From the NCBI RefSeq assembly GCF_014873145.1, contig NZ_JADBEK010000001.1, forward strand, positions 3,286,001 through 3,350,000: a stretch of 64,000 nucleotides of DNA, in the 5' to 3' direction. The notes under the pieces are model-generated. The model saw only the letters and a list, made by a program, of their open reading frames with translations. It had not been told where the DNA came from and did no database searches. Each line of letters begins with the position of its first letter. The stretch's first letter is position 1. The position numbers and the translations under genes were made by a program. Positions 1 to 64,000 of the stretch are shown piece after piece. The stretch is from Nonomuraea angiospora (GTDB lineage Bacteria > Actinomycetota > Actinomycetes > Streptosporangiales > Streptosporangiaceae).

Positions 1-1036
<1,036 letters not shown>

Positions 1037-1120
1037 GATCCTAATTGGGAACCCCTGATTTATGCCGATATTTCGGGACGCAATCGGCGGGGCTGACGAT
1101 GCGGCGCCGTCACCGTGCGC

Positions 1121-1768
1121 CTACCAGCGATCGACGTGCAGCACGTCGTCGAGCGGCTGCCGCTTCGCCGGGGCGAACGTCTCGCCGAGATAGTAGGCGG
1201 TCGGGATGAGCACGCCCTGGCGGACGTCGCCGGGGATGCCGAGCAGCTCGGCGACCTCGGCCTCGTACGCCAGGTGCAACGTCGTCCACGCCGTGCCCAG
1301 CCCGCGGGCGCGCGCGGCCAGCATGTAGCTCCAGGCGGCGGGCAGCAGCGACCCCCACAGCCCGGCCTGGTTCCCCGGGGGCAGCCCGCCGCCCGGCAGC
1401 GTGATGCACCCGATCACCAGCACCGGCACGTCCCCCATGTGCTCGGCCAGGTACAGCGAGCTCTCCCCCACCCGCCGCTGCTGCGCCGCCCGGACCGGGT
1501 CGTCCTGGAACAGCGCCCCCGCGGAGGTGCCGGACTCGAAGTACGCCTGGTGCGAGCGCTCGTAGTAGCTCCCGACCGCCTTGCGCAGCTCGGGATCGGT
1601 CACCACCATCCAGTGCCACCCCTGCCGGTTGCCGCCGCTGGGCGCCTGGAGCGCGACCTCGAGGCACTCGCGCACGAGCTCCAGCGGGACGGGGCGGGTG
1701 AGGTCGAGACGCTTGCGCACGCTGCGCGTGGTGGTGAGCAGGTCATCGGGGCTCAGTTCGATCGTCAT
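1121..1768 (-). CDS. Nitroreductase family flavoprotein
   Basis: The 215-residue protein has the nitroreductase fold signature. An N-terminal RSVRKRLDLTRPVP supplies FMN phosphate-contacting arginines, followed by APSGGNRQGWHWMVV. The C-terminal half has the GLGTAWTTLHL block and ends with a short DDVLHVDRW tail. Members are FMN enzymes that use NAD(P)H to reduce nitroaromatics, quinones or enones in the cytoplasm. It is divergent from the amino-acid permease, with only 61 bases between the starts, so the two may share a promoter region. The family is clear; the physiological substrate is not. Confidence 0.88.
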   Translation of the reverse strand: MTIELSPDDLLTTTRSVRKRLDLTRPVPLELVRECLEVALQAPSGGNRQGWHWMVVTDPELRKAVGSYYERSHQAYFESGTSAGALFQDDPVRAAQQRRVGESSLYLAEHMGDVPVLVIGCITLPGGGLPPGNQAGLWGSLLPAAWSYMLAARARGLGTAWTTLHLAYEAEVAELLGIPGDVRQGVLIPTAYYLGETFAPAKRQPLDDVLHVDRW

Positions 1769-1829
1769 ACGGCCATCATGCCCCCGCGATCACGGTTTCC
1801 CCGCGGCTCCCAGGGAGAAGGACTACCTC

Positions 1830-3236
1830 ATGTCCCAAACCAGACCCCCCAGTCCGACCGAGGAGACCAGCGGCGCCGGCGAGCCGAGTCTGAAGCAGGT
1901 GATGGGTCCCGGCCTGTTGCTGCTGTTCATCGTCGGCGACATTCTCGGCACCGGGATCTACGCGCTGACCGGCGAGATCGCCGGCGAGGTGGGTGGCGCC
2001 GCCTGGCTGCCGTTCGCCGTCGCCTTCGCCGTCGCGTTGATCACCGCCTGCTCGTACCTGGAGCTGGTGACGAAATACCCGCAGGCCGCGGGGGCCGCGC
2101 TGTACGTGCACAGGGCCTTCGGCAAACACCTCCTGACCTTCCTGGTGTGCTTCGCGGTGATGTGCTCCGGCATCACCTCCGCCTCGGCGGCGTCCCGGGC
2201 CTTCGCCGCCAACCTCTCCACCGGCTTCGGCCTGGACGCCGGCAACGGCGTCATCCTGCTGATCGCGCTGGCGTTCATGCTCCTGGTCCTGGCCGTCAAC
2301 CTCCGCGGCGTCGGCGAGAGCGTCAAGATCAACGTACTGCTCACCGCGGTCGAGCTCTCAGGTCTGCTGATCGTCATCCTGGTCAGCCTCTACTTCATCC
2401 TCGGCGGGAACGCCGACTTCTCCCGCGTCGTCACCTTCGAGACCGCCTCCGACAAGAGCGTGTTCCTGGCGGTCAGCACGGCCACGTCGCTGGCCTTCTT
2501 CGCCATGGTCGGGTTCGAGGACTCGGTCAACATGGCGGAGGAGACCAAGAATCCGGCCCGGATCTTCCCTCGCATGATATTCACCGGGCTCGGGATCACC
2601 GGGTTGATCTACGTGCTCGTGTCCATCTGCGCCGTCGCCGTGGTCCCCGTCGGGCAGCTCTCCGAGAGCGAGACCCCGCTCGCGACGGTAGTGCAGACCG
2701 CGGCCCCCGGCTTCCCGATCTCCGATCTGCTGCCGTTCATCTCGATGTTCGCCGTGGCGAACTCCGCGTTGATCAACATGCTGATGGCCAGCCGGCTGCT
2801 CTACGGCATGGGCAAGCAGGGCGTGCTGCCGCCCTTCCTGGCCAAGGTGCACCCGGGGCGGCGCACCCCGCAGGCGGCGATCGTGTTCACCACCGTGATC
2901 GCCCTCGGGCTGATCACGTTCGTCTCGCTGAGCCCCGACAGCCCGGTCGTGTCGTTGCTGGGCGGGACGACCTCGCTGCTCCTGCTGGCGGTCTTCGCGC
3001 TGGTCAACGTGTCCGTTCTCGTCCTGCGCAGGGAACGGGCGGCGAGCGAGCACTTCAGCGCGGGGCGCGTCCTGCCCGTGGTGGGCGCGATCACGTGCGT
3101 GTACCTGGTCCTGCCCTGGTCCTCGGGACGTCCCTCCGGCCAGTACGAGATCGCGGGCGTGCTGCTCGCGCTCGGCCTGGTGCTCTGGGTGCTCACCTGG
3201 TTCGCCCGCAGGAAGGAGAACGCGAACGCCGGCTGA
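1830..3236 (+). CDS. APC-superfamily amino acid permease
   Basis: A 468-residue integral membrane protein with about 12 hydrophobic segments. The APC hallmark GPGLLLLFIVGDILGTGIYAL forms TM1, the EL(V)TKYPQAAGAALYV block follows TM2, and FFAMVGFEDSVNMAEETKNP lies between TM6 and TM7. It should import an amino acid or amine by proton symport or exchange. The ATG at 1830 is preferred over the longer upstream frame because GGGAGAAGG lies just before it and the preceding residues do not look like protein. It is transcribed away from the nitroreductase, and its stop is 5 bases from the end of the converging LacI gene. Substrate unknown. Confidence 0.9.
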   Translation: MSQTRPPSPTEETSGAGEPSLKQVMGPGLLLLFIVGDILGTGIYALTGEIAGEVGGAAWLPFAVAFAVALITACSYLELVTKYPQAAGAALYVHRAFGKHLLTFLVCFAVMCSGITSASAASRAFAANLSTGFGLDAGNGVILLIALAFMLLVLAVNLRGVGESVKINVLLTAVELSGLLIVILVSLYFILGGNADFSRVVTFETASDKSVFLAVSTATSLAFFAMVGFEDSVNMAEETKNPARIFPRMIFTGLGITGLIYVLVSICAVAVVPVGQLSESETPLATVVQTAAPGFPISDLLPFISMFAVANSALINMLMASRLLYGMGKQGVLPPFLAKVHPGRRTPQAAIVFTTVIALGLITFVSLSPDSPVVSLLGGTTSLLLLAVFALVNVSVLVLRRERAASEHFSAGRVLPVVGAITCVYLVLPWSSGRPSGQYEIAGVLLALGLVLWVLTWFARRKENANAG

Positions 3237-3241
3237 GCGGA

Positions 3242-4237
3242 TCAGGCCGACTCGCGGATCACCAGCTCCGTGGGCAGGACCACCGGATCCACGTGCTCGG
3301 CGCCGTCGATGAGCGCGAGCAGCAGGCGTACGGTCTCCTGCGCCACCTCCGCCAGCGGCTGGCGGATCGTGGTCAGCGGCGGGTGCGTCGAGAGGGCCAC
3401 CGACGAGTCGTCGAACCCGCCCACCGCCACGTCGTCCGGCACCCGGCGCCCCGCCGCCCGCAGGGCGGCCAGGGCGCCGGCGGCCATCAGGTCGGAGGCC
3501 ACGAAGACGGCGTCGAGGTCGGGCGTGCGGGCCAGCAGCTCGGTCATCGCCCGCTCGCCGCTGGCCTGCGTCCAGTCGCCGTGCGCGATCAGCTTCTTCG
3601 TCGCCTTGCGGCCCAGCACGTCGGCGAAGCCCTCCAGGCGCTGGATGCCGCCGGGGGTGTCCATCGGGCCGGTGATCATGGCGATGCGCCTGCGGCCCTG
3701 GTTCACGAAGTATTCGGTCATCTGGCGGCCGCCCAGGCGCTCGTCGGCGGCGGCGTACGGGATGACGCCCTCGCTGCCGATGACGGCGCCGCAGGAGACC
3801 GCGGGCGGCCCCGAGCGCAGCGCGTCGATGAACGGGTCGCCGGCGTGCGTCGACATCAGCAGCACCCCGTCGGCGTGGCCGCCCCGGACGTAGCGGACCA
3901 CCCGCTCGCGGTCGCCCTCGTCGCCCGCCAGCATCATCACCAGCGACAGGTCCCGCTCGCCGAGCATCCTGATGGCGACCCGGATGGTCGTGCTGTAGTT
4001 GGGGTCCTCGAACAGCTTCTCGTGCGGCTCCGACAGCACCATCACGATCGACCCGGTGCGCTGGGTGACGAGGCTGCGGGCGGCGCGGTTGACGACGTAG
4101 CCGGTCTCGGAGATGGCCCGCTCGATCGCCACGCGTGCCCCCGGGCTGACGTACTTGTCGCCGTTGAGCAGCCGGGACACCGTGCCGCGGGACACGCCCG
4201 CGGCGGCGGCGACGTCATGGATCGTAGGGCGCTTCAT
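3242..4237 (-). CDS. LacI-family repressor of the adjacent sugar island
   Basis: A 331-residue LacI/GalR regulator. The N-terminal HTH and hinge helix read MKRPTIHDVAAAAGVSRGTV and continue into SRLLNGDKYVSPGAR. A periplasmic-binding-protein-like effector domain runs to the end, including AVFVASDLMAAGALAAL and GGFDDSSVALSTHPPLTTIRQP. Its ATG overlaps the stop of the upstream permease gene (ATGA), so it is the last gene of the SBP-permease-permease operon and is translationally coupled. By position it most likely binds the two 18-bp operators at 7320-7337 and 7446-7463. The inducer is probably a galactoside or similar oligosaccharide; that is inferred from the GH42 gene. Confidence 0.92.
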   Translation of the reverse strand: MKRPTIHDVAAAAGVSRGTVSRLLNGDKYVSPGARVAIERAISETGYVVNRAARSLVTQRTGSIVMVLSEPHEKLFEDPNYSTTIRVAIRMLGERDLSLVMMLAGDEGDRERVVRYVRGGHADGVLLMSTHAGDPFIDALRSGPPAVSCGAVIGSEGVIPYAAADERLGGRQMTEYFVNQGRRRIAMITGPMDTPGGIQRLEGFADVLGRKATKKLIAHGDWTQASGERAMTELLARTPDLDAVFVASDLMAAGALAALRAAGRRVPDDVAVGGFDDSSVALSTHPPLTTIRQPLAEVAQETVRLLLALIDGAEHVDPVVLPTELVIRESA

Positions 4238-5106
4238 TTCACGGCTCCGGAGGACAGGTCGGTCTTCCAGTATCGCTGCATCGTGAGGAAGAGCGCGATC
4301 AAGGGGACGAGCGACAGGAAGGCCCCGGTGAGGATCAGGTTGTAGAGCGAGGGCTGGTTCGCCCCCGACTGCAGCAGCGTGAACAGGCCCACCGTGAGCG
4401 GGAACTTGCCGTCGTCGCCGAGCATGATGAACGGCAGCAGGAAGTTGTTCCAGATGGCCACGAACTGGAACAGGAAGATCGTCACCATGCCCGGCACCAT
4501 CAGCGGCAGGGCCACCCGGTACATCAGCCGCCACTCGGTGGCCCCGTCGATCCGACCCGCCTCCAGCAGCGAGTCCGGGATGGCCGCCGTGGCGTAGATG
4601 CGGGCCAGGTAGATGCTGTACGGGTGCAGGATCTGCGGCAGCAGGACGGCCCAGTAGGTGTCGGCCAGCCCGACCTTGGAGAACAGCAGGTACTGCGGGA
4701 TCGCCAGCACCACGGCCGGCACGAGGATACCGCCGATGAGCAGGTTGAAGATGAGGTTGCGGCCGGGGAAGCGGAACTTCGCCAGCGCGTACCCCGAGAT
4801 CGCCGAGACCGCGGTCGACAGCAGGGCGCCGCCGCCCGCGTACACCAGCGTGTTGGCCGCCCACAGCCAGAACACCCCGTCCCGGTAGGCGAACAGCTGG
4901 CTCACGTTGTCGGCGAAGCCGGTGCCGAAGGCCAGCGTCGAGGTGGTGAACAGCTCGCCCGGCGACTTGGTCGCCGCGATCAGCACCCAGAGCACCGGGA
5001 ACAGGCAGTAGATCGCGCCGAGCAGGAGCAGCCCGGTCGGGGCCACTCCCCACGGCCTGCGTGCGGCCGCCGCCCGATGTGTCGTGGCGCGGTGTGTCGT
5101 GGCCAT
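4234..5106 (-). CDS. Carbohydrate ABC importer permease, MalG type
   Basis: A 290-residue membrane protein with six predicted TM segments. The importer loop that contacts the ATPase reads SLLEAGRIDGATEWRLMYRV (the EAA loop). The N-terminus carries a short basic tail with a repeated ATTHRA. It is the second permease of a CUT1-type sugar importer. Its start overlaps the stop of the first permease (TGATG) and its stop overlaps the start of LacI (ATGA), which suggests coupled translation. No ATPase gene is present in the operon. CUT1 importers of actinomycetes commonly share a single MsiK-like ATPase encoded elsewhere, so its absence is not a defect. Confidence 0.92.
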   Translation of the reverse strand: MATTHRATTHRAAAARRPWGVAPTGLLLLGAIYCLFPVLWVLIAATKSPGELFTTSTLAFGTGFADNVSQLFAYRDGVFWLWAANTLVYAGGGALLSTAVSAISGYALAKFRFPGRNLIFNLLIGGILVPAVVLAIPQYLLFSKVGLADTYWAVLLPQILHPYSIYLARIYATAAIPDSLLEAGRIDGATEWRLMYRVALPLMVPGMVTIFLFQFVAIWNNFLLPFIMLGDDGKFPLTVGLFTLLQSGANQPSLYNLILTGAFLSLVPLIALFLTMQRYWKTDLSSGAVK

Positions 5107-5990
5107 CAGCCCTCCCCGAAGGCGCGGCCGCGGACGACGCGCAGGAACCCGAACGACAGGACGAGCGAGATCGCCGCGATGACGATCGAGGTGGCGGCGG
5201 CCGAGTACAGGTCGCCGGTGACGAACGCGTCGCGGTAGACCTTCATGAGCGGGCTCCACGTGGAGCTGATCGTGTTGGTCAGCGGCCGCAGCGTGGTGGG
5301 CTCGGTGAACACCTGGATGGTCGCGATGATCGAGAAGACGGTGGTCAGGATGATCGCCGGGGTGAGGATCGGGATCTTCACCCGCAGGGCGACCTGGAGC
5401 TCGGACGCGCCGTCCAGCCGCGCGGCCTCGTACAGGTCGCGCGGGATCGCCCGGAGCGTGGTGTAGAGGACGAGCATGTTGAAGCCGGTCCCGCCCCACA
5501 CCGCCACGTTCGCCATGGAGTACGTGACGGTGCTCGCGCCGAGGAAGTCGACGTCCAGGACGTCCCTGATGGGGCTGAGCGAGGGCAGGTAGAGGAAGCC
5601 CCACAGCAGCGTGGCGGCCACGCCCGGCACCGCGTACGGCAGGAAGATCGCGATCCGCGAGAACCGGGCCAGCCGCGCCCGCGCCGAGTCCAGCAGCAGC
5701 GCGAACAGCAGGGCCAGCCCCAGCATCACGACCAGCACCAGCGTGCCGTAGCCGAGCACGCGCAGCCAGCCGTGCCACAGCTCGGGGTCGGACAGGGCGG
5801 CGGAGAAGTTGTCGAACCCGACGAAGACCTCCTTGCGCGCGCCCCTGCCCAGCCCGAGCCCCGACACCTTGGTGCGGCGCGTCGCCAGCCAGACGGTGTA
5901 CCCGATGGGCACCGCGAGGAAGAGCGTGAACAGCACGATGGCGGGGGTCAGGAACAGGTACGGCCACGCCCCCCTCCCGGACTTGTTCAT
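5106..5990 (-). CDS. Carbohydrate ABC importer permease, MalF type
   Basis: A 294-residue membrane protein with six predicted TM segments starting at FLTPAIVLFTLFLAVPIGY. The EAA loop is DLYEAARLDGASELQVALRV. A soluble stretch between TM1 and TM2 holds KVSGLGLGRGARKEVFVGFDNF, typical of MalF-like subunits. ATG at 5990 is chosen because it overlaps the stop of the SBP gene (ATGA); the frame remains open further upstream only inside the SBP gene. It works with the MalG-type partner immediately downstream to import an oligosaccharide captured by the SBP. Confidence 0.92.
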   Translation of the reverse strand: MNKSGRGAWPYLFLTPAIVLFTLFLAVPIGYTVWLATRRTKVSGLGLGRGARKEVFVGFDNFSAALSDPELWHGWLRVLGYGTLVLVVMLGLALLFALLLDSARARLARFSRIAIFLPYAVPGVAATLLWGFLYLPSLSPIRDVLDVDFLGASTVTYSMANVAVWGGTGFNMLVLYTTLRAIPRDLYEAARLDGASELQVALRVKIPILTPAIILTTVFSIIATIQVFTEPTTLRPLTNTISSTWSPLMKVYRDAFVTGDLYSAAATSIVIAAISLVLSFGFLRVVRGRAFGEG

Positions 5991-7303
5991 GAGGCGATCT
6001 GGAATCCGGACTTGCGCATGTCCGCGACGGTCGCGTCCTGCATGCCCTGGACGGCGTCGGAGAACGATGACTTGTTCTGCACGGCCTTGTCGAAGTTGTC
6101 CTTGAAGGCGTTGTACGTCACGCCGACGTTCGGGCCGAAGGTGAAGCCGCGGGCGACGGCGGAGACGGCGGCGGCCTGCTGCCAGAAGTCGGGCTGGCCG
6201 GAGAAGTAGTCGGGCGCCTGGCCGAGCGACGACTGGGCCTTGGTGGCGGCCGGGTAGATGGCGGCCTCCTTGACCAGCAGGTCCAGGGCGGCGGGGTCGG
6301 TGTTCATCCAGGTGGCGAACTGGGCGGCGGCGGCCTTGTTCGGCGTCTTGGCGGACACGGCCGTGGACGAGCCGCCCCAGAAGCCGCTGACGTTCTCGCC
6401 CGCGTTCCACTGCGGCAGCGGCGCGGCGGCCCACTTGCCCTTGGCCTTGGGCGCGTTGCTCGCCAGCACGCCCGGCGCCCAGACCGCCGACGGCCAGGTC
6501 AGGAGCTTGCCGTCGTTGAGCGCCTTGTTCCACTCGGGGGTGAAGAACGGCATGTCGTCGATGACACCCTCCTTGACCAGTCCGCCCCAGTAGTCGGCGA
6601 CCTTCCTGGTGGGCTCGTCGGCGATGTTCACCTTCCAGGACTCGCCGCTGATCGACCACCACTGGGCCCCGGCCTGCTGGGCCAGGCCCGTGAACGCTCC
6701 CGGATCCTTGCTGGAGAACGTGCCGAGGTACGCCTTCGGGTCCTTCTCGCGCACGGTGCGCGCGGCGTCGGCGTACTCCTGCCAGGTCTTGGGCACGGCG
6801 ATGCCGTACTTGTCGAACAGGTCCTTGCGGTAGAAGAGCATCATCGGGCCGCTGTCCTGCGGGATCCCGTACACGCCCTCCGTGCCGAGCGTGACCAGGC
6901 CCCACAGGCCCTCGGCGAACTCGCCCTTGATCGAGGCGGTCTCGGCCTTGATATCGGCCACCGCGTCGGCGGCCACGAACGAGGGAAGGTGCTGGTACTC
7001 GGCCTGCACCAGGTCCGGCGGGTTGCCGGCCTTGGCCGCGGTGAGGAACTTGGCCGCCGCGTCGTCGCCGCCCGCCTGCTTGCTGACCGTGATCTGGATG
7101 TCCGGGTGCGCCTGGTTCCAGACGGCGGCGATCTTGTCCATGTTGGGGGCCCAGGTCCAGTACGTCAGCTTGACCGGTCCCTTGGCGGCGGCCGCGGGGC
7201 TCTGCGCCGCCTCGGTGCTCGGGGCGGGTTCGCTGGACCCGCAGCTCGCGAGAGTGGCCGTGAGCACGACGGCCAGGGCGGCTCCGAGGCGGTTGGCGCG
7301 CAT
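5987..7303 (-). CDS. Extracellular sugar-binding lipoprotein (ABC importer)
   Basis: A 438-residue solute-binding protein of the CUT1 class. It starts with a lipoprotein signal (MRANRLGAALAVVLTATLAS then C), with the lipobox cysteine at residue 21, followed by a Ser/Ala/Pro-rich linker. The mature part begins VKLTYWTWAPNMDKIAAVWN, the usual start of group 1 sugar-binding proteins, and includes GVYGIPQDSGPMMLFYRKDL. TGGAGG precedes the ATG at 7303. It is the first gene of an operon with two permeases and a LacI gene. It faces the GH42 beta-galactosidase across a shared regulatory region. Confidence 0.92.
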   Translation of the reverse strand: MRANRLGAALAVVLTATLASCGSSEPAPSTEAAQSPAAAAKGPVKLTYWTWAPNMDKIAAVWNQAHPDIQITVSKQAGGDDAAAKFLTAAKAGNPPDLVQAEYQHLPSFVAADAVADIKAETASIKGEFAEGLWGLVTLGTEGVYGIPQDSGPMMLFYRKDLFDKYGIAVPKTWQEYADAARTVREKDPKAYLGTFSSKDPGAFTGLAQQAGAQWWSISGESWKVNIADEPTRKVADYWGGLVKEGVIDDMPFFTPEWNKALNDGKLLTWPSAVWAPGVLASNAPKAKGKWAAAPLPQWNAGENVSGFWGGSSTAVSAKTPNKAAAAQFATWMNTDPAALDLLVKEAAIYPAATKAQSSLGQAPDYFSGQPDFWQQAAAVSAVARGFTFGPNVGVTYNAFKDNFDKAVQNKSSFSDAVQGMQDATVADMRKSGFQIAS

Positions 7304-7319
7304 GCGTACCTCCAGAAGG

Positions 7320-7337
7320 TTCTGTGAACGTGCACAG
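7320..7337. promoter_or_regulatory. LacI operator, SBP side
   Basis: TTCTGTGAACGTGCACAG, whose core TGTGAACGTGCACA is palindromic except for one mismatched pair, with the central CG typical of LacI sites. It sits 17-34 bases upstream of the SBP start. The exact reverse complement recurs at 7446-7463 upstream of the divergent GH42 gene. Confidence 0.7.
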
Positions 7338-7365
7338 AGTGAAACAGCCACGAAACGTCAGTCAA
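7338..7365 (-). promoter_or_regulatory. Probable promoter of the SBP operon
   Basis: On the minus strand TTGACT (7360-7365) is followed after 16 bases by a weak -10 candidate, TTCACT (7338-7343). The operator at 7320-7337 begins directly after it, where a repressor would block the transcription start. The -35 match is good and the -10 match is poor. Confidence 0.4.
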
Positions 7366-7445
7366 GGGGTCGTTATGCTCTCGTTAATCAGCCATTATCG
7401 GGATAAGTCGGGGCGACTGTTCCCGGGAAGGCCGGGTCGGCGCTA

Positions 7446-7463
7446 CTGTGCACGTTCACAGAA
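7446..7463. promoter_or_regulatory. LacI operator, GH42 side
   Basis: CTGTGCACGTTCACAGAA is the exact reverse complement of the 18-bp site at 7320-7337. It lies 21-38 bases upstream of the GH42 start. Two identical sites in opposite orientation, about 109 bases apart, suggest one LacI protein controls both divergent units, possibly with looping. Confidence 0.7.
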
Positions 7464-7483
7464 GAGCTTCTCTAGGGGGATGG

Positions 7484-9457
7484 ATGTATCCGGAGCGTCC
7501 TGCCGGCATCGCCTTTGGCGGCGACTACAACCCGGAGCAGTGGCCACGCGAGATCCTGGAGGAGGACGTGGCCCTGATGCGCGAGGCCGGGGTCAACCTG
7601 GTCAGCCTGGGCCTGTTCTCGTGGGCGCTGATGGAGCCCGCGGAGGGGCGCTACGAGTTCGGCTGGCTGGACGAGATCGTCGACCGGCTGCACGCGGCCG
7701 GGGTCGCCGTCGATCTGGCCACGCCGACCGCCGCCCCGCCCGCCTGGTTCATCCGGAAATATCCGGACGTGCTGCCGGTGACCAGGGAGGGGACGCGGAT
7801 CGGGTTCGGCGGCCGGCAGAGCGCCTGCTCCAGCGCCCCGGCCTTCCGCGAGGCGACCGCTCGGCTGGTGCGCGCGCTGGGCGAGCACTACCGCGGGCAT
7901 CCCGCCGTGGTCATGTGGCACGTGCACAACGAGTACGGGGCGCCGCTCGGCGAGTGCTACTGCGAGCACAGCGTGGCGGCCTGGCGGGTGTGGCTGGAAG
8001 CCACGTATCGCGATATTTCCGCATTGAACGACGCCTGGGGCGCCACCTTCTGGGGCCAGACGTACACCGACTGGGCGGAGATCGACGCCCCCCGCTTCAA
8101 CCACACCGTCGTCAACCCGGCCCAGCGCCTCGACTACGCCCGCTTCAGCGACGGCCAGCACCGCGAGCACTACGCGCTCCAGCGCGACATCCTGCGCGAG
8201 CTGACCCCCGGCCTCCCCGTGACCACCAACTTCGCCGGCACCGTCAACTGCAAGTCCGCCGACCTGTGGCAGTGGGCCCGCGAGCTGGACGTGGTCGCCA
8301 ACGACCACTACCTCCAGGCCGAGCGGCCGGACAACCACATCGACCTGGCCATGTCCGCCGACCTGGCCCGCTCGGTGGCGGGCGGCGCGCCGTGGATGCT
8401 CATGGAGCACTCGGCGGGGGCGGTCAACTGGCAGCCGCGCAACCTCGCCAAGCGCCCCGGCGAGATGCGCCGCAACAGCCTGGCGCACGTGGCCCGCGGC
8501 TCGGACAGCGTGCTGTTCTTCCAGTTCAGGGCGTCGCGGTTCGGGGCCGAGAAGTTCCACTCGGGGATGGTGCCGCACGCGGGGACCGGCTCCGCGCAGT
8601 GGCGCGAGGTGGTCCGGCTGGGCGCCGACCTGCGCCGGCTGGCCGATCTGCGGGGCAGCCGGGTGCGGGCCGAGGTGGCGCTCGTCTGGGACTGGGAGTC
8701 GTACTGGGCGCTGGAGCTGGACTGGCGGCCGTCGGTGGACCTGGCGTTCAGGGAGCGGATGGACGCCTTCTACGAGGCGCTGTGGCGGGAGCACGTCACG
8801 GTGGACTTCGTCCACCCTTCCGCCGATATTTCGGGATATCGGGTGGTGGTGGCGCCCAGCTCGTACCTGCTGACCGAGGCGTCCGCCAAGAACCTCCACC
8901 GGTACGTGGAGGCGGGCGGCAACCTGCTCGTCTCCTACTTCTCCGGCATCGTCGACGAGCACGACACCATCCACCCGGGCGCCCACCCCGGCGCGCTGCG
9001 CGAGCTCCTGGGCCTGTCGATCGAGGAGTTCCACCCGCTGCGCGAGCACGAGACGGTGACGCTGGCGGGCGGCGGCACGGCCCGGATCTGGTCCGAGCGG
9101 GTCCACCCGGCGGGCGCGGTCCCCGTACGGGACTTCGCCACCGGACCCGACGCGGGACACCCCGCCCTCACCCGCCACGACCTCGGCGCGGGCACCGCCT
9201 GGTACCTCGCCACCGCTCCCGTGACGGGCCTGCGCGAGCTGCTCGCGCAGGTGCTCGACCACGCGGACGTGTCCCGGCCGCGCGGCCTCCCCGACACCCT
9301 CGAACTCGTACGCCGGGGCGGCCACGTCTTCCTGATCAACCACGGCGACGAGCCCGTGACGGTCGAAGGGGTGACCGGGACCAGCGTGTTCGACGGCGTA
9401 CGGCACGAGGGATCGGTCACCGTCGCGCCCGGCGCGGTCACGGTCATCGCCCCCTAG
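7484..9457 (+). CDS. GH42 beta-galactosidase
   Basis: A 657-residue glycoside hydrolase family 42 enzyme. It opens with the family block FGGDYNPEQWPREILEEDVA. The acid/base glutamate is in MWHVHNEYGAPLGE and the nucleophile glutamate is in MLMEHSAGAVNWQ. The trimerisation-like domain follows from about residue 385, and a small beta domain ends in SVTVAPGAVTVIAP. There is no signal peptide, so it acts in the cytoplasm on galactosides brought in by the divergent importer. The ATG at 7484 is preceded by AGGGGGA. Family identification is strong; activity on arabinosides is a known alternative within GH42. Confidence 0.95.
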   Translation: MYPERPAGIAFGGDYNPEQWPREILEEDVALMREAGVNLVSLGLFSWALMEPAEGRYEFGWLDEIVDRLHAAGVAVDLATPTAAPPAWFIRKYPDVLPVTREGTRIGFGGRQSACSSAPAFREATARLVRALGEHYRGHPAVVMWHVHNEYGAPLGECYCEHSVAAWRVWLEATYRDISALNDAWGATFWGQTYTDWAEIDAPRFNHTVVNPAQRLDYARFSDGQHREHYALQRDILRELTPGLPVTTNFAGTVNCKSADLWQWARELDVVANDHYLQAERPDNHIDLAMSADLARSVAGGAPWMLMEHSAGAVNWQPRNLAKRPGEMRRNSLAHVARGSDSVLFFQFRASRFGAEKFHSGMVPHAGTGSAQWREVVRLGADLRRLADLRGSRVRAEVALVWDWESYWALELDWRPSVDLAFRERMDAFYEALWREHVTVDFVHPSADISGYRVVVAPSSYLLTEASAKNLHRYVEAGGNLLVSYFSGIVDEHDTIHPGAHPGALRELLGLSIEEFHPLREHETVTLAGGGTARIWSERVHPAGAVPVRDFATGPDAGHPALTRHDLGAGTAWYLATAPVTGLRELLAQVLDHADVSRPRGLPDTLELVRRGGHVFLINHGDEPVTVEGVTGTSVFDGVRHEGSVTVAPGAVTVIAP

Positions 9458-9521
9458 GGAGACCTCGACGAATCCGGCGGACCCGTCGCCGGGTCTGACA
9501 GGATTCCGTGACCGGCATTTA

Positions 9522-9533
9522 CCGAAATTGCGG
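9522..9533. promoter_or_regulatory. Imperfect palindrome shared with the paralogous methyltransferase gene
   Basis: CCGAAATTGCGG lies 74-85 bases upstream of the methyltransferase start. The other DUF574 gene has CCGAAATATCGG at 1065-1076 (minus strand). The common form is CCGAAAT, two bases, CGG. A regulator site is possible but unproven. Confidence 0.3.
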
Positions 9534-9606
9534 AAATCTGGCTGACCGCAACACTATGATCGCGTTAAGCCACATCCGCACCACGGTGCGTACCCGAAGG
9601 AGCCCC

Positions 9607-10440
9607 ATGGCCGACCGCCGGCCGGAGCGCGCGCCGCGCGGAATCGACACCTCCAGGCCCAGCGTCTCCCGCGTCTACGACTTCATGCTCGGCGGCAAGG
9701 ACAATTACGAGGCCGACCGCGAGCTGGGGCTGCGGGCGCTGGAGATCGCCCCGGACGCGCGCGAGTCGGCGCGGGCGAACCGGGAGTTCCTCGGGCGGGT
9801 GGTCAGGTTCCTGGCGGCGGGGGCCGGGCTGCGCCAGTTCCTGGACCTCGGCTGCGGGCTGCCCACTCGGGACAACGTCCACGAGATCGCCCAGTCGGCC
9901 GCTCCCGGCAGCCGGGTCGTCTACGTCGACCACGACCCGATCGTGCTCGTCCACGCCCGCGCGCTGCTGGCCGTGAACGACGCGACCACGGTCGTCGAGG
10001 CCGATGTCAGGGACCCGGACGCGATCCTCGACGACCCGGAGACCAGGCGTCTCATCGACCTCGGCGAGCCGGTCGGGCTGCTGATGTTCGGCATCCTGCA
10101 TCACCTGGCCGACCACGAGGACCCGGCCGGGATCGCCGCCCGCCTGATGGCCCGGCTGCCGGCCGGCAGCCACCTGGCCGTCTCCCACTTCTGCGACCCG
10201 GGCACGGCGCACCCCGAGGCGTCCGCCCAGGCGTACGCCGCCGAGAAGCTGTTCGACGAGGGCCTGGGCACCGGCCGGTGGCGCGCCCGTGAAGAGATCC
10301 TGGCCTGCTTCGACGGTCTGGAGCTGCTGGAGCCCGGGCTCGTGCCGCTGCCGGAGTGGCGGCCGGACCCCGGCGACCTCGCCCGGCCCGGCCTGTCCCG
10401 TCACACCCTGGCCGGCGCGGTCGCACGCAAGGCCCGGTGA
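9607..10440 (+). CDS. SAM-dependent methyltransferase, DUF574/Methyltransf_19 family (second copy)
   Basis: A 277-residue paralogue of the gene at 173-1036, alike along its whole length. It has RGIDTSRPSVSRVYDFMLGG, then FLDLGCGLPTRDNVHEIAQ, VVYVDHDPIVLVHARALL and LLEPGLVPLPEWRPDPGD. The ATG at 9607 is chosen because GAAGGAG lies five bases before it; the frame is open about 100 bases further upstream without a better site. It probably arose by duplication, and the GH42/importer island now separates the copies. Substrate unknown. Confidence 0.88.
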   Translation: MADRRPERAPRGIDTSRPSVSRVYDFMLGGKDNYEADRELGLRALEIAPDARESARANREFLGRVVRFLAAGAGLRQFLDLGCGLPTRDNVHEIAQSAAPGSRVVYVDHDPIVLVHARALLAVNDATTVVEADVRDPDAILDDPETRRLIDLGEPVGLLMFGILHHLADHEDPAGIAARLMARLPAGSHLAVSHFCDPGTAHPEASAQAYAAEKLFDEGLGTGRWRAREEILACFDGLELLEPGLVPLPEWRPDPGDLARPGLSRHTLAGAVARKAR

Positions 10441-10444
10441 GGGG

Positions 10445-10819
10445 TCACAGCGCGCCCGCGTACACCCAGCGGCCCTCGAAACGGACGAAACTGCTGTTCT
10501 CCTCCAGCTCCCCCGGAGTGCCGCGTTCGACGTAGTGGGCGCGGAAGCGCACCGTGCCCTCGGTGTGGACGACGCTGCCGCCGGTCGTCTCCAGCACCTC
10601 CAGCCGCACCCAGCGCGTCTTCCTGTCCAGGTCGAGCCGGGCGGGGCGGGCGGACGGATGCCAGCTGCGCAGCAGGTAGGCGGCGTCGCCCACACTGAAC
10701 GCGCTATATCTGGACCGCATGAGCTGCTCGGCGGTGGCGGCCACCGCCTCGTCCCGGTGGAGCCTGCCGCAGCAGTCCTGGTAGGGGGCGGGCAGGCCGC
10801 ACGGACATGTACGAGGCAT
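10445..10819 (-). CDS. YchJ-family SEC-C motif protein (UPF0225)
   Basis: A 124-residue protein. The N-terminus MPRTCPCGLPAPYQDCCGRL is the cysteine-rich SEC-C motif that binds zinc. It is followed by the YchJ core with LMRSRYSAFSVGDAAYLLRSWHP, and the C-terminus ENSSFVRFEGRWVYAGAL also matches the family. Its molecular role is not established. It lies 5 bases from the Sir2 gene on the same strand and is probably co-transcribed with it. It converges on the second DUF574 gene with a 4-base gap. Confidence 0.88.
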   Translation of the reverse strand: MPRTCPCGLPAPYQDCCGRLHRDEAVAATAEQLMRSRYSAFSVGDAAYLLRSWHPSARPARLDLDRKTRWVRLEVLETTGGSVVHTEGTVRFRAHYVERGTPGELEENSSFVRFEGRWVYAGAL

Positions 10820-10824
10820 GACGC

Positions 10825-11661
10825 CTATTGTGCCGGGACCGGCAGCCGCACCGTGAGCTCGGTCAGCGTAGGGCCGAGCGGGGCGTCGAGGGTGAGCGAG
10901 GCGTCGGCGTCGCCGCCGGTCTCCCCCTGGTTGACGATGGCGATGGGGATGCCGAGCGAGGCGGCCTTGGTGACGAACCGCAGCCCCGACCTGACCGTCA
11001 ACGACGACCCCAGCACCAGCAGCAGGCTCGCGCCCGCCACCAGGGCGAAGCACTCGTCCACCCGGGGCCGGGGGACGTTCTCGCCGAAGAACACCACGTC
11101 GGGCTTGAGCATCCCGCCGCACGCCGCGCAGTCGACCACCTGGAACCCGGCGACCTGCGCGTCGGTGAGCACGGCGTCGCCGTCGGGGTTGATCCGGGCG
11201 CCGGCGGCCTCCCAGTCCGGATTGGCGGCCCGCAGCCGCCGCTCCAGCTCGGCGCGGGGCGTGCGCTCGCGGCACGACAGGCACACCACCCGGTCGAGCC
11301 CGCCGTGCAGCTCGATCACCCGCCGCGCCCCGGCGGCCTGGTGCAGGCCGTCGACGTTCTGGGTGACGATGCCGGCGAGCAGCCCGCGCCGCTCCAGCTC
11401 GGCCACGGCCCGATGGCCGGCGTTGGGCCGGGCCTGGCCGATCTGCCGCCAGCCGACGTGGCTGCGGGCCCAGTATCGCTGCCGCGCCTGCGCGCTGCCG
11501 GTGAAGCGCTGGTACGTCATCGGCTCCGCGCGCCGGGCCCGGCCGGTCGGCCCCCGGTAGTCGGGGATGCCGGACTCGGTCGACAGGCCCGCTCCGCTGA
11601 GCACGGCCACGCCTCCGCCCGCGACCAGCTCGGCCAGTCGTGTCACTGTCACACCATCCAT
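10825..11661 (-). CDS. Sir2-family NAD-dependent protein deacylase
   Basis: A 278-residue sirtuin. [20 protein letters not shown] is the NAD-binding GAGxS block, [13 protein letters not shown] the second, and [11 protein letters not shown] contains the catalytic histidine. Four zinc cysteines appear as CLSC and CAACGG around a 50-residue insert, then FFGENVP and the GSSLTV block. It removes acyl groups from lysines using NAD+, in the cytoplasm. The start is taken at ATG 11661 ([13 protein letters not shown]) because the upstream extension is Gly/Pro-rich and uninformative. It is followed by the YchJ gene in a likely two-gene unit. Confidence 0.9.
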
Positions 11662-11794
11662 GGTGCCCGATCTCCACGCCTGCCCGTCCCCCGGCCCGGC
11701 CGTCACGACACCGGAGCCGGGGGGACGGTTGCCCGGCCGGGGAGACGCCCGGCCCGCGCCGGCCGCCGGGTCCGAGGGGACGGCCGTCTCCCGC

Positions 11795-13555
11795 TCAGTC
11801 GCCCGTGCGTTCCTCCGCCTCGGCGATCCGCTCGGCGCTCCACAGCCGCCGCATCTCCGGGCAGCTCTCCAGCAGCTCGCCGAGCCGCCCCCGCCCCGCG
11901 ACCCGGCCGCGGTCGAGCACCACGATCTGGTCGGCGCGTTCGAGCGCGGCCTGCCGGTGGGAGACGACCAGCAGGGTGCCGTGGCCGGCGATCCGCTCCC
12001 ACAGCAGCCGCTCGGTCTCGACGTCGAGCGCCGACGACAGGTCGTCCACGACCAGCAGGTCCGGGTCGCGGACGAGGGCGCGGGCGGCGGTGGCCCGCTG
12101 CACCTGCCCGCCGGACAGCCGCACCCCGCGCGGCCCCACGACCGTGTCGAGCCCGTCGGGCATCGCGGCCAGGTCCGGCTCGAACGCGGCCAGCTCCAGC
12201 GCCCGCCCGAGCTCGGCGTCGGTCGCGGGCCGGCCGAGGAGCAGGTTCTCGCGCAGGGTCTCGGAGAACAGCCTCGGGACCTGGCTCGCGTACGCCGCCC
12301 GGCCGGGGACGAGGAACGTGCCCGGGTCGGCGACGGGCACGCCGTTCCACGAGATCGTGCCCTCCTCCAGCGGCAGCAGGCCGAGCAGGGCGCGTACCAG
12401 GGTGGTCTTGCCCGAGCCGACCGCGCCCGTGACGACCGTGAACGAGCCGCGCTCGACGCGCAGGTCGATCCCCCGCAGCCCGCCCGCGCTCAGCCCGCGG
12501 GCCTCCAGCACCCGCAGCGGGCCCGGGTGCGGGGGCACGGCCGCGACCGCGGGCGGGTCGCGGCGCAGCCAGACGTCGGCGCCGCGCGACAGGTCGCCGG
12601 CGCTCTCGTGCGGCGCCATCAGCCGGGTGAGCCGCTCGGTGGCGACCGCGGCCTGCGGCAGGCGGTACAGGACGGTGCCGATCGACCGGGGCAGGGCCGT
12701 CAGCCAGCCGATGTAGCTGGTGAACAGCGCGAGGTCGCCCACCGTGAACTCGCCGCCGCGCATCGCGGGGGCGGCCAGGAGCAGGACGAGCCCGATGCTG
12801 AGCTCGACGGTCGCGCCGGTCGTGGCGTCCAGCAGGTCGGTGGCCAGGCGGTCCTTGACGGCGGCCGCGCGCCGCCGCCGGTTGTGCTCGCGCAGCCGCT
12901 CCAGCGCCGCCTCCTCGGCTCCCGCGGTCTTGATGGCGAGCACGCCGCCGAAGATCTCGCCCACGTACGACGTGACGGCCGCGCCGAGCGTCCTGGCCCG
13001 CTGGTGCAGCCTCCCGATGGTCTGCCGCATGAGCCTGCTCAGCACGCCGATCGCGACCATCGGCAGCACCAGCGCCAGCGTGATGACGGGATCGGCGGAA
13101 GCCATGATCGTCAGCGCGGCGGCGGCGAAGAGCGTCGTCCCGGCCAGGCTGACGCTCTCGTCGGTGAAGTCGACCGCGTCGGCCACGTCGTCCCGCAGGC
13201 GGGCGACGGACTCGCCGGGCGAGTGCGGCAGCCGCGCCGCGGCGGGGCCGCGGGCGGTCAGGATGGAGCGCAGGGCGTTGGCGCGCAGCAGGGTGGCCGC
13301 CGCGGCCCACCAGTAGACCCCGTACGTCCACGCGATGACGATCATCAGGCCCCGGGCGACCTCCACGCCCACGAACGCCGCGCACAACCACAGCGCCCAG
13401 CCCGGGTCGCCGCCGAGCCCGTCGAAGATCCGCTGCAGGACGAGCCCGCTCGCCAGCGGGATCACGTGGACGGGCAGCCAGAGCAGCGCCCCGATGAGGT
13501 AGCGGCGGAAGTCGAACGTGGCCAGCCTGGTGGCCACCAGCATGACCGGCTTCAC
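11795..13555 (-). CDS. ABC exporter half-transporter B (TMD-NBD)
   Basis: A 586-residue fused membrane/ATPase protein. The first ~300 residues carry about six TM segments; the NBD follows. Walker A is TGAVGSGKTT and the signature is the consensus LSGGQ. Walker B reads LLVVDDLSSALD, with Asp where the catalytic Glu normally stands. It starts at a GTG that overlaps the stop of exporter A (GTGA). Together A and B form a heterodimer in which B gives the good signature and A gives the good Walker B. That makes one working and one degenerate ATP site, as in TM287/288-like exporters. It is the last gene of the peptide-modification operon and probably exports its product. Confidence 0.88.
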   Translation of the reverse strand: MKPVMLVATRLATFDFRRYLIGALLWLPVHVIPLASGLVLQRIFDGLGGDPGWALWLCAAFVGVEVARGLMIVIAWTYGVYWWAAAATLLRANALRSILTARGPAAARLPHSPGESVARLRDDVADAVDFTDESVSLAGTTLFAAAALTIMASADPVITLALVLPMVAIGVLSRLMRQTIGRLHQRARTLGAAVTSYVGEIFGGVLAIKTAGAEEAALERLREHNRRRRAAAVKDRLATDLLDATTGATVELSIGLVLLLAAPAMRGGEFTVGDLALFTSYIGWLTALPRSIGTVLYRLPQAAVATERLTRLMAPHESAGDLSRGADVWLRRDPPAVAAVPPHPGPLRVLEARGLSAGGLRGIDLRVERGSFTVVTGAVGSGKTTLVRALLGLLPLEEGTISWNGVPVADPGTFLVPGRAAYASQVPRLFSETLRENLLLGRPATDAELGRALELAAFEPDLAAMPDGLDTVVGPRGVRLSGGQVQRATAARALVRDPDLLVVDDLSSALDVETERLLWERIAGHGTLLVVSHRQAALERADQIVVLDRGRVAGRGRLGELLESCPEMRRLWSAERIAEAEERTGD

Positions 13556-15297
13556 CGGCTCACCCCCGCCAGGTCGAGCAGCCGCCCGAACCTGCTGCCG
13601 GGGTCGGCGGCGAGGTCGGCGCGGCGGCCGTACTCGACGATCTTGCCGTGGTCGAGCACGGCGATCTTGTCCACGCGCGACAGCGAGGACAGGCGGTGCG
13701 CGATGATCACGCCGGTCCGGCCGTCGAGCAGCCGGTCGATGCTCTGCTCGATGCGGCGTTCGGTGGCGGGGTCGAGCCTGCTGGACGCCTCGTCGAGCAC
13801 GACGAGCCCGGGGTCGGAGAGGAACGCGCGGGCGAACGCGATGAGCTGCGCCTCCCCCGCCGACACCGCGCGCAGCTCGGTGTCGAGCCCGTCGGGCAGC
13901 CCGGCCAGCCACTCGCCCAGCCCGACGCCGTGGAGGACCTCCCGCAGCCGCGCGTCCCCCGGGGACGGCCGGAAGAGCGTCAGGTTGTCGCGCAGGCTCG
14001 CCGCGAAGAGCTGGACGTCCTGTGTGACCACGCCGATCCGCGTTCGCACGGACGCCTGGCCGGCCTCGCGCAGGTCCAGCCCGCCGACCCGCACGACGCC
14101 CTCGGACGGGTCGTACAGGCGCAGCGCCAGGCGGGCGAGCGTGGTCTTGCCGCTGCCGGTCCGCCCCACCAGGCCGAGCGTCTCGCCGGGGGCCAGCGTG
14201 AGGGTGACGCCCGACAGCACCTGCTCGTCGTCGCCGGGGTAGGCGAAGCCGACGCCGTCCAGGCTCAGGCCGAGCGGGCCGGTCGCGGGCAGGGGGCGGG
14301 TGCCCTCGGGCAGCGTGCGCCGCTCGGCCAGCAGGTCCGCGATGCGGGCCAGACCGGCCAGTGCCGCCTGGTACTGCCTGATCTGGTCGATGAGCCGCTC
14401 GAACGGCGTGCGTACCATCAGCGTGTACTGGAAGATCAGCACGGCGGTGCCGATCGTGAGCGTCCCCGACCGCAGCGCCCAGGCGGCGAGCCCGAGCATG
14501 ATCGCGGTGCCCGCGGCGAACGCCACCGACGTGCCCGCCAGCAGCGTGGTCCCGATGCGCGCGTCCCTGACCTCGGCGCGGTAGAGGGCGGCGCTGACCT
14601 GGTGGAAGCGGCGTACGGTGTGCTCGCCCGCGCCGTTGGCCCGCAGGTCCTCGGCCCCGGCCAGCCGCTCCTCCAGCAGGCCGAACAGCCGCGCGCTCGC
14701 CGCGCGCGACCGGGCGGCGGCCGGCACGGCCAGCCGCTGGGCGCGGGCCATCCCCCACCCGATGAGCAGGCAGTAGACCAGCAGCGCGCAGCCGATGCGC
14801 CAGTCGACGCCGAACACGATGACGACCACCCCGGCCAGGAGCAGCACGCTCGCCACGACGTCCATGAGGAACGCGACGACGAAGTCGGCCACGGCCACGA
14901 CGTCGCCGTCCACGCGTTCGATCATCTCGCCGGGCGTGTGCCGGCCGTGGAAGGCCAGGTCCAGGCCGAGCGCGTGCCGGGCGAGGCGCTCGCGCAGGCG
15001 GTTGGTGCCGTCCCAGGCCAGGCGGCCGGCCAGCCACGCGGCGACCGGCCGGGCGGCCTGGCCGGCGACGGCCAGCGCCAGGTAGCCGACGGCGATCAGG
15101 GTCAGGTGCCTGATGCTCGCGCCGCCGATCGCGTCGTCCACGAAGCGGCGGGTGATCTGCGGCGCCGCCAGCGGGAGCGCGGTGGTGGCGGCTATGGCCG
15201 CGGCGAGCGCGGCGCCCTGGCGACGGCCCGGGCGCAGCAGGCGCAGGACGGAGGGGCTATGCGGTGGAATCCCTTGGTCGAACGATCTCGATGACAA
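13552..15297 (-). CDS. ABC exporter half-transporter A (TMD-NBD)
   Basis: A 581-residue fused TMD-NBD exporter. TM segments begin at GAALAAAIAATTALPLAAP. Walker A is GLVGRTGSGKTT, Walker B is LVVLDEASSRLD with the catalytic Glu present, and the signature is VSAGE instead of LSGGQ, so it is degenerate. This complements partner B. In this frame a TGA lies two codons before the TTG at 15297, so translation must start at this TTG or later; no ATG or GTG is near. The 5' end overlaps the 33-residue ORF at 15257-15358, whose strong ribosome site may feed ribosomes onto the TTG. Confidence 0.86.
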   Translation of the reverse strand: MSSRSFDQGIPPHSPSVLRLLRPGRRQGAALAAAIAATTALPLAAPQITRRFVDDAIGGASIRHLTLIAVGYLALAVAGQAARPVAAWLAGRLAWDGTNRLRERLARHALGLDLAFHGRHTPGEMIERVDGDVVAVADFVVAFLMDVVASVLLLAGVVVIVFGVDWRIGCALLVYCLLIGWGMARAQRLAVPAAARSRAASARLFGLLEERLAGAEDLRANGAGEHTVRRFHQVSAALYRAEVRDARIGTTLLAGTSVAFAAGTAIMLGLAAWALRSGTLTIGTAVLIFQYTLMVRTPFERLIDQIRQYQAALAGLARIADLLAERRTLPEGTRPLPATGPLGLSLDGVGFAYPGDDEQVLSGVTLTLAPGETLGLVGRTGSGKTTLARLALRLYDPSEGVVRVGGLDLREAGQASVRTRIGVVTQDVQLFAASLRDNLTLFRPSPGDARLREVLHGVGLGEWLAGLPDGLDTELRAVSAGEAQLIAFARAFLSDPGLVVLDEASSRLDPATERRIEQSIDRLLDGRTGVIIAHRLSSLSRVDKIAVLDHGKIVEYGRRADLAADPGSRFGRLLDLAGVSR

Positions 15298-15358
15298 ACG
15301 TCATGCCCTTTGGATAGGAGGTCTCATTGCTCTGGCGGGACATGAACGTCGTCCTCAT
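15257..15358 (-). CDS. 33-residue ORF, candidate RiPP precursor or coupling leader peptide
   Basis: A small ORF between the radical-SAM-like gene and the exporter genes. Its ATG follows AAGGAGG by six bases, one of the best ribosome sites in the window. The C-terminal half reads MTFVIEIVRPRDSTA and the N-terminal half is rich in Ser/Thr/Asn/Gln. There is no cysteine, so it cannot form lanthionine rings. Codon use is less G+C-rich than in the neighbours. It overlaps the first 41 bases of exporter A in another frame. Two readings fit: it is the substrate peptide of the LanB-like enzyme, or a leader whose translation allows re-initiation at the exporter's TTG. No homology was recognised. Confidence 0.5.
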   Translation of the reverse strand: MRTTFMSRQSNETSYPKGMTFVIEIVRPRDSTA

Positions 15359-15429
15359 CGCCGGCCTCCTTGATCCGATGGGCTCGCTCCAGGGAGTACA
15401 GCAGCCCCGCGCGGGCCGGGGCAACCGGT

Positions 15430-16905
15430 TTACCCGCTGCCCCGCAGCACCCCTGCCCGCGCCAGCCCGGCGGTCAGCCGCGCGCGGGCGGGGCCCGGGA
15501 GGCAGTCGAGGGCGTGCGGATCGTGGGCCGCGAGCCGGGAGACGGGCGCGATCTGGTACGGGTTGAGCCGGAACGATTGCCCCGACCGCAGGCTCACCGC
15601 GAACGTCCCGGGCCCGCACCCGTCGGGCCCCGCGCCGCCGGCCACCACCTGCGCGCACGGGTCCCACCCGGGAACGGGTTCCGCGCCGGCCACGGAGCAG
15701 GCGGCCAGGCGCCCCGGCGGCAGCCCGGGAAGCCGCTCCAGCCACTCCTTGATCATGCGGGTGACCTCATAGGCCCGCATCGTGCCGGGCGCGTCGAACT
15801 CCACCCACCTGACCAGGTCGTCCCCGGCCCTCGGCGGGAAGCGCACGCTCTGCCCGGCCCACTCCGAGCGGATCGCCATCCGGTACGGCCGCAGCCCGGC
15901 CAGCCGGACCCCGCCGGCGCCCGCCGCCAGCAGCTCGACGGACTCCCCCGCGGCGCCCGCGGCCACGCCGGGCGCGCCCAGCACCAGCTCGCACGCCACC
16001 GCCACGCCCGGCGGGATCGCGGCCAGCAGCCGCCGCAGGTTGACGGTCCACCCGTTCAGGCCGGTCACGGCGGCCAGGAAGTCGATCCGCGTCACGGCGA
16101 TCGTCAGGCCGCGGCAGCGGGCCAGGACGTCCCTGGGGAAGGCGGCCACCCGCTCCGCGTCCAGCCATCCGGCCCACGGCCCGCCCTCGGGCGGGCGGCA
16201 CGCCCCGGTCACCCAGCGCACCTGCTTCCCCGGCCGGGTGTCCGAGGCGTCCCGCGACCGTGCCCCTTCGACGGGCCCGGCGTCCGTGTCCTTCCCCTTG
16301 CCGGCGCGCCACGGGGGGCGGATCACCCGTTCGGGCGACCACGCCGAGAACTCGGCCCCGGCCAGCTCCGGCACGCGCCGCAGCGCCGCGCCGAGCCGGG
16401 CCACGAGCCGCCCGCACAGCGTCACCCGCTCCGCTCCCAGCGCTCCCACCAGCGCGAACGCCGCGGGCAGCTGCCGGGCGGCGTCCAGCGCGACGTGCGC
16501 CCGCCGCCCGGCGGCGACCTGCGCGGCCAGCTCGACCTCGGGCCGGAACACCTCGCACCGCCCGGCCGCGCCGAGCACGTCCCTGCTGCTCTGCATGCTG
16601 CCCTCGGCCAGCTCCAGGTCGTCGATGCTGAGCCGGACCGCGGGGTCGGCCGCCAGCCGCAGCGCCGTGCCCACCGCTCTGAGGCGGGCGTCGTCGAACG
16701 CCTGCCGCTCCAGGACGGCCGCCGCCGCCCGCTCGAGCAGCGCCGCCTGCGGCCCGCCGTCGAGCCGTTCGGCGGCGGCCCGCAGCCGGGACGGGTCGGC
16801 GAGGCGTGCGACGACGTGTTCGTTGAGGTCGAGCACCTCGGCTCCGGGAGGCGGCACGACCTCGGTGGTGAAGTCGGTCAGCGGCGGGATGACGAGCAGC
16901 TCCAT
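15430..16905 (-). CDS. Uncharacterised protein, tentatively a degenerate B12-binding radical-SAM-like protein
   Basis: A 491-residue protein not confidently recognised. Its start, MELLVIPPLTDFTTEVVPPP then AEVLDLN, resembles the first strand and loop of B12-binding radical SAM enzymes. The later stretch LRRLLAAIPPGVAVACELVL followed by GAPG and LAGLRPYRMAIRSEWAGQ resembles the end of their barrel. The CxxxCxxC motif for the 4Fe-4S cluster is absent; nine cysteines are scattered singly. If the relationship holds, it is a non-catalytic or binding partner. ATG 16905 overlaps the stop of the LanB-like gene (TGATG), with GGGGGAG eight bases upstream. The tight coupling argues that the two proteins act together. 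Confidence 0.4.
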   Translation of the reverse strand: MELLVIPPLTDFTTEVVPPPGAEVLDLNEHVVARLADPSRLRAAAERLDGGPQAALLERAAAAVLERQAFDDARLRAVGTALRLAADPAVRLSIDDLELAEGSMQSSRDVLGAAGRCEVFRPEVELAAQVAAGRRAHVALDAARQLPAAFALVGALGAERVTLCGRLVARLGAALRRVPELAGAEFSAWSPERVIRPPWRAGKGKDTDAGPVEGARSRDASDTRPGKQVRWVTGACRPPEGGPWAGWLDAERVAAFPRDVLARCRGLTIAVTRIDFLAAVTGLNGWTVNLRRLLAAIPPGVAVACELVLGAPGVAAGAAGESVELLAAGAGGVRLAGLRPYRMAIRSEWAGQSVRFPPRAGDDLVRWVEFDAPGTMRAYEVTRMIKEWLERLPGLPPGRLAACSVAGAEPVPGWDPCAQVVAGGAGPDGCGPGTFAVSLRSGQSFRLNPYQIAPVSRLAAHDPHALDCLPGPARARLTAGLARAGVLRGSG

Positions 16906-19652
16906 CAGCGACACTCCCCCTGCCATGGGTACGGGTGCGCCGCCCGAGCCCCCTGGACCACCGGGCCGGCCGCCCGCGAGCACGAATCCGCGCGCACGTC
17001 CGCCGGCCCCGGATAGCGGGCGACCGCCCGCGAGCGCGCCGCCGGGGAGCAGGTGTCGCCCCCTTCCGCTTTCGGCCGGGCGGCCGGGGAGCGGGTGTCG
17101 GCCGTCTCCGCTTTCACCCGGACCGCTGAGGGGCGGGTCTCGGCCGTCTCCGATTTCGGCCGGGGCACCGGGCGGCCGCCGGCCGGGCGCAGGTAGACGC
17201 AGCGCAGCTCGGCGGCGAACCGGAGCCCGCCATCCCGCAGCCAGCACTCCTCCGGCCCCGGCAGGGTCTCCGTCAGCGTGAGCCGCTCGGCCGTGGCCGC
17301 CAGCCGGCCCAGCCCCTCGACCAGCGCGGGCGAGCGGGTGTCGACGTGGATCGGCCGGCGTTCGCGGGCGGACGCGGCGAAGAACGTCACGGGCAGGTCG
17401 TGCGTCTCCCGCAGCCGCGCCATCGCGACCAGCAGCTCGCGATCCCCGACCGCCTGCCCGAGCGCGTCGAACGACGCCCGGCCCACGCGCCACACGCGCC
17501 GCGAGATGACCACGTTGTCCCAGGTCAGCCTGGGCACCCTGGAGAGGTGCCGCAGGTCCGGCCGGCGCACCCTCGGCAGGGCGAGCGCCGTGTGCAGCGC
17601 CGTGTCGTCGTGCTCGCCGTTGTGCAGCAGCAGCGGCCCGTCCACCCCCTTGGCCCGCAGGACGGCCCGGCGCCCGTCGCTGTGCACGTACAGCTCGTCG
17701 AGCCCGATCCGGCGCCGCCCGCCGTCGGCCGTCACTCCGCCCAGCTCCAGCACCGGCCCGGGGAACTCCAGCGGCGGCCGGCCCGTGGCGCGGCGCGAGA
17801 TGACGTTGAGCGCGGTGTGGCCGCCGAGCGCCCGCGCGATCGCCGCGTCCCGCTCGGCGACGAGCGCGGCGCCGTCGGGGTGGAACTGCAGGGCCCACGG
17901 CGTCAGCAGCGCGACGTCGTGGAGGTCGCCGAGCACCAGCGGGGTCAGCCCCGGCTCGTACGCCTCCAGCGACGGCGCGGCCACCATGACGTCGGCCGAG
18001 CAGAGCACGGGCGCGGCCGGCGGCTCGGGGTCGTCCAGCAGGCCCGCGAGGTCGACGGTGGCGGCGCCGGGCGGCGCGGCGCGCACGATCGCGGCGATCC
18101 GCTCGGCGAGGCGGTCGCCGTAGCGGATCTCCAGGTCGCCGGTCGCCCCCAGCACCTCGGCCAGCCCGAACGTGCCCGCCCCGAGCCGGCCGGCGAGCCG
18201 CCGGTTGGTGCGCTGCCTGGTCAGCTCGGCGTCGGCGGCGAGCAGGTCGAGCACCTGGGGCACGCGGCCTTCCAGGTCGGCCGCCAGCCCCGCGCCGACG
18301 CTCACCCGGAGCGTGCCTGCCGCGGCCTCGTGCACGACGACGCGGTCGTCGCCGGGCCGGTCGTCGTGCGCCCGTCCGCTGCCGGCCAGCGTCTCGAGCC
18401 GCCGCTGCAGGGCCAGCTTCACGTCGGGAGAGGCGGCGGGATACTGGGCGAGCAACTCGGTGATCTCCCGCACCCGCCGCCCCACCGGCAGATCGCCCCC
18501 CGAACGGTGGGCATCCGGATGGGGGGCCTCCGAGCGGGAGCCATCCGAACGGTGAGCGTCCCGGTGGGAGGCGTCCGGGCGGGAGGCGTGCGGGCGCGGG
18601 GTTTCGGCGGGGAGGCGTTCGCGCAGCCAGGACAGGGGGTCGGCGACCGTGGCCGGCGGGCAGAGGTCGTGGGTGAGCAGCCCGCGGCGCACCGCCACCG
18701 CCAGGGCCGCGGCGGCCTGCTCCAGCTCCATCCCTGACTCGGCGGCGATCTCGGCCAGCGTCCGGCTCCCGTCGCACAGCGCGACGAACGGCGCCGCGCC
18801 GGACACGGCGTCCGGCACGGCGCGCGTCCAGGTCCGGCGGCGCGGCACCAGCCCCGCCACGAGCGCGGGGTCGGCCAGGACGCGCCGCTGGAGCGCCTCG
18901 CCCACCCAGTCGGCCGGGTACGCCACCCGCCGCGGGCGCGCCCGGTGGCCCGACCACGTGTGGCCGCCGGGCGCCGCGGGCTCGACCCGGCCGTGGTCGA
19001 GCGGCCCGAAGCTGCACGTGGCGCAGAGCCCCTGCAGGACCGAGCCGACCAGGCGCCGCAGCCGGCCGCCCTTGGCGACGCCGCGCCGCAGGTCGCGGTA
19101 GAGGCCGGGCGCCGAGCGCACGAGGGCGTCGAGGAAGCGCTCGTCGGCCGCGATCCCGGCCGCCGCCGCGCGGGCGAGCGCCGCGTCGGCCGCCGTCGTG
19201 CCCGCCAGGGCGAGCCGGGCGTCCTCCAGCGCCCCGGTCGCCTCGTTCCAGGCGGCGAGCCAGCCGGCGGGCGCGGGCGTGTCGTCCGGGAGCGGGCGCA
19301 GGTCACGCAGGCGGCTGCGCAGGCCACGCGGCAGCCGCCCGCCGCCCGCCCCACGTACGGGACGGGCGTCCCCGCCTGCGGCGCTGCGGACCGGGCGGGG
19401 GTCATCGGCCGGAGCCCGGCGGCCCGGGCGGGGGTCCTCAGCCGGAGCCCGGCGATCCGGGCGGGGGTCTTCGGCCGGGGCGTGGCGGGCCGGGGCCTCG
19501 GCGAGCAGGTCGAGCGCCCGCCGCTCCAGCCGGACGACCTCGGCGGCCGCCGCCGCGGCCCGCGGGTAGGCCAGGGATCGGACGAGCTCCCAGGCGAAGC
19601 CCGCGCTCCGGACGGTCACGGCCGGCAGCAAAGTCCAGTCCTGCTCGCTCAC
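16905..19652 (-). CDS. LanB-like lantibiotic dehydratase, glutamylation domain only
   Basis: A 915-residue protein whose N-terminus LLPAVTVRSAGFAWELVRSL is typical of LanB-type enzymes. Later blocks LNVISRRATGRPPLEFPG and RLTWDNVVISRRVWRV also fit. Full LanB enzymes add glutamate from Glu-tRNA to Ser/Thr and then eliminate it. The C-terminal elimination (SpaB_C) domain is missing here. The protein could be half of a split LanB with a partner elsewhere, or a peptide aminoacyl-tRNA ligase-like enzyme. Three low-complexity insertions interrupt it: repeated APAEDPRPDRR units near residue 55, His/Asp/Ser-rich repeats near residue 355, and KAE/TRSPAAR repeats in the last 90 residues. The start is a GTG 52-57 bases downstream of a -10 candidate. 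Confidence 0.75.
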   Translation of the reverse strand: MSEQDWTLLPAVTVRSAGFAWELVRSLAYPRAAAAAAEVVRLERRALDLLAEAPARHAPAEDPRPDRRAPAEDPRPGRRAPADDPRPVRSAAGGDARPVRGAGGGRLPRGLRSRLRDLRPLPDDTPAPAGWLAAWNEATGALEDARLALAGTTAADAALARAAAAGIAADERFLDALVRSAPGLYRDLRRGVAKGGRLRRLVGSVLQGLCATCSFGPLDHGRVEPAAPGGHTWSGHRARPRRVAYPADWVGEALQRRVLADPALVAGLVPRRRTWTRAVPDAVSGAAPFVALCDGSRTLAEIAAESGMELEQAAAALAVAVRRGLLTHDLCPPATVADPLSWLRERLPAETPRPHASRPDASHRDAHRSDGSRSEAPHPDAHRSGGDLPVGRRVREITELLAQYPAASPDVKLALQRRLETLAGSGRAHDDRPGDDRVVVHEAAAGTLRVSVGAGLAADLEGRVPQVLDLLAADAELTRQRTNRRLAGRLGAGTFGLAEVLGATGDLEIRYGDRLAERIAAIVRAAPPGAATVDLAGLLDDPEPPAAPVLCSADVMVAAPSLEAYEPGLTPLVLGDLHDVALLTPWALQFHPDGAALVAERDAAIARALGGHTALNVISRRATGRPPLEFPGPVLELGGVTADGGRRRIGLDELYVHSDGRRAVLRAKGVDGPLLLHNGEHDDTALHTALALPRVRRPDLRHLSRVPRLTWDNVVISRRVWRVGRASFDALGQAVGDRELLVAMARLRETHDLPVTFFAASARERRPIHVDTRSPALVEGLGRLAATAERLTLTETLPGPEECWLRDGGLRFAAELRCVYLRPAGGRPVPRPKSETAETRPSAVRVKAETADTRSPAARPKAEGGDTCSPAARSRAVARYPGPADVRADSCSRAAGPVVQGARAAHPYPWQGECR

Positions 19653-19703
19653 ACGGCCACCCCTTCTCGCGCGGAATTACACCCGGCACGTCTTAACTCA
19701 AAA

Positions 19704-19731
19704 TGCTTACAAGATCATCTTTGCTTGTCAA
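19704..19731 (-). promoter_or_regulatory. Probable promoter of the RiPP-like operon
   Basis: On the minus strand TTGACA (19726-19731) is followed after 16 bases by TAAGCA (19704-19709). The region is clearly more A+T-rich than its surroundings. Transcription would start near 19697, giving a leader of about 45 bases before the GTG. The rest of the 292-base divergent gap to the phosphatase gene shows no convincing gene. Confidence 0.45.
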
Positions 19732-19944
19732 TGAGACCGCCGATGAGAAATCAATGAGCAGGTCTTAACGACTCCACCGCCCGCACCTGCAAATCCCGCC
19801 ATAGGGTGCGGAGTCGTTTACTTCTGGTTTTCATCCCCTTATCTGCCCTGCACAGGGGCCGGAGTCCGGCGCGGCGGCCCGAATTCGGACGCCCATTTCG
19901 CGATTTCTTCCGTACGTTCGAGAAAGCCGCCGTTACGCCGTTCC

Positions 19945-21054
19945 ATGACGGGGGATGAAGGAATCGTGACGGATGGCGGGCGGCGCGAAGGGCCGAATCT
20001 CTCGACACCGGCGTTCGTCGCCGGGCTCGCCGTCATCACCGCGATGGTGGCCGCGCTCGACATCCTCTCGGGCTCGGCGGTGCGGCTGTTCCCGCTGCTG
20101 ATCTTCCTGCCGGCGATCGTGGCGGGGCTGGGCACCGTACGGCAGACGATCGTCGCGTCGGTGTGGGTCGTCCTGGCGGCTGGGGGGATCACCACGTACC
20201 TGGGCGGCGAACCCAACGACAACCTGCTGGCAGCCGGGTTCACGGCCGTGTTCGGCGCGCTGAGCGTCTTCGGCTGCGCCTACCGGGTGCGGCGCGAGGA
20301 GGAGGTGCACCGGCTGCGCTCGGCGGCCGCCGCCCTCCAGCAGCTCATCGTGCGCCCGCTGCCGCTGCGCACCGCCGACGTCGTCATCGACGGCCTCTAC
20401 CAGCCGGTGGAGGAGGACACGATGGTGGGCGGCGACATGTACGAGGTCGCCGTCTCCCACCACGGCACCCGGGTGCTCATCGCCGACGTGCAGGGCAAGG
20501 GCCTGCCCGCCATCGGGACCGCGCTGGCCGTGCTGGGCTCGTTCAGGGAGGCGGCCTACCGGGAGGAGACCCTGGCCGGGGTCGTCGAGGCGATGGAGAA
20601 CGCCGTGGCCAGGCAGAACACCTTCGCCGCCACCACCGGTGAGCCCGAGCGTCTGGTCACCGCCCTGGTGCTGGACATCAGCCGGCGGCTGGACGTCGAG
20701 GCGGTCAACTGCGGGCACATCGCCCCGTACATGATCCACCGCGGCGACGCCCGGCAGGTCGACCTCGGGGAGCCGTCCGTGCCGCTCGGCGTGGGCACGC
20801 TCGCTCCCGGGCCGCGCGGCGGCGCGCGGTTCGCGTTCCCGCCCGGCGCGGCGCTGGTGCTGTGCACCGACGGCGTCACCGAGGCCCGCGACCCCCGCGG
20901 CGCCTTCTACCCGCTGGAGGAGCGCCTGGAGGGCTGGGCCTCCGACCCTCCCGATCGGCTCGCCCAGGTGCTCGGCGAAGACCTGCGCGCGTTCACCAGG
21001 ACGGCGCCGCGCGACGACATCGCGATCCTCACGCTGCGCCGGTCCGAGTCCTGA
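19945..21054 (+). CDS. Membrane-anchored SpoIIE/PP2C-type phosphatase
   Basis: A 369-residue protein. The N-terminal 120 residues contain about four TM segments (such as FVAGLAVITAMVAALDIL and TIVASVWVVLAAGGITTYL). The rest is a PP2C domain of the RsbU/SpoIIE type. Metal-binding motifs are VGGDMYEV, IADVQGKGLPA, LCTDGVTEARD and TRTAPRDDIAILTL; a VNCGHIAPYMI block is also present. Such enzymes dephosphorylate anti-anti-sigma factors and so control sigma-factor release. No partner gene is adjacent. GTG 19966, preceded by GAAGGA, is an alternative start. Confidence 0.88.
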   Translation: MTGDEGIVTDGGRREGPNLSTPAFVAGLAVITAMVAALDILSGSAVRLFPLLIFLPAIVAGLGTVRQTIVASVWVVLAAGGITTYLGGEPNDNLLAAGFTAVFGALSVFGCAYRVRREEEVHRLRSAAAALQQLIVRPLPLRTADVVIDGLYQPVEEDTMVGGDMYEVAVSHHGTRVLIADVQGKGLPAIGTALAVLGSFREAAYREETLAGVVEAMENAVARQNTFAATTGEPERLVTALVLDISRRLDVEAVNCGHIAPYMIHRGDARQVDLGEPSVPLGVGTLAPGPRGGARFAFPPGAALVLCTDGVTEARDPRGAFYPLEERLEGWASDPPDRLAQVLGEDLRAFTRTAPRDDIAILTLRRSES

Positions 21055-21142
21055 CCTGCCGGGAACCGGCCCGCGCACCGTCATGAACCGGTCGGTCCAC
21101 CCACGCGTACCTACACACATCGGACATGTCCATGGAGGTGTC

Positions 21143-22306
21143 GTGGAGCTCAGCCTCTTGCGGGCACAGGCTCACAGCCCGTCGTACTTCTCGTTGATGC
21201 GTGCCTCGTCAGGAGAGCGCGCGCCGGTTGACTTCTGCATCCCGTGCAATCCATATTTCCCGACCCCGGAGATCTTCGAGCATCTCGGGAGAAACCTGGA
21301 GACGATTCTCAAGTTCTATCCGAGCGACGCGGGCACGATCACCGCGGAGCTCTGCGCCACACTCGGGCTCCACCCGAAGACGGTCGCCATGGGCAACGGG
21401 TCGACCGAGCTGATCACCTGGATCGATCACCTGCTGGTGCGCGAGAGCCTCGCGGTGCCCATCCCGACCTTCGGGCGCTGGACCGACCAGCCGCTGGAGA
21501 CGGGCAAGCGGGTGGACATGTACCCGCTGCTGGAGAGCCGCAACTTCACCCTCGACGTGCAGGACTACGTCTCGTTCATCCGCATGCGCGGCTCCCGGGT
21601 CGCGGTGATCTGCAACCCGAACAACCCCGACGGCGGCTACCTCCCCAAGCACGACGTCCTGCAGCTGCTGGACGAGCTCATCGACCTCGACCTGGTGATC
21701 GTGGACGAGTCGTTCGGCGACTTCGTGGACTGCGAGCCGGACGCGGGGCTGGCGGCGGAGGCGGCGGTCCGGCCGAACGTGATCGTCCTGCGCAGCCTGG
21801 GCAAGAACTTCGGCCTGCACGGCATCCGCTTCGGCTACATGGTCGCCAACCCGGCGCTGGCCGGGCGGGTGCGCGACGCGCTGCCCAAGTGGAACCTCAA
21901 CTCGTTCGCCGAGGTCATCGTGTTCATGATGCGGCAGTTCATGGGCGAGTACCAGAACAGCCTCAGGCTGGTGGGCCAGGACAGGCGGGCCATGTTCCAG
22001 CAGCTCGGCACCATGCCGGGGCTGTCGGTGTTCGCCTCGCAGGGCAACTTCCTGCTGATCAAGCTGCCGCCCGGCTACGACGGGGTGGGACTGCGCGACC
22101 ACCTGCTCTCCGAGCACGGCGTCTATGTGCGCGAGTGCGGCAACAAGCTGGGCACGACCAGCCAGTTCATCCGCCTGGTCGTACGGCCGCAGGACGACGT
22201 GCGGCGGCTGCTCATCGGCATGACGCAGTTCCTGTACTCCGGCAGCCTGCACGAGATCCCCGTCATCGGGGTGCACCACCGGCACGTCAACCCCCTGTCG
22301 GCCTGA
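21143..22306 (+). CDS. Class I/II PLP aminotransferase (histidinol-phosphate aminotransferase-like)
   Basis: A fold-type I aminotransferase of 387 residues from the GTG at 21143, which has GGAGG four bases upstream; the frame is open to an ATG at 21083. Motifs are AVICNPNNPDGGYLPKHDVL, LVIVDESFGDFVD and SLGKNFGLHGIRFGY, where the lysine after SLG forms the PLP Schiff base. C-terminal SQFIRLVVRPQDDVRRLL contains the substrate carboxylate arginine. The family includes HisC and threonine-phosphate decarboxylase. It is not next to the his genes of this window (hisE/hisG at 52-53 kb), so a dedicated role in histidine synthesis is not implied. Confidence 0.85.
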   Translation: MELSLLRAQAHSPSYFSLMRASSGERAPVDFCIPCNPYFPTPEIFEHLGRNLETILKFYPSDAGTITAELCATLGLHPKTVAMGNGSTELITWIDHLLVRESLAVPIPTFGRWTDQPLETGKRVDMYPLLESRNFTLDVQDYVSFIRMRGSRVAVICNPNNPDGGYLPKHDVLQLLDELIDLDLVIVDESFGDFVDCEPDAGLAAEAAVRPNVIVLRSLGKNFGLHGIRFGYMVANPALAGRVRDALPKWNLNSFAEVIVFMMRQFMGEYQNSLRLVGQDRRAMFQQLGTMPGLSVFASQGNFLLIKLPPGYDGVGLRDHLLSEHGVYVRECGNKLGTTSQFIRLVVRPQDDVRRLLIGMTQFLYSGSLHEIPVIGVHHRHVNPLSA

Positions 22307-22326
22307 GACGCCGCCGACCTGAGATT

Positions 22327-22366
22327 CCGCCCGGGCCCCGGCAGCGCTCCGCGGGGGCCCGGGCGG
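22327..22366. terminator. Bidirectional terminator between convergent genes
   Basis: An inverted repeat with left arm CCGCCCGGGCCCCG and a right arm matching it except for one extra G. It lies in the 66-base gap between the aminotransferase and the converging GDPD gene. There is no U tract, as is common in high-GC actinomycetes. Confidence 0.65.
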
Positions 22367-22372
22367 GCCCCG

Positions 22373-23422
22373 CTACCGCCGGTGGAGCCGGTAGCGCTTG
22401 GGCGGCTTGAACCCGCGCTCGGCCATGATCTGCCGCAGCCGGTCGGGGTAGTCGGTGATGATGCCGTCCACGCCGTCGTCGATGAGCTTGTTCAGGGTCG
22501 GCCCGTCGTCGATCGTCCACGGGATCACCTTGAGGCCGAGGGCGTGGGCCTGGTCGACCATGTCCTTGGTGACGTACGCCTGGTAGCCGGGGTCGGTAAC
22601 CTTGCCGTTCTGCGGGAACCCGTGCACCGGCGAGAACGCGTCCGCCCCGAACGACCTGACGGCCTTGAGCGGGTCGCCGCCGAAGTCGTCGATGTCGATG
22701 CCGCCCAGCCAGGGCGAGGCGCCCGGCTGCCCGGTCTGCAGGAAGTCGCGGTTGGTGAGCGCGACGAGCGGCAGCCGCGGCTCCAGCTCCCGCATCCGCA
22801 TCAGGGCGCCCCAGTCGAAGCTCTGGATGGTGACCTGCCGCAGCATCCCGGCGCGCCGGATCTCCCGCAGCGTCACCTGCGCGAACTGCTCCCTCGGCGC
22901 GGTCTCGCTCGGCGCCCCGGCCTCCACCTTGGTCTCGACGTTGAGCTTCACGCCCCACGCCCGGTACCGGCGTACGAGGTCGAACACCTCGCGCAGCGTC
23001 GCCATGGGCGCCCCGGGCACCGCCCGCTGCCCCGGGAACTCGGCCAGCGTCCGCGACCCGCAGTCCATGGTCCTGACCTGCTGGAGGGTGAGGGCGTTGA
23101 CGTACTTGCCGACGTACGGGAACTCGGGGTCCCCGGGCACGGCGGGCGCCGTGTCCTGGCACTTCCTGTCGCTGATCCGCCTGTCGTGCGTGACGACCGC
23201 CTGGCCGTCCTCGGTGATCTGCACGTCGAGCTCCAGCGTGCTGACGCCGAGCTCCAGCGCGTTCGCGAACGCGGGCAGGGTGCTCTCCACCACGAGCCCG
23301 AGCCCTCCCCGGTGGGCCTGGAGGTCGAACGCGCGCCGGCCGTCGGCGAGCGCCGCCTCGGGCGCGGCCGTCAGGGTCACCGCTGCCGTCGCGAGGACCG
23401 CGAGCCATCTCTTCGTATTCAC
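22373..23422 (-). CDS. Secreted glycerophosphodiester phosphodiesterase
   Basis: A 349-residue protein from the GTG at 23422, starting with a Sec signal peptide (KRWLAVLATAAVTLTAAPEA then ALA before the likely cut). The GDPD catalytic block is DLQAHRGGLGLVVESTLPAF, followed by LELDVQITEDGQAVVTHDR with metal-binding Glu/Asp and the second His. ETKVEAG and the C-terminal WTIDDGPTLNKLIDDGVDGI also match. It hydrolyses glycerophosphodiesters outside the cell to glycerol-3-phosphate and an alcohol. The frame is open about 180 bases further upstream, but that part lacks protein character and would bury the signal peptide. Confidence 0.9.
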   Translation of the reverse strand: MNTKRWLAVLATAAVTLTAAPEAALADGRRAFDLQAHRGGLGLVVESTLPAFANALELGVSTLELDVQITEDGQAVVTHDRRISDRKCQDTAPAVPGDPEFPYVGKYVNALTLQQVRTMDCGSRTLAEFPGQRAVPGAPMATLREVFDLVRRYRAWGVKLNVETKVEAGAPSETAPREQFAQVTLREIRRAGMLRQVTIQSFDWGALMRMRELEPRLPLVALTNRDFLQTGQPGASPWLGGIDIDDFGGDPLKAVRSFGADAFSPVHGFPQNGKVTDPGYQAYVTKDMVDQAHALGLKVIPWTIDDGPTLNKLIDDGVDGIITDYPDRLRQIMAERGFKPPKRYRLHRR

Positions 23423-23563
23423 ACGCGACAAGATCTGGCACGACGGGGACGGCGGGGCGTACGCGAGATGAGCGCGGGACGAAGCCTTCGCGATCAGGCG
23501 ACGTGCCCTGGCGAGGGTTAACCTGCCGACACGTGGGTCCGAACAGCCTACACTGATCCGTAT

Positions 23564-23623
23564 GCATACTCCCGATTGATCTGGCGTCGCACGCCTCAAT
23601 CCTCCGTTTCCTAGCTCGGGAGT
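23564..23623 (+). promoter_or_regulatory. Possible attenuator-like leader of the ABC-F gene
   Basis: A five-codon ORF (ATG CAT ACT CCC GAT TGA) at 23564-23581 overlaps the left arm of an 8-bp perfect inverted repeat, ACTCCCGA (23568-23575) with TCGGGAGT (23616-23623). The right arm ends 11 bases before the ABC-F start. Some ABC-F genes are controlled by leader-peptide attenuation, but the tiny ORF has no clear ribosome site. Confidence 0.3.
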
Positions 23624-23634
23624 GTTCCGCCAAC

Positions 23635-25233
23635 ATGATCATCGCCAGTGACATAGAGCTGCGCGCGGGCGCGCGGCTGCTTATTGAAAAAGCCTCGTTC
23701 CGGGTCAACCCGGGCGACAAGATCGGGCTCGTCGGCCGCAACGGCGCGGGCAAGACGACCCTCACCAAGGTGCTGGCGGGCGAGGGCCTGCCCGCCAGCG
23801 GGTCCGTCACCACCAGCGGCAGCGTCGGCTACCTCCCCCAGGACCCGCGCACCGGCGACCTGGAGGTGCTCGCCCGCGACCGCATCCTGTCGGCGCGGGG
23901 TCTCGACGAGGTCCTGCGCAAGCTGCGCGAGGCCGAGCTCGGCATGTCCTCCGCCGACGACCGCACCCGCGAGAAGGCCGTCAGGAAGTACGGCAGGCTC
24001 GAGGACCAGATGCACGTGCTGGGCGGATACGCGGCCGAGTCGGAGGCCGCGTCCATCGCCTCCAGCCTCGGGCTGCCCGATCGCGTGCTCTCGCAGCCGT
24101 TGCAAACGCTTTCCGGCGGTCAGCGCCGGCGCGTGGAATTGGCGCGAATTCTTTTCAGCGGAGCGGAAACTCTCCTTCTCGACGAGCCGACAAACCACCT
24201 AGATGCCGACTCAATCGGGTGGCTTCGTGATTTTTTGCGTTCGCATCAAGGCGGCTTGGTGATCATCAGCCACGACGTCGCTCTTCTTGAAGCGACGGTC
24301 AACAAGGTCCTGCACCTGGACGCCAACCGCTCGGTGATCGATCACTACAACGTCGGCTGGAAGGCCTACCTCGCCCAGCGCGAGACCGACGAGAAGCGCA
24401 GGAAGCGCGAGCGCGCCAACGCCGAGAAACAAGCAGGTGCGCTGCTCGCGCAGGCCGACAAGATGCGGGCCAAGGCCACCAAGGCCAAGGCCGCGCAGGA
24501 CATGATGCGGCGTGCGCACCGGTTGCTGTCGGGCACCGAGGAAGAGCGTAAGAGCGACAAAGTGGCGCGGTTGCGCTTCCCCGAGCCGCAGCCCTGCGGG
24601 CGCACCCCGCTCACGGCCGAGGGGCTGTCCAAGTCGTACGGCTCGCTGGAGGTCTTCACCGACGTCAGCGTGGCCATCGACCGAGGTCACAGGGTCGTCA
24701 TCCTCGGCCTGAACGGCGCCGGCAAGACCACGCTGCTACGGATTCTCGGCAACATCGAGACTCCCGACACGGGCGAGATCCGGCCCGGCCACGGCCTCAA
24801 GGTCGGCTACTACGCCCAGGAGCACGAGACCCTCGACCCCGGCCGCACCCTGCTGGAGAACATGCGGTCGGCCGGGGGCCAGTTCACCGACACCGAGCTG
24901 CGCAAGGTGCTCGGCTCGTTCCTGTTCACCGGCGACGACGTCGACAAGCCCGCCGGGGTGCTGTCCGGCGGCGAGAAGACCCGGCTGGCGCTGGCGATCC
25001 TGGTGCTGTCGAGCGCCAATGTCCTCCTTCTCGACGAGCCCACGAACAACCTCGATCCGGTCAGCCGGGAGCAGGTTCTCAATGCGCTGAGGTCCTATTC
25101 AGGAGCGATCGTCCTAGTCACACATGACGAGGGTGCCGTTGACGCCCTGTCACCGGATAGGGTGATCTTGCTACCGGACGGAACTGAAGACGCATGGAGC
25201 GACGAATTTTCCGATCTTGTGGCACTTGCCTGA
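23635..25233 (+). CDS. ABC-F family ATPase
   Basis: A 532-residue protein with two ATPase domains and no TM segments. The first has GLVGRNGAGKTT, LSGGQRRRVELARIL and LLLDEPTNHLD. The linker near residues 240-310 is a basic helical hairpin (KRRKRERANAEKQAGALLAQ). The second has LGLNGAGKTT, LSGGEKTRLALAIL and LLLDEPTNNLD. ABC-F proteins bind the ribosomal E site and either tune translation or protect against ribosome-targeting antibiotics. The next two genes, a 71-residue HTH protein and an enoyl-CoA hydratase, are, as I recall, its usual neighbours in actinobacteria, which suggests a core function. A stretch near 24120-24290 is more A+T-rich than the rest of the gene. Confidence 0.93.
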   Translation: MIIASDIELRAGARLLIEKASFRVNPGDKIGLVGRNGAGKTTLTKVLAGEGLPASGSVTTSGSVGYLPQDPRTGDLEVLARDRILSARGLDEVLRKLREAELGMSSADDRTREKAVRKYGRLEDQMHVLGGYAAESEAASIASSLGLPDRVLSQPLQTLSGGQRRRVELARILFSGAETLLLDEPTNHLDADSIGWLRDFLRSHQGGLVIISHDVALLEATVNKVLHLDANRSVIDHYNVGWKAYLAQRETDEKRRKRERANAEKQAGALLAQADKMRAKATKAKAAQDMMRRAHRLLSGTEEERKSDKVARLRFPEPQPCGRTPLTAEGLSKSYGSLEVFTDVSVAIDRGHRVVILGLNGAGKTTLLRILGNIETPDTGEIRPGHGLKVGYYAQEHETLDPGRTLLENMRSAGGQFTDTELRKVLGSFLFTGDDVDKPAGVLSGGEKTRLALAILVLSSANVLLLDEPTNNLDPVSREQVLNALRSYSGAIVLVTHDEGAVDALSPDRVILLPDGTEDAWSDEFSDLVALA

Positions 25234-25346
25234 TCTTAATTTGAGTGGGTACGGATCTTTTCCCGTGGAGTAGGTAGCCGATCCCGCTGAAATGACTGAT
25301 CATGGCGGAGTAACGCTGCGGAAGTCCGGCACTACAGGAGGTACTC

Positions 25347-25562
25347 GTGGCCGAGACACTGAAGAAGGGCACCCGGGTCACCGGGGCCGACCGGGAAAAA
25401 CTGGCCGGCGATCTCAAGAAGCGCTACGCCGCGGGTGAGAGCATCCGCGCCCTGGCCGCTTCGACCGGTCGGTCTTACGGGTTCATCCACCGCATCCTGA
25501 GCGAGTCCGGCGTGACTCTGCGCGGGCGCGGCGGGGCGACCCGAGGCAAGTCCAAGCGCTGA
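25347..25562 (+). CDS. Small helix-turn-helix protein conserved in actinobacteria
   Basis: A 71-residue basic protein starting at a GTG with AGGAGG five bases upstream. Residues 20-55 form an HTH reading KKRYAAGESIRALAASTGRS followed by YGFIHRILSESGV, like resolvase-type or sigma-like HTH units. A Gly/Arg/Lys tail (GRGGATRGKSKR) follows. It should bind DNA as a nucleoid-associated or regulatory protein, but its targets are not known to me. It lies 113 bases downstream of the ABC-F gene on the same strand. Confidence 0.85.
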   Translation: MAETLKKGTRVTGADREKLAGDLKKRYAAGESIRALAASTGRSYGFIHRILSESGVTLRGRGGATRGKSKR

Positions 25563-25713
25563 CGGCCGCCTCGGAACGTGCGACCGCAGCCGCCCGTCCC
25601 TAGTCAGCCATACCGTCGCGCCCGGGCCAGAACGATGTTCTGTAGGCTCGGGCGCGACGGTCAGCACACTGGGCGCGCACTCCTTGCGCGACCAGGACTG
25701 GAGGGAGCGGGCG

Positions 25714-26529
25714 ATGGCGGAAGCGCAGGCGCGACAGCGCGGGGGGAATGCGGACGAGGTCTCCGGATCGACGGAGCACGGAGTTCGCTTCGAGGTGGAC
25801 GGTGAGATAGCGACGATCACGCTGGACCGGCCGGAAAAGCGGAACGCGCAGACGTTCGCGACATGGTCGGCGCTGGCTCGGATCGGCGAGAGCCTGCCCG
25901 AGCAGGTGCGCGTAGTCGTCGTGAAAGGTGAGGGACCGTCCTTCTCGGCAGGGATCGACCTGCGGATGTTCACACCTGAGGGGGTGCCCGGACAGGGCTC
26001 GTTCAGCTCGGCGGCCAAGAGCGACGACGCAACCTTCGAGCAGCGCATCAGCCAGGCACAGGCGGGGTTCCTGTGGCTGCGCCGCCCGGAGATCGTTTCC
26101 ATCGCCGCAGTGCAGGGGTACGCGATCGGCGCGGGGTTCCAGCTCGCGCTCTCCTGTGACCTGCGGATCGTGGCCGATGATGTTTCCTTCTGCATGAAAG
26201 AGCCCGCACTGGGCCTGGTGCCCGACCTGACGGGGACCAAGCCCCTGGTCGAGCTGGTGGGCCTGGCCAAGGCGATCGACCTCTGCCTGACCGCCAGGAC
26301 CGTGCACGCGGACGAGGCCATGCGCATCGGCCTCGCGGAGAAAGTGGTCGCTCGGGGCGACCTGGATCAAGCCGTACGAGACAAGGTCGCGGAGCTGCTG
26401 GCCGTCAACCGGGACGCGGCGATCGCGACGAAGCGACTCCTCCAGGGGGCGCAGGGCCGCTCCCTGGAGGAGCAGTGCGCGGCCGAGCGGCTCGAACAGG
26501 CGGCCCGCATCAAGGCCCTCTTCACCTGA
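25714..26529 (+). CDS. Enoyl-CoA hydratase/isomerase family protein
   Basis: A 271-residue crotonase-fold protein. TITLDRPEKRNAQTFATW is the N-terminal block. The first oxyanion strand is FSAGIDLRMF and the second is AAVQGYAIGAGFQLALSCDL. FCMKEPALGLVPDLTGTKPL follows with an acidic Glu and Asp near the usual catalytic positions. It would hydrate or isomerise an acyl-CoA in the cytoplasm. The ATG at 25714 is preceded by GGAGGGAG at a good distance; an upstream TTG would add ten residues. Substrate not predictable. Confidence 0.88.
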   Translation: MAEAQARQRGGNADEVSGSTEHGVRFEVDGEIATITLDRPEKRNAQTFATWSALARIGESLPEQVRVVVVKGEGPSFSAGIDLRMFTPEGVPGQGSFSSAAKSDDATFEQRISQAQAGFLWLRRPEIVSIAAVQGYAIGAGFQLALSCDLRIVADDVSFCMKEPALGLVPDLTGTKPLVELVGLAKAIDLCLTARTVHADEAMRIGLAEKVVARGDLDQAVRDKVAELLAVNRDAAIATKRLLQGAQGRSLEEQCAAERLEQAARIKALFT

Positions 26530-26539
26530 GCCCATCGGA

Positions 26540-26667
26540 CGACCGCTCGCCGCCGTCGGACCTCCGTCCTTCGGGGGGTTGGAGAGGCGAGGCCGTCACC
26601 TCCGTCCTTCAGGAAGGCGCGAGGCTGGACGCTCGCCACCGTCGTCACACCCGTCCTTTTGGGAGGG
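26540..26667. repeat. Three imperfect repeats between gene units
   Basis: Three units of roughly 35 bases begin near 26540, 26586 and 26630. Each contains GCTCGCC- or GGCGAGGCC-like sequence, then CCGTC, then CCTCCGTCCTT or a close variant, then a G run. The units can fold into short hairpins (CCTTC with GAAGG in the middle one). They occupy the 290-base gap after the enoyl-CoA hydratase, where I see no gene; a composite terminator is possible. Confidence 0.4.
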
Positions 26668-26819
26668 TCCCTTCGGGGGCAGGGGCGTCGCGGGGCGGAC
26701 TGGTCACGCGGGCGGGCGGTAGGTTGGGAAGGCGGCGGCGGGTTTCGCGGTGAGCGGACGGGGGAATCGCCGGGCGCGGTGGTGGTGCTCTCTCCCGTGG
26801 AGGAGGAGGGATCCCCCGT

Positions 26820-28706
26820 ATGGCGATGATGGGAGGGGGCTTCGGCCCCAATGTGATGGCGTCCCTGCGGCGCGACGGCTCGGTGACCAGCCAGCGGCTG
26901 CGGCCCGGCACCGTGCGGCGCATCGCCCGCTACGCCAGGCCGTACAGGACGCACATTGCCGCGTTCCTGCTGCTCGTCGTGGCTGGCGCGGTCATCGTGA
27001 TCGCCAACCCGCTGCTGATGAAGGCGATCATCGACGACGGCATCCTGGCCAAGCGGCCGGGCGTCGTGGTCGGGCTGGCGGTGACGATCGGCGCGCTGGC
27101 GCTGGTGGACGCCGGGCTGACGCTGGTGCAGCGGTGGTTCTCGGCGCGCATCGGCGAAGGGCTGATCTACGACCTGCGCACCGAGGTGTTCGACCACGTG
27201 CAGCGCATGCCGGTGGCGTTCTTCATGCGGGCCCAGACCGGCGCGCTGGTCAGCAGGCTCAACACCGACGTGATCGGCGCGCAGCGGGCGCTGACGAGCA
27301 CGCTGTCGTCCGTGGTCTCCAACGTGGTCAGCCTGGTCCTGGTGCTGGGCGCGATGCTGGCGCTGTCGTGGCAGGTGACGCTGGTCGCGCTGGTGCTGCT
27401 GCCGATCTTCATCGTGCCCGCCAAGTTCGTCGGGCGGCGCATGTCGGCGCTGACGCGCGAGCAGATGCAGCTCGACGCCGAGATGAGCTCCGTGACGACC
27501 GAGCGGTTCAACGTGGCGGGCGCCATGGTGGCCAAGCTCTACGGCCGCCCGGAGGACGACGCGGAGGTGTTCGGCCGCAGGGCGGCCCGGGTGCGCGACG
27601 TGGGCGTGACGGTCGGCATGTACGGCACCGTCTTCCGGGTCGCGCTCGGGCTCGTCGCCGCGCTGGCCACCGCCCTGGTGTACGGCATCGGCGGCGTCCT
27701 GTCCGTGTCCGGCGTCTTCGAGCTCGGCACGCTGGTGGCCCTGACCGCCCTGCTGATGCGCCTGTACGGCCCGCTCACGTCCCTGTCCAACGTGCACGTC
27801 GACGTGATGACCGCGCTGGTGAGCTTCGACCGCGTCTTCGAGATCCTGGACCTCAAGCCCATGGTGGCCGAGCGGCCCGGCGCCGAGCCGATCCCCGGCG
27901 GGCCGGTCACGATCGAGTTCGACGACGTGCGCTTCCGCTACCCGGCCGCCGAGGAGGTCTCGCTGGCCTCGCTGGAGTCGGTCGCCAGGCAGGACAGCGG
28001 CCCGTCCTACCCCGTACTCAAGGGCATCTCGTTCACGGCCGCGCCGGGCCGGATGGTCGCCCTGGTCGGCCACTCGGGCGCGGGCAAGACGACCATCACG
28101 TCCCTGGTGTCCCGCCTGTACGACGTCAACGAGGGCGCCGTGCGCATCAACGGGCTCGACGTGCGCGAGGCCACCCTCGACTCCCTGCGCGACACCGTCG
28201 GAGTGGTCATGCAGGACGCTCATCTCTTCCATGACACGATCGGGGCCAATCTCCGTTATGCCAGGCCGGAGGCGAGCGACGAGGAGATCTGGGAGGCTCT
28301 CAGGGCCGCGCAGATCGGCGACCTCGTGGAGGCCCTGCCCGAGCAGCTCGAGACCGTCGTGGGCGACCGCGGCTACCGGCTGTCGGGCGGCGAGAAGCAG
28401 CGCCTCGCGCTGGCCCGGCTGCTGCTCAAGGCGCCGCGCGTGGTCGTGCTCGACGAGGCCACCGCCCACCTCGACTCGGAGTCCGAGGCGGCCGTGCAGG
28501 TGGCGTTGAAGACCGCGCTGGAGGGCCGCACCTCGCTGGTGATCGCGCACCGGCTCTCGACGATCAGGGAGGCCGACGAGATCCTGGTGATCCACGAGGG
28601 CCGCATCGCCGAGCGGGGCCGCCACGAGGAGCTGCTGGAGCGCGGCGGGCTCTACTCCGAGCTCTACCGCACCCAGTTCACCTCTTCAGGTAGCCCAGGC
28701 GGTTGA
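26820..28706 (+). CDS. ABC exporter, fused membrane and ATPase domains
   Basis: A 628-residue homodimer-type exporter. The first ~330 residues hold about six TM segments, starting at THIAAFLLLVVAGAVIVIAN. The NBD has GHSGAGKTT as Walker A, GVVMQDAHLFHDTIGANLRY as Q-loop region, LSGGEKQRLALARLL as signature and VVVLDEATAHLD as Walker B, all intact. An insertion (EEVSLASLESVARQDSGPSY) sits before Walker A. It exports lipids, drugs or peptides. ATG 26820 follows GGAGGAGGAGGG. The last 29 bases overlap the end of the converging sulfotransferase gene. Confidence 0.92.
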   Translation: MAMMGGGFGPNVMASLRRDGSVTSQRLRPGTVRRIARYARPYRTHIAAFLLLVVAGAVIVIANPLLMKAIIDDGILAKRPGVVVGLAVTIGALALVDAGLTLVQRWFSARIGEGLIYDLRTEVFDHVQRMPVAFFMRAQTGALVSRLNTDVIGAQRALTSTLSSVVSNVVSLVLVLGAMLALSWQVTLVALVLLPIFIVPAKFVGRRMSALTREQMQLDAEMSSVTTERFNVAGAMVAKLYGRPEDDAEVFGRRAARVRDVGVTVGMYGTVFRVALGLVAALATALVYGIGGVLSVSGVFELGTLVALTALLMRLYGPLTSLSNVHVDVMTALVSFDRVFEILDLKPMVAERPGAEPIPGGPVTIEFDDVRFRYPAAEEVSLASLESVARQDSGPSYPVLKGISFTAAPGRMVALVGHSGAGKTTITSLVSRLYDVNEGAVRINGLDVREATLDSLRDTVGVVMQDAHLFHDTIGANLRYARPEASDEEIWEALRAAQIGDLVEALPEQLETVVGDRGYRLSGGEKQRLALARLLLKAPRVVVLDEATAHLDSESEAAVQVALKTALEGRTSLVIAHRLSTIREADEILVIHEGRIAERGRHEELLERGGLYSELYRTQFTSSGSPGG

Positions 28707-29562
28707 GCTCCTCCCTGGCCACCTTCTCCACCAGCTCCAGATCGGGTCCCCGGAGCTTGGCGCGCCAGGCGCCGACCTTGGGGACACCGGTGTCGTACAG
28801 GACGACCTTGGACACCCGCGTCTCCACGAACTCCGCGAGCGTGGCGACCGACGGCGCCGGCTTGTTCACCAGGTCCTCGTAGCGCAGCGTCAGGAGCTGC
28901 TCCTCGGGCAGCGTCCTGCGCAGCTCGGCGCTCATGCGCACGGCGCTGCGCCAGCGCAGGGCGCTCTTGCCCGCCGCCGGCATGCCCTTCCAGCGCTCGA
29001 GGTGCTCGTCCTTGTTGACGCCGAGGAACGGGTTGGGGAACTCGGTCTGCTCCGACAGCATGACCGGCTTGAACCAGGCCAGGCAGGCGGGGTCTTCGAG
29101 CATGCCGGCCACCACGTCCCTGCCGTCGCGGATGAGCTGCACGAACCGCGCGTCGGGGAACGCCTGGAGCAGCACGGGGGCGCTGTAGAGCAGGTCGGGG
29201 CTGCCGTCGCCGAACCTGGTGATGTCGCCGGCCGAGACGCAGGGACCGGTCCCCGTGACGCCGCCCGCCTCGCGGCACGGCTCGGCGCACTGGCCGCACG
29301 ACCGGGGCAGCACCTGCCACGACTCGGCGAGCGCGTCGCGCATGACGCGTACGGCGCCGGAGGTCTGGCCGATGGACGGCTTGCGGGCGAAGGCGTACAC
29401 CACGTGAGCCACACTCGCGCGGCCCATGGTCACATGGAAGCCGGGGGATCGTTTCAGGGCGCGGGCCAGCAGGTCCGTACCGGAATGCGGCGCTCCGATC
29501 AGGAAGACCGGCCGGCGGACCTTGATGCCGTTGACCACGAGGATGTGGGGCGGAAGTCGCAT
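28678..29562 (-). CDS. Sulfotransferase-family protein
   Basis: A 294-residue protein with PAPS-dependent sulfotransferase motifs. The 5'-phosphosulfate loop is FLIGAPHSGTDLLARALKRS. The 3'-phosphate region is LLQAFPDARFVQLIRDGRDV followed by VAGML. A cysteine-rich insert (SCGQCAEPCREAGG) between them is unusual. Acceptor unknown; it could be a lipid, a sugar or a natural product. The start at ATG 29562 has no clear ribosome site and may be leaderless; an upstream GTG is in frame. It is divergent from the LD-carboxypeptidase gene, 58 bases away. Confidence 0.82.
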   Translation of the reverse strand: MRLPPHILVVNGIKVRRPVFLIGAPHSGTDLLARALKRSPGFHVTMGRASVAHVVYAFARKPSIGQTSGAVRVMRDALAESWQVLPRSCGQCAEPCREAGGVTGTGPCVSAGDITRFGDGSPDLLYSAPVLLQAFPDARFVQLIRDGRDVVAGMLEDPACLAWFKPVMLSEQTEFPNPFLGVNKDEHLERWKGMPAAGKSALRWRSAVRMSAELRRTLPEEQLLTLRYEDLVNKPAPSVATLAEFVETRVSKVVLYDTGVPKVGAWRAKLRGPDLELVEKVAREELNRLGYLKR

Positions 29563-29620
29563 ACGAGAGGTAAGTGTGACACCGTTTGCCACGTGTACGA
29601 GCCAAACGAGGAGTTGATCC

Positions 29621-30514
29621 ATGCGACCCGGTGACACCGTCGCGGTCGTCTCGCCGTCGGGGCCGCCCAGCGCGGAGCTGCTCAGGCGCGGCGTGGAGCG
29701 ACTGGAGGGCCTCGGGCTGAAGGTCGTGGTGGGCGCGCACGCGCTCGACCGCCGGCCGCTCGGCTACCTGGCGGGCGACGACGCCGACCGGGCCGCCGAC
29801 CTGCAGTCCGCCTGGTGCGACCCGGCCGTCTCGGCGGTGTTCTGCTGCCGCGGCGGATATGGCGCCGGCCGGCTCCTCGACCTGCTCGACTGGGACGCCA
29901 TGCGGGCGGCCGGCCCCAAGGTGCTGCTGGGGTCGAGCGACATCACGGCGCTGCACAACGCGTTCGCCATCGAGCTGGGCGTGCCCACGCTGCACGGGCC
30001 GATGGCGGCCTGCGACGTGCTGGCCGCCGAGGAGGGGCCCGAGCCGCGCACGTGGGAGAGCCTGCGGGCGGCGCTGTTCGGGGCGCCCCAGACCGTCCAG
30101 GGTGAGCGGGCGCTGGTGCCGGGGCGGGCCGAGGGCGTGCTCTCCGGGGGCAACCTGTCGTTGCTGGCCTCGATGTGCGGGACGCGGTGGCAGCCGTCGT
30201 TCGCGGGCAGGATCGCGTTCCTGGAGGACATCGGGGAGGAGCCGTACCGGATCGACCGCATGCTGACCCAGCTCCTGCAGGCGGGGGCGTTCGACGGGGT
30301 GCGCGGGATCGCGCTCGGCTCGTGGGTGGACTGCGGTGACCCCTACCCGGTGCTCGAGGACCGGCTCGGGGGGCTCGGAGTGCCCGTCCTGGCGGGGCTT
30401 CCGGTGGGGCACGGGTCGCCGCAGATGAGCGTGTGGCTGGGGAGACTTGGGGTTATCGATACCGAATCGTGCTCGCTAGCGGGCATCGTCAGTGATGAGG
30501 GCCAGGCAAGGTAG
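29621..30514 (+). CDS. LD-carboxypeptidase, S66 family (MccF/LdcA-like)
   Basis: A 297-residue protein. The N-terminus is GDTVAVVSPSGPPSAELLRR, and AVFCCRGGYGAGRLLDLLDW is the family block. The serine nucleophile lies in GSSDITALHNAF, the glutamate is in FLEDIGEEPYRIDRML and the C-terminal histidine is in PVGHGSPQMSVWLG. S66 enzymes cut the L,D bond of tetrapeptides in cell-wall recycling, and MccF-type members inactivate peptidyl-nucleotide antibiotics. No neighbour decides between these. GAGGAG precedes the ATG. Confidence 0.9.
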   Translation: MRPGDTVAVVSPSGPPSAELLRRGVERLEGLGLKVVVGAHALDRRPLGYLAGDDADRAADLQSAWCDPAVSAVFCCRGGYGAGRLLDLLDWDAMRAAGPKVLLGSSDITALHNAFAIELGVPTLHGPMAACDVLAAEEGPEPRTWESLRAALFGAPQTVQGERALVPGRAEGVLSGGNLSLLASMCGTRWQPSFAGRIAFLEDIGEEPYRIDRMLTQLLQAGAFDGVRGIALGSWVDCGDPYPVLEDRLGGLGVPVLAGLPVGHGSPQMSVWLGRLGVIDTESCSLAGIVSDEGQAR

Positions 30515-30547
30515 GAGGGACGAATCCGACAGAAAGGGACACGGCGC

Positions 30548-31417
30548 GTGAGCTTGTTCAAGCGTGACCGCCGGCCCTCGCGCCGGCCGGTCGAGGACGT
30601 CGACCTGGACTCGCTGCTCTCGCTCGTCGCGGAATCCCTCGGATACTCCTTCGAGTTCGCCAGGGACGGCGGCTCCGTGACCCTCAGGGGCGACATGGAG
30701 CTGGTCGTCAGGCTCACCGGGCTGCGCCGCGAGGCGGGCCGCCGGGCCAGGGAGGACTGGCCCATGCTGGTCTCCGAGCACCTCGCGCACGCCGTGGCCA
30801 CCGCGGGCGAGCGGCTGGACGTGTGCGACCTGGAGCAGGCCCGCCCGCTGCTGCGCACCCGCGTGGACGCCGTGGACGCGGTGCCCGACCTGACCCGCGT
30901 GGTGGGCCGCCACCTCAACGCCGACCTGGTGGAGCTGCTCTTCGCGGGCTCCCGGCCCGTGCGGCCCGAGCAGGCCGGGTGCTGGCCCGTGGCCGCCGGG
31001 AAGGCGCTCGACCTGGCCGTCTCCAACGTCCGCCGCGAGGGGCGGCTGGAGGTGGAGACGATCCTGCTGTCCGGCACGCCGGTGACGCGGCTGACCGCCA
31101 TGACCCCGGCGGCCGCCACGCATCTGCGGTGGCTGGGCGACTACCTCCCCGTGCCCTCCGACGGGGTGCTCGCGGTGCTGCCCGACCCGTACACGCTGCT
31201 CGTGCACCCGGTGGACGGGATCGGCATCGTACGCGCCATCGAGCGGCTGCGGGTGCACGCGGCGCGCACGGACGGGCTGAGCTCGCAGGTCTACTGGTGG
31301 CACGAGGGGCGGCTGACGCACATCAGGGCCGACCTCGTCAGCCAGGAGGGGCAGACCAGGCTCGTGGTGGCGCCGCCGCCGGAGTTCGCCCGCGTCCTGG
31401 CCCGCCTGGCCGTCTGA
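30548..31417 (+). CDS. Conserved hypothetical protein
   Basis: A 289-residue soluble protein that I do not recognise. It starts at a GTG with GAAAGGGA upstream. The N-terminal 20 residues are basic (LFKRDRRPSRRPVEDVDL). The rest is a mixed alpha/beta sequence with many Arg and Leu and no TM segment or signal peptide. Features that may help a search are LAVLPDPYTLLVHPVDGIG and VYWWHEGRLTHIRADLVSQ. It follows the LD-carboxypeptidase by 33 bases and may share its transcript. No function is proposed. Confidence 0.75.
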   Translation: MSLFKRDRRPSRRPVEDVDLDSLLSLVAESLGYSFEFARDGGSVTLRGDMELVVRLTGLRREAGRRAREDWPMLVSEHLAHAVATAGERLDVCDLEQARPLLRTRVDAVDAVPDLTRVVGRHLNADLVELLFAGSRPVRPEQAGCWPVAAGKALDLAVSNVRREGRLEVETILLSGTPVTRLTAMTPAAATHLRWLGDYLPVPSDGVLAVLPDPYTLLVHPVDGIGIVRAIERLRVHAARTDGLSSQVYWWHEGRLTHIRADLVSQEGQTRLVVAPPPEFARVLARLAV

Positions 31418-31421
31418 AGGA

Positions 31422-31439
31422 CCTGGGGCGGGCTCCAGG
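31422..31439. terminator. Short stem-loop between convergent genes
   Basis: CCTGGGGC pairs with GCTCCAGG (one G-U pair) in the 34-base gap between the hypothetical gene and the converging UvrA-like gene. It probably terminates one or both; the loop is very short. Confidence 0.4.
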
Positions 31440-31451
31440 AGCGCGGAACGG

Positions 31452-33749
<2,298 letters not shown>

Positions 33750-33836
33750 GGAACCCTTCCATCTTGGGATGTTCTGCCATAGGGGAAAGCCGGGACAGCG
33801 TACAGCGCCGCCCCGACATTTCCGGGTTCCGTACAG

Positions 33837-33859
33837 CGTACCGTACGTCATACGGTACG
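33837..33859. promoter_or_regulatory. Palindromic operator upstream of the UvrA-like gene
   Basis: Perfect 9-bp arms CGTACCGTA (33837-33845) and TACGGTACG (33851-33859) flank a 5-base spacer. It lies about 90 bases upstream of the GTG and just after the stop of the PL26-type lyase gene. No U tract follows on either strand, so a TetR-type operator fits better than a terminator. The regulator is not encoded nearby. Confidence 0.55.
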
Positions 33860-33860
33860 G

Positions 33861-36443
33861 TTATGACTCCTTCAGATGCGCTCCGATCAGGGCGAGGTTG
33901 TGGATGGCGGCCAGACCGTACTGGGCGGCGCCGTTGGTGCTGACGAAGGCCGCCTCGTGCACCGGTGACAGCACGTCCGGCCCGTCCACCAGGGTCAGGC
34001 GCCAGTCCTTCTCCCGCTGCATCGGGTTGCTGTTGAGCTGGTCCCCCTCGTCCAGGAAGAACTTGCGCCACGCCCAGGCGGCCAGGCCGGCGTCGCCCGT
34101 GCGGGCGGCCGCGTACGCGGTGAGCCTGCTGTGCGCCTGGATCAGCGAGATCCCGCTCAGCCGCTCCCCCACCTCCGCCTCCTGCTGCTCGGGCGGCGCG
34201 AGGTAGAGGCGGCAGTACCGCAGCCACGCCTGCTCGAACCCGGGCACGTCCAGGTCCAGCCCGATCAGCTCGGCGCACATCTCCGGCAGGCCGAACAGCG
34301 ACGACAGGTGCGAGACGGAGATCTTGTCCCGGGAGGTGTCGAACCGCCCGGTCGCCAGGTCCAGCCGGGCCTCGCCGGTCAGGAAGCCGTTCGGCAGCGC
34401 GCCGATGTCGGCCATCGTGCCCAGCAACCGGTCTCTGGCCCGCTCGTCGCCGTAGCGCTCCCACCGGGTCAGCCACGCGGCCGCGAGCGAGCCCCAGTCG
34501 GTGCCGAGGCCGACCGACAGCGCCGACGGGTCCGGCGTGTAGACGTCCTCGCGCACCTTGCGCTGGGGGTCGATGACGGTGAACGTCTCCTCGGGGACGC
34601 TCAGCTCGTCCATCAGGTCGCCGGTGCGCTCGTCGGCGGTCAGGTAGTAGTAGAAGCGGCGGTAGGCGGCGTTGGAGATGCGCAGCTGCTTGCAGCTGCA
34701 CCCCCAGTGCTGCACGTTGTGCCTGCTGCCCAGGCCCTTCCAGCGGCCCGCGTGGTAGACGTCGACCTCGCCGGTGTGGCGGGTCATCGACTCGGCGAAG
34801 CGGAAGACGTCCGGCCGGCCCGTGCGCAGATACTGCAGCCACAGCCACAAGTCGGGCGAGAGCTCGGAGTTGTCCCAGGCGTAGCCGCCGATGTCGTAGC
34901 GCCAGGTGTGGCGGTCCGGGTCGTAGGTGTGCATGACGTCGCCGTAGTCCCAGAACCCGTACCACCTGCGCTGCTCGCGCTCGCGCACGTACAGGTCGAA
35001 CAGGAAGTCCAGCCGGTCCTCGATCTCGGCGTGGGCGGGCGTCGAGCGGTCGGGCAGCTCCCAGACGCCGAAGACGCCCGCCTCGCGCATCCGCTCGGGG
35101 GACACGGCCAGCAGCCCGGGCTGGTTCATCGCGGTCGCGTGCCGGGACAGGTCCTGCGCGGACGGCGTGGCCTCGTAGGCGCGCAGGGTCAGCTCGTGCG
35201 TGCGCGCCACGCCGTGGGCGTCGCCGAAGCCCGGCTCGTAGTCCTCGTAGGTGACCTCCAGGCCCTCGAGCTGCTCGGCGAAGGTGTCCTGGCCCATGCC
35301 GTCGTGGTAGAAGCGCAGGTCCATGGCGGGCGCGGACGGCGACCACAGCCAGGCGGTCACGGTGGCCAGGTCGGTGGCCGCGTTCCTGACGTCGAGGCGG
35401 GTGGGGTGCAGGCGCCAGAAGTCGCGCAGCCCGAAGCCGAGGCCGCCGCCGGCGCCGCCGACGTAGCCGTAGCCGGCCGAGCGGGTGCCGGAGGGGATCG
35501 TCACCCAGGAGTGGCCCTCGGCGGTGCGCTTGCGCAGCGTGAAGCCGTCGGCGGAGCCCTGGTCGAGGGTGTAGTCGTTCCAGGCGGGGATGAGGTGCAG
35601 CCGGGTGGCGACCTCGGGGGCGATCTCGCCGACCGGCCGGCCCTCGACCTGCGCCCGCCGTACGGACTCGCCGGGGTCGAGGCGCAGGCCGGTCAGCCCG
35701 CGCACGGCCTCGGTGAGGAAGCCGCCGCTGCCGGCCAGGCGCACGTGCCGGTCGTGCGGCTCGTCCCGCATGACCACGTCGGCGCTCAGCCCGAGCCCGG
35801 CCAGGAAGTCGCGCTCGGGGTCGCCGTCCCAGACGAACGTGTGCATGATCCGCACCTGCTCGGCGCCCGCGTGGAAGTACAGGCGCACGGTGAACGGCAG
35901 CCAGTCGCCGTGCCTGCCCTCCAGCCGGACGACGGCGCGCACGGGCCCGTCCTGCTCGACCGTGACCGTCTCGACCTGGCCCGTGGCCCGTTCGCGGGCC
36001 ACGGGGCCGCCCTCGTCGGGCGTGGGCTCGCTCTGGCGGAGGCTGACCAGGCGCACGTCCCTGGCGATCTCGCGGCTCCCGCGCGAGATCGAGCGGGCCA
36101 GCGTGCCGCCGGACTCCTCGATCGTCCAGGTGACCACGCCCGTGCTCACGGTCAGCACGCCGTCCCGGCGGGCGACGGTGACGGGGGTGGCCGCCGCGGC
36201 GGGCTCGCGTCCGGCCTCGATCCGGTACGACAGCGCCGCGGGCCGCGCGCCGATCGCGTGCGCCGACCACTTGACCGAGCCGTCGGGCCAGGTGGCGGTC
36301 ACCCAGCTCTGCACGGGCACCTCGCGGCCCTCGGGGTCGGCCAGCGCGAACGGCGCGTCCCGCTCGACCGCACCGCGCGGCCACGGAACCCCCCAGGTCA
36401 CCCCCTGCTCCCCCGGTCGGTCCAGCCAGCGAAGTGCCGTCAT
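33861..36443 (-). CDS. Exo-rhamnogalacturonan lyase-like protein (PcRGLX/YetA type, PL26)
   Basis: An 860-residue protein without a signal peptide. The N-terminus PGEQGVTWGVPWPRGAVERD and FLAGLGLSADVVMRDEPHDR resemble the RIFT-barrel start of PcRGLX/YetA proteins. The middle is an (alpha/alpha) toroid-like region with WYGFWDYGDVMHTYDPDRHT and HVQHWGCSCK-like sequence. The family removes unsaturated disaccharides or galacturonate from rhamnogalacturonan I. It is the last gene of an operon with a CE12 esterase, two permeases, an SBP and YesL, which supports that role. Its ATG overlaps the esterase stop (ATGA). Cytoplasmic action on imported oligosaccharides is inferred. Confidence 0.75.
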   Translation of the reverse strand: MTALRWLDRPGEQGVTWGVPWPRGAVERDAPFALADPEGREVPVQSWVTATWPDGSVKWSAHAIGARPAALSYRIEAGREPAAAATPVTVARRDGVLTVSTGVVTWTIEESGGTLARSISRGSREIARDVRLVSLRQSEPTPDEGGPVARERATGQVETVTVEQDGPVRAVVRLEGRHGDWLPFTVRLYFHAGAEQVRIMHTFVWDGDPERDFLAGLGLSADVVMRDEPHDRHVRLAGSGGFLTEAVRGLTGLRLDPGESVRRAQVEGRPVGEIAPEVATRLHLIPAWNDYTLDQGSADGFTLRKRTAEGHSWVTIPSGTRSAGYGYVGGAGGGLGFGLRDFWRLHPTRLDVRNAATDLATVTAWLWSPSAPAMDLRFYHDGMGQDTFAEQLEGLEVTYEDYEPGFGDAHGVARTHELTLRAYEATPSAQDLSRHATAMNQPGLLAVSPERMREAGVFGVWELPDRSTPAHAEIEDRLDFLFDLYVREREQRRWYGFWDYGDVMHTYDPDRHTWRYDIGGYAWDNSELSPDLWLWLQYLRTGRPDVFRFAESMTRHTGEVDVYHAGRWKGLGSRHNVQHWGCSCKQLRISNAAYRRFYYYLTADERTGDLMDELSVPEETFTVIDPQRKVREDVYTPDPSALSVGLGTDWGSLAAAWLTRWERYGDERARDRLLGTMADIGALPNGFLTGEARLDLATGRFDTSRDKISVSHLSSLFGLPEMCAELIGLDLDVPGFEQAWLRYCRLYLAPPEQQEAEVGERLSGISLIQAHSRLTAYAAARTGDAGLAAWAWRKFFLDEGDQLNSNPMQREKDWRLTLVDGPDVLSPVHEAAFVSTNGAAQYGLAAIHNLALIGAHLKES

Positions 36444-37060
36444 CGAATCTCCCTCAGTCGCTCGGCGACGATCGCGGCCACCTCGTCGGCGCCGCGGAAG
36501 CTGAAGTGGGTGTCGTCGGCCACCCCGTCCGGGTAGAGCGGATGCTCCCCCGGCGGGAAGTGCGTGAACAGGGCCTTGGAGCCGCCGGGGCCGAGCCGCT
36601 CGTACAGCCCGGTCGTGGCGGCGGTCAGGTCGATCAGCGGCACGCCCTCGGCGGCGGCCAGCGCCCGCACCCGGTCGGGGTAGTCGCCGTGCGTGGGCAC
36701 CAGCCGCTCCCCGTCGAACCTGCGCCGCTGCACCGGCGTGCACAGCACCGCCGCCGCCCCCGCCCCGCGCGCCTCCTCGACGAAGGCGCGCAGGTTGTCC
36801 TGGTACGGGATCGCGGGATCCTTCTGGTCGTTGTGCCCGAACTGGATCACGACCAGATCACCGGGCGCCGTCTCCCGCAGCAGCGCCGCCCACAGCCCCT
36901 CGGCCCGGTGACTGGCCGTGGTGGCGCCGCCCTTGGCGAAGTTGCGCACGGGCCCGCCCGCGTACGCGCCGAGCTGCGCCCCCCACCCGGACATGGGCGC
37001 CTCCCAGGCCGGGCACGAGGCGACCGTCGAGTCACCGGCCAGGAGGATGGCGCGGCTCAC
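36440..37060 (-). CDS. Rhamnogalacturonan acetylesterase-like SGNH hydrolase (CE12)
   Basis: A 206-residue SGNH/GDSL esterase. The nucleophile serine is in LLAGDSTVAS near residue 11, block III is VVIQFGHNDQKDP, and the Asp-His pair is in DDTHFSFRGADEVA. The GDSTVA and GHND pattern is that of rhamnogalacturonan acetylesterases (RhgT/YesT). It removes acetyl groups from galacturonate residues so that the lyase can act. There is no signal peptide, so it should work on imported oligomers. Its GTG start overlaps the stop of the permease gene (GTGA). Confidence 0.88.
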   Translation of the reverse strand: MSRAILLAGDSTVASCPAWEAPMSGWGAQLGAYAGGPVRNFAKGGATTASHRAEGLWAALLRETAPGDLVVIQFGHNDQKDPAIPYQDNLRAFVEEARGAGAAAVLCTPVQRRRFDGERLVPTHGDYPDRVRALAAAEGVPLIDLTAATTGLYERLGPGGSKALFTHFPPGEHPLYPDGVADDTHFSFRGADEVAAIVAERLREIR

Positions 37061-37956
37061 TCCTTGACGCCCCCGATCAGGACGCCCTTGGTGAAGTGCT
37101 TCTGCAGGAACGGGTAGAAGAACAGGATCGGCAGCGTCGCGATCACCACGACCGCGAACTTCAGTCCCTGCTCCGGCGGCACCCAGGTCCGGTCCATCTG
37201 CGACAGGGCGTTGGCCGCGTCGGTGCTGACGAGCTGGCGCACCAGGATCTGCAGCGTCCACTTGTTCGGGTCGGTGATGTAGAGCAGCGGCGACATGTAG
37301 TCGTTCCAGATGCCGACCGCGTAGAAGAGCGAGAACGTCGCGATGATCGGCTTCGACAGCGGCAGGACGATCTTGAAGAAGACGCCCATCTCGTTGCAGC
37401 CGTCGATGCGCGCCGCCTCCTCCAGGGCCTGCGGCAGCTCCTGGAAGAAGCTCTTCACGATGATCAGGTAGAAGGGGTTGATCGCCAGCGGCAGGATCAG
37501 CGCCCAGTAGCTGTCCAGCAGCCCCAGGTCGCGCACCACGAGGTAGGTGGGGATCATGCCGCCGGTGAAGACCAGCGTGAAGATGATCAGGTTCAGCACC
37601 AGCGCGCGACCGGGCAAGTAGCGCTTGGCCAGGGGGTAGGCCATGGTGAACGTCAGCAGCACCTGCACCACCGTGCCCACCGCCGTCACGATCACGGTCG
37701 TGAGCAGGGCGCGGATGAACGCGTCGGTGGCGAAGATGTACTCGTACGACTCCGTGACGAACTTCTCCGGCCACAGGAAGAACGGGCGCGTGGAGATCTC
37801 CGACTCACCGGCGAACGACCCGGCCAGGACGTACAGCAGCGGCAGAACCGTGATCAGCGCCAGGCCGACGAGCACGGCGACGTTGATCGCGTCGAACACC
37901 CGGCTGCCCACGGTGCTGTATTCGGTGTTCAGCTTCTTGTGCTTCATGGTCTTCAT
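37057..37956 (-). CDS. Oligosaccharide ABC importer permease, LplC/YtcP type
   Basis: A 299-residue six-TM permease. The EAA loop is ALEEAARIDGCNEMGVFFKI. LVFTGGMIPTYLVVRDLGLL and the C-terminal PFLQKHFTKGVLIGGVKE are hallmarks of the LplC/YtcP branch, which in Bacillus serves rhamnogalacturonan oligomers. AAGGAG lies eight bases before the ATG. It pairs with the LplB-type permease 12 bases upstream. As in the other islands, no ATPase gene is included. Confidence 0.93.
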   Translation of the reverse strand: MKTMKHKKLNTEYSTVGSRVFDAINVAVLVGLALITVLPLLYVLAGSFAGESEISTRPFFLWPEKFVTESYEYIFATDAFIRALLTTVIVTAVGTVVQVLLTFTMAYPLAKRYLPGRALVLNLIIFTLVFTGGMIPTYLVVRDLGLLDSYWALILPLAINPFYLIIVKSFFQELPQALEEAARIDGCNEMGVFFKIVLPLSKPIIATFSLFYAVGIWNDYMSPLLYITDPNKWTLQILVRQLVSTDAANALSQMDRTWVPPEQGLKFAVVVIATLPILFFYPFLQKHFTKGVLIGGVKE

Positions 37957-37968
37957 GTCAAGGGCTCC

Positions 37969-38943
37969 TTAGAACAGTCCCCGCTGGCCGAGGCGCTTGG
38001 CCAGCCAGTTGGAGCCGAAGATCAGGATGACGCCGGCCACGCCCTTGAACAGGCCGACGGCGGTGGAGTAGCTGATCGCGCCCTGGGTGATGCCGGAGTA
38101 GTAGACGTAGGTGTCGAACACGTCGGCCACCGAGCGGTTCAGCGAGGTGGTCATCAGCCAGATCTGCTCGAAGCCGGAGTCGAGGAGGTTGCCGGAGGCC
38201 AGGATGGCCATGACGACGATCGTGGGGCGGATGGCGGGCAGCGTGACGTGCCAGAGCTGCTTGAAGCGTCCCGCGCCGTCCATGCGCGCCGCCTCGTACA
38301 GCTGCGGGTCCACGCCGGCCAGCGCGGCCAGGTAGATGATCGTGCCCCAGCCGGTCAGCTTCCACAGCTGCTGCAGGATGATCAGCGGCCGGAACCAGTC
38401 CTCCTGCGCCATGTAGTCGATCTTGGACGTGTCACCGAGGAAATCCCGGATCCATCCGGAGAGCACGCCGAAGTCCGCCGCGAACAGTACATAGGTGAGC
38501 GCCGCGACGATCGTCCAGGACAGGAAATGCGGGATGTAGACCAGCGACTGGACCGAGCGCTTGAGGATGTTGATCCGCAGCTCGTTCAGCAGCAGCGCGA
38601 CGACGATCGGCGCCGGGAAGACGATGAGCATGTGCAGCAGCGCCAGGAACAGCGTGTTGAACATCAGCCGGCCGAAGTCGGGGCCGGCGAAGAGCTCCTC
38701 GAAGTGCTTGAACCCGACCCAGGGGCTGCCCGAATAGCCGAGGAACGGCAGGAAGTCCTGGAAGGCGATCGTGACGCCGTACATCGGCAGGTACTTGAAG
38801 AGCGCGAAGTAGACGATGCCCGGAAGGAGCATCAGGTAGAGCCAGCGGTAGCGCCCGAACACGGCGCGCAGCCCCACCCCTGGGCGTCGGTGCCCGGATT
38901 TGCTGGCCGCCTTCGTGGGAGGCGGCGCCAGGTCGGTGGCCAC
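37969..38943 (-). CDS. Oligosaccharide ABC importer permease, LplB/YtcO type
   Basis: A 324-residue six-TM permease with a 25-residue basic N-terminal tail. Its first TM region reads YLMLLPGIVYFALFKYLPMY, and the EAA loop is QLYEAARMDGAGRFKQLWHV. The C-terminus NWLAKRLGQRGLF is typical of LplB-like subunits. It starts at a GTG with AAGGAGG upstream. A perfect 13-bp stem-loop separates it from the SBP gene, which would lower permease expression relative to the binding protein. Confidence 0.93.
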   Translation of the reverse strand: MATDLAPPPTKAASKSGHRRPGVGLRAVFGRYRWLYLMLLPGIVYFALFKYLPMYGVTIAFQDFLPFLGYSGSPWVGFKHFEELFAGPDFGRLMFNTLFLALLHMLIVFPAPIVVALLLNELRINILKRSVQSLVYIPHFLSWTIVAALTYVLFAADFGVLSGWIRDFLGDTSKIDYMAQEDWFRPLIILQQLWKLTGWGTIIYLAALAGVDPQLYEAARMDGAGRFKQLWHVTLPAIRPTIVVMAILASGNLLDSGFEQIWLMTTSLNRSVADVFDTYVYYSGITQGAISYSTAVGLFKGVAGVILIFGSNWLAKRLGQRGLF

Positions 38944-38960
38944 AGCGGCCTCCTTTCATG

Positions 38961-38993
38961 TGAGGGACCCGGGGGCGCGTCCCGGGTCCCTCA
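38961..38993 (-). promoter_or_regulatory. Intra-operon stem-loop between SBP and permease genes
   Basis: Perfect 13-bp arms TGAGGGACCCGGG (38961-38973) and CCCGGGTCCCTCA (38981-38993) with a 7-base loop. It follows the SBP stop and precedes the permease ribosome site. Such structures usually stabilise the upstream message or attenuate downstream transcription, giving excess SBP. Confidence 0.7.
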
Positions 38994-39001
38994 GGGCGAG
39001 G

Positions 39002-40561
39002 TCAGTTCGTCTTGCCGAGCTTGGAGACCAGGTCGTTGACCTCGGTGGCGACCTGCGTGCCACCGCTGTCGTACCAACGCTTGATCTCGCCCTTGAGCTG
39101 CTCCTCGGTGAGCTCACCCGACAGGAACTTGATCCGGGCGTCCGGGATGATCGTGTCGATCTGGGCACCCCGGGACACTGCGGTGGGCGAGACCACCGGC
39201 AGCGCCGGGTTGAAGACGGCCGTCTTGAGGTCCTCGTCCATCAGCTGCTTCTGGAGCTTGAGCATCTCCTTGTACGGCTCCCCGGACGGCGTACGCACGT
39301 AGGCGAGACCTCCGAAGTCGTTCGTGCCCTTGGTGCTGAGCTGGATGAAGGCGTTGTCCACGTCCTTCTGGACGATCTCGACCTTGGGGTCCGTCTCGTT
39401 GATCAGCGACGCGGTGTCACCCTCGACCTTGAAGTTGCGACCCTCGATGCCGTTCTGCAGCAGGACCTGGCCCTCCTTGGTGGCCAGCTTGTCCAGGGTC
39501 TTCAGCACGTTGTCGAGGTCCTGCTCGGTCGGCACGCTCTGCCTGGAGATGGCCAGGACGTCGGCGTAGCCGGTGAACGGGTAGGAGAACTTCTGGCCGT
39601 CGGAGCGCTTGAGGTTGCCGACCATGGCGACCTTGTCGCCGTAGTTCTTCGGGTCATCCTCCCTGAACAGGTCGAGAACCTGCCTGGAGCGGATGTTCAC
39701 GTCGATGATCATGCCGCCCTTGCCCTGGTGGAACGGCTCGTTCCACTTGGCCGAGTCCAGGGTTGCGAAGTCGGGGTTGACCAGGCCCTCGCTGACCATC
39801 TTCTTGAGGAACTTGTTGGCCTCGAGGAACTCTGGGGTGTCGAAACCGGGGACGAGCTTGCCGTTCCGCTCACCCCAGCCGTTCGGGGCGCCGAACCAGG
39901 TCTCCAGCACGTCGTAGGGGCTGGCGCTGGCGTAGTTTCCCGGCCACTTCGGGATGATCAGGCCGTAGGTGTCCTTCTTGCCGTTGCCGTCAGGGTCCTT
40001 CTCCGCGAACGCCTTGGCGATGGTGTAGAGGTCGTCGACCGTCTCGGGCAGCTTCAGGCCCAGCTTGTCCAGCCAGTCCTTGCGAATGATCATCGCCGAG
40101 CGCAGCGACGGGCGCATCCGGTAGAGGCCGTAGATCTTGCCGTTGATGGAGGAGTTCAACGCGGTGCGCTGGTCCGCCGGCTTGAGGTTCGGGTACTTGT
40201 CCAGCTTGCTGGTCAGGTCCCAGAACGCTCCGGCCTCCGCCGCCTTGACGAAGCCCGGCAAGTGCGGGTCCACGACCATGACCTGTGGGAGGTTGCCCGA
40301 GGCGAACGTGACATTGAGCTTGTCGGTGTACTCGGCGTTGGGAACCCAGTTCATCTTGAGCTTCTTGCCGAGGAACTTCTCGACCGCCTGTTGCATCTCG
40401 CCGTTCGGGTCGGGTGCGGTGCCGAACAGCTTGGCCATCACGGTGATCGTGTTGGGGTCGGTCTGAGGCGCGTCACCGCCGCCCGAGCAGGCCGAGGCGG
40501 TGAGTGCAGCCGTGAGCGTTAACACACCGGCCAGAAGCCGGCGACGACGGGATGCGCTCAT
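39002..40561 (-). CDS. Extracellular oligosaccharide-binding lipoprotein, LplA/YtcQ type
   Basis: A 519-residue solute-binding protein, longer than usual sugar SBPs and of the LplA/YtcQ branch. The lipoprotein signal is RRRRLLAGVLTLTAALTASA followed by the acceptor Cys and a Gly-rich linker. The mature part contains KDWLDKLGLKLPETVDDLY and DPDGNGKKDTYGLIIPKWPG, a calcium-loop-like block frequent in this branch. It captures rhamnogalacturonan-derived oligomers for the two permeases downstream (inferred from neighbours). ATG 40561 overlaps the YesL stop (ATGA). Confidence 0.92.
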   Translation of the reverse strand: MSASRRRRLLAGVLTLTAALTASACSGGGDAPQTDPNTITVMAKLFGTAPDPNGEMQQAVEKFLGKKLKMNWVPNAEYTDKLNVTFASGNLPQVMVVDPHLPGFVKAAEAGAFWDLTSKLDKYPNLKPADQRTALNSSINGKIYGLYRMRPSLRSAMIIRKDWLDKLGLKLPETVDDLYTIAKAFAEKDPDGNGKKDTYGLIIPKWPGNYASASPYDVLETWFGAPNGWGERNGKLVPGFDTPEFLEANKFLKKMVSEGLVNPDFATLDSAKWNEPFHQGKGGMIIDVNIRSRQVLDLFREDDPKNYGDKVAMVGNLKRSDGQKFSYPFTGYADVLAISRQSVPTEQDLDNVLKTLDKLATKEGQVLLQNGIEGRNFKVEGDTASLINETDPKVEIVQKDVDNAFIQLSTKGTNDFGGLAYVRTPSGEPYKEMLKLQKQLMDEDLKTAVFNPALPVVSPTAVSRGAQIDTIIPDARIKFLSGELTEEQLKGEIKRWYDSGGTQVATEVNDLVSKLGKTN

Positions 40562-41187
40562 GAGTTCCCTTTCGAATGCAGACGCGCCTCGTTCTCCGCG
40601 AAGAAGCGCTGGCAGAGCCACGTGTTGAGATAGATCCACGCGCCGAAGCTGATCACCGGCGCGAGGATGGGCGCCGCCGAGGTCGCGTAGGCGATGGCCG
40701 AGAGCGCTAGCAGCAACAGCACGGACGAGGCCGGGCGCAGGAGCGCTAGCTGCGCCGCCTTGGGCCAGTAGGCCCGTAGCGGCAGATCGTAGTGCGCGTA
40801 CAGCGGTCCCACGTACGCCCCCACACCGGCCAGTGCGATGAGCGCCACGAAGGTCGCGATCCGCAACGCTCCCATGCTGGGCCCGAGAGCGGAGAGGTAA
40901 AGATAGTTGCCGACCAGGACGATGGCCAGCGCCGCCACGGGAAGGACCAGCAGCGAGGACCGGACGAACTCCCGTCGGTAGACGGTCCAGAATTCGGCCC
41001 AGCCATGAAACGATTCATTACGAGTCCGCCGCCGAGCCAGCGTGTACGCGGCGACGGTGGCGGGCCCCAGCCCGCCGATCACGCCTCCAGCGAGCGTGAA
41101 GACGATCCACATCAGGTTGAGCTGGACCGCCCAGATGAGCTCTGAGCAGGCAGCTTGAAGCCTGATAGACATGGCGGGATGGTTCAT
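40558..41187 (-). CDS. YesL-family membrane protein (DUF624)
   Basis: A 209-residue protein with about five hydrophobic segments, including LMWIVFTLAGGVIGGLGPAT and SSVLLLLALSAIAYATSAAP. The opening pattern of a TM with GGVIGGLGPATVAAYTLARR is the DUF624 signature. In Bacillus, YesL heads the rhamnogalacturonan operon, and the same position is seen here. Its biochemical role is unknown; it may assist the importer. It is the first gene of the unit that runs to the PL26-type lyase. Its promoter and operator are at 41286-41314. Confidence 0.88.
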   Translation of the reverse strand: MNHPAMSIRLQAACSELIWAVQLNLMWIVFTLAGGVIGGLGPATVAAYTLARRRTRNESFHGWAEFWTVYRREFVRSSLLVLPVAALAIVLVGNYLYLSALGPSMGALRIATFVALIALAGVGAYVGPLYAHYDLPLRAYWPKAAQLALLRPASSVLLLLALSAIAYATSAAPILAPVISFGAWIYLNTWLCQRFFAENEARLHSKGNS

Positions 41188-41285
41188 CCGGCACCACCTC
41201 TCGTGGCATGTGCACGGATACGGGGGTGGGGTTGTTGCACCGCGATTCCTGCCCCGTTACAAGCCAGTGAACGGCGGTTGGTGCG

Positions 41286-41314
41286 AAATTAGTGTTGAAT
41301 CGACTCAAAGTCAA
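41286..41314 (-). promoter_or_regulatory. Promoter with LacI operator in its spacer (YesL operon)
   Basis: On the minus strand TTGACT (41309-41314) and TAATTT (41286-41291) are separated by exactly 17 bases. The spacer holds TTGAGTCGATTCAA (plus-strand TTGAATCGACTCAA, 41295-41308), a near-perfect LacI-type palindrome. A bound repressor would exclude RNA polymerase. The -35 box overlaps the yesU-like stop codon. The leader would be about 90 bases. Confidence 0.75.
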
Positions 41315-41967
41315 TGACGAGACACCCGGAGATTTGCGTACTCTCCGATCAGCGGAGCCATCTGCCGGAACCCGACCTTGCCTCCTGCCAGGGCGGGACC
41401 GCCGATCGAGCCGTCGTCCACCCATCGGAACGAGACCAAATCGTTGACCGAGAACGTGATCGCACCGGCCTCGACCTCGAGGCGCATCGCGTACGGGCCC
41501 GCGGCGTCCAGCACCGCGGGCAGCGGGTCGGGACCCTGTGCGACCAGGTGAAAGCCGTGGCTCTTGCGCAGGTTGCAGGTGTGCAGGGCCCGCTCCGAGG
41601 CCCACATCCGGCGGAAATAGGAGACGTGGTAGGCGTCGATGTCGCCGTGGTGATACTGGTCGTACGGGCCGGTGCGGGCGGCCAGGCCCGGGTCGAACAG
41701 GTCCTCGCCGTTCCTGCCGCGGGCATGGAAGAACATGATGGCCAGGCCGGGTTCGCGGACGGGCCAGAAGTCCCACTCGATCCGCACGTCGGCGGGGAAC
41801 TCCTCGGGACACCAGAGCACCAGGTTGGCCGCCTGGCCGTCCGAGGGCGGCCTGAGGCTCTCCAGGCGCAGACGTCCCTGGGGGAAGGAGGTGGCGCCGT
41901 CCCCCTCCAGGCGGAATCCTGCCAGGTCATCGGGGGTGGCCAGGGGGTTGCTGTAGAGCTCGGTCAA
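41311..41967 (-). CDS. YesU-like DUF1961 protein
   Basis: A 218-residue protein with a concanavalin-like beta-sandwich pattern. It contains DVRIEWDFWPVREPGLAIMF followed by FHARGRNGEDLFD, then DQYHHGDIDAYHVSYFRR and GKVGFRQMAPLIGEYANLRV. YesU/DUF1961 proteins accompany rhamnogalacturonan degradation genes; an enzymatic role is not established. The start is a TTG with AAGGAG five bases upstream. A LacI-type operator lies 82 bases upstream, and it may be co-transcribed with the LacI gene. Confidence 0.82.
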   Translation of the reverse strand: MTELYSNPLATPDDLAGFRLEGDGATSFPQGRLRLESLRPPSDGQAANLVLWCPEEFPADVRIEWDFWPVREPGLAIMFFHARGRNGEDLFDPGLAARTGPYDQYHHGDIDAYHVSYFRRMWASERALHTCNLRKSHGFHLVAQGPDPLPAVLDAAGPYAMRLEVEAGAITFSVNDLVSFRWVDDGSIGGPALAGGKVGFRQMAPLIGEYANLRVSRH

Positions 41968-42048
41968 GGGGGCTCCTTCACGGGGTCGCTCGGCTCGCCG
42001 GGAACGCGCGCAGGCCGAACGGGCCGGCGGGCGCGCGGCCGCCGGCGA

Positions 42049-42060
42049 TGAAACGGTTCA
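42049..42060. promoter_or_regulatory. LacI-type operator upstream of the YesU-like gene
   Basis: TGAAACGGTTCA, a 12-base palindrome except for its central pairs, between the LacI gene and the YesU-like gene. It is related to, but not identical with, the TTGAATCG sites at 41295 and 43330. Confidence 0.45.
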
Positions 42061-42071
42061 CGGACGCGGGG

Positions 42072-43091
42072 TCAGGAGCGCCGGTCGAACGCGCTCGACT
42101 CCCGGATCACCAGGTCGGGCTGGAAGATGACCTGCCGGTGCCGGTGCTGCTCCGGGTCGGCGACCTCTTCGAGCAGCAGGTCAATCGCCGTACGTCCGAG
42201 CAGCTCACGGGGCTGCCGGACCGAGGACAGCGGCACCGCGGCGGCCGCGGCGAAGTCGATGTCGTCGTACCCGATGATGGCCAGGTCCTCGGGCACGCGC
42301 AGCCCGTGCGTGGCCATCGCCTGTAAGAAGCCCAGCGCCATCATGTCGTTCGCGCAGAACGCCGCCGTCGGCCGCTCGTCGGCGGGCAGCGCGGCGACGC
42401 GCTCCCCGACGGCCCGGCCCTCGGCGACGGTCAGCGTGGGAGCGGTGGAGGTCAGCAGCTCGACCGCGCCGTCGGCCGCGGCGACGGCGCCGCTGATGCC
42501 CGCGTGCCGGTCGGCCACCTGTCTTATGGACGTCGGCCCGCCGACGAACATGATCCGCCGGTGCCCCCGCTCGATCAGGTGGGCGCCGGCGATCTGGCCG
42601 CCGAGCCGGTCGTCGACCGCCACCGAGCACTGCAGGCCGGTCGCGGGGCTGTCGACCAGCACCACGGGCGTGCCCCGGGCGGCCAGGTCCTCCAGCCAGG
42701 GGCTCTCCATCTCCACCGGGGTGATCAGTATGCCCATGACGCGCTGCTGTTCGAGCTGGTCGAGGTGGCGGCGCTCGCGGCCGGGGTCGCCGGCGCTGTT
42801 GCAGAGCACCACCATCGAGTCGTGGTCGTCGGCCACCGACTCGGCGCCCTGGGCCACGTCCACGAAGAACGGGTTGGAGACGTCGAGCACGACGAGGCCG
42901 ACCGTGCGGCTACGGCCCACCCGCAGGTGGCGGGCCACCTCATTGCGGACGAAGCCCAGTTTCTTGATCGCTTCGAAGACGCGTTCGCGTGTGGCGGGGG
43001 ACACGATCTCCGGGCGGTTGAGCACATTGCTCACCGTGCCCACCGAGACGCGCGCCAGCTGCGCGACCTCCTTGATGTTCCTGGTCGCCAT
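42072..43091 (-). CDS. LacI-family regulator of the rhamnogalacturonan island
   Basis: A 339-residue LacI-family protein. The HTH and hinge are NIKEVAQLARVSVGTVSNVL followed by NRPEIVSPATRERV. The effector domain contains VGLVVLDVSNPFFVDVAQGA, RIMFVGGPTSIRQVADRHAG and IIGYDDIDFAAAAAVPLSSV then RQPR, all usual for the family. Candidate sites are TTGAATCG(A/T)CTCAA at 41295-41308 and 43330-43343, one before the YesL operon and one before this gene. That pattern suggests it represses the island and itself, and is induced by a pectin-derived sugar. Confidence 0.92.
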   Translation of the reverse strand: MATRNIKEVAQLARVSVGTVSNVLNRPEIVSPATRERVFEAIKKLGFVRNEVARHLRVGRSRTVGLVVLDVSNPFFVDVAQGAESVADDHDSMVVLCNSAGDPGRERRHLDQLEQQRVMGILITPVEMESPWLEDLAARGTPVVLVDSPATGLQCSVAVDDRLGGQIAGAHLIERGHRRIMFVGGPTSIRQVADRHAGISGAVAAADGAVELLTSTAPTLTVAEGRAVGERVAALPADERPTAAFCANDMMALGFLQAMATHGLRVPEDLAIIGYDDIDFAAAAAVPLSSVRQPRELLGRTAIDLLLEEVADPEQHRHRQVIFQPDLVIRESSAFDRRS

Positions 43092-43329
43092 CGATCCTCA
43101 CGAGGCCGTGCTGCTTGAAATGCATAATCCGCTACTTGGCGGTGGTCCGCTCGACGCGGCCCACCGAGGTGCTGCGGCGGGCCGCCTTGAAGCGGTCCAC
43201 CGTGGATGCGCCCTACCGCCACCTGCGGCGATCCGCTGGACGCGGTACGCCGTGGGCGCAGGGACACGGACGAACCGCCGATGACGGTCCTCCGCGAACT
43301 CTCGCATCATAGCGGCATTCAAGATTCTT

Positions 43330-43343
43330 TTGAATCGTCTCAA
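43330..43343. promoter_or_regulatory. LacI operator upstream of the regulator gene
   Basis: TTGAATCGTCTCAA differs by one base from the operator at 41295-41308. It lies about 240 bases before the LacI start; a TATGAT-like -10 on the minus strand is at 43306-43311. The 291-base gap 43092-43382 shows no gene that I can support. Confidence 0.6.
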
Positions 43344-43382
43344 ACTCTCAAACCGGTCACAGCGCCCCGTGAAGGGATGAGG

Positions 43383-44039
43383 TCAGGACGGGTCGACGAC
43401 GCGGACGCGGGTCGCGCGGAAGGACGCCGGGGTGTCCCGGAGCACCGCCAGCCTGGGGTCGGGCACCACCAGGAACGGCTCGGTCTCCAGCGCCAGCAGG
43501 GGCGCGAGCCGCCGGTCGGCGCGCAGGGCGTCCATGGCCCGGCGGTCCCCGCCCAGCACCACCCCGTCCAGCTCCCCCAGGTACGGCGTCAGCACCCGAA
43601 CCGCCGTCTCCACCGCGTCGTCGTACGCCTGCGCCGCCTGGTTGCGCCGCCGCCGGGCGAAGCGCTGCTGCGACCACCCGCCCGCCGCCGTGCGCCCCTG
43701 CACCAGCCGCGACCCCACCTTGGAGGCCACCAGCGACGCCCCGGAGAAGACCCCCGCCGCGTAGCCCCCGAGCCGCACCAGGAACACCCCGACCTGCCGC
43801 GCGGCCTGGGCGTGCGTGACGAGCCGGGTGACGTGCGGCGGCCCCGGCGGCGTCATGGGCGGGAACGGCACGTGCAGCTCGGCCAGCGCCCCGTCGTCGG
43901 CGAGCAGCCGCACGACCCGCTCGTCGCCGGTCGCCGTGAAGGGCCCGTGGCGCCCCGCGAACCCGTCGATCCACGGATGCAGGCGCTCCGGCGGCACCGT
44001 GACCCACCGGCCGCCACCCCTCGCCGGACGCGCGCTCAT
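43383..44039 (-). CDS. acVLRF1-family peptidyl-tRNA hydrolase (Vms1-like release factor)
   Basis: A 218-residue protein matching the actinobacterial Vms1-like release factor family. The core reads GVFLVRLGGYAAGVFSGASL, then SKVGSRLVQGRTAAGGWSQQ and RFARRRRNQAAQAYDDAV. The Gly-Gly-x-x-Gln element (GGWSQQ) corresponds to the catalytic GSQ-like loop of Vms1/ANKZF1, which frees nascent chains from peptidyl-tRNA on stalled 60S/50S subunits. The role in ribosome rescue is inferred from that family. ATG 44039 is preferred; an upstream ATG at 44102 would add 21 atypical residues. Confidence 0.8.
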   Translation of the reverse strand: MSARPARGGGRWVTVPPERLHPWIDGFAGRHGPFTATGDERVVRLLADDGALAELHVPFPPMTPPGPPHVTRLVTHAQAARQVGVFLVRLGGYAAGVFSGASLVASKVGSRLVQGRTAAGGWSQQRFARRRRNQAAQAYDDAVETAVRVLTPYLGELDGVVLGGDRRAMDALRADRRLAPLLALETEPFLVVPDPRLAVLRDTPASFRATRVRVVDPS

Positions 44040-44202
44040 GCCCCGAAGGCTAACCGACCGCGCGACCGGGACAACCTGCAAACCGAACGACATCCCCCGC
44101 AACCGGCGGGGGACCTAGAGCGGAAGGTCGGTGAATTTCGCGGGGCTCTGTGGCTTCCGATACGGCCGGATCATTGGATCAGCGCCATGGAGACCCGTGC
44201 CT

Positions 44203-45765
44203 TCAGGCAGGCGAGAAAACGGCCTCCGGCCTGGATGATTCGTTCCGAAAGGTGTAGGCGTATCCGTCCCCCCGTTGCAGCAGGCGGACGTGACGATGAT
44301 TGAGGTCTTCAACAGTCCCGTGGGCGGTGGTGACGTTGAAATATCCGCTGGCGCGGACGGCGACACGACCCGTGTAGGTGCCCTGCTTCTTGCCGGTGGG
44401 GACGAGGGCGGTCACCAGGTCGCCAGTGGCATAACCGAAGAACCGCTTCTGGCGGGGAAGGCGCAAGCGAGGAAAGCCGTGCCGGTCGGTACGAGTACGG
44501 GTGTGGGTGCCGCGGCCGGCGCATCCGGCGACCAACACCGCCGACACGGTTTCGGTGACGGTGTCGAGCTTGCCCACGGCCAAGGCGTCCAGGGTGTGGC
44601 TCTTGGGCAGGCGGTTGCGGGTGCGGTTCCACTTCGTGCGGCCACCCGAGGCCACGTGGGTGGGCAGGCGGGCGTCGAGTTCCTGCCACAGCGCCCAGCG
44701 GGTGGACTGCACCGCAGCGGCGTCCCGCAGAGGAACCTTCGCCTGCGCCAGGATCGCGGCCAGCAGCTTCGGCTTGCGGGCGAGGAAGTCCTCAACCAGT
44801 TGGTTGCCTTTGGCCTGGTTGCAGGGCACGCAGGCCAGGGTCAGGTTGGAGACCCGGTCCGAGCCGCCCAGGCTGCGGGGGTGGATGTGGTCCAGGTTCA
44901 ACGGCACATCCGACAACCCACAGTAGGCGCATCGTCGCCCCCACTTGGCCAGCAGGTACTCGCGAACCTCGGCTCCGTGCAACGTACCGTGCTGGTATTC
45001 CGCCCCGTCCAGGGATCGGCCGGCGCTGAGGGCGTGGGTGTCGAAGGCGACCCGCTCCAGGTGCACCGCCCGCACCGGCGCCCAGCGGCACAGCCGGTCG
45101 ATCCAGGAGACAGTGGTGGCCACCCGATGGCGCAAGGACGGCGGCAGCCACCCCTGGGGGCGGGTGCGGTTGGCAAAGCGCGGCTTGCGATAGCGCAGGT
45201 TCCGGCTGCGGCGGCCACGCCGGTAGGCGGCCCGCTGCCCCATCTTCCTGCGAATCTGGGCGCCGCGATGGTCGAGCCGAATGGCGTAGCGGGCGCGGCG
45301 CTCGCCTGCCTTGGCGGTGAACACGGCGACGCCGGTGTGCCGGGAGCCGGGATCAGTGCCCAGTTCTACCCCGTCTACCTCGCTCTCATCGATGGTGCGG
45401 TCCTTCAATCGGATGACGAACGGTGTACGGCGATGCACCGCGGCACGGCCCTTCTTCAGCAACTGGCGCGCCCTGGCCGAAGTGCAGGGCTGTAGCGGTC
45501 GTCCGCGCTTGTCGAGCACGAACACGTAAGGATGGGACTCACGTCCCTTCTCCCGGACCGGGCGGTCCAGGGTGACGCCCCCTGCGGCAGGTGAACCGCT
45601 GAGGGTCTCCTCTCGCACATGTCCCGCGCCGGGTGCCGCCTTGCGGCGGCCCTCGGCCCCCGTTTCGTCCCTGATCCCGGGGTTGTCTGCTGAACCGAGT
45701 TCCAGAGCAGGCCGCTGAGGAAGCACAGCCTGGTGGGTCATCTGTCCTGCGCGGAACGTAGCCAA
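44203..45765 (-). CDS. iscB: IscB RNA-guided HNH/RuvC endonuclease
   Basis: A 520-residue IscB. After an N-terminal ~75-residue extension comes the PLMP-like domain (VFVLDKRGRPLQPCTSARAR, residues 81-100). RuvC-I is GTDPGSRHTGVAV (Asp138), and the Arg-rich bridge helix is AYRRGRRSRNLRYRKPRF. RuvC-II is HLERVAFDTH (Glu237). The HNH domain has CAYCG, LDHIHPRSLGG (His293) and CVPCNQAKGNQ. RuvC-III is SHTLDALAVG (His390, Asp393). All catalytic residues are present, so it may be active. It is mobile-element cargo that cleaves DNA guided by an omega-RNA encoded upstream. The start is a TTG with AGGAGG about nine bases upstream; ATG 45741 is an alternative. No TnpA transposase is nearby. Confidence 0.93.
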   Translation of the reverse strand: MATFRAGQMTHQAVLPQRPALELGSADNPGIRDETGAEGRRKAAPGAGHVREETLSGSPAAGGVTLDRPVREKGRESHPYVFVLDKRGRPLQPCTSARARQLLKKGRAAVHRRTPFVIRLKDRTIDESEVDGVELGTDPGSRHTGVAVFTAKAGERRARYAIRLDHRGAQIRRKMGQRAAYRRGRRSRNLRYRKPRFANRTRPQGWLPPSLRHRVATTVSWIDRLCRWAPVRAVHLERVAFDTHALSAGRSLDGAEYQHGTLHGAEVREYLLAKWGRRCAYCGLSDVPLNLDHIHPRSLGGSDRVSNLTLACVPCNQAKGNQLVEDFLARKPKLLAAILAQAKVPLRDAAAVQSTRWALWQELDARLPTHVASGGRTKWNRTRNRLPKSHTLDALAVGKLDTVTETVSAVLVAGCAGRGTHTRTRTDRHGFPRLRLPRQKRFFGYATGDLVTALVPTGKKQGTYTGRVAVRASGYFNVTTAHGTVEDLNHRHVRLLQRGDGYAYTFRNESSRPEAVFSPA

Positions 45766-45784
45766 CCTCGGTCACCTCCTACCT

Positions 45785-45895
45785 CGGTGTTGGCTGGTGC
45801 TGGTAACACACGGACTGTCAGCCGTCTCGGCTGAAAGCCCCCACATTCACGTGGGAGATCCGGTTACGGGGCTGGTGAGCAGGGATGACGACATC
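45785..45895 (-). ncRNA. Candidate omega-RNA scaffold of IscB
   Basis: IscB guide RNAs are encoded directly upstream of iscB. The non-coding stretch here has strong hairpins: CAGCCG (45819-45824) with CGGCTG (45828-45833), and CCCAC (45840-45844) with GTGGG (45851-45855). It lies between the shared element end at 45896-45952 and the iscB ribosome site. Boundaries are estimates; the guide would come from the 5' side. The rest of the gap to 46152 holds no gene I can support. Confidence 0.55.
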
Positions 45896-45952
45896 GAGTA
45901 ATCGACACAATACCAAGAGTTTGCCCAGCAGTATAGAACAAGTGCGCGATAC
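45896..45952 (-). repeat. Shared IS end, copy A (IscB element left end)
   Basis: A 57-base stretch aligned without gaps to copies at 54331-54387 and 59633-59689. It begins GAGT(A/G)A(T/C)CGA and ends in GTATAGAACAAGTGCGCGATAC (plus strand). All three precede an IscB or TnpB-type gene on the minus strand, as expected for a left end. Confidence 0.7.
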
Positions 45953-46152
45953 GCGCCGACAGGCTCATACACGGCACCCGCTCAGGCGGCGCCATGACTC
46001 ACAGGCCACCACCCAGGCCACCACCCTCGGCTGAACGCGCGTTCATACACCGAAGGAGGTAACGGACCCTGCACCAGGCAACCCCCAGGTCACCGGTCCT
46101 CAAGGAAGCCGAAAGATTTTTCCCTCTCGGTCGGTGGGGAACTGAAGGGTAA

Positions 46153-47241
46153 ATGTCGGTAAATTCTGTTTCGTGGGCCTTCTATGGCTCCCGCTATCAG
46201 CGGAATTATCTGAACGTGTCGTCCTCCCTGCTCGACAGCCCCATGGTGGACCTCGACACCGGGGCGGTCATCGCGCACCCCGCCATCGTCGAACAGGGGG
46301 GCACGCTCAGGGCGGCTCCCCTGCCCATGGTGCTGGAGCTGCCCGTCAGGGTCGTCCTGGCGGGCGCGGGCGCCCTGGCGCCCCTGCACGAGGCACTCCG
46401 AAGAGCCGGCCGGCATCCCCGCGAGGCGATCCTGCTGCTCACTGGACCGTGCCAGGAACAGGACCGGCCGCTGCTCAAGGTCGGGCTCGACGGCCTGCGC
46501 ACGATCGGCTACCTGCTCGGCTTCGCCGACGTCGGCACCACCGGCGCGGCCCTCGACCTGGTCGCCGACACGAGCCCGTACCTGCTGGCCCTGGATCCCG
46601 AGGTGGTCACGCGCATCCCCGGGGACCATCGCGCGACCGCGGTGGCGCGGTCGGTGGTCACGCTGGCGCGCGGCCTCGGCGCCCACGTGCTCGCCCCCGG
46701 CGTCGAACGCGAGCCGCAGGTCGCGGTGGCCCGCGGCCTCGGCGTGCGGCTGGCGCACGGCCCGCTGCTGGCCCCCGGCCCCGACGGCAAGGTGCGGGTG
46801 CCGCTCCCCGTCACCGACGAGCCGGTCTCGGTCATGCTCGGCCCGCGCGTCCAGGAGCTGCTGATCCCGGCGGTGACGCTGCCCGTGGAGGCCAAGGCGG
46901 AGGATGCGGTCAAGGCGTTCGGGCACGAGCCGACGATCACCAGCGTGATCCTGGTGGACGAGTTCCAGCGGCCCAAGGGCAGCCTCGACCGCAGCCGGTT
47001 CCTGCTGTCGTTCGCGGCCCGGTACGGGCACGCGCTGCACGGCGCGAAGCCGGCGCAGCGGCTGGCCGACCCGCCCCGCACGGTGCCGCGGACGACCCCG
47101 GCGATCGCGGCCATGCAGGCGGCCGGCCGGGACGCGGCCCGCGTCTATGACGACCTGGTGGTCACCGACGAGATGAACCGCTGCCTCGGCATCGTCCGCG
47201 TCTCCGACCTGATCAGGCAGGTCACCGCGATCAGGACCTGA
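46153..47241 (+). CDS. Degenerate EAL-like domain protein with a CBS-like C-terminus
   Basis: A 362-residue protein. Residues 25-210 follow the EAL-domain layout with its signatures replaced. MVDLDTGAVIAHPAIV stands where the QPI..L.TG...G.EAL block would be, LGFADVGTTGAALDLVADTS replaces DDFGTG, and HVLAPGVEREPQVAVARGLG replaces the AEGVET block. The catalytic Glu and metal ligands are therefore missing, so hydrolysis of c-di-GMP is unlikely; binding is possible. The C-terminal part (VTLPVEAKAEDAVKAFGHEP to CLGIVRVSDLIRQVTAI) resembles CBS modules. GAAGGG precedes the ATG. It is 54 bases from the next gene on the same strand. Confidence 0.65.
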   Translation: MSVNSVSWAFYGSRYQRNYLNVSSSLLDSPMVDLDTGAVIAHPAIVEQGGTLRAAPLPMVLELPVRVVLAGAGALAPLHEALRRAGRHPREAILLLTGPCQEQDRPLLKVGLDGLRTIGYLLGFADVGTTGAALDLVADTSPYLLALDPEVVTRIPGDHRATAVARSVVTLARGLGAHVLAPGVEREPQVAVARGLGVRLAHGPLLAPGPDGKVRVPLPVTDEPVSVMLGPRVQELLIPAVTLPVEAKAEDAVKAFGHEPTITSVILVDEFQRPKGSLDRSRFLLSFAARYGHALHGAKPAQRLADPPRTVPRTTPAIAAMQAAGRDAARVYDDLVVTDEMNRCLGIVRVSDLIRQVTAIRT

Positions 47242-47295
47242 AAGAGACCCGCGTGGGTCCTGGGCGCGGGCGCGCGGCCGGGATAGGAAGTAGCC

Positions 47296-48579
47296 ATGCG
47301 GGTGGACAGGAGAACCCTGCTCGGAGCGGGGATGCTGGCCGGGATGGCGGCCGCGTGCACGACGGCGAAACCTCCGGCGAAGCCGGAGTTCGACCCCGGC
47401 GACTGGGCGTCCGTGCGGGCCCAGTTCGCGCTGGATCCGGCCTACGGGCAGTTCGCGGCGTTCGTGCTGGCGCCCGCCCCGGCCCCGGTACGCGAGGCGA
47501 TCGCCAGGCACCGCGACGCCCTGGACGCCGACCCCGAGTACACGCCGCCCGGCGGGCAGACGCCCGACCAGGCGGTACGCGAGGCCGCGGCCCGCTATCT
47601 GGGCGCCGGGGCGGAGGAGGTCGCGCTGACCGACAGCACCACCATGGGCCTGGCCCTGCTCTACTCCGGCCTCAGGCTGCGCCCCGGCCAGGACGTGCTG
47701 ACCACCGAGCACGACTTCCTCGCCACCCACGAGGGGCTGCGGCTGCTGGCCGAGCGCACGGGCGCGAAGGTGCGCAAGGTCAGGCTGTACGACGACCCGG
47801 CCCGCGCCGACGCCGGCCGGATGGTGGCGGCGGTCAAGGCGGGGCTCGGCCCGCGTACCAGGGTGGTCGCGATCACCTGGGTGCATTCGAGCACCGGCGT
47901 GCGCGTGCCCGTCCGCGCCATCGCCGACATGCTCGCCGAGGCGAACAAGGGCCGCGACGAGCACGACCGGGCGCTGCTGTGCGTGGACGGCGTGCACGGG
48001 TTCGGCGCGATGGCCGACGGCCCCGGCGACCTGGGCTGCGACTTCCTGGCCAGCGGCACGCACAAGTGGCTGTTCGGGCCGCGCGGCACCGGCATCGTGT
48101 GGGGCAGGGCCTGGGACGCGCTCTCCCCGATCATCGCCAGCTTCAGCGGGGCGTCGTTCCAGGCGTGGCAGGGCGGCACCTCCCCGGGGGCGAGCACGGC
48201 GGAGCTGGTCACGCCGGGCGGTTTCAAGGCGTTCGAGCACCGGTGGGCGATGCCGCAGGCGTTCGCCTTCATGACGGCGATCGGCAAGGACCGGGTGCGG
48301 CGGCGCACGCAGGAGCTGGCCACCAGGCTCAAGGACGGCCTGGCCGGGATCCCGCACGTCACGCTGGCCACGCCGCGCTCGCCCGAGCTGTCGGCGGGTC
48401 TCGTGTGCTGCTCGATCGAGGGGATGGCGCCGATGGAGGCCGTCGGCCGGCTGCACGCGAGCAAGGTGATCGCGAGCGTGACGCCGTACGACCCGCCGCT
48501 GCTGCGCTTCGGCACCAGCATCGTGACCACTCCCGAGCAGGTGGACCAGGCGGTCAAGGGGGTGGCCGCACTCGGCTGA
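47296..48579 (+). CDS. Exported class V aminotransferase-like lipoprotein
   Basis: A 427-residue PLP fold-type I protein of class V (isopenicillin-N-epimerase/cysteine-desulfurase-like). It begins with a Tat-like lipoprotein signal: RVDRRTLLGAGMLAGMAAA followed by Cys. The domain has EEVALTDSTTMGLALLYSGL, AITWVHSSTGVRVP, LLCVDGVHGFGAMADG and the PLP-lysine block FLASGTHKWLFGPRGTGIVW. Placing a PLP enzyme on the outer face of the membrane after folding would explain use of Tat. The substrate is unknown; epimerase or lyase chemistry is likelier than transamination. GGAAG precedes the ATG. Confidence 0.82.
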   Translation: MRVDRRTLLGAGMLAGMAAACTTAKPPAKPEFDPGDWASVRAQFALDPAYGQFAAFVLAPAPAPVREAIARHRDALDADPEYTPPGGQTPDQAVREAAARYLGAGAEEVALTDSTTMGLALLYSGLRLRPGQDVLTTEHDFLATHEGLRLLAERTGAKVRKVRLYDDPARADAGRMVAAVKAGLGPRTRVVAITWVHSSTGVRVPVRAIADMLAEANKGRDEHDRALLCVDGVHGFGAMADGPGDLGCDFLASGTHKWLFGPRGTGIVWGRAWDALSPIIASFSGASFQAWQGGTSPGASTAELVTPGGFKAFEHRWAMPQAFAFMTAIGKDRVRRRTQELATRLKDGLAGIPHVTLATPRSPELSAGLVCCSIEGMAPMEAVGRLHASKVIASVTPYDPPLLRFGTSIVTTPEQVDQAVKGVAALG

Positions 48580-49185
48580 TCAGAGCCAGCCCTGCGCCTT
48601 GGCGCGCTGCACCGCCTCGATGCGGTTGCGGGCGTGCGTCTTCTGGATGGCCGAGGACAGGTAGTTGCGCACGGTCCCCTCCGACAGGTGCAGCTTGCCG
48701 GCGATGTCGCCGATCGTGGAGCCGTCCACCGCCGCCTCCAGCACGTCGCGCTCCCGCGCCGACAGCGGGTTCGGCCCGGCGCTGAGGGCGGCCGCGGCGA
48801 GCCCGGGGTCGATCACCCGCTCCCCCGCGTGCACCCGCCGGATGGCCGCCGCCAGCTCTCTGGCCGGGCTGTCCTTCACCAGGAACGCCGACGCCCCGGC
48901 CTCCATGGCGGTGCGCAGGTAGCCGGGCCGCCCGAACGTGGTCAGGATCATCACCCGGCACCCGGGCACCTGCCGCGTGATGCTCGCGCAGGCCGCGAGC
49001 CCGTCCATGCCGGGCATCTCGATGTCCAGCAGCGCGATGTCGGGCCGGACCTTGGCGGCGACCGCGACCGCCTCCTCCCCGTCGGCGGCCTCGCCGGCCA
49101 CCTCGATGTCGGGCTCCAGGCCCAGCAGGGAGGCCAGCGCGCCGCGTACCATGCCCTGGTCCTCCGCCAGCATCACGCGGATCAC
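48580..49185 (-). CDS. NarL/DesR-type response regulator
   Basis: A 201-residue regulator. The receiver domain starts [20 protein letters not shown], and the phosphoacceptor Asp lies in [17 protein letters not shown] near residue 53. The LuxR HTH is [20 protein letters not shown] followed by [23 protein letters not shown] 49185 is chosen because AAGGAGG lies seven bases upstream and it overlaps the kinase stop (GTGA). It should respond to the adjacent kinase and control the ABC genes in the same operon. Confidence 0.92.
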
Positions 49186-50324
49186 GCGCACGCCTCCTTC
49201 CCGACCGGCACCAGCACCCGCAGGCGGTGGCCGCCGCCCCGCGCGGGGCCCGCCTCCACCGTGCCGCCCGCGCCCGCGACCCGCTCGCCCAGCCCGCTCA
49301 GCCCGCTGCCCATCTCGTACGGCCCGTCGCCGCCCGTTCCGTTGTCCATGATCTCCAGGGTGGCGTGTCCGGCGTCGAACGTCACCTTGATCTCGCACCG
49401 GGTGGCCCGCGCGTGGCGCACGACATTGGTGACGCCCTCGCGTACGGACCAGCCGAACAGCCCGTCGAGCAGCTCGGGCAGCGGCGTCCCCGAGACCCGC
49501 ACCTCGGCGGCCACGCCCGCCGCTCGTAACACGGTCCTGGCGTTGTCGAGCTCCTCGGGCAGGCTGCGCTGGCGGTAGCCGGTGACGGCCTCGCGCACCT
49601 CCGTCAGGGCCTTCCTGGCGACGGTCTCGATGTCGGCGATCTCCCGGTGCGCCTGCGGCGAGTCCTCCGACAGCCGTCCGGCCAGCTCGCTCTTGAGCAC
49701 GATCAGCGACAGGCTGTGCCCGAGCAGGTCGTGCAGGTCGCGGGCGATGCGCAGCCGCTCCTCCGTGGCCGCCAGCCGGGCCACCTCGTCCTGGGCCAGG
49801 CGCAGCTTGACGGTCAGCGCCCTGGTGTTGCGCACGCTGATGAACAGCACGCCGAGCGTCAGCACCTGCAGGCCCAGGACGATGATCGTGTCGGCGTCGT
49901 CGTGGTTGACCAGACCGGCCCCGACGACGACGGCCAGCTGGGCGGCCACGGCCACGACGGCCCACAGGGGCGGCAGCGTGAACCCGTACAGCACGACGGT
50001 GTAGACCGGCAGGCTCAGCCAGGAGCCGCCGAAGGCGGTGGCTCCCACCACACCGAGCACGCTGGTCACCAGGAGCAGCGGATAGGTCAGGCGGCTGTGG
50101 TCGAACATGCCCTTGTTGACCAGCACCGTCGCGAGGAAGGACGCGACGAACGTGACGAGCAGCACCGCCGCCCACACGGCCCGGGCCCCCGTCAGGGTGC
50201 CCCCGACGATGTCGCTGACGGGGAAGACCAGGTAGACCAGGCCCACTGAGATGCCGAGGAGCCGCCGCTTGCGCGACGGCTTGGCATCCGCGTCCCCGAA
50301 GGTGATCCTCTCGGCGAAGCTCAT
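49182..50324 (-). CDS. DesK-like membrane histidine kinase
   Basis: A 380-residue kinase. The N-terminal 160 residues hold about five TM segments (for example [20 protein letters not shown]). HisKA_3 follows, with the phosphohistidine in [20 protein letters not shown]. The ATPase domain has [20 protein letters not shown] and [23 protein letters not shown] 50324 overlaps the permease stop (ATGA). The layout ABC ATPase, permease, kinase, regulator is typical of exporters controlled by envelope stress or membrane state. Confidence 0.92.
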
Positions 50325-51055
50325 ACGCGTACGGTAGCCCGCCGGTAGAGGAGGACGGCAGCGCCCCCGAGCACGATCCCCCATCCGGCGACGACCAGCA
50401 CGTCCGTCATGGGCAGGCCGTGGCCCGCGACGATGCTCTGGCCCAGCCTGGCGTAGTGGAACGACGGGGTGACGTCCGCGACCGTGCGCAGGGTGTCGCC
50501 GAGCACCTCGGGCGGGAACCACAGCCCGCCGGCGATCGCCAGCGCGAACATGCAGATCATCGCGGCCGGCTGGGCGGCGTCGGCCGAGAGCACGGACCCG
50601 ATGGCCAGGCCCAGGGCGACGAACGGCAGCACGCCGAGCCAGAGCGCGAGCAGCAGCTCCGCCCACGTGCCGAGCGACAGCGACACGTGCTGCTGCACCA
50701 CGGCGGCCAGGCTCACCAGCACCAGCGAGGGCAGCACGAGCACCATGGTGGCGCCGAGCTTGGTCGCGATGATCGCCCAGTTCGGCAGCGGGGTGATCTG
50801 GAGCTGGCGCAGCCAGCCGGACTGCCGCTCGGTGGCCCACGGCACGGCCGAGCTCATCATGGACGAGGCCAGCGCCCCGTAGGCGGCCATCGACACCATC
50901 AGGATGACGCTGTACTTCACGCCGCCCGCGTCGGTCTGGTTGCCGTAGATGTTGGAGTTGATGAGGTAGAGCAGGACGGGGAAGGCGACCACGAAGATCA
51001 GGTAGCGCCGGTTGCGCAGCATCCGCATGGCCTCGGTCTTGGCGTAGTAGAGCAT
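50321..51055 (-). CDS. ABC-2 type exporter permease
   Basis: A 244-residue six-TM protein of the ABC-2 class. It has [20 protein letters not shown] near the start and [20 protein letters not shown] followed by [10 protein letters not shown] in the typical C-terminal loop. It forms the channel for the ATPase just upstream; the ATG overlaps that gene's stop (TGATG). Likely cargo is a drug or lipid, but no evidence decides. Confidence 0.9.
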
Positions 51056-51939
51056 CAGGACTCCCTGGTGAGGGCGAGGAAGGCGGATTCGAGGTCGGCG
51101 CTGGAGAGCTTCAGCTCGCGCACGTCGAGGGTGGTGCCCCGGTAGAGCGCGGCGAGGGTGGCGTCGGTGTCGGAGGTGTGCAGGGTGGCGACGCCGCCGG
51201 CGACCTCCACGGCGGTCACCCCGGGCAGCCGGTCGAGCCCGGCCGTGGGCTGCTCGCCGAGGGCGAAGCTGACGGTGTGACCCCCGGCCCCGGCCTTGAT
51301 CTCGGCGGCGGTGCCGTCGGCGGCCAGCCGGCCCTTGGCGATGACGATCACCCGGTCGGAGTGCTCGTCGGCCTCCTCCAGGTAGTGCGTGGCGAACAGC
51401 ACGGTCCGGCCGGCGGAGGCGTAGTCGTGCATGCTGGCCCAGAAGCGCAGCCTCGATTCGACGTCCATGGCCGCGGTCGGCTCGTCGAGCAGCAGGATCC
51501 TGGGCGCCCCCGCGATGGCCAGGGCGAACCTGACCCGCTGCGACTGGCCGCCGGACAGCTTGTTCGCCCGCCGGCCCGCGAGCTCGGTCAGGTCGGCCAG
51601 CTTGAGGATCTCGTCGAGGGCGAGGGGGTTGGGGTAGAGGCGGCGTACCAGGTCGATGAGCTCCTTGACGGACAGCTCGGGGATGAGCGCGCCGTTCTGC
51701 AGCATGGCGCCCATCTGGCCGGCCCGGACGGCCTCGTCGGGGGTGCGGCCGTGTACGGCGATCGTGCCCGCGGTGGGCTTGAGCAGGCCGAGCAGGAGGT
51801 TGATGGAGGTGGACTTGCCGGCGCCGTTGGGGCCGAGCAGGGCCACGGTGTTGCCTGGCTCGATCGTGAGGGAGAGGTCGTCGACGGCGAGCACGTCCCC
51901 GTAGTGCTTGCTGACGTGGTCGAACACGATGGCGTTCAT
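51055..51939 (-). CDS. ABC exporter ATPase (DrrA-like)
   Basis: A 294-residue ATPase. Walker A is [20 protein letters not shown], the Q loop is [20 protein letters not shown], the signature is [16 protein letters not shown] and Walker B is [14 protein letters not shown]-terminal regulatory stretch of about 90 residues follows. It starts the four-gene operon with the permease, kinase and regulator, all overlapping. The two-gene transporter belongs to the DrrAB-like exporters. Confidence 0.93.
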
Positions 51940-51986
51940 GGAAAGAACGCTATGGCCGCGCCCTCCGGGCGGTTAGTGCGTTACCT

Positions 51987-52023
51987 CCGGCGTTGGCCGT
52001 GACATTTGTCAGGCCAACGCCGG
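51987..52023. terminator. Strong stem-loop after hisG
   Basis: Perfect 12-bp arms CCGGCGTTGGCC (51987-51998) and GGCCAACGCCGG (52012-52023), with an inner TGAC/GTCA pairing. It lies 10 bases after the hisG stop and before the ABC operon. No U tract is present, as usual in this group. Confidence 0.75.
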
Positions 52024-52032
52024 GGCGGAACG

Positions 52033-52878
52033 TCACACGCGGCAGGCGTAGATGTCGGTGACCAGGATCGCCCGCGCGCCGATGTCCCAGAGCTGGTCCA
52101 TCACCCGCTGGTGGCCCTGGCGGCGGACCATGACGCGCACGGCCACCCAGCCCTCGCGGTGCAGCGGGGAGACGGTGGGGCCCTCCATGCCGGGGGTGAG
52201 CGCGATGGCGTCCTCGATGCGCTCGGCCCGGATGTCGTAGTCCATCATCACGAAGTCGCGGGCGTGCACGACGCCCTGGAACCGGCGGACGAGCTGCTCG
52301 ACGGCGGGCGTGTCGGGCGAGCTCTGCTGCTTGATCAGCACCGCCTCCGAACGCATGATCGGCTCGCCGAAGACCTCGAGGCCGACGTTGCGCAACGTGG
52401 TGCCGGTCTCGACGACGTCGGCCACCGCGTCGGCCACGCCGAGCCGGATGGCGGTCTCGACGGCGCCGTCGAGCTTGATCACGCGGGCGTCGACGCCCTC
52501 GTCGGAGAGGTATTTGTCGAGCAGGCCCGCGTAGGAGGTGGCGATGCGGCGGCCGTTGAGATCGGCGGCCGAGGTCATCGTGCCGGCCGCGGCGGCCAGG
52601 CGGAAGGTGGAGCCGCCGAAGCCGAGCGGCATGATCTCCTCGACCGGCGCGCCGGAGTCGACGAGCATGTCACGGCCGGTGATGCCGACGTCGAGCGTGC
52701 CTTCGCCGACGTAGACGGCGATGTCGCGGGGTCGCAGGAAGAACAGCTCGCAGCCGTTGGCCTCGTCGACGACGACGAGCTCCTTGCTGTCGCGGCGGGA
52801 GCGGTAGCCCGCCTCCTTGAGCATGTTCTGGGCCGCCTCGCTGAGCGAGCCCTTGTTGGGTACTGCCAGACGCAGCAT
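52033..52878 (-). CDS. hisG: ATP phosphoribosyltransferase
   Basis: A 281-residue HisG of the long form. It starts MLRLAVPNKGSLSEAAQNML and contains RPRDIAVYVGEGTLDVGITG and the PRPP block VADAVADVVETGTTLRNVGL. A C-terminal regulatory domain (VRVMVRRQGHQRVMDQLWDI) for feedback by histidine means it does not need HisZ. It catalyses the first step of histidine synthesis, joining ATP and PRPP. It lies 64 bases after hisE on the same strand. Confidence 0.96.
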   Translation of the reverse strand: MLRLAVPNKGSLSEAAQNMLKEAGYRSRRDSKELVVVDEANGCELFFLRPRDIAVYVGEGTLDVGITGRDMLVDSGAPVEEIMPLGFGGSTFRLAAAAGTMTSAADLNGRRIATSYAGLLDKYLSDEGVDARVIKLDGAVETAIRLGVADAVADVVETGTTLRNVGLEVFGEPIMRSEAVLIKQQSSPDTPAVEQLVRRFQGVVHARDFVMMDYDIRAERIEDAIALTPGMEGPTVSPLHREGWVAVRVMVRRQGHQRVMDQLWDIGARAILVTDIYACRV

Positions 52879-52942
52879 GTCGGGATCCTCGATCTGTCTC
52901 GCTGTTGCTTCTCCAGGGGCTTGGTGGCGGGCGCCGGGCGCC

Positions 52943-53206
52943 CTAGAGATGCTTGTAGACCTGGTCGAGGCCGATGCCCTTGGCGATCATGAGCACCTGC
53001 ACGTGGTAGAGGAGCTGGGAGATCTCCTCGGCGGCCCTGTCGTCTGACTCGTGCTCGGCGGCCATCCAGCTCTCGGCGGCCTCCTCGACGACCTTCTTGC
53101 CGATGGCATGGACGCCGGCGTCGAGGGCGGCCACGGTGCCCGAGCCCTCGGGCCGGGTCCTGGCCTTCTCGGACAGCTCGGCGAACAGCTCTTCGAAGGT
53201 CTTCAT
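52943..53206 (-). CDS. hisE: Phosphoribosyl-ATP diphosphatase
   Basis: An 87-residue HisE. It starts [20 protein letters not shown] and has the all-alpha metal site [18 protein letters not shown] with [19 protein letters not shown]. It hydrolyses phosphoribosyl-ATP to phosphoribosyl-AMP, the second step of the pathway, directly after HisG. The length fits the stand-alone enzyme. It precedes hisG, and the pair is isolated from the other his genes. Confidence 0.95.
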
Positions 53207-53269
53207 GGTCTCTCTCGTGGTTGGCTGACGTGCTTGTCAAGCGTCTCTGAGCAGCGTAGCGATCCTATC

Positions 53270-54110
53270 TCAGACATGACTCCGGATCGCTTCCCACCGG
53301 GGTGGGGTGGCGTGTGCGTGGAGGTGGAACCCCGCGCCTAACGCTGCCCCGCGTGGACGGTGTCGTCTGGTGGGTGTGCTGATCGCCTGCCCGCCCTGGT
53401 GCCGGTGGGCTGCGCGGGGCAGCCTCCTCCGGTCCGTTGGTGCGGGTCCCTCCGGACGCTGACCCGCCTGGCCGTTGGGCCGGGCGGGGGAGGGTGCCCT
53501 GCGTCGCCTGGGCGCGGGGCGTGTGGGCGCCCACTTCCACCCTGCGACCGCGGGCTTGTCCGGCGCTTTGCAATGCCGCAGCGGAGTCAGACATTGCGGG
53601 CATTGCTTGGAGGTGTTGCGGGCGGGCACGGTCACCATGGCGATGCCGATCTCGGCGGCCAGGTGCCGAATGCGGTCCGAGATCTGGCCGCGCACTTGCT
53701 GCGACAACCGGGTGTTCAGGGTGCGGCCCATCCCATGGGCCTCCAATGAACGCAGATCTTCCAGATAGATCGCCGCCGCCCCGGCAGCGGCCGCCTGGCC
53801 CGAGCCGCCTCAGTGCCATCCAAGCCTGCGACGGCAGACGTCGCCCGCCGACATCCACTCCGCCCGCCAGCACCTCGACGTCGACGCGGTTCCAGTGCAC
53901 CGCCGGCAACCCTGCAGCCATGACCGATACCAACTCGGCGCACCAGCCAACCCGCTCGGCCAGCACCGCCGCGGACACCGACTCCCCGCTCTTCTCCACC
54001 ACTCCGCCACGCAGCAGCACGCGAGCACATGCCGTGTAGGCGGTCTCGCCTGGGGCCAGCGTCAGACGTCGCTTCACCGGCCGCCCCCGCCACTGTCGCG
54101 TGGGCCACAT
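53270..54110 (-). pseudogene. Decayed TnpB/OrfB gene of an IS200/IS605-type element
   Basis: The stretch reads in one frame until about 53750 and then in another. The second frame has AAIYLEDLRSLEAHGMGRTL with the RuvC-II glutamate, then QQVRGQISDRIRHLAAEIG and VPARNTSKQCPQC, the TnpB zinc-ribbon start. The second CxxC pair of the ribbon is missing. The upstream frame has no recognisable TnpB N-terminus, and a frameshift is needed to join the parts. The shared IS end at 54331-54387 lies upstream on the same strand. The element lies between hisE and the truncated esterase. It is not functional as a nuclease. Confidence 0.7.
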
Positions 54111-54330
54111 CGCGCCAGCACAAAACGCTCAGGCCGCGCCGGGAACAACCCCTCCAGCCGCCAACCGCCGGGCCAGGAGATCCGCTGCGTCGCCTTGCCT
54201 GCGGCTTCGTCGACGGCACGCTCCCGGTCGACACGGCCTGCACAGGTGGGCACATTCCGCTGGTACGCCCGATCGAGAGTAAACCTACCTGCGTGCACGG
54301 CGCGCACCTCCCCTACCCAATTCTCACCCT

Positions 54331-54387
54331 GAGTGACCGATAGGCTACCAATCTTTGGTCTGGTTGTATAGAACATGCGAGCGATAC
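54331..54387 (-). repeat. Shared IS end, copy B
   Basis: A 57-base copy of the element end, finishing GTATAGAACATGCGAGCGATAC (plus strand). It stands between the decayed TnpB gene and the truncated acetylxylan-esterase fragment, so the insertion boundary lies within about 12 bases (54388-54399). Confidence 0.7.
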
Positions 54388-54399
54388 ATGGACGCCCCA

Positions 54400-54564
54400 T
54401 CACTCCATTCCGAAAATCCGGCCTCCAGCCCGCGTGAACTCGGGGGCGAGGTCGTGGGTGCGGACCTCGGCGAGCGTGCACTTCCAGAAGGCGTCAAAGT
54501 CGGCGGGCTCGGCGCGTTCGGGGAGATACTCGCATGGCTGGGCGAGTGGCATGTCTACGAACAT
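54400..54564 (-). pseudogene. Truncated acetylxylan esterase / cephalosporin-C deacetylase fragment (CE7)
   Basis: A 54-codon frame that begins with ATG and reads MFVDMPLAQPCEYLPERAEP, then ADFDAFWKCTLAEVRTHDLA and PEFTRAGG. The first ~44 residues match the start of CE7 acetylxylan esterases (about 320 residues when whole). The match breaks off and the frame stops right beside IS end copy B. The catalytic domain is not found anywhere in the window. The start faces the LacI gene at 54718 across the operator region, so the esterase was probably part of that regulon before it was interrupted. Confidence 0.7.
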
Positions 54565-54679
54565 CGGCCCTCATGGAGGACACATCGGGGCGCCCTCACC
54601 GTAACGGTGAAGGCGCCGGCGCGATCATCCGGTCGCGGGAGGGCGGGCGTTCCGGCCGCCAGGAGAGCCGCGGTTTTCG

Positions 54680-54704
54680 CTGATACGGTTCAGTGAAAGT
54701 TTCA
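54680..54704. promoter_or_regulatory. Adjacent palindromes upstream of the LacI gene
   Basis: CTGATACGGTTCAG (54680-54693) is followed directly by TGAAAGTTTCA (54694-54704), a perfect odd palindrome. They lie 14-38 bases before the GTG of the LacI gene and upstream of the divergent esterase fragment. They resemble the operators at 55821 and 62248. Confidence 0.5.
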
Positions 54705-54717
54705 GAGAGGAGCACGG

Positions 54718-55758
54718 GTGAAGAGGCCAACGATCGCCGACATCGCCAGACGGGCCGGCGTGTCCAAGGGAGCCGTCTCCTATGCGCTGAACGGCCAGCC
54801 CGGTGTCTCCGCGGAGACCAGGGCGCGCATCCAGGCGATCGCCCAGGAGATCGGCTGGCGGCCCAACCTGGCCGCGCGCTCGCTCAGCGGCGCCAGGGCC
54901 GACGCCATCGGCCTGGTCCTGTGCCGCCCGGCGCGCTTCCTCGGCGTGGAGCCGTTCTTCATGGAGCTGATCAGCGGCATCGAGGGCGAGCTGGCGGCCA
55001 GCTCGTGCGCGCTGATGCTGCAGGTGGTGGCCGACCACGAGGCCGAGATCGCGGTCTACCGGCGCTGGTGGGGCGAGGGCCGGGTGGACGGCGCGATCCT
55101 GGTCGACCTGCACGCCGACGATCCCCGGGTGCCGGTGGTCGAGCGGCTGGGCATGCCCGCGGTGGTGACCGGGCACCCGTCGGGCGCAGGCTCGCTGCCC
55201 GCGGTGTGGTCGGACGAGGTGGCCGTGCTGCGCGAGGTGATCGAGTATCTCGCGGCGCTCGGCCACCGGCACATCGCCAGGGTGGCCGGGCTGCCGGGGC
55301 TGCTGCACACCAGGATCAGGGACGAGGCGTTCGCGGAGCTCTGCGCCGAGTCGGGGGTGGGCGAGCACCCGGTCGTCCACACCGACTACACGGGCGAGCA
55401 GGGCGCCCGCGCGACCAGGCGGCTGCTCAGCTCCCGGGCCAGGCCCACCGCGATCGTCTACGACAACGACATCATGGCGGTGGCCGGGCTGTCGGTCGCC
55501 CAGGAGATGCGCCTGGACGTCCCCTCCGAGCTGTCGATCGTGGGCTGGGATGACTCGCCGCTCTCCCAGGTGGTGCGGCCGCCGCTGACCGCGGTGACGC
55601 GCGACATCCCCGCCTGCGGCGCGCACGCCGCCCAGACCCTGCTCCGGCTGATCGACAGCGGGGAGACGGGGAGCCTGGAGGGGCCGCCGGCGCGCCTGCT
55701 GCCCCGGGGCAGCACCGCCCCCGCGGGCCGTGACCGAACCGTTTCACGGGCGATGTAG
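54718..55758 (+). CDS. LacI-family regulator of the mannan island (first copy)
   Basis: A 346-residue LacI-family protein starting at a GTG with AGAGGAG upstream. The HTH and hinge read KRPTIADIARRAGVSKGAVS followed by YALNGQPGVSAETR. The effector domain contains LGVEPFFMELISGIEGELAA and PTAIVYDNDIMAVAGLSVAQ. It is closely similar along its whole length to the regulator at 62248-63294, so the two arose by duplication. They flank an SBP-permease-permease operon and a GH2 mannosidase and probably bind similar CTNAACCCGTTTAAG-like sites. Confidence 0.92.
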   Translation: MKRPTIADIARRAGVSKGAVSYALNGQPGVSAETRARIQAIAQEIGWRPNLAARSLSGARADAIGLVLCRPARFLGVEPFFMELISGIEGELAASSCALMLQVVADHEAEIAVYRRWWGEGRVDGAILVDLHADDPRVPVVERLGMPAVVTGHPSGAGSLPAVWSDEVAVLREVIEYLAALGHRHIARVAGLPGLLHTRIRDEAFAELCAESGVGEHPVVHTDYTGEQGARATRRLLSSRARPTAIVYDNDIMAVAGLSVAQEMRLDVPSELSIVGWDDSPLSQVVRPPLTAVTRDIPACGAHAAQTLLRLIDSGETGSLEGPPARLLPRGSTAPAGRDRTVSRAM

Positions 55759-55812
55759 CCACAGGTCAGCGGCTCCATAAGGGGAAACATTTCAGCAATC
55801 TCCAAGGCTGGC

Positions 55813-55834
55813 TATTGTAACTTACCCGTTTAAG
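55813..55834 (+). promoter_or_regulatory. -10 box and LacI-type operator of the SBP operon
   Basis: TATTGT (55813-55818) is followed after two bases by CTTACCCGTTTAAG (55821-55834), a palindrome except for central pairs. The site would cover the transcription start, about 120 bases before the SBP gene. The -35 box is not clear. A further related half, GAACCGTTTC, is at 55736-55745. Confidence 0.5.
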
Positions 55835-55952
55835 TGGTGAGATCCCTACACCATTGAATTTGGGCGCCAGTCGTGGGGATGCCCTCGCACATCCGCACGC
55901 CCTTTCGCACGGGAGTCCCGGCGCCCATCCGACCGATAGATCGGACAGCCCC

Positions 55953-57209
55953 ATGCGACGAACGATGGCAGCGTGCAGCGCGGTCCTGCTGACGGTCCTG
56001 AGCGCGGCCTGCGCCACGAGTGGCCAGACGGAGACCAAACAGGCAGACCAGAACGCCCCCGCGACCCTGTCCTTCTGGTCCACGGGCGGAGATGACGAGA
56101 CCGCGACCTTCCAGAAGGCGGCCGACCTCTACCACCAGAAGCATCCGAACGTGACGGTCAAGGTGCAGACCCTGTCGTGGAGCGACGCGTACGCCAAGTT
56201 GCTGGCGGCGGCCACCAGTCGCAACGGGCCCGACATCATCTCCGGCGGCATGACCTGGACCATCCAGTTCGGCACCAGGGGCGCCATGGTGGACCTGCGC
56301 AAGTACGGCGCCGACTCGCTCAAGGCGCAGGCGCTGCCCGCCCAGTGGGAGTCGGCCATCTCCCCCGACGGCTCGGTGTACGGCGTGCCGCTGGACATGT
56401 CGACCCTGGCCCTCTACTACCGCACGGACCTGCTGGAGAAGGCCAAGGTCGAGCCGCCCAAGACCTGGGAGGAGCTGACCGCGGCCATCGACAAGCTCAA
56501 GGCGGCCGGCGTGAAGAAGCCCTACAGCCAGGACTGGGGCAACCTGGACTGGATCGGCTACTTCAACTACCTCTACCAGGCGGGCGGCTCGTTCTACACC
56601 GCCGACTGCAAGCCCTCGCTCAACACCCCGCAGGCCGAGCAGGCGCTGACGTACTGGGCCGACCTCTACAAGAAGCACGGCGCGCCGACCGCCACCGTGG
56701 AGGGCTCCGACGCGCTGGACACCGGCACCGCGATGGTGGTGGCTGGCAACTGGATCGCCAAGGGCATCGACGTCAACAAGCCGAAGCTGAAGGGCAAGTG
56801 GGCGATGTCCACGATCCCCGCGGGGCCCGCCGGGCCGACCGCGTTCATCGGCGGCCGGGCGATCGGCGTGACCTCCTTCAGCAAGTACGTCGAGACGGGC
56901 GCGGACTTCGTCAAGTTCATGTACAGCGACGAGGCCATCGCCGCGATCTCGGACGAGGCGAAGAAGCGGAACATCTCCTACATCTCGCCGCGGGCCGACA
57001 AGATCGTGAACGGCTCGGTGTTCGCGCCCGAGCAGGCCCAGGTGTTCGAGGCGTCGATCAAGACGGGCAAGGCCGCGCCGGGCTGCCCGGGCTGGGACGA
57101 GAGCGCGCCGGACGTGACCAAGCAGCTCCAGTCGGTCATCCTCGGCAAGTCGGATGCCAAGACCGCGCTGGCGGAGGCCGCCAAGGTCATGGAGCGCAAC
57201 GCCGGTTAG
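55953..57209 (+). CDS. Extracellular sugar-binding lipoprotein (mannan island)
   Basis: A 418-residue CUT1-type SBP. The lipoprotein signal is RRTMAACSAVLLTVLSAACA, with the acceptor Cys in SAAC. The mature part has ATLSFWSTGGDDETATFQKA and DIISGGMTWTIQFGTRGAMV. GVPLDMSTLALYYRTDLLEK is the usual hinge region. ATG 55953 fits the signal peptide; the frame is open about 100 bases upstream without signal character. It captures an oligosaccharide, presumably mannan-derived because the mannosidase gene is close. A stem-loop follows its stop. Confidence 0.92.
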   Translation: MRRTMAACSAVLLTVLSAACATSGQTETKQADQNAPATLSFWSTGGDDETATFQKAADLYHQKHPNVTVKVQTLSWSDAYAKLLAAATSRNGPDIISGGMTWTIQFGTRGAMVDLRKYGADSLKAQALPAQWESAISPDGSVYGVPLDMSTLALYYRTDLLEKAKVEPPKTWEELTAAIDKLKAAGVKKPYSQDWGNLDWIGYFNYLYQAGGSFYTADCKPSLNTPQAEQALTYWADLYKKHGAPTATVEGSDALDTGTAMVVAGNWIAKGIDVNKPKLKGKWAMSTIPAGPAGPTAFIGGRAIGVTSFSKYVETGADFVKFMYSDEAIAAISDEAKKRNISYISPRADKIVNGSVFAPEQAQVFEASIKTGKAAPGCPGWDESAPDVTKQLQSVILGKSDAKTALAEAAKVMERNAG

Positions 57210-57215
57210 CCGCTC

Positions 57216-57243
57216 GCCGGGACCGGCGCGGCCCGGTCCCGGC
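57216..57243 (+). promoter_or_regulatory. Intra-operon stem-loop between SBP and permease genes
   Basis: Perfect 11-bp arms GCCGGGACCGG (57216-57226) and CCGGTCCCGGC (57233-57243) with a 6-base loop. It occupies the same position as the stem-loop at 38961-38993 in the other importer operon and likely sets SBP expression above permease expression. Confidence 0.7.
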
Positions 57244-57277
57244 CCCGATGATCCAGGAGTCTGACCCAGGAGTCGAC

Positions 57278-58189
57278 ATGGCCTCCCCCATCCCCCTGCG
57301 CAGCAGGCTGCGCCGCTACGGCACTTCGTACGCGATGCTGCTGCCCTTCCTCGCGCTGTTCGCGGGCTTTCTGATCTGGCCGCTGGCCAACTCCCTCTAT
57401 CTGAGCTTCACGAAGTTCGACGGGATCAACCCCGCCGCGTTCACCGGCCTGGAGAACTTCCAGCAGTTGGCCTCGGACGCCAGGTTCCGCCACGCGCTGG
57501 GCAACACGGCCCTGTACGTGGTGGCCTCGGTCGTGCTCGGCACGCTGCTGTCGCTGGGCCTCGCCCTGGCCTTCAACGGCACCGGCTGGCTGCACCGGAT
57601 CATGCGCACGGTGTTCTTCCTGCCGTCGGTGACCTCCTCCATCGCGCTCATGCTGATGTGGAAGTGGGTCCTCTACCCCAGCGACGTGGGCCTGGCCAAC
57701 ACCATCGTGGGCTGGTTCGGCGGCAAGGCGGTCGCCTGGCTGGCCACGCCGGGGCTGACGATTCCCATCCTGGTGGTGATGTCGGTGTGGGGCGGCATGG
57801 GCTACGGCATGGTGCTGTACGTGGCCGGGCTGGGCTCGATCCCCGAGGAGTACTACGAGGCAGCCAAGATCGACGGCGCCTCGACCTGGCACCGCTTCCG
57901 CCACATCACGCTGCCGCTGCTGCGCCCCGTCACCACGTACGTGGTGGTGACCGGCCTGATCGGCGCCTTCCAGGTGTTCGAGGCCGTCTACATCGTCTTC
58001 TCGACGGGCGCCAACACCATCGGCGGCGTGCTCGACTCGGGCCTGATGATCGTCCCCTACCTCTACGACCAGGGATTCACCCACTTCAGGCTGGGCTACG
58101 CCTCGGCGATCGCCTGGGTGCTCTTCCTGATCATCTTCGTGCTGAGCCTCGTCAACCTGCGCGTGGGCCGCGCCATGAAGGAGCTGTGA
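57278..58189 (+). CDS. Carbohydrate ABC importer permease, MalF type (mannan island)
   Basis: A 303-residue six-TM permease. The first TM region is SYAMLLPFLALFAGFLIWPL, and the EAA loop is EEYYEAAKIDGASTWHRFRH. AGGAG lies six bases before the ATG; an upstream ATG at 57248 would add ten residues. Its stop overlaps the next start (TGATG). It forms the importer channel together with that permease. No ATPase gene is present. Confidence 0.92.
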   Translation: MASPIPLRSRLRRYGTSYAMLLPFLALFAGFLIWPLANSLYLSFTKFDGINPAAFTGLENFQQLASDARFRHALGNTALYVVASVVLGTLLSLGLALAFNGTGWLHRIMRTVFFLPSVTSSIALMLMWKWVLYPSDVGLANTIVGWFGGKAVAWLATPGLTIPILVVMSVWGGMGYGMVLYVAGLGSIPEEYYEAAKIDGASTWHRFRHITLPLLRPVTTYVVVTGLIGAFQVFEAVYIVFSTGANTIGGVLDSGLMIVPYLYDQGFTHFRLGYASAIAWVLFLIIFVLSLVNLRVGRAMKEL

Positions 58190-59148
58190 TGGCCGTCGCC
58201 CCGATGGACACGATCGCCCCCGCGCCGCAGCCGTCCCGGCACGCGTCCCCGGCGGGCGGCAACCGGCGCGCGAAGATCAACGGGCATCTGCTGCGCCTGC
58301 CGTTCTACCTGCTGGCGCTGACGATGATCGCGCCGTTCTACTGGCTGCTCATCACGGTGTTCAAGCCGCCGAGGGAGCTGGCCAGGACGCCTCCGTCGTT
58401 CGTGCCGCAGAGCCCCACGGTCGCCAACTTCTACGACACGGAGTGGACCCCCAAGGGGATCAACCCCGGCCACCTGGCGGGCATCTTCCAGCGCTACCAG
58501 GTGGATCTCGGGTTCTGGCGGTTCATGCTCAACAGCCTCGTCATCACCACCGCCATCACCGTCGGGTCGCTGCTGATCTGCTCGCTGGCCGCGTACGTGA
58601 TCTCCAAGCACGACATCAAGGGCCGGCGGACGATCTTCCTGCTGATCATCGCCTCGATGATGGTGCCCTGGCAGACGACGCTGATCCCCAACTACGTGAT
58701 CATGCGGAACCTGGGCTGGCTGGACAGCTACGCCGCCTACATCGTGCCGGCGCTGGCCAAGGCGTTCGTGCTGTTCTTCCTGGTGCAGTTCCTGCAGTCG
58801 CTGCCGAACGAGCTGATCCAGGCGGCCAGGGTGGACGGCGCCGGGGAGTGGCGGATCTGGTGGAAGATCGTGCTGCCGCTGCTGCGGCCGGCGCTCGCCG
58901 CGATGTCGATCTTCATCGTGCTCGCGGAGTGGAACAACTTCCTCTGGCCGCTCATCATCGTCCAGAGCGACGAGATGGCGAACATACCCGTCGCGCTGGC
59001 CAGGCTCAACTCCTACTACGTGGGACCCGATCACCAGGGCGCGATCATGGCGGGCGGGCTGCTCGCGTCGGTCCCGACGATCACCTTCTTCGTGATCTTC
59101 CAGAAGTACTTCACCCGCGGCATCGCCCTCAGCGGCCTCAAGGGCTGA
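58189..59148 (+). CDS. Carbohydrate ABC importer permease, MalG type (mannan island)
   Basis: A 319-residue six-TM permease with a Pro/Ala-rich N-terminal tail of about 35 residues. The TM core has LPFYLLALTMIAPFYWLLIT, the EAA loop is NELIQAARVDGAGEWRIWWK and the C-terminus QKYFTRGIALSGLKG is standard. An extra loop, YDTEWTPKGINPGHLAGIFQ, stands between TM1 and TM2. Start and stop are coupled to the partner gene. It ends the operon; a decayed IS element follows. Confidence 0.92.
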   Translation: MAVAPMDTIAPAPQPSRHASPAGGNRRAKINGHLLRLPFYLLALTMIAPFYWLLITVFKPPRELARTPPSFVPQSPTVANFYDTEWTPKGINPGHLAGIFQRYQVDLGFWRFMLNSLVITTAITVGSLLICSLAAYVISKHDIKGRRTIFLLIIASMMVPWQTTLIPNYVIMRNLGWLDSYAAYIVPALAKAFVLFFLVQFLQSLPNELIQAARVDGAGEWRIWWKIVLPLLRPALAAMSIFIVLAEWNNFLWPLIIVQSDEMANIPVALARLNSYYVGPDHQGAIMAGGLLASVPTITFFVIFQKYFTRGIALSGLKG

Positions 59149-59154
59149 CCGTTC

Positions 59155-59500
59155 CTAGGCAATATCTCCGGCGTCAGCCGGATCGCCATGACCTGGACCC
59201 GATCTAGGTCCGGGTGCACCCCGAACGGTCTTGGGTGCGGGGGGCTGCGCGAGTTGGCCGCCTGGGCCCCGGCAGGTCTTGCCGCCCTCGTGGGACGTGC
59301 CTACGGTCCTGGGCGGGCGCGTGGCCCCTTGCACTTTCGGAAGCGATACGGCCTGGCCGGTAGCTCTCCGCACCGCCATCCTCTGGTGGCGGACGGTCAC
59401 ACCTGGCCGACGCCGTATCGCATGCCCGAAAGCGCGTCGTGCGATCGCCACCGCAGCAGCATGATGCCGGGTGGCAGTGCTCTGCTAGCCCCTTCCCTGC
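59155..59500 (-). pseudogene. TnpB C-terminal remnant of a second decayed element
   Basis: The minus strand encodes AIARRAFGHAIRRRPGVTVR and a Gly/Pro/Arg-rich tail (PKVQGATRPPRTVGTSHEGG). To my recollection this resembles the C-terminal tail of actinobacterial TnpB proteins after the zinc ribbon. No RuvC or zinc-ribbon motif is left. Together with IS end copy C at 59633 it marks an internally deleted element. The 610-base gap from 59149 to 59758 holds nothing else I can support. Confidence 0.45.
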
Positions 59501-59632
59501 CCTCACACTCCCGCCCGCCCCGTCACCCTTTCGCGAAGTTGCCCGCCGCACCAGGAGCACTCAAGATCAGCACGTCCAGACCAGCAGCGAGCCGGTACGT
59601 GCAGGGCTTGCCCCTCGCCGGATAATCGCTCT

Positions 59633-59689
59633 GAGTGATCGATAGGCTACCGAAACTCGCCGCTGCCGGGTAGAACATGTGAGCGATAC
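59633..59689 (-). repeat. Shared IS end, copy C
   Basis: The third 57-base copy; it finishes GGGTAGAACATGTGAGCGATAC (plus strand) and starts GAGTGATCGATAGGCTACC, almost the same as copy B. It lies 70 bases from the stop of the mannosidase gene. Confidence 0.65.
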
Positions 59690-59758
59690 CTGGAGCAGGG
59701 CGGCGCCTAAAGAGACCGGATTTCGATGACCCCGCCGGGGCTTCCAACCCATGACGTC

Positions 59759-62206
59759 TCATCGAACCACCACATCGTTGACACACCGCAGCACCGGCGC
59801 GCGGATCAGGGCCCGCTCGTCCAGGCCCGCAGTGTCGATCAGGAACTCGGCCCGCTCGCCCGGCAGCAGCGTGACGAGCTGGTCGTCGGCCTGGGCGGCC
59901 GGGTCCAGCCGGTCGGGGAAGACGGCCAGGTCGCGCAGGAGGGTGCGCGCGGTGACCGCCAGCCGGAGCCCGCCGGGGGTGGCCTCGGCCACGGTGTCGT
60001 AGCGCGGCTCGGGCAGGCGCAGGTCCCGGTCGGGCGCGAAGAACCACAGCGCCCGCCCCACCGCCAGGTCACCGCCGTCCGGCTCGGTGATCGCGGCGAT
60101 CGGCCCGGTCTGCTCGCCCGAGTCGGTGATCGCGGCGGTGATCAGCTCGCTCGCCGGGTCTCCCGGCTCGGCGACGGGCGCGGCCAGCGGCAGGGTGACG
60201 ACCGCCCGCGGCGGCACGTCCAGCGCGAGGTCCTGCGCCGCGAGCGCGCTGCCGTCGAAGCCGTGCCGTACGGCCCGCGCCGACGCCCGCCACGGCCGCG
60301 CGCTGTCGTTGACGGCGACCAGCGCCAGCCCGCCGTCGCGCGGCTGCACGGTCAGCAGCCGGTCGGCGTACGCCCTGCGCAGCGCGTGGAACAGCGGCTT
60401 GCGCCGCCCGTCCCCGTCCACGGCCGACCAGGACGTGACCGGCCAGCAGTCGTTGAGCTGCCAGACCACGCTGCCCGCGCAGTGCGGCCACAGGGCCCTG
60501 AAGTGCTCCACCCCGAGCTGGATGGCCCGCGCCTGGTTGACCTGGGTGAGGTAGTGCCAGTCGTCGAAGGTCCCGGGGACCGGGAAGTGCGGCTTGAGCC
60601 CGACGGCCAGCTTGAGGTTGCCGTCGACGGCCTTCTGGTGGTGCAGCAGGCCCCGGGAGTCGGGCAGCAGCGGCTCGTCGCTGATCGCCCGGCGGATCGT
60701 GGCGTACGCGGCTGGCCCCTGGAAGCCGAACTCGGCGGCCATGCGCGGCCGGTAGTCGCGGTAGACGGTGTAGTCGCGCTCGTTCCACACGTCCCAGATG
60801 TGCATGGTGCCGCGGGCCGGGTCGTTGGGCGGCAGGTCCATGGAGCCCGAGTAGGGGCTGCCCGGCCAGTACGGGCGGGTCGGGTCCAGCTCGGCCACCA
60901 CGCGCGGCAGCGTCTCCAGGTAGAAGCCGCCTCCCCAGCTGCGCCCCTGGAGCGGCTCCTGCCAGCCCCAGTCGGCGTAGCCCTCGATGTTCTCGTTGTT
61001 GCCGCACCACAGGACCAGGCTCGGGTGCGCGCTCAGCCGGGCGACCTGCTCGCGCGCCTCCGCCTCCACCTCGGCCCCGATCGGGTCCTCCTCGGGGTAG
61101 GCGGCGCAGGCGAACGGGAAGTCCTGCCAGACCATCAGCCCGAGCCGGTCGCACAGGTCGTAGAAGTCCTCGCTCTCGTACAGGCCGCCGCCCCACACGC
61201 GGACGAGGTTGACGTTCGTCTCGCAGGCCTGGGCGAGCCGGGCGGCGTAGCGGTCGCGGCCCACCCTGGTGGGGAAGCAGTCGTCGGGGATCCAGTTCAC
61301 CCCTCTGACGAACACCTCGACCCCGTTGACGGCCAGGGTGAACGCGCCGTCCTCGGTACGCAGGCGCACCTCGCGCAGCCCGATCTCGCGGCGCCACACG
61401 TCCTCGCCGGCGGTCACCTCAAGCTCGTAGAGCGGCTGCTCGCCGTACCCTCGCGGCCACCACAGCTCCGGGTCGGGCACCTCCAGCGTGAGCACGACCT
61501 CGTCACCGTCCTCGGGGATCACGGCGCGGGCCGCCACCCCCTTGATCGCCGCGCTCACCTCGGCGGCGCCCGTCTTCTCCACCCGGACGTGGACGTCCAC
61601 CCGGGCCGTCCCGTCCTCGACGGTCACCAGCGGCCGGACCTCGGCGATCCTGACCCCGCTCCACTCGTGCAGCCCGATCGGCCGCCAGATGCCCGCCGTG
61701 ATCAGCGTCGGGCCCCAGTCCCAGCCGAAGTTGCAGGCCATCTTCCTGATGAAGTTGTAGGGCTGGGTGTAGGCGCCGGGCCGGTGGCCGAGCTCCTCCC
61801 GCAGCCGCTCGGCGTATTCGAGCGCCGACCCGAACGTGACCGTCAGCCGGTTGCTCCCGGTCCGCAGCGCGTGGCGCACGTCGAACCGGTACGAGCGGTG
61901 CATGTTGGCCGACTCGCCCACCCGGACGCCGTTGAGCTCGACCGCCGCCACGGTGTCGAGCCCCTGGCACACGAGGTCGACGTGCTGGTGCCCGGTGCCG
62001 TCCCAGGAGAACTCCGTCTCGTAACGCCACTCGGTGCGCCCGATCCAGGCCAGGTGGGTCTCGTTGTCGTCGAGGTAGGGATCGGGGATCAGCCCCGCCG
62101 CGAGCAGGTCGGTGTGCACGCAACCCGGGACGGTGGCCGGGGCCCGCACGTCGCCGCTCGCGGAGCGGACGGTCCAGGCTTCATGAAGGGGGCGGAACGG
62201 GCTCAT
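59759..62206 (-). CDS. GH2 beta-mannosidase
   Basis: An 815-residue glycoside hydrolase family 2 protein. The N-terminal jelly roll has ATVPGCVHTDLLAAGLIPDP and LAWIGRTEWRYETEFSW, the usual beta-mannosidase opening. NFGWDWGPTLITAGIWRPIG follows. The acid/base is in LVLWCGNNENIEGYADW and the nucleophile in RPRMAAEFGFQGP. C-terminal VVWQLNDCWPVTSWSAVDGD also matches. There is no signal peptide. It removes terminal mannose from imported beta-mannooligosaccharides. ATG 62206 follows GGAGGG; the codon before it is an in-frame TTG. Confidence 0.93.
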   Translation of the reverse strand: MSPFRPLHEAWTVRSASGDVRAPATVPGCVHTDLLAAGLIPDPYLDDNETHLAWIGRTEWRYETEFSWDGTGHQHVDLVCQGLDTVAAVELNGVRVGESANMHRSYRFDVRHALRTGSNRLTVTFGSALEYAERLREELGHRPGAYTQPYNFIRKMACNFGWDWGPTLITAGIWRPIGLHEWSGVRIAEVRPLVTVEDGTARVDVHVRVEKTGAAEVSAAIKGVAARAVIPEDGDEVVLTLEVPDPELWWPRGYGEQPLYELEVTAGEDVWRREIGLREVRLRTEDGAFTLAVNGVEVFVRGVNWIPDDCFPTRVGRDRYAARLAQACETNVNLVRVWGGGLYESEDFYDLCDRLGLMVWQDFPFACAAYPEEDPIGAEVEAEAREQVARLSAHPSLVLWCGNNENIEGYADWGWQEPLQGRSWGGGFYLETLPRVVAELDPTRPYWPGSPYSGSMDLPPNDPARGTMHIWDVWNERDYTVYRDYRPRMAAEFGFQGPAAYATIRRAISDEPLLPDSRGLLHHQKAVDGNLKLAVGLKPHFPVPGTFDDWHYLTQVNQARAIQLGVEHFRALWPHCAGSVVWQLNDCWPVTSWSAVDGDGRRKPLFHALRRAYADRLLTVQPRDGGLALVAVNDSARPWRASARAVRHGFDGSALAAQDLALDVPPRAVVTLPLAAPVAEPGDPASELITAAITDSGEQTGPIAAITEPDGGDLAVGRALWFFAPDRDLRLPEPRYDTVAEATPGGLRLAVTARTLLRDLAVFPDRLDPAAQADDQLVTLLPGERAEFLIDTAGLDERALIRAPVLRCVNDVVVR

Positions 62207-62238
62207 CAACCCTCCGGGCTCGAGCAGCGGGAATTGTC

Positions 62239-62267
62239 ATCGCATCACTAAACCCGTTTAGTTTCAA
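62239..62267 (-). promoter_or_regulatory. Promoter with LacI operator in its spacer (mannosidase)
   Basis: On the minus strand TTGAAA (62262-62267) and a weak TGCGAT (62239-62244) are 17 bases apart. The spacer contains CTAAACGGGTTTAG, a palindrome apart from its central pair (plus strand 62248-62261). The operator overlaps the stop codon of the upstream LacI gene. The design matches the YesL promoter at 41286-41314. Confidence 0.5.
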
Positions 62268-63294
62268 CGTTTCGCTGAACGGGTTCATGTACGGGGGCGG
62301 TGCTGCCCCTGCTGACCATGCGCGGGTTGGCCAGACGCGCGTCGGCCACCTCTCGGCCCCGGACCAGATCGAGCAGGGCGCGGGCGGCGTGGGCGCCGCA
62401 GGCGGCGATGTCCCTGCTGACCGCCGTCAGGTGCGGCCGGGCCAGCAGGCACAGGGCGGAGTCGTCCCAGGCCACGACGGCCAGCTCGCCGGGCACCGAG
62501 ATCCCGGCCTCGCGGGCGGCGGCGGTGCCCGCGACCGCCATCACGTCGTTGTCGTACACGATGGCGGTGGGCCGGTCCGGCCCGCGCAGCAGGTCGAGCG
62601 TGGCCCGCTCGCCGCTCTCGCCGCCGTAGTCGGCGTACACGGTGACGCTCTCGACGCCCAGCCTGGCGGCGGTGGCCCGCATGGCGGCGGTCCTGACGCC
62701 GGTGTGCATCAGCTCCTCGGGGCCCGCGACCCTGGCGATCCTGCGATGCCCCAGCCCGGCCAGGTGCTCGATCACGGCGGCGAGCGCGCCGCCGTCGTCG
62801 ATCCACACGGCCGGCAGCCGCCCGGTCCCGCCGGGGCCGCCGATGACGACGGCGGGCAGCCGCAGCTCCTCCAGCACGGCGATCCTGGCGTCCTGGACCC
62901 GCAGGTCCACGACGAACACTCCGGCGACCCGGTGCTGCGCCCACCATTTCCGGTAGATCGCGATCTCGGCCTCGTGGTCCTCGGTCATCTGCAGCAGCAG
63001 CCCCACGGACGCGGCCGACAGCGTGGCCTCGATGCCGGAGATCAGCTGCATGAAGAACGGCTCCAGCCCGAGCGTGCGCGCCGGTCGGTCCACGACCAGG
63101 CCCAGCACGTCGGGCCGGCCGTCGAACAGGGCCCGCGCCAGGCTGTTGGGCTGCCAGCCCAGCTCGGCGGCGATGGCCTGGATGCGGCGGCGCGTCTCGC
63201 TGGAGACGCCGGGACGGCCGTTGAGCGCGAACGACACGGCCCCCTTCGAGACGCCGGCCCTGCGCGCGATGTCGTCGATCGTGGGTCGCTTCAT
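62248..63294 (-). CDS. LacI-family regulator of the mannan island (second copy)
   Basis: A 348-residue LacI-family protein. The HTH and hinge are MKRPTIDDIARRAGVSKGAV then SFALNGRPGVSSETRRRIQA. The effector part has LGLEPFFMQLISGIEATLSA and PTAIVYDNDVMAVAGTAAAR. It is a paralogue of the regulator at 54718-55758, alike also in the effector pocket, so both may sense related sugars. Its stop overlaps the mannosidase operator. A palindrome-like TTACCGGTTCA lies at 63311-63321, 17 bases before the start, and may mediate autoregulation. Confidence 0.92.
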   Translation of the reverse strand: MKRPTIDDIARRAGVSKGAVSFALNGRPGVSSETRRRIQAIAAELGWQPNSLARALFDGRPDVLGLVVDRPARTLGLEPFFMQLISGIEATLSAASVGLLLQMTEDHEAEIAIYRKWWAQHRVAGVFVVDLRVQDARIAVLEELRLPAVVIGGPGGTGRLPAVWIDDGGALAAVIEHLAGLGHRRIARVAGPEELMHTGVRTAAMRATAARLGVESVTVYADYGGESGERATLDLLRGPDRPTAIVYDNDVMAVAGTAAAREAGISVPGELAVVAWDDSALCLLARPHLTAVSRDIAACGAHAARALLDLVRGREVADARLANPRMVSRGSTAPVHEPVQRNVETKRV

Positions 63295-63410
63295 CGGCCG
63301 CCCCCTGGATTTACCGGTTCATATATCGCCCAGCGCGACTCTACGGCAAATGACACCGCCCGCCGCACCCCTTGCGGGGTCCGGCGGGCGGATGGGAGAT
63401 GAAGCGGCGG

Positions 63411-63531
63411 GTCAGCGCTCGAAGCGATTTCCCATGTGGCGGCGGGTCAGCGCTTCGAGCGGCGGCCCGAGTTGCGGTGGGTCAGCGCTCGAAGCGGCGA
63501 CCCGGGCTACGACGGGTCAGCGCTCGAAGCG
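63411..63531. repeat. 35-bp tandem repeat array at the 3' end of the RG-rich gene
   Basis: GTCAGCGCTCGAAGCG (second copy GTCAGCGCTTCGAGCG) occurs at 63411, 63446, 63481 and 63516, exactly 35 bases apart. The last copy contains the final codons and stop of the gene at 63517-64000; the other three lie beyond the stop. The units are imperfect between the cores. Confidence 0.75.
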
Positions 63532-64000
63532 GCGGCCCGAGTTGTTGCGGCGGTAGCCGCCGCCGTTGCCGCGCTCGTCCGAGCGGCCGCCGCCGGAGCG
63601 GTAGCCGTCGCGCGGGCCGCGCTCGTCGGGGCGGGAGCCGCCGCGCTCGCGGTCGGCCGCCGAGAACGGGCGGCTGCGGTCGGAGGCGTAGCGTCCGCCA
63701 CGGTCGTCCGAACGGTAGCCGCCGCCACCGCGCTGCTGGCCGCGGTCGTCCTGGCGGAACGGCCGGTCGTCCGAGCGGTAGCCGCCGCGCGGCCCGCTGT
63801 CACGGCGCCGGTCGTCACCGAAGGTCCGCGGCTCCTGCGAGCGCCCGAACGGCCGCTCACCCTCGGCGTGCGGCCGGGAACGACGGTCCTCACCGGAGTT
63901 GAAGGGCCGCTCGCCGTCTGTGTGACGGCGCGGGCGACGGTCCTCACCGGAGTTGAAGGAACGCCCACCGTCCTCGTGACGGCGCGGACGACGGTCCTCG
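63517..64000 (-). CDS. RG-rich C-terminal tail of a probable DEAD-box RNA helicase (5' partial)
   Basis: The last 160 codons of a protein that enters from the right edge. They are low-complexity: repeated SFNSGEDRRPRRHTDGERPF-type units near the edge, then RGGYRSDDRPFRQDDRGQQR and similar Arg/Gly/Asp/Tyr-rich blocks, ending NNSGRRFER before TGA. Such disordered RG-rich tails are common at the end of actinobacterial DEAD-box helicases, where they bind RNA. No helicase motif lies inside the window, so the identity is inferred from the tail only. Confidence 0.6.
   Translation of the reverse strand, partial: EDRRPRRHEDGGRSFNSGEDRRPRRHTDGERPFNSGEDRRSRPHAEGERPFGRSQEPRTFGDDRRRDSGPRGGYRSDDRPFRQDDRGQQRGGGGYRSDDRGGRYASDRSRPFSAADRERGGSRPDERGPRDGYRSGGGRSDERGNGGGYRRNNSGRRFER

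Follow-up and report, generated by a model that had tools for sequence, protein, structure and literature searches.

An apparent pearlin-pathway remnant beside an ABC exporter unit with a putative leader peptide in Nonomuraea angiospora

Locus organization

The window, i.e. the complete stretch of 64,000 nucleotides analysed from the 13.1 Mb genome of Nonomuraea angiospora, holds five open reading frames (ORFs) on its minus strand, and an ORF check of the window confirmed them where a sequence-only reading had placed them, including stop/start overlaps between A and B and between abc1 and abc2. Gene A (16905..19652, minus strand) encodes a 915-residue PEARL-family (LanB glutamylation-domain) protein with degenerate tRNA-side motifs. 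Gene B (15430..16905, minus strand) encodes a 491-residue protein with a radical-SAM-like body that lacks the Cys motif and a possible C-terminal RRE; it is classed as Amm10-type by description and context. The pair is preceded by a conserved promoter, TTGACA-N9-GATCTTGTAAGCAT (19703..19731, minus strand). A second conserved promoter (15395..15426, minus strand), consisting of GGTTGC and, 20 bases after GTTGC, TGTACT, lies between B and a 33-residue ORF (15257..15358, minus strand; MRTTFMSRQSNETSYPKGMTFVIEIVRPRDSTA), which has a Shine-Dalgarno sequence AAGGAGG (15365..15371, minus strand) and overlaps the start of abc1. A predicted stem has its 5' arm inside this ORF, at codons 3-8 (15337..15350, minus strand), and its 3' arm at 15297..15308 (minus strand), covering the GGG of the abc1 Shine-Dalgarno sequence AAAGGG and the first base of the TTG start.

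The remaining genes, abc1 (13552..15297, minus strand) and abc2 (11795..13555, minus strand), encode ABC exporter halves with ABC_membrane and ABC_tran domains and were the only ones of the five with Pfam matches above cut-off. Among the matches listed for the five proteins (for the ABC proteins the best 25 of 186 and 188) none reached an NCBIfam cut-off. The product of abc1 has a degenerate signature (VSAGEAQ) and the catalytic Glu, that of abc2 the reverse, a canonical LSGGQ and Asp in place of the catalytic Glu. Classical heterodimers show the same arrangement of one consensus and one degenerate nucleotide site, and by these asymmetric motifs abc1 and abc2 qualify as the heterodimeric ABC exporter that had been proposed.

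All five genes had been read as one operon. This reading was rejected on account of the second conserved promoter and the separability of the units: exporter and small ORF occur without A, B or X (a second LanB-like protein, see below) at loci L100 and L106, and A and/or B occur without the exporter at seven loci (L020, L021, L025, L051, L052, L153 and L154), where the A/B stretches contain neither the leader promoter nor the stem arm. Homologues that never co-occur with the exporter or small ORF had been named in the sequence-only reading as evidence against it; as co-occurrence is not constant, this objection applies in part. Judged by gene content and promoters, the stretch looks like two neighbouring units and not one RiPP operon; read-through transcription from the first promoter into the exporter unit is possible. 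A class I lanthipeptide cluster was rejected as well, because no elimination domain, LanC or Cys was found: SpaB_C, a split elimination protein and LanC had no Pfam or NCBIfam match in the five proteins and no Pfam match in seven flank genes, and the small ORF indeed lacks cysteine. About 4 kb upstream of A, on the opposite strand, the window carries an ABC-F-like gene (23635-25233) that matches ABC_tran twice and ABC_tran_Xtn.

Family assignment of A and B

A profile built from eight A sequences retrieved one PDB match, 6ec7 ('lantibiotic dehydratase domain protein', E=1.9e-10), which we take to be TbtB. When PF04738 was searched against the genome itself, A matched below cut-off (E=5.9e-4). 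The single-protein Pfam/NCBIfam scan of A gave no PF04738 and one sub-threshold helix-turn-helix match only, the single-sequence PDB search gave nothing useful, and neither Pfam nor NCBIfam gave an elimination-domain match. On the profile evidence A is a member of the LanB glutamylation-domain/PEARL superfamily, and its earlier description as LanB-like without SpaB_C stands.

For B the closest published description is that of Amm10, presented in PMC12424672 as a hypothetical protein of ammosamide/lymphostin clusters with an RRE-like C-terminus and a TsrM/AprD4-like N-terminus without the cysteine motif. The previous guess of a degenerate radical-SAM protein agrees with that account, and the absence of CxxxCxxC was confirmed for B and holds for all nine B sequences checked. 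A radical-SAM match (TIGR04479, E=4.7e-5, far below cut-off) was obtained for one of 13 B sequences, the diverged member of L061. Searched as a single sequence, B had no Pfam or NCBIfam match and PDB matches only at E above 0.7; one B profile had no match in the PDB and a second had two, at E 0.57 and 1.5. An AlphaFold model from three sequences (mean pLDDT 42.5) shows, at low confidence, C-terminal strands followed by helices, in RRE-like fashion. B thus fits an Amm10-type protein, an assignment set by description and context and not by comparison with the Amm10 sequence.

The B profile matched 18 of 297 genomes of the order, from seven genera that all belong to the family of the window, and one of 394 genomes of the class, which is the window's own; few candidates were scored per genome, which makes absence weak here. 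Streptomyces hoynatensis was drawn from another collection than the order and class sets. A match to B at L029 of genome G036 (E=5e-6) was dropped since it sits in a 908-aa ORF of another neighbourhood. In the close relative N. jabiensis B is 95% identical over residues 1-402. B is present without its C-terminal (RRE-like) part at L019 (8143-9387), L023, L025, L026, L030 and L053. Such a loss is to be expected if the leader peptide is gone and nothing is left to bind.

Pearlin-type clusters outside Nonomuraea

Six clusters (L018 and L055-L059) have adjacent orthologues of A and B, a count that leaves aside L060, without BLAST match to the PEARL references, and L061, a more diverged cluster with B and PEARLs and no clear A orthologue. 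Shared by all six, besides A and B, are an S_P3-type PEARL, a TldD-like gene and a roughly 600-codon gene; the latter was scanned in L018, L055 and also L061, and each time gave weak TPR matches under the cut-off. Four of the six have an S_P1-type PEARL, and five have TldE-like and DAO genes; the sequence of L059 stops within TldE, with DAO past its end. In the Streptomyces hoynatensis cluster (L018), A (44% identical) and B (37%) lie amid additional LanB-like genes; next come a TldD-like gene, a presumed TldE, a DAO-type oxidase and a presumed FMN reductase. A 50-aa peptide encoded upstream is a match to the ammosamide/lymphostin leader family NF033737 (E=5e-10).

Matches to this precursor family were found in 7 of 7 B-bearing genomes outside Nonomuraea, one of them below cut-off. 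Eight candidate peptides were printed: six contain APLALA, that of L061 ends in IAPLA and that of L060 in VLLALV. Altogether seven pearlin-type clusters with AmmA-like peptides (L055-L059, L061 and L018) were seen in Streptosporangiaceae relatives and S. hoynatensis. At L060 and L071 a gene of some 590 codons and a short AmmA-like peptide come ahead of a B-like gene, and the 37 kb examined gave no BLAST match to the PEARL references.

Active site residues

Residues reported for BhaBC-Trp (PMC11962472) were placed on an alignment of 42 sequences by motif and spacing, without the BhaBC-Trp sequence itself; positions of the P1 protein of L018 in this alignment lie within 7 residues of the published numbers. 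According to that paper, R208 is a tRNA 3'-end residue, D558, R715, F755, E813 and R815 belong to the ATP side, and the TglB counterpart of R208 is required for amino acid addition and dispensable for ATP-dependent activation.

All 17 tabulated cluster PEARLs (six A, five P1 of which one from L061, five P3 and one P4) keep R34, R208, K-E-T-F-G of the AKxETxSFFGP block, D558 and R715, as well as F or Y at 755, the lysine of the KP motif, E813 and R815. Three PEARL rows lie outside the table: L057_P3, in which the block is kept, and two PEARL-like rows of diverged clusters that depart from it, L061_Pb (Ser for Thr) and L073_Pc (His for the first Phe). Also outside are the disrupted A of L020 and L024, the A fragments of G012, G035 and G074 and the X fragment of L103.

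The complete set was retained by none of 18 Nonomuraea A and none of 7 Nonomuraea X proteins. The lysine of the AKxETxSFFGP block survives in 1 of the 18 A proteins, and no X protein keeps the block. R208 is kept in 15 of 18 A, being Gly in the window and N. jabiensis and Glu in L101; the other sites are kept in 17 (D558), 18 (R715), 11 (E813) and 17 (R815) of 18. By motif and spacing, window A has R34, D558, R715, F755, E813 and R815 in BhaBC-Trp numbering. On its tRNA side R208 is replaced by Gly, Y205 by Val and Q201 by Leu, and a gap of four residues interrupts the subsequent AKxETxSFFGP block, which we place on this side by inference from conservation. The ATP side of window A looks intact. 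Since the R208 counterpart is needed for addition and not for activation, it is improbable that window A works as an aminoacyl-tRNA ligase.

Survey of Nonomuraea

A was found in 23 and B in 16 of 54 Nonomuraea genomes. Where the contig shows them the flanks are alike: one carries a SpoIIE-domain gene, an aminotransferase gene or both, the other a SIR2-YchJ pair; L106 shows only the SIR2 side. The multi-gene loci read A-B, A-B-X-exporter, A-B-exporter, A-X-exporter, A-exporter or B-exporter, and A, B or the exporter also occurs alone. X of L023 and of L096 falls narrowly short of the Lant_dehydr_N cut-off (E about 1e-6), and X of L101 does not match.

An AmmA-like precursor (NF033737) was absent from the window's own genome at E<=1 and from all 54 Nonomuraea genomes at E<=0.01, with a positive control of 7/7, and no TldD/E- or DAO-like gene was matched by BLAST in the mapped Nonomuraea loci or found in the seven scanned window flank genes. 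Going by these searches, Nonomuraea seems to have lost the pearlin pathway. Beyond the window its own genome has two more Lant_dehydr_N matches, L117 and L118; that of L117 spans nearly the whole model and is followed by a 353-codon ORF.

Promoter and constraint on A

The promoter that had been proposed upstream of A was borne out by comparison: 23 of the 54 Nonomuraea genomes contain its 29-bp pattern, each a single time, and reversed-pattern controls gave no hits. An A match is present in 22 of these 23, with the promoter upstream by coordinates and mostly within 0.15 kb (sequences were compared directly in 15 of the 22). In G060 the promoter is kept before a 65-codon ORF and B, without an A match, and G068 has A without an exact promoter match. 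The scanned cluster loci lack the pattern. Past the -35 element a long stretch is conserved (TTGACA-N9-GATCTTGTAAGCAT, 19703-19731), which suggests an operator for a regulator.

Nei-Gojobori dN/dS values for four Nonomuraea pairs were 0.36-0.53 for A and 0.31-0.47 for B; those of X were 0.44-0.47 (two pairs), those of the exporter genes 0.20-0.30 (three pairs) and those of neighbour genes 0.03-0.50. One cluster pair gave 0.33 for A, 0.54 for B and 0.36 for P3. Constraint on A is weakest in the window lineage (dN/dS 0.53; mismatch by codon position 0.050/0.058/0.078), where decay is for that reason possible. Of the internal indels, 50 of 68 in A (ten pairs), 26 of 40 in X and 17 of 23 in B have lengths divisible by three, counts from pairs that share members and are not independent; in five pairs all 22 internal A indels keep the frame. 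L020 and L024 carry a disrupted A or B, and three more A matches (G012, G035 and G074) are fragments only.

Exporter, leader ORF and the Otr(A) link

A homologue of abc1 was found in 22 of 54 Nonomuraea genomes at E<=1e-150. At 17 of the 22 loci an ORF of 31-35 codons, which has a GMT core and is preceded by a Shine-Dalgarno sequence, extends over the abc1 start. These 17 leader loci are at the SIR2 site, apart from L100, which shows only the other flank, and L103, a short contig that shows neither. The other five lie elsewhere, directly after an EF-G-like gene, identified by Pfam in the four scanned and by its N-terminus in L108. All three scanned for it match Otr(A)/tetracycline ribosomal protection models with E below 1e-195, below the curated cut-offs. 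Each of six Otr(A)-like genes, i.e. these five and that of L151, has its start overlapped by a 33-36-residue ORF of the leader type; the 3' arm sequence is present in four of the six and the leader promoter pattern in one, L151, where promoter and stem precede the otrA-like gene. In L150 promoter and leader stand before an otrA remnant, after which come abc1 and abc2 (75% identical). A broad DNA pattern proved too loose: it matched 82 of 297 genomes, mostly unrelated by look, of which G562, G547 and G075 were taken further. In five Nonomuraea genomes (L104, L105, L107, L108 and L109) abc1/abc2 relatives lie behind ribosomal protection genes of the Otr(A)/Tet(M)-like kind, each of which has a short leader ORF ahead of it. 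The simplest history would be an ancestral order leader-otrA-abc1-abc2 from which otrA was lost at the SIR2 site.

In all 17 leader regions GTTGC is followed, after exactly 20 bases, by TGTACT/TGTAAT (16) or GATAAT (one, L101). A stricter form of the pattern is unique in the window, at 15395-15426, with 0.01 occurrences expected. RNAalifold predicts a 12-pair stem between leader codons 3-8 and the ribosome-binding site/start of abc1. Its cells are paired in 98%, against 26-56% in slid controls, its covariation score was reached by 3 of 500 shuffles and its energy by 5 of 300 column shuffles (z -2.74). Two of five stem measures did not beat the shuffles, namely the count of two-sided changes (117/500) and pair types (500/500), and compensatory change is seen at one pair, only in the sister genomes of the window and N. 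jabiensis. Folded one sequence at a time, the leader shows no unusual stability (all ten z-scores lie between -1.73 and +0.12); by eye the minimum-energy fold has the stem in eight of ten, the window and L019 being the exceptions. Of the features of a putative leader attenuator, ORF, promoter and stem are conserved; the single-sequence folds are ordinary. Since the stem arms are also coding, conservation of peptide and of stem is not fully separable. Rfam gave no match in the window, and a simple scan of 15200-20000 for sigma-70 promoters and terminators gave no hit for either. The reading that suits the 33-residue ORF best is that of a leader regulating the exporter. Its candidacy as a RiPP precursor was rejected, because the ORF tracks the exporter and is related to the leaders of Otr(A) genes.

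Discussion

We consider it likely that three things hold jointly: descent of A and B from a pearlin cluster, loss of PEARL residues, and a leader-exporter unit beside them. The first unit, A-B with X in relatives, would descend from a pearlin cluster of the ammosamide/lymphostin type; next to A and B, Nonomuraea shows neither the scaffold peptide nor the other PEARLs, TldD/E or the oxidase, and A and X would have lost aminoacyl-tRNA-side residues that are conserved in other PEARLs. The second, leader ORF-abc1-abc2 with its own promoter, would by descent be the tail of an Otr(A)-type operon that lost otrA. Its stem would mask the ribosome-binding site and start of abc1; a ribosome slowed early in the leader, for instance by a ribosome-binding drug, would open it and allow translation of abc1 and abc2.

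Compared with known systems, window A has a fold family in common with the PEARLs of the ammosamide, lymphostin and bha clusters (BhaBC-Trp, AmmB1-4, TglB), but lacks R208, Y205, Q201 and an intact block, and no scaffold peptide was found. B resembles Amm10 in standing beside PEARLs, lacking the Cys motif, and having one weak radical-SAM match within its family and an RRE-like C-terminus (in a low-confidence model); it differs in that here there is no precursor, and the C-terminal part is lost in several Nonomuraea. Class I LanB proteins and split LanBs such as TbtB belong with A to the glutamylation-domain superfamily, but no elimination domain, LanC or Cys precursor was found here. According to PMC11117183, split LanBs lack the PEARL residues D542 and R803 (TglB numbering), unlike the A orthologues of the clusters, which carry them. 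In bmrB-bmrC-bmrD of Bacillus subtilis a small leader ORF likewise directly precedes a heterodimeric ABC exporter; bmrB acts by transcription attenuation (PMC4191407), whereas the window has a predicted stem that spans the ribosome-binding site of the following gene. Otr(A)/Tet(M)-type genes preceded by a leader peptide share a related leader ORF, adjoining exporter relatives and, in L150/L151, promoter and stem, but the window unit has no otrA; PMC3350403 mentions a putative leader ahead of tet(W). Our literature search, outside of which lay most subscription journals, found no prior report of degenerate Nonomuraea PEARLs or of an Otr(A)-type leader on an exporter. We probably deal with two known kinds in unusual states that adjoin each other, and on present evidence not with a new RiPP class, which had been suggested: no precursor family was matched, the PEARL residues are incomplete and the 33-aa ORF fits a leader better. 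Of the alternative guess, a PEARL-type pathway, the ancestry of A stands and the working pathway does not, in view of the missing precursor match and the incomplete residue set.

That the 33-residue ORF is nevertheless a precursor, modified by A and B and secreted by the exporter, as first proposed, would account for the gene order and the conservation of the small ORF; we regard it as highly improbable, given that this ORF tracks the exporter even where A, B and X are missing (L100 and L106), that at the seven exporter-less loci neither leader promoter nor stem arm accompanies A and/or B, that it overlaps the next gene's start and resembles the leaders of Otr(A)-like genes, that it lacks the acidic region and APLALA stretch present in six of the cluster peptides, and that the PEARL residue set is incomplete. 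With the leader role preferred, the mechanism could also differ from the masking stem. Transcription attenuation, for which bmrB offers a precedent upstream of a heterodimeric exporter (PMC4191407), or simple translational coupling, in line with the overlap of ORF and abc1 start and with a window fold unlike the consensus, seems rather unlikely beside a stem arm that covers the abc1 ribosome-binding site and start, and the simple scan showed no terminator-like site in 15200-20000.

As to the fate of the first unit, A, B and X might be functionless remnants of a dying pearlin pathway. Their patchy loss among loci, the disrupted A or B of L020 and L024, the A fragments of G012, G035 and G074, the missing C-terminal part of B at several loci and the incomplete active site all agree with plain decay, to which we give less than an even chance, because 23 of 54 genomes retain a single copy of the promoter, because dN/dS of A (0.36-0.53), somewhat above that of cluster PEARLs (0.33-0.36), is still below 1, and because 22 of 22 internal A indels in five pairs are in frame. 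The retained promoter and the frame evidence favour retention with a changed role, with decay possible in the window lineage. Having a dedicated conserved promoter and a mostly preserved frame, A may have some other job, a separate inference that is less certain than the rest. One specific form of it, more speculative and on balance unlikely, is a domesticated PEARL: the ATP/carboxylate-activating site would be kept, fully so in the window lineage, and the aminoacyl-tRNA arm lost, so that A, under its own promoter and partnered by B and X, would act as an ATP-dependent enzyme that does without tRNA or as a binding/sensor protein; beside it, a leader switch would have passed from an Otr(A)-type gene to the exporter through loss of otrA.

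A LanB-like gene, a small ORF and an exporter side by side are insufficient to call a RiPP cluster. If the reading of descent, residue loss and leader control is true, Nonomuraea holds a natural series of PEARLs in which tRNA-side residues are lost and the ATP site is mostly kept, a series that would inform the relationship of PEARLs to ATP-grasp enzymes and the role of Amm10. It would likewise mean that a leader-peptide switch, testable by reporter, is common to Otr(A)-like and ABC-exporter genes within one actinobacterial family.
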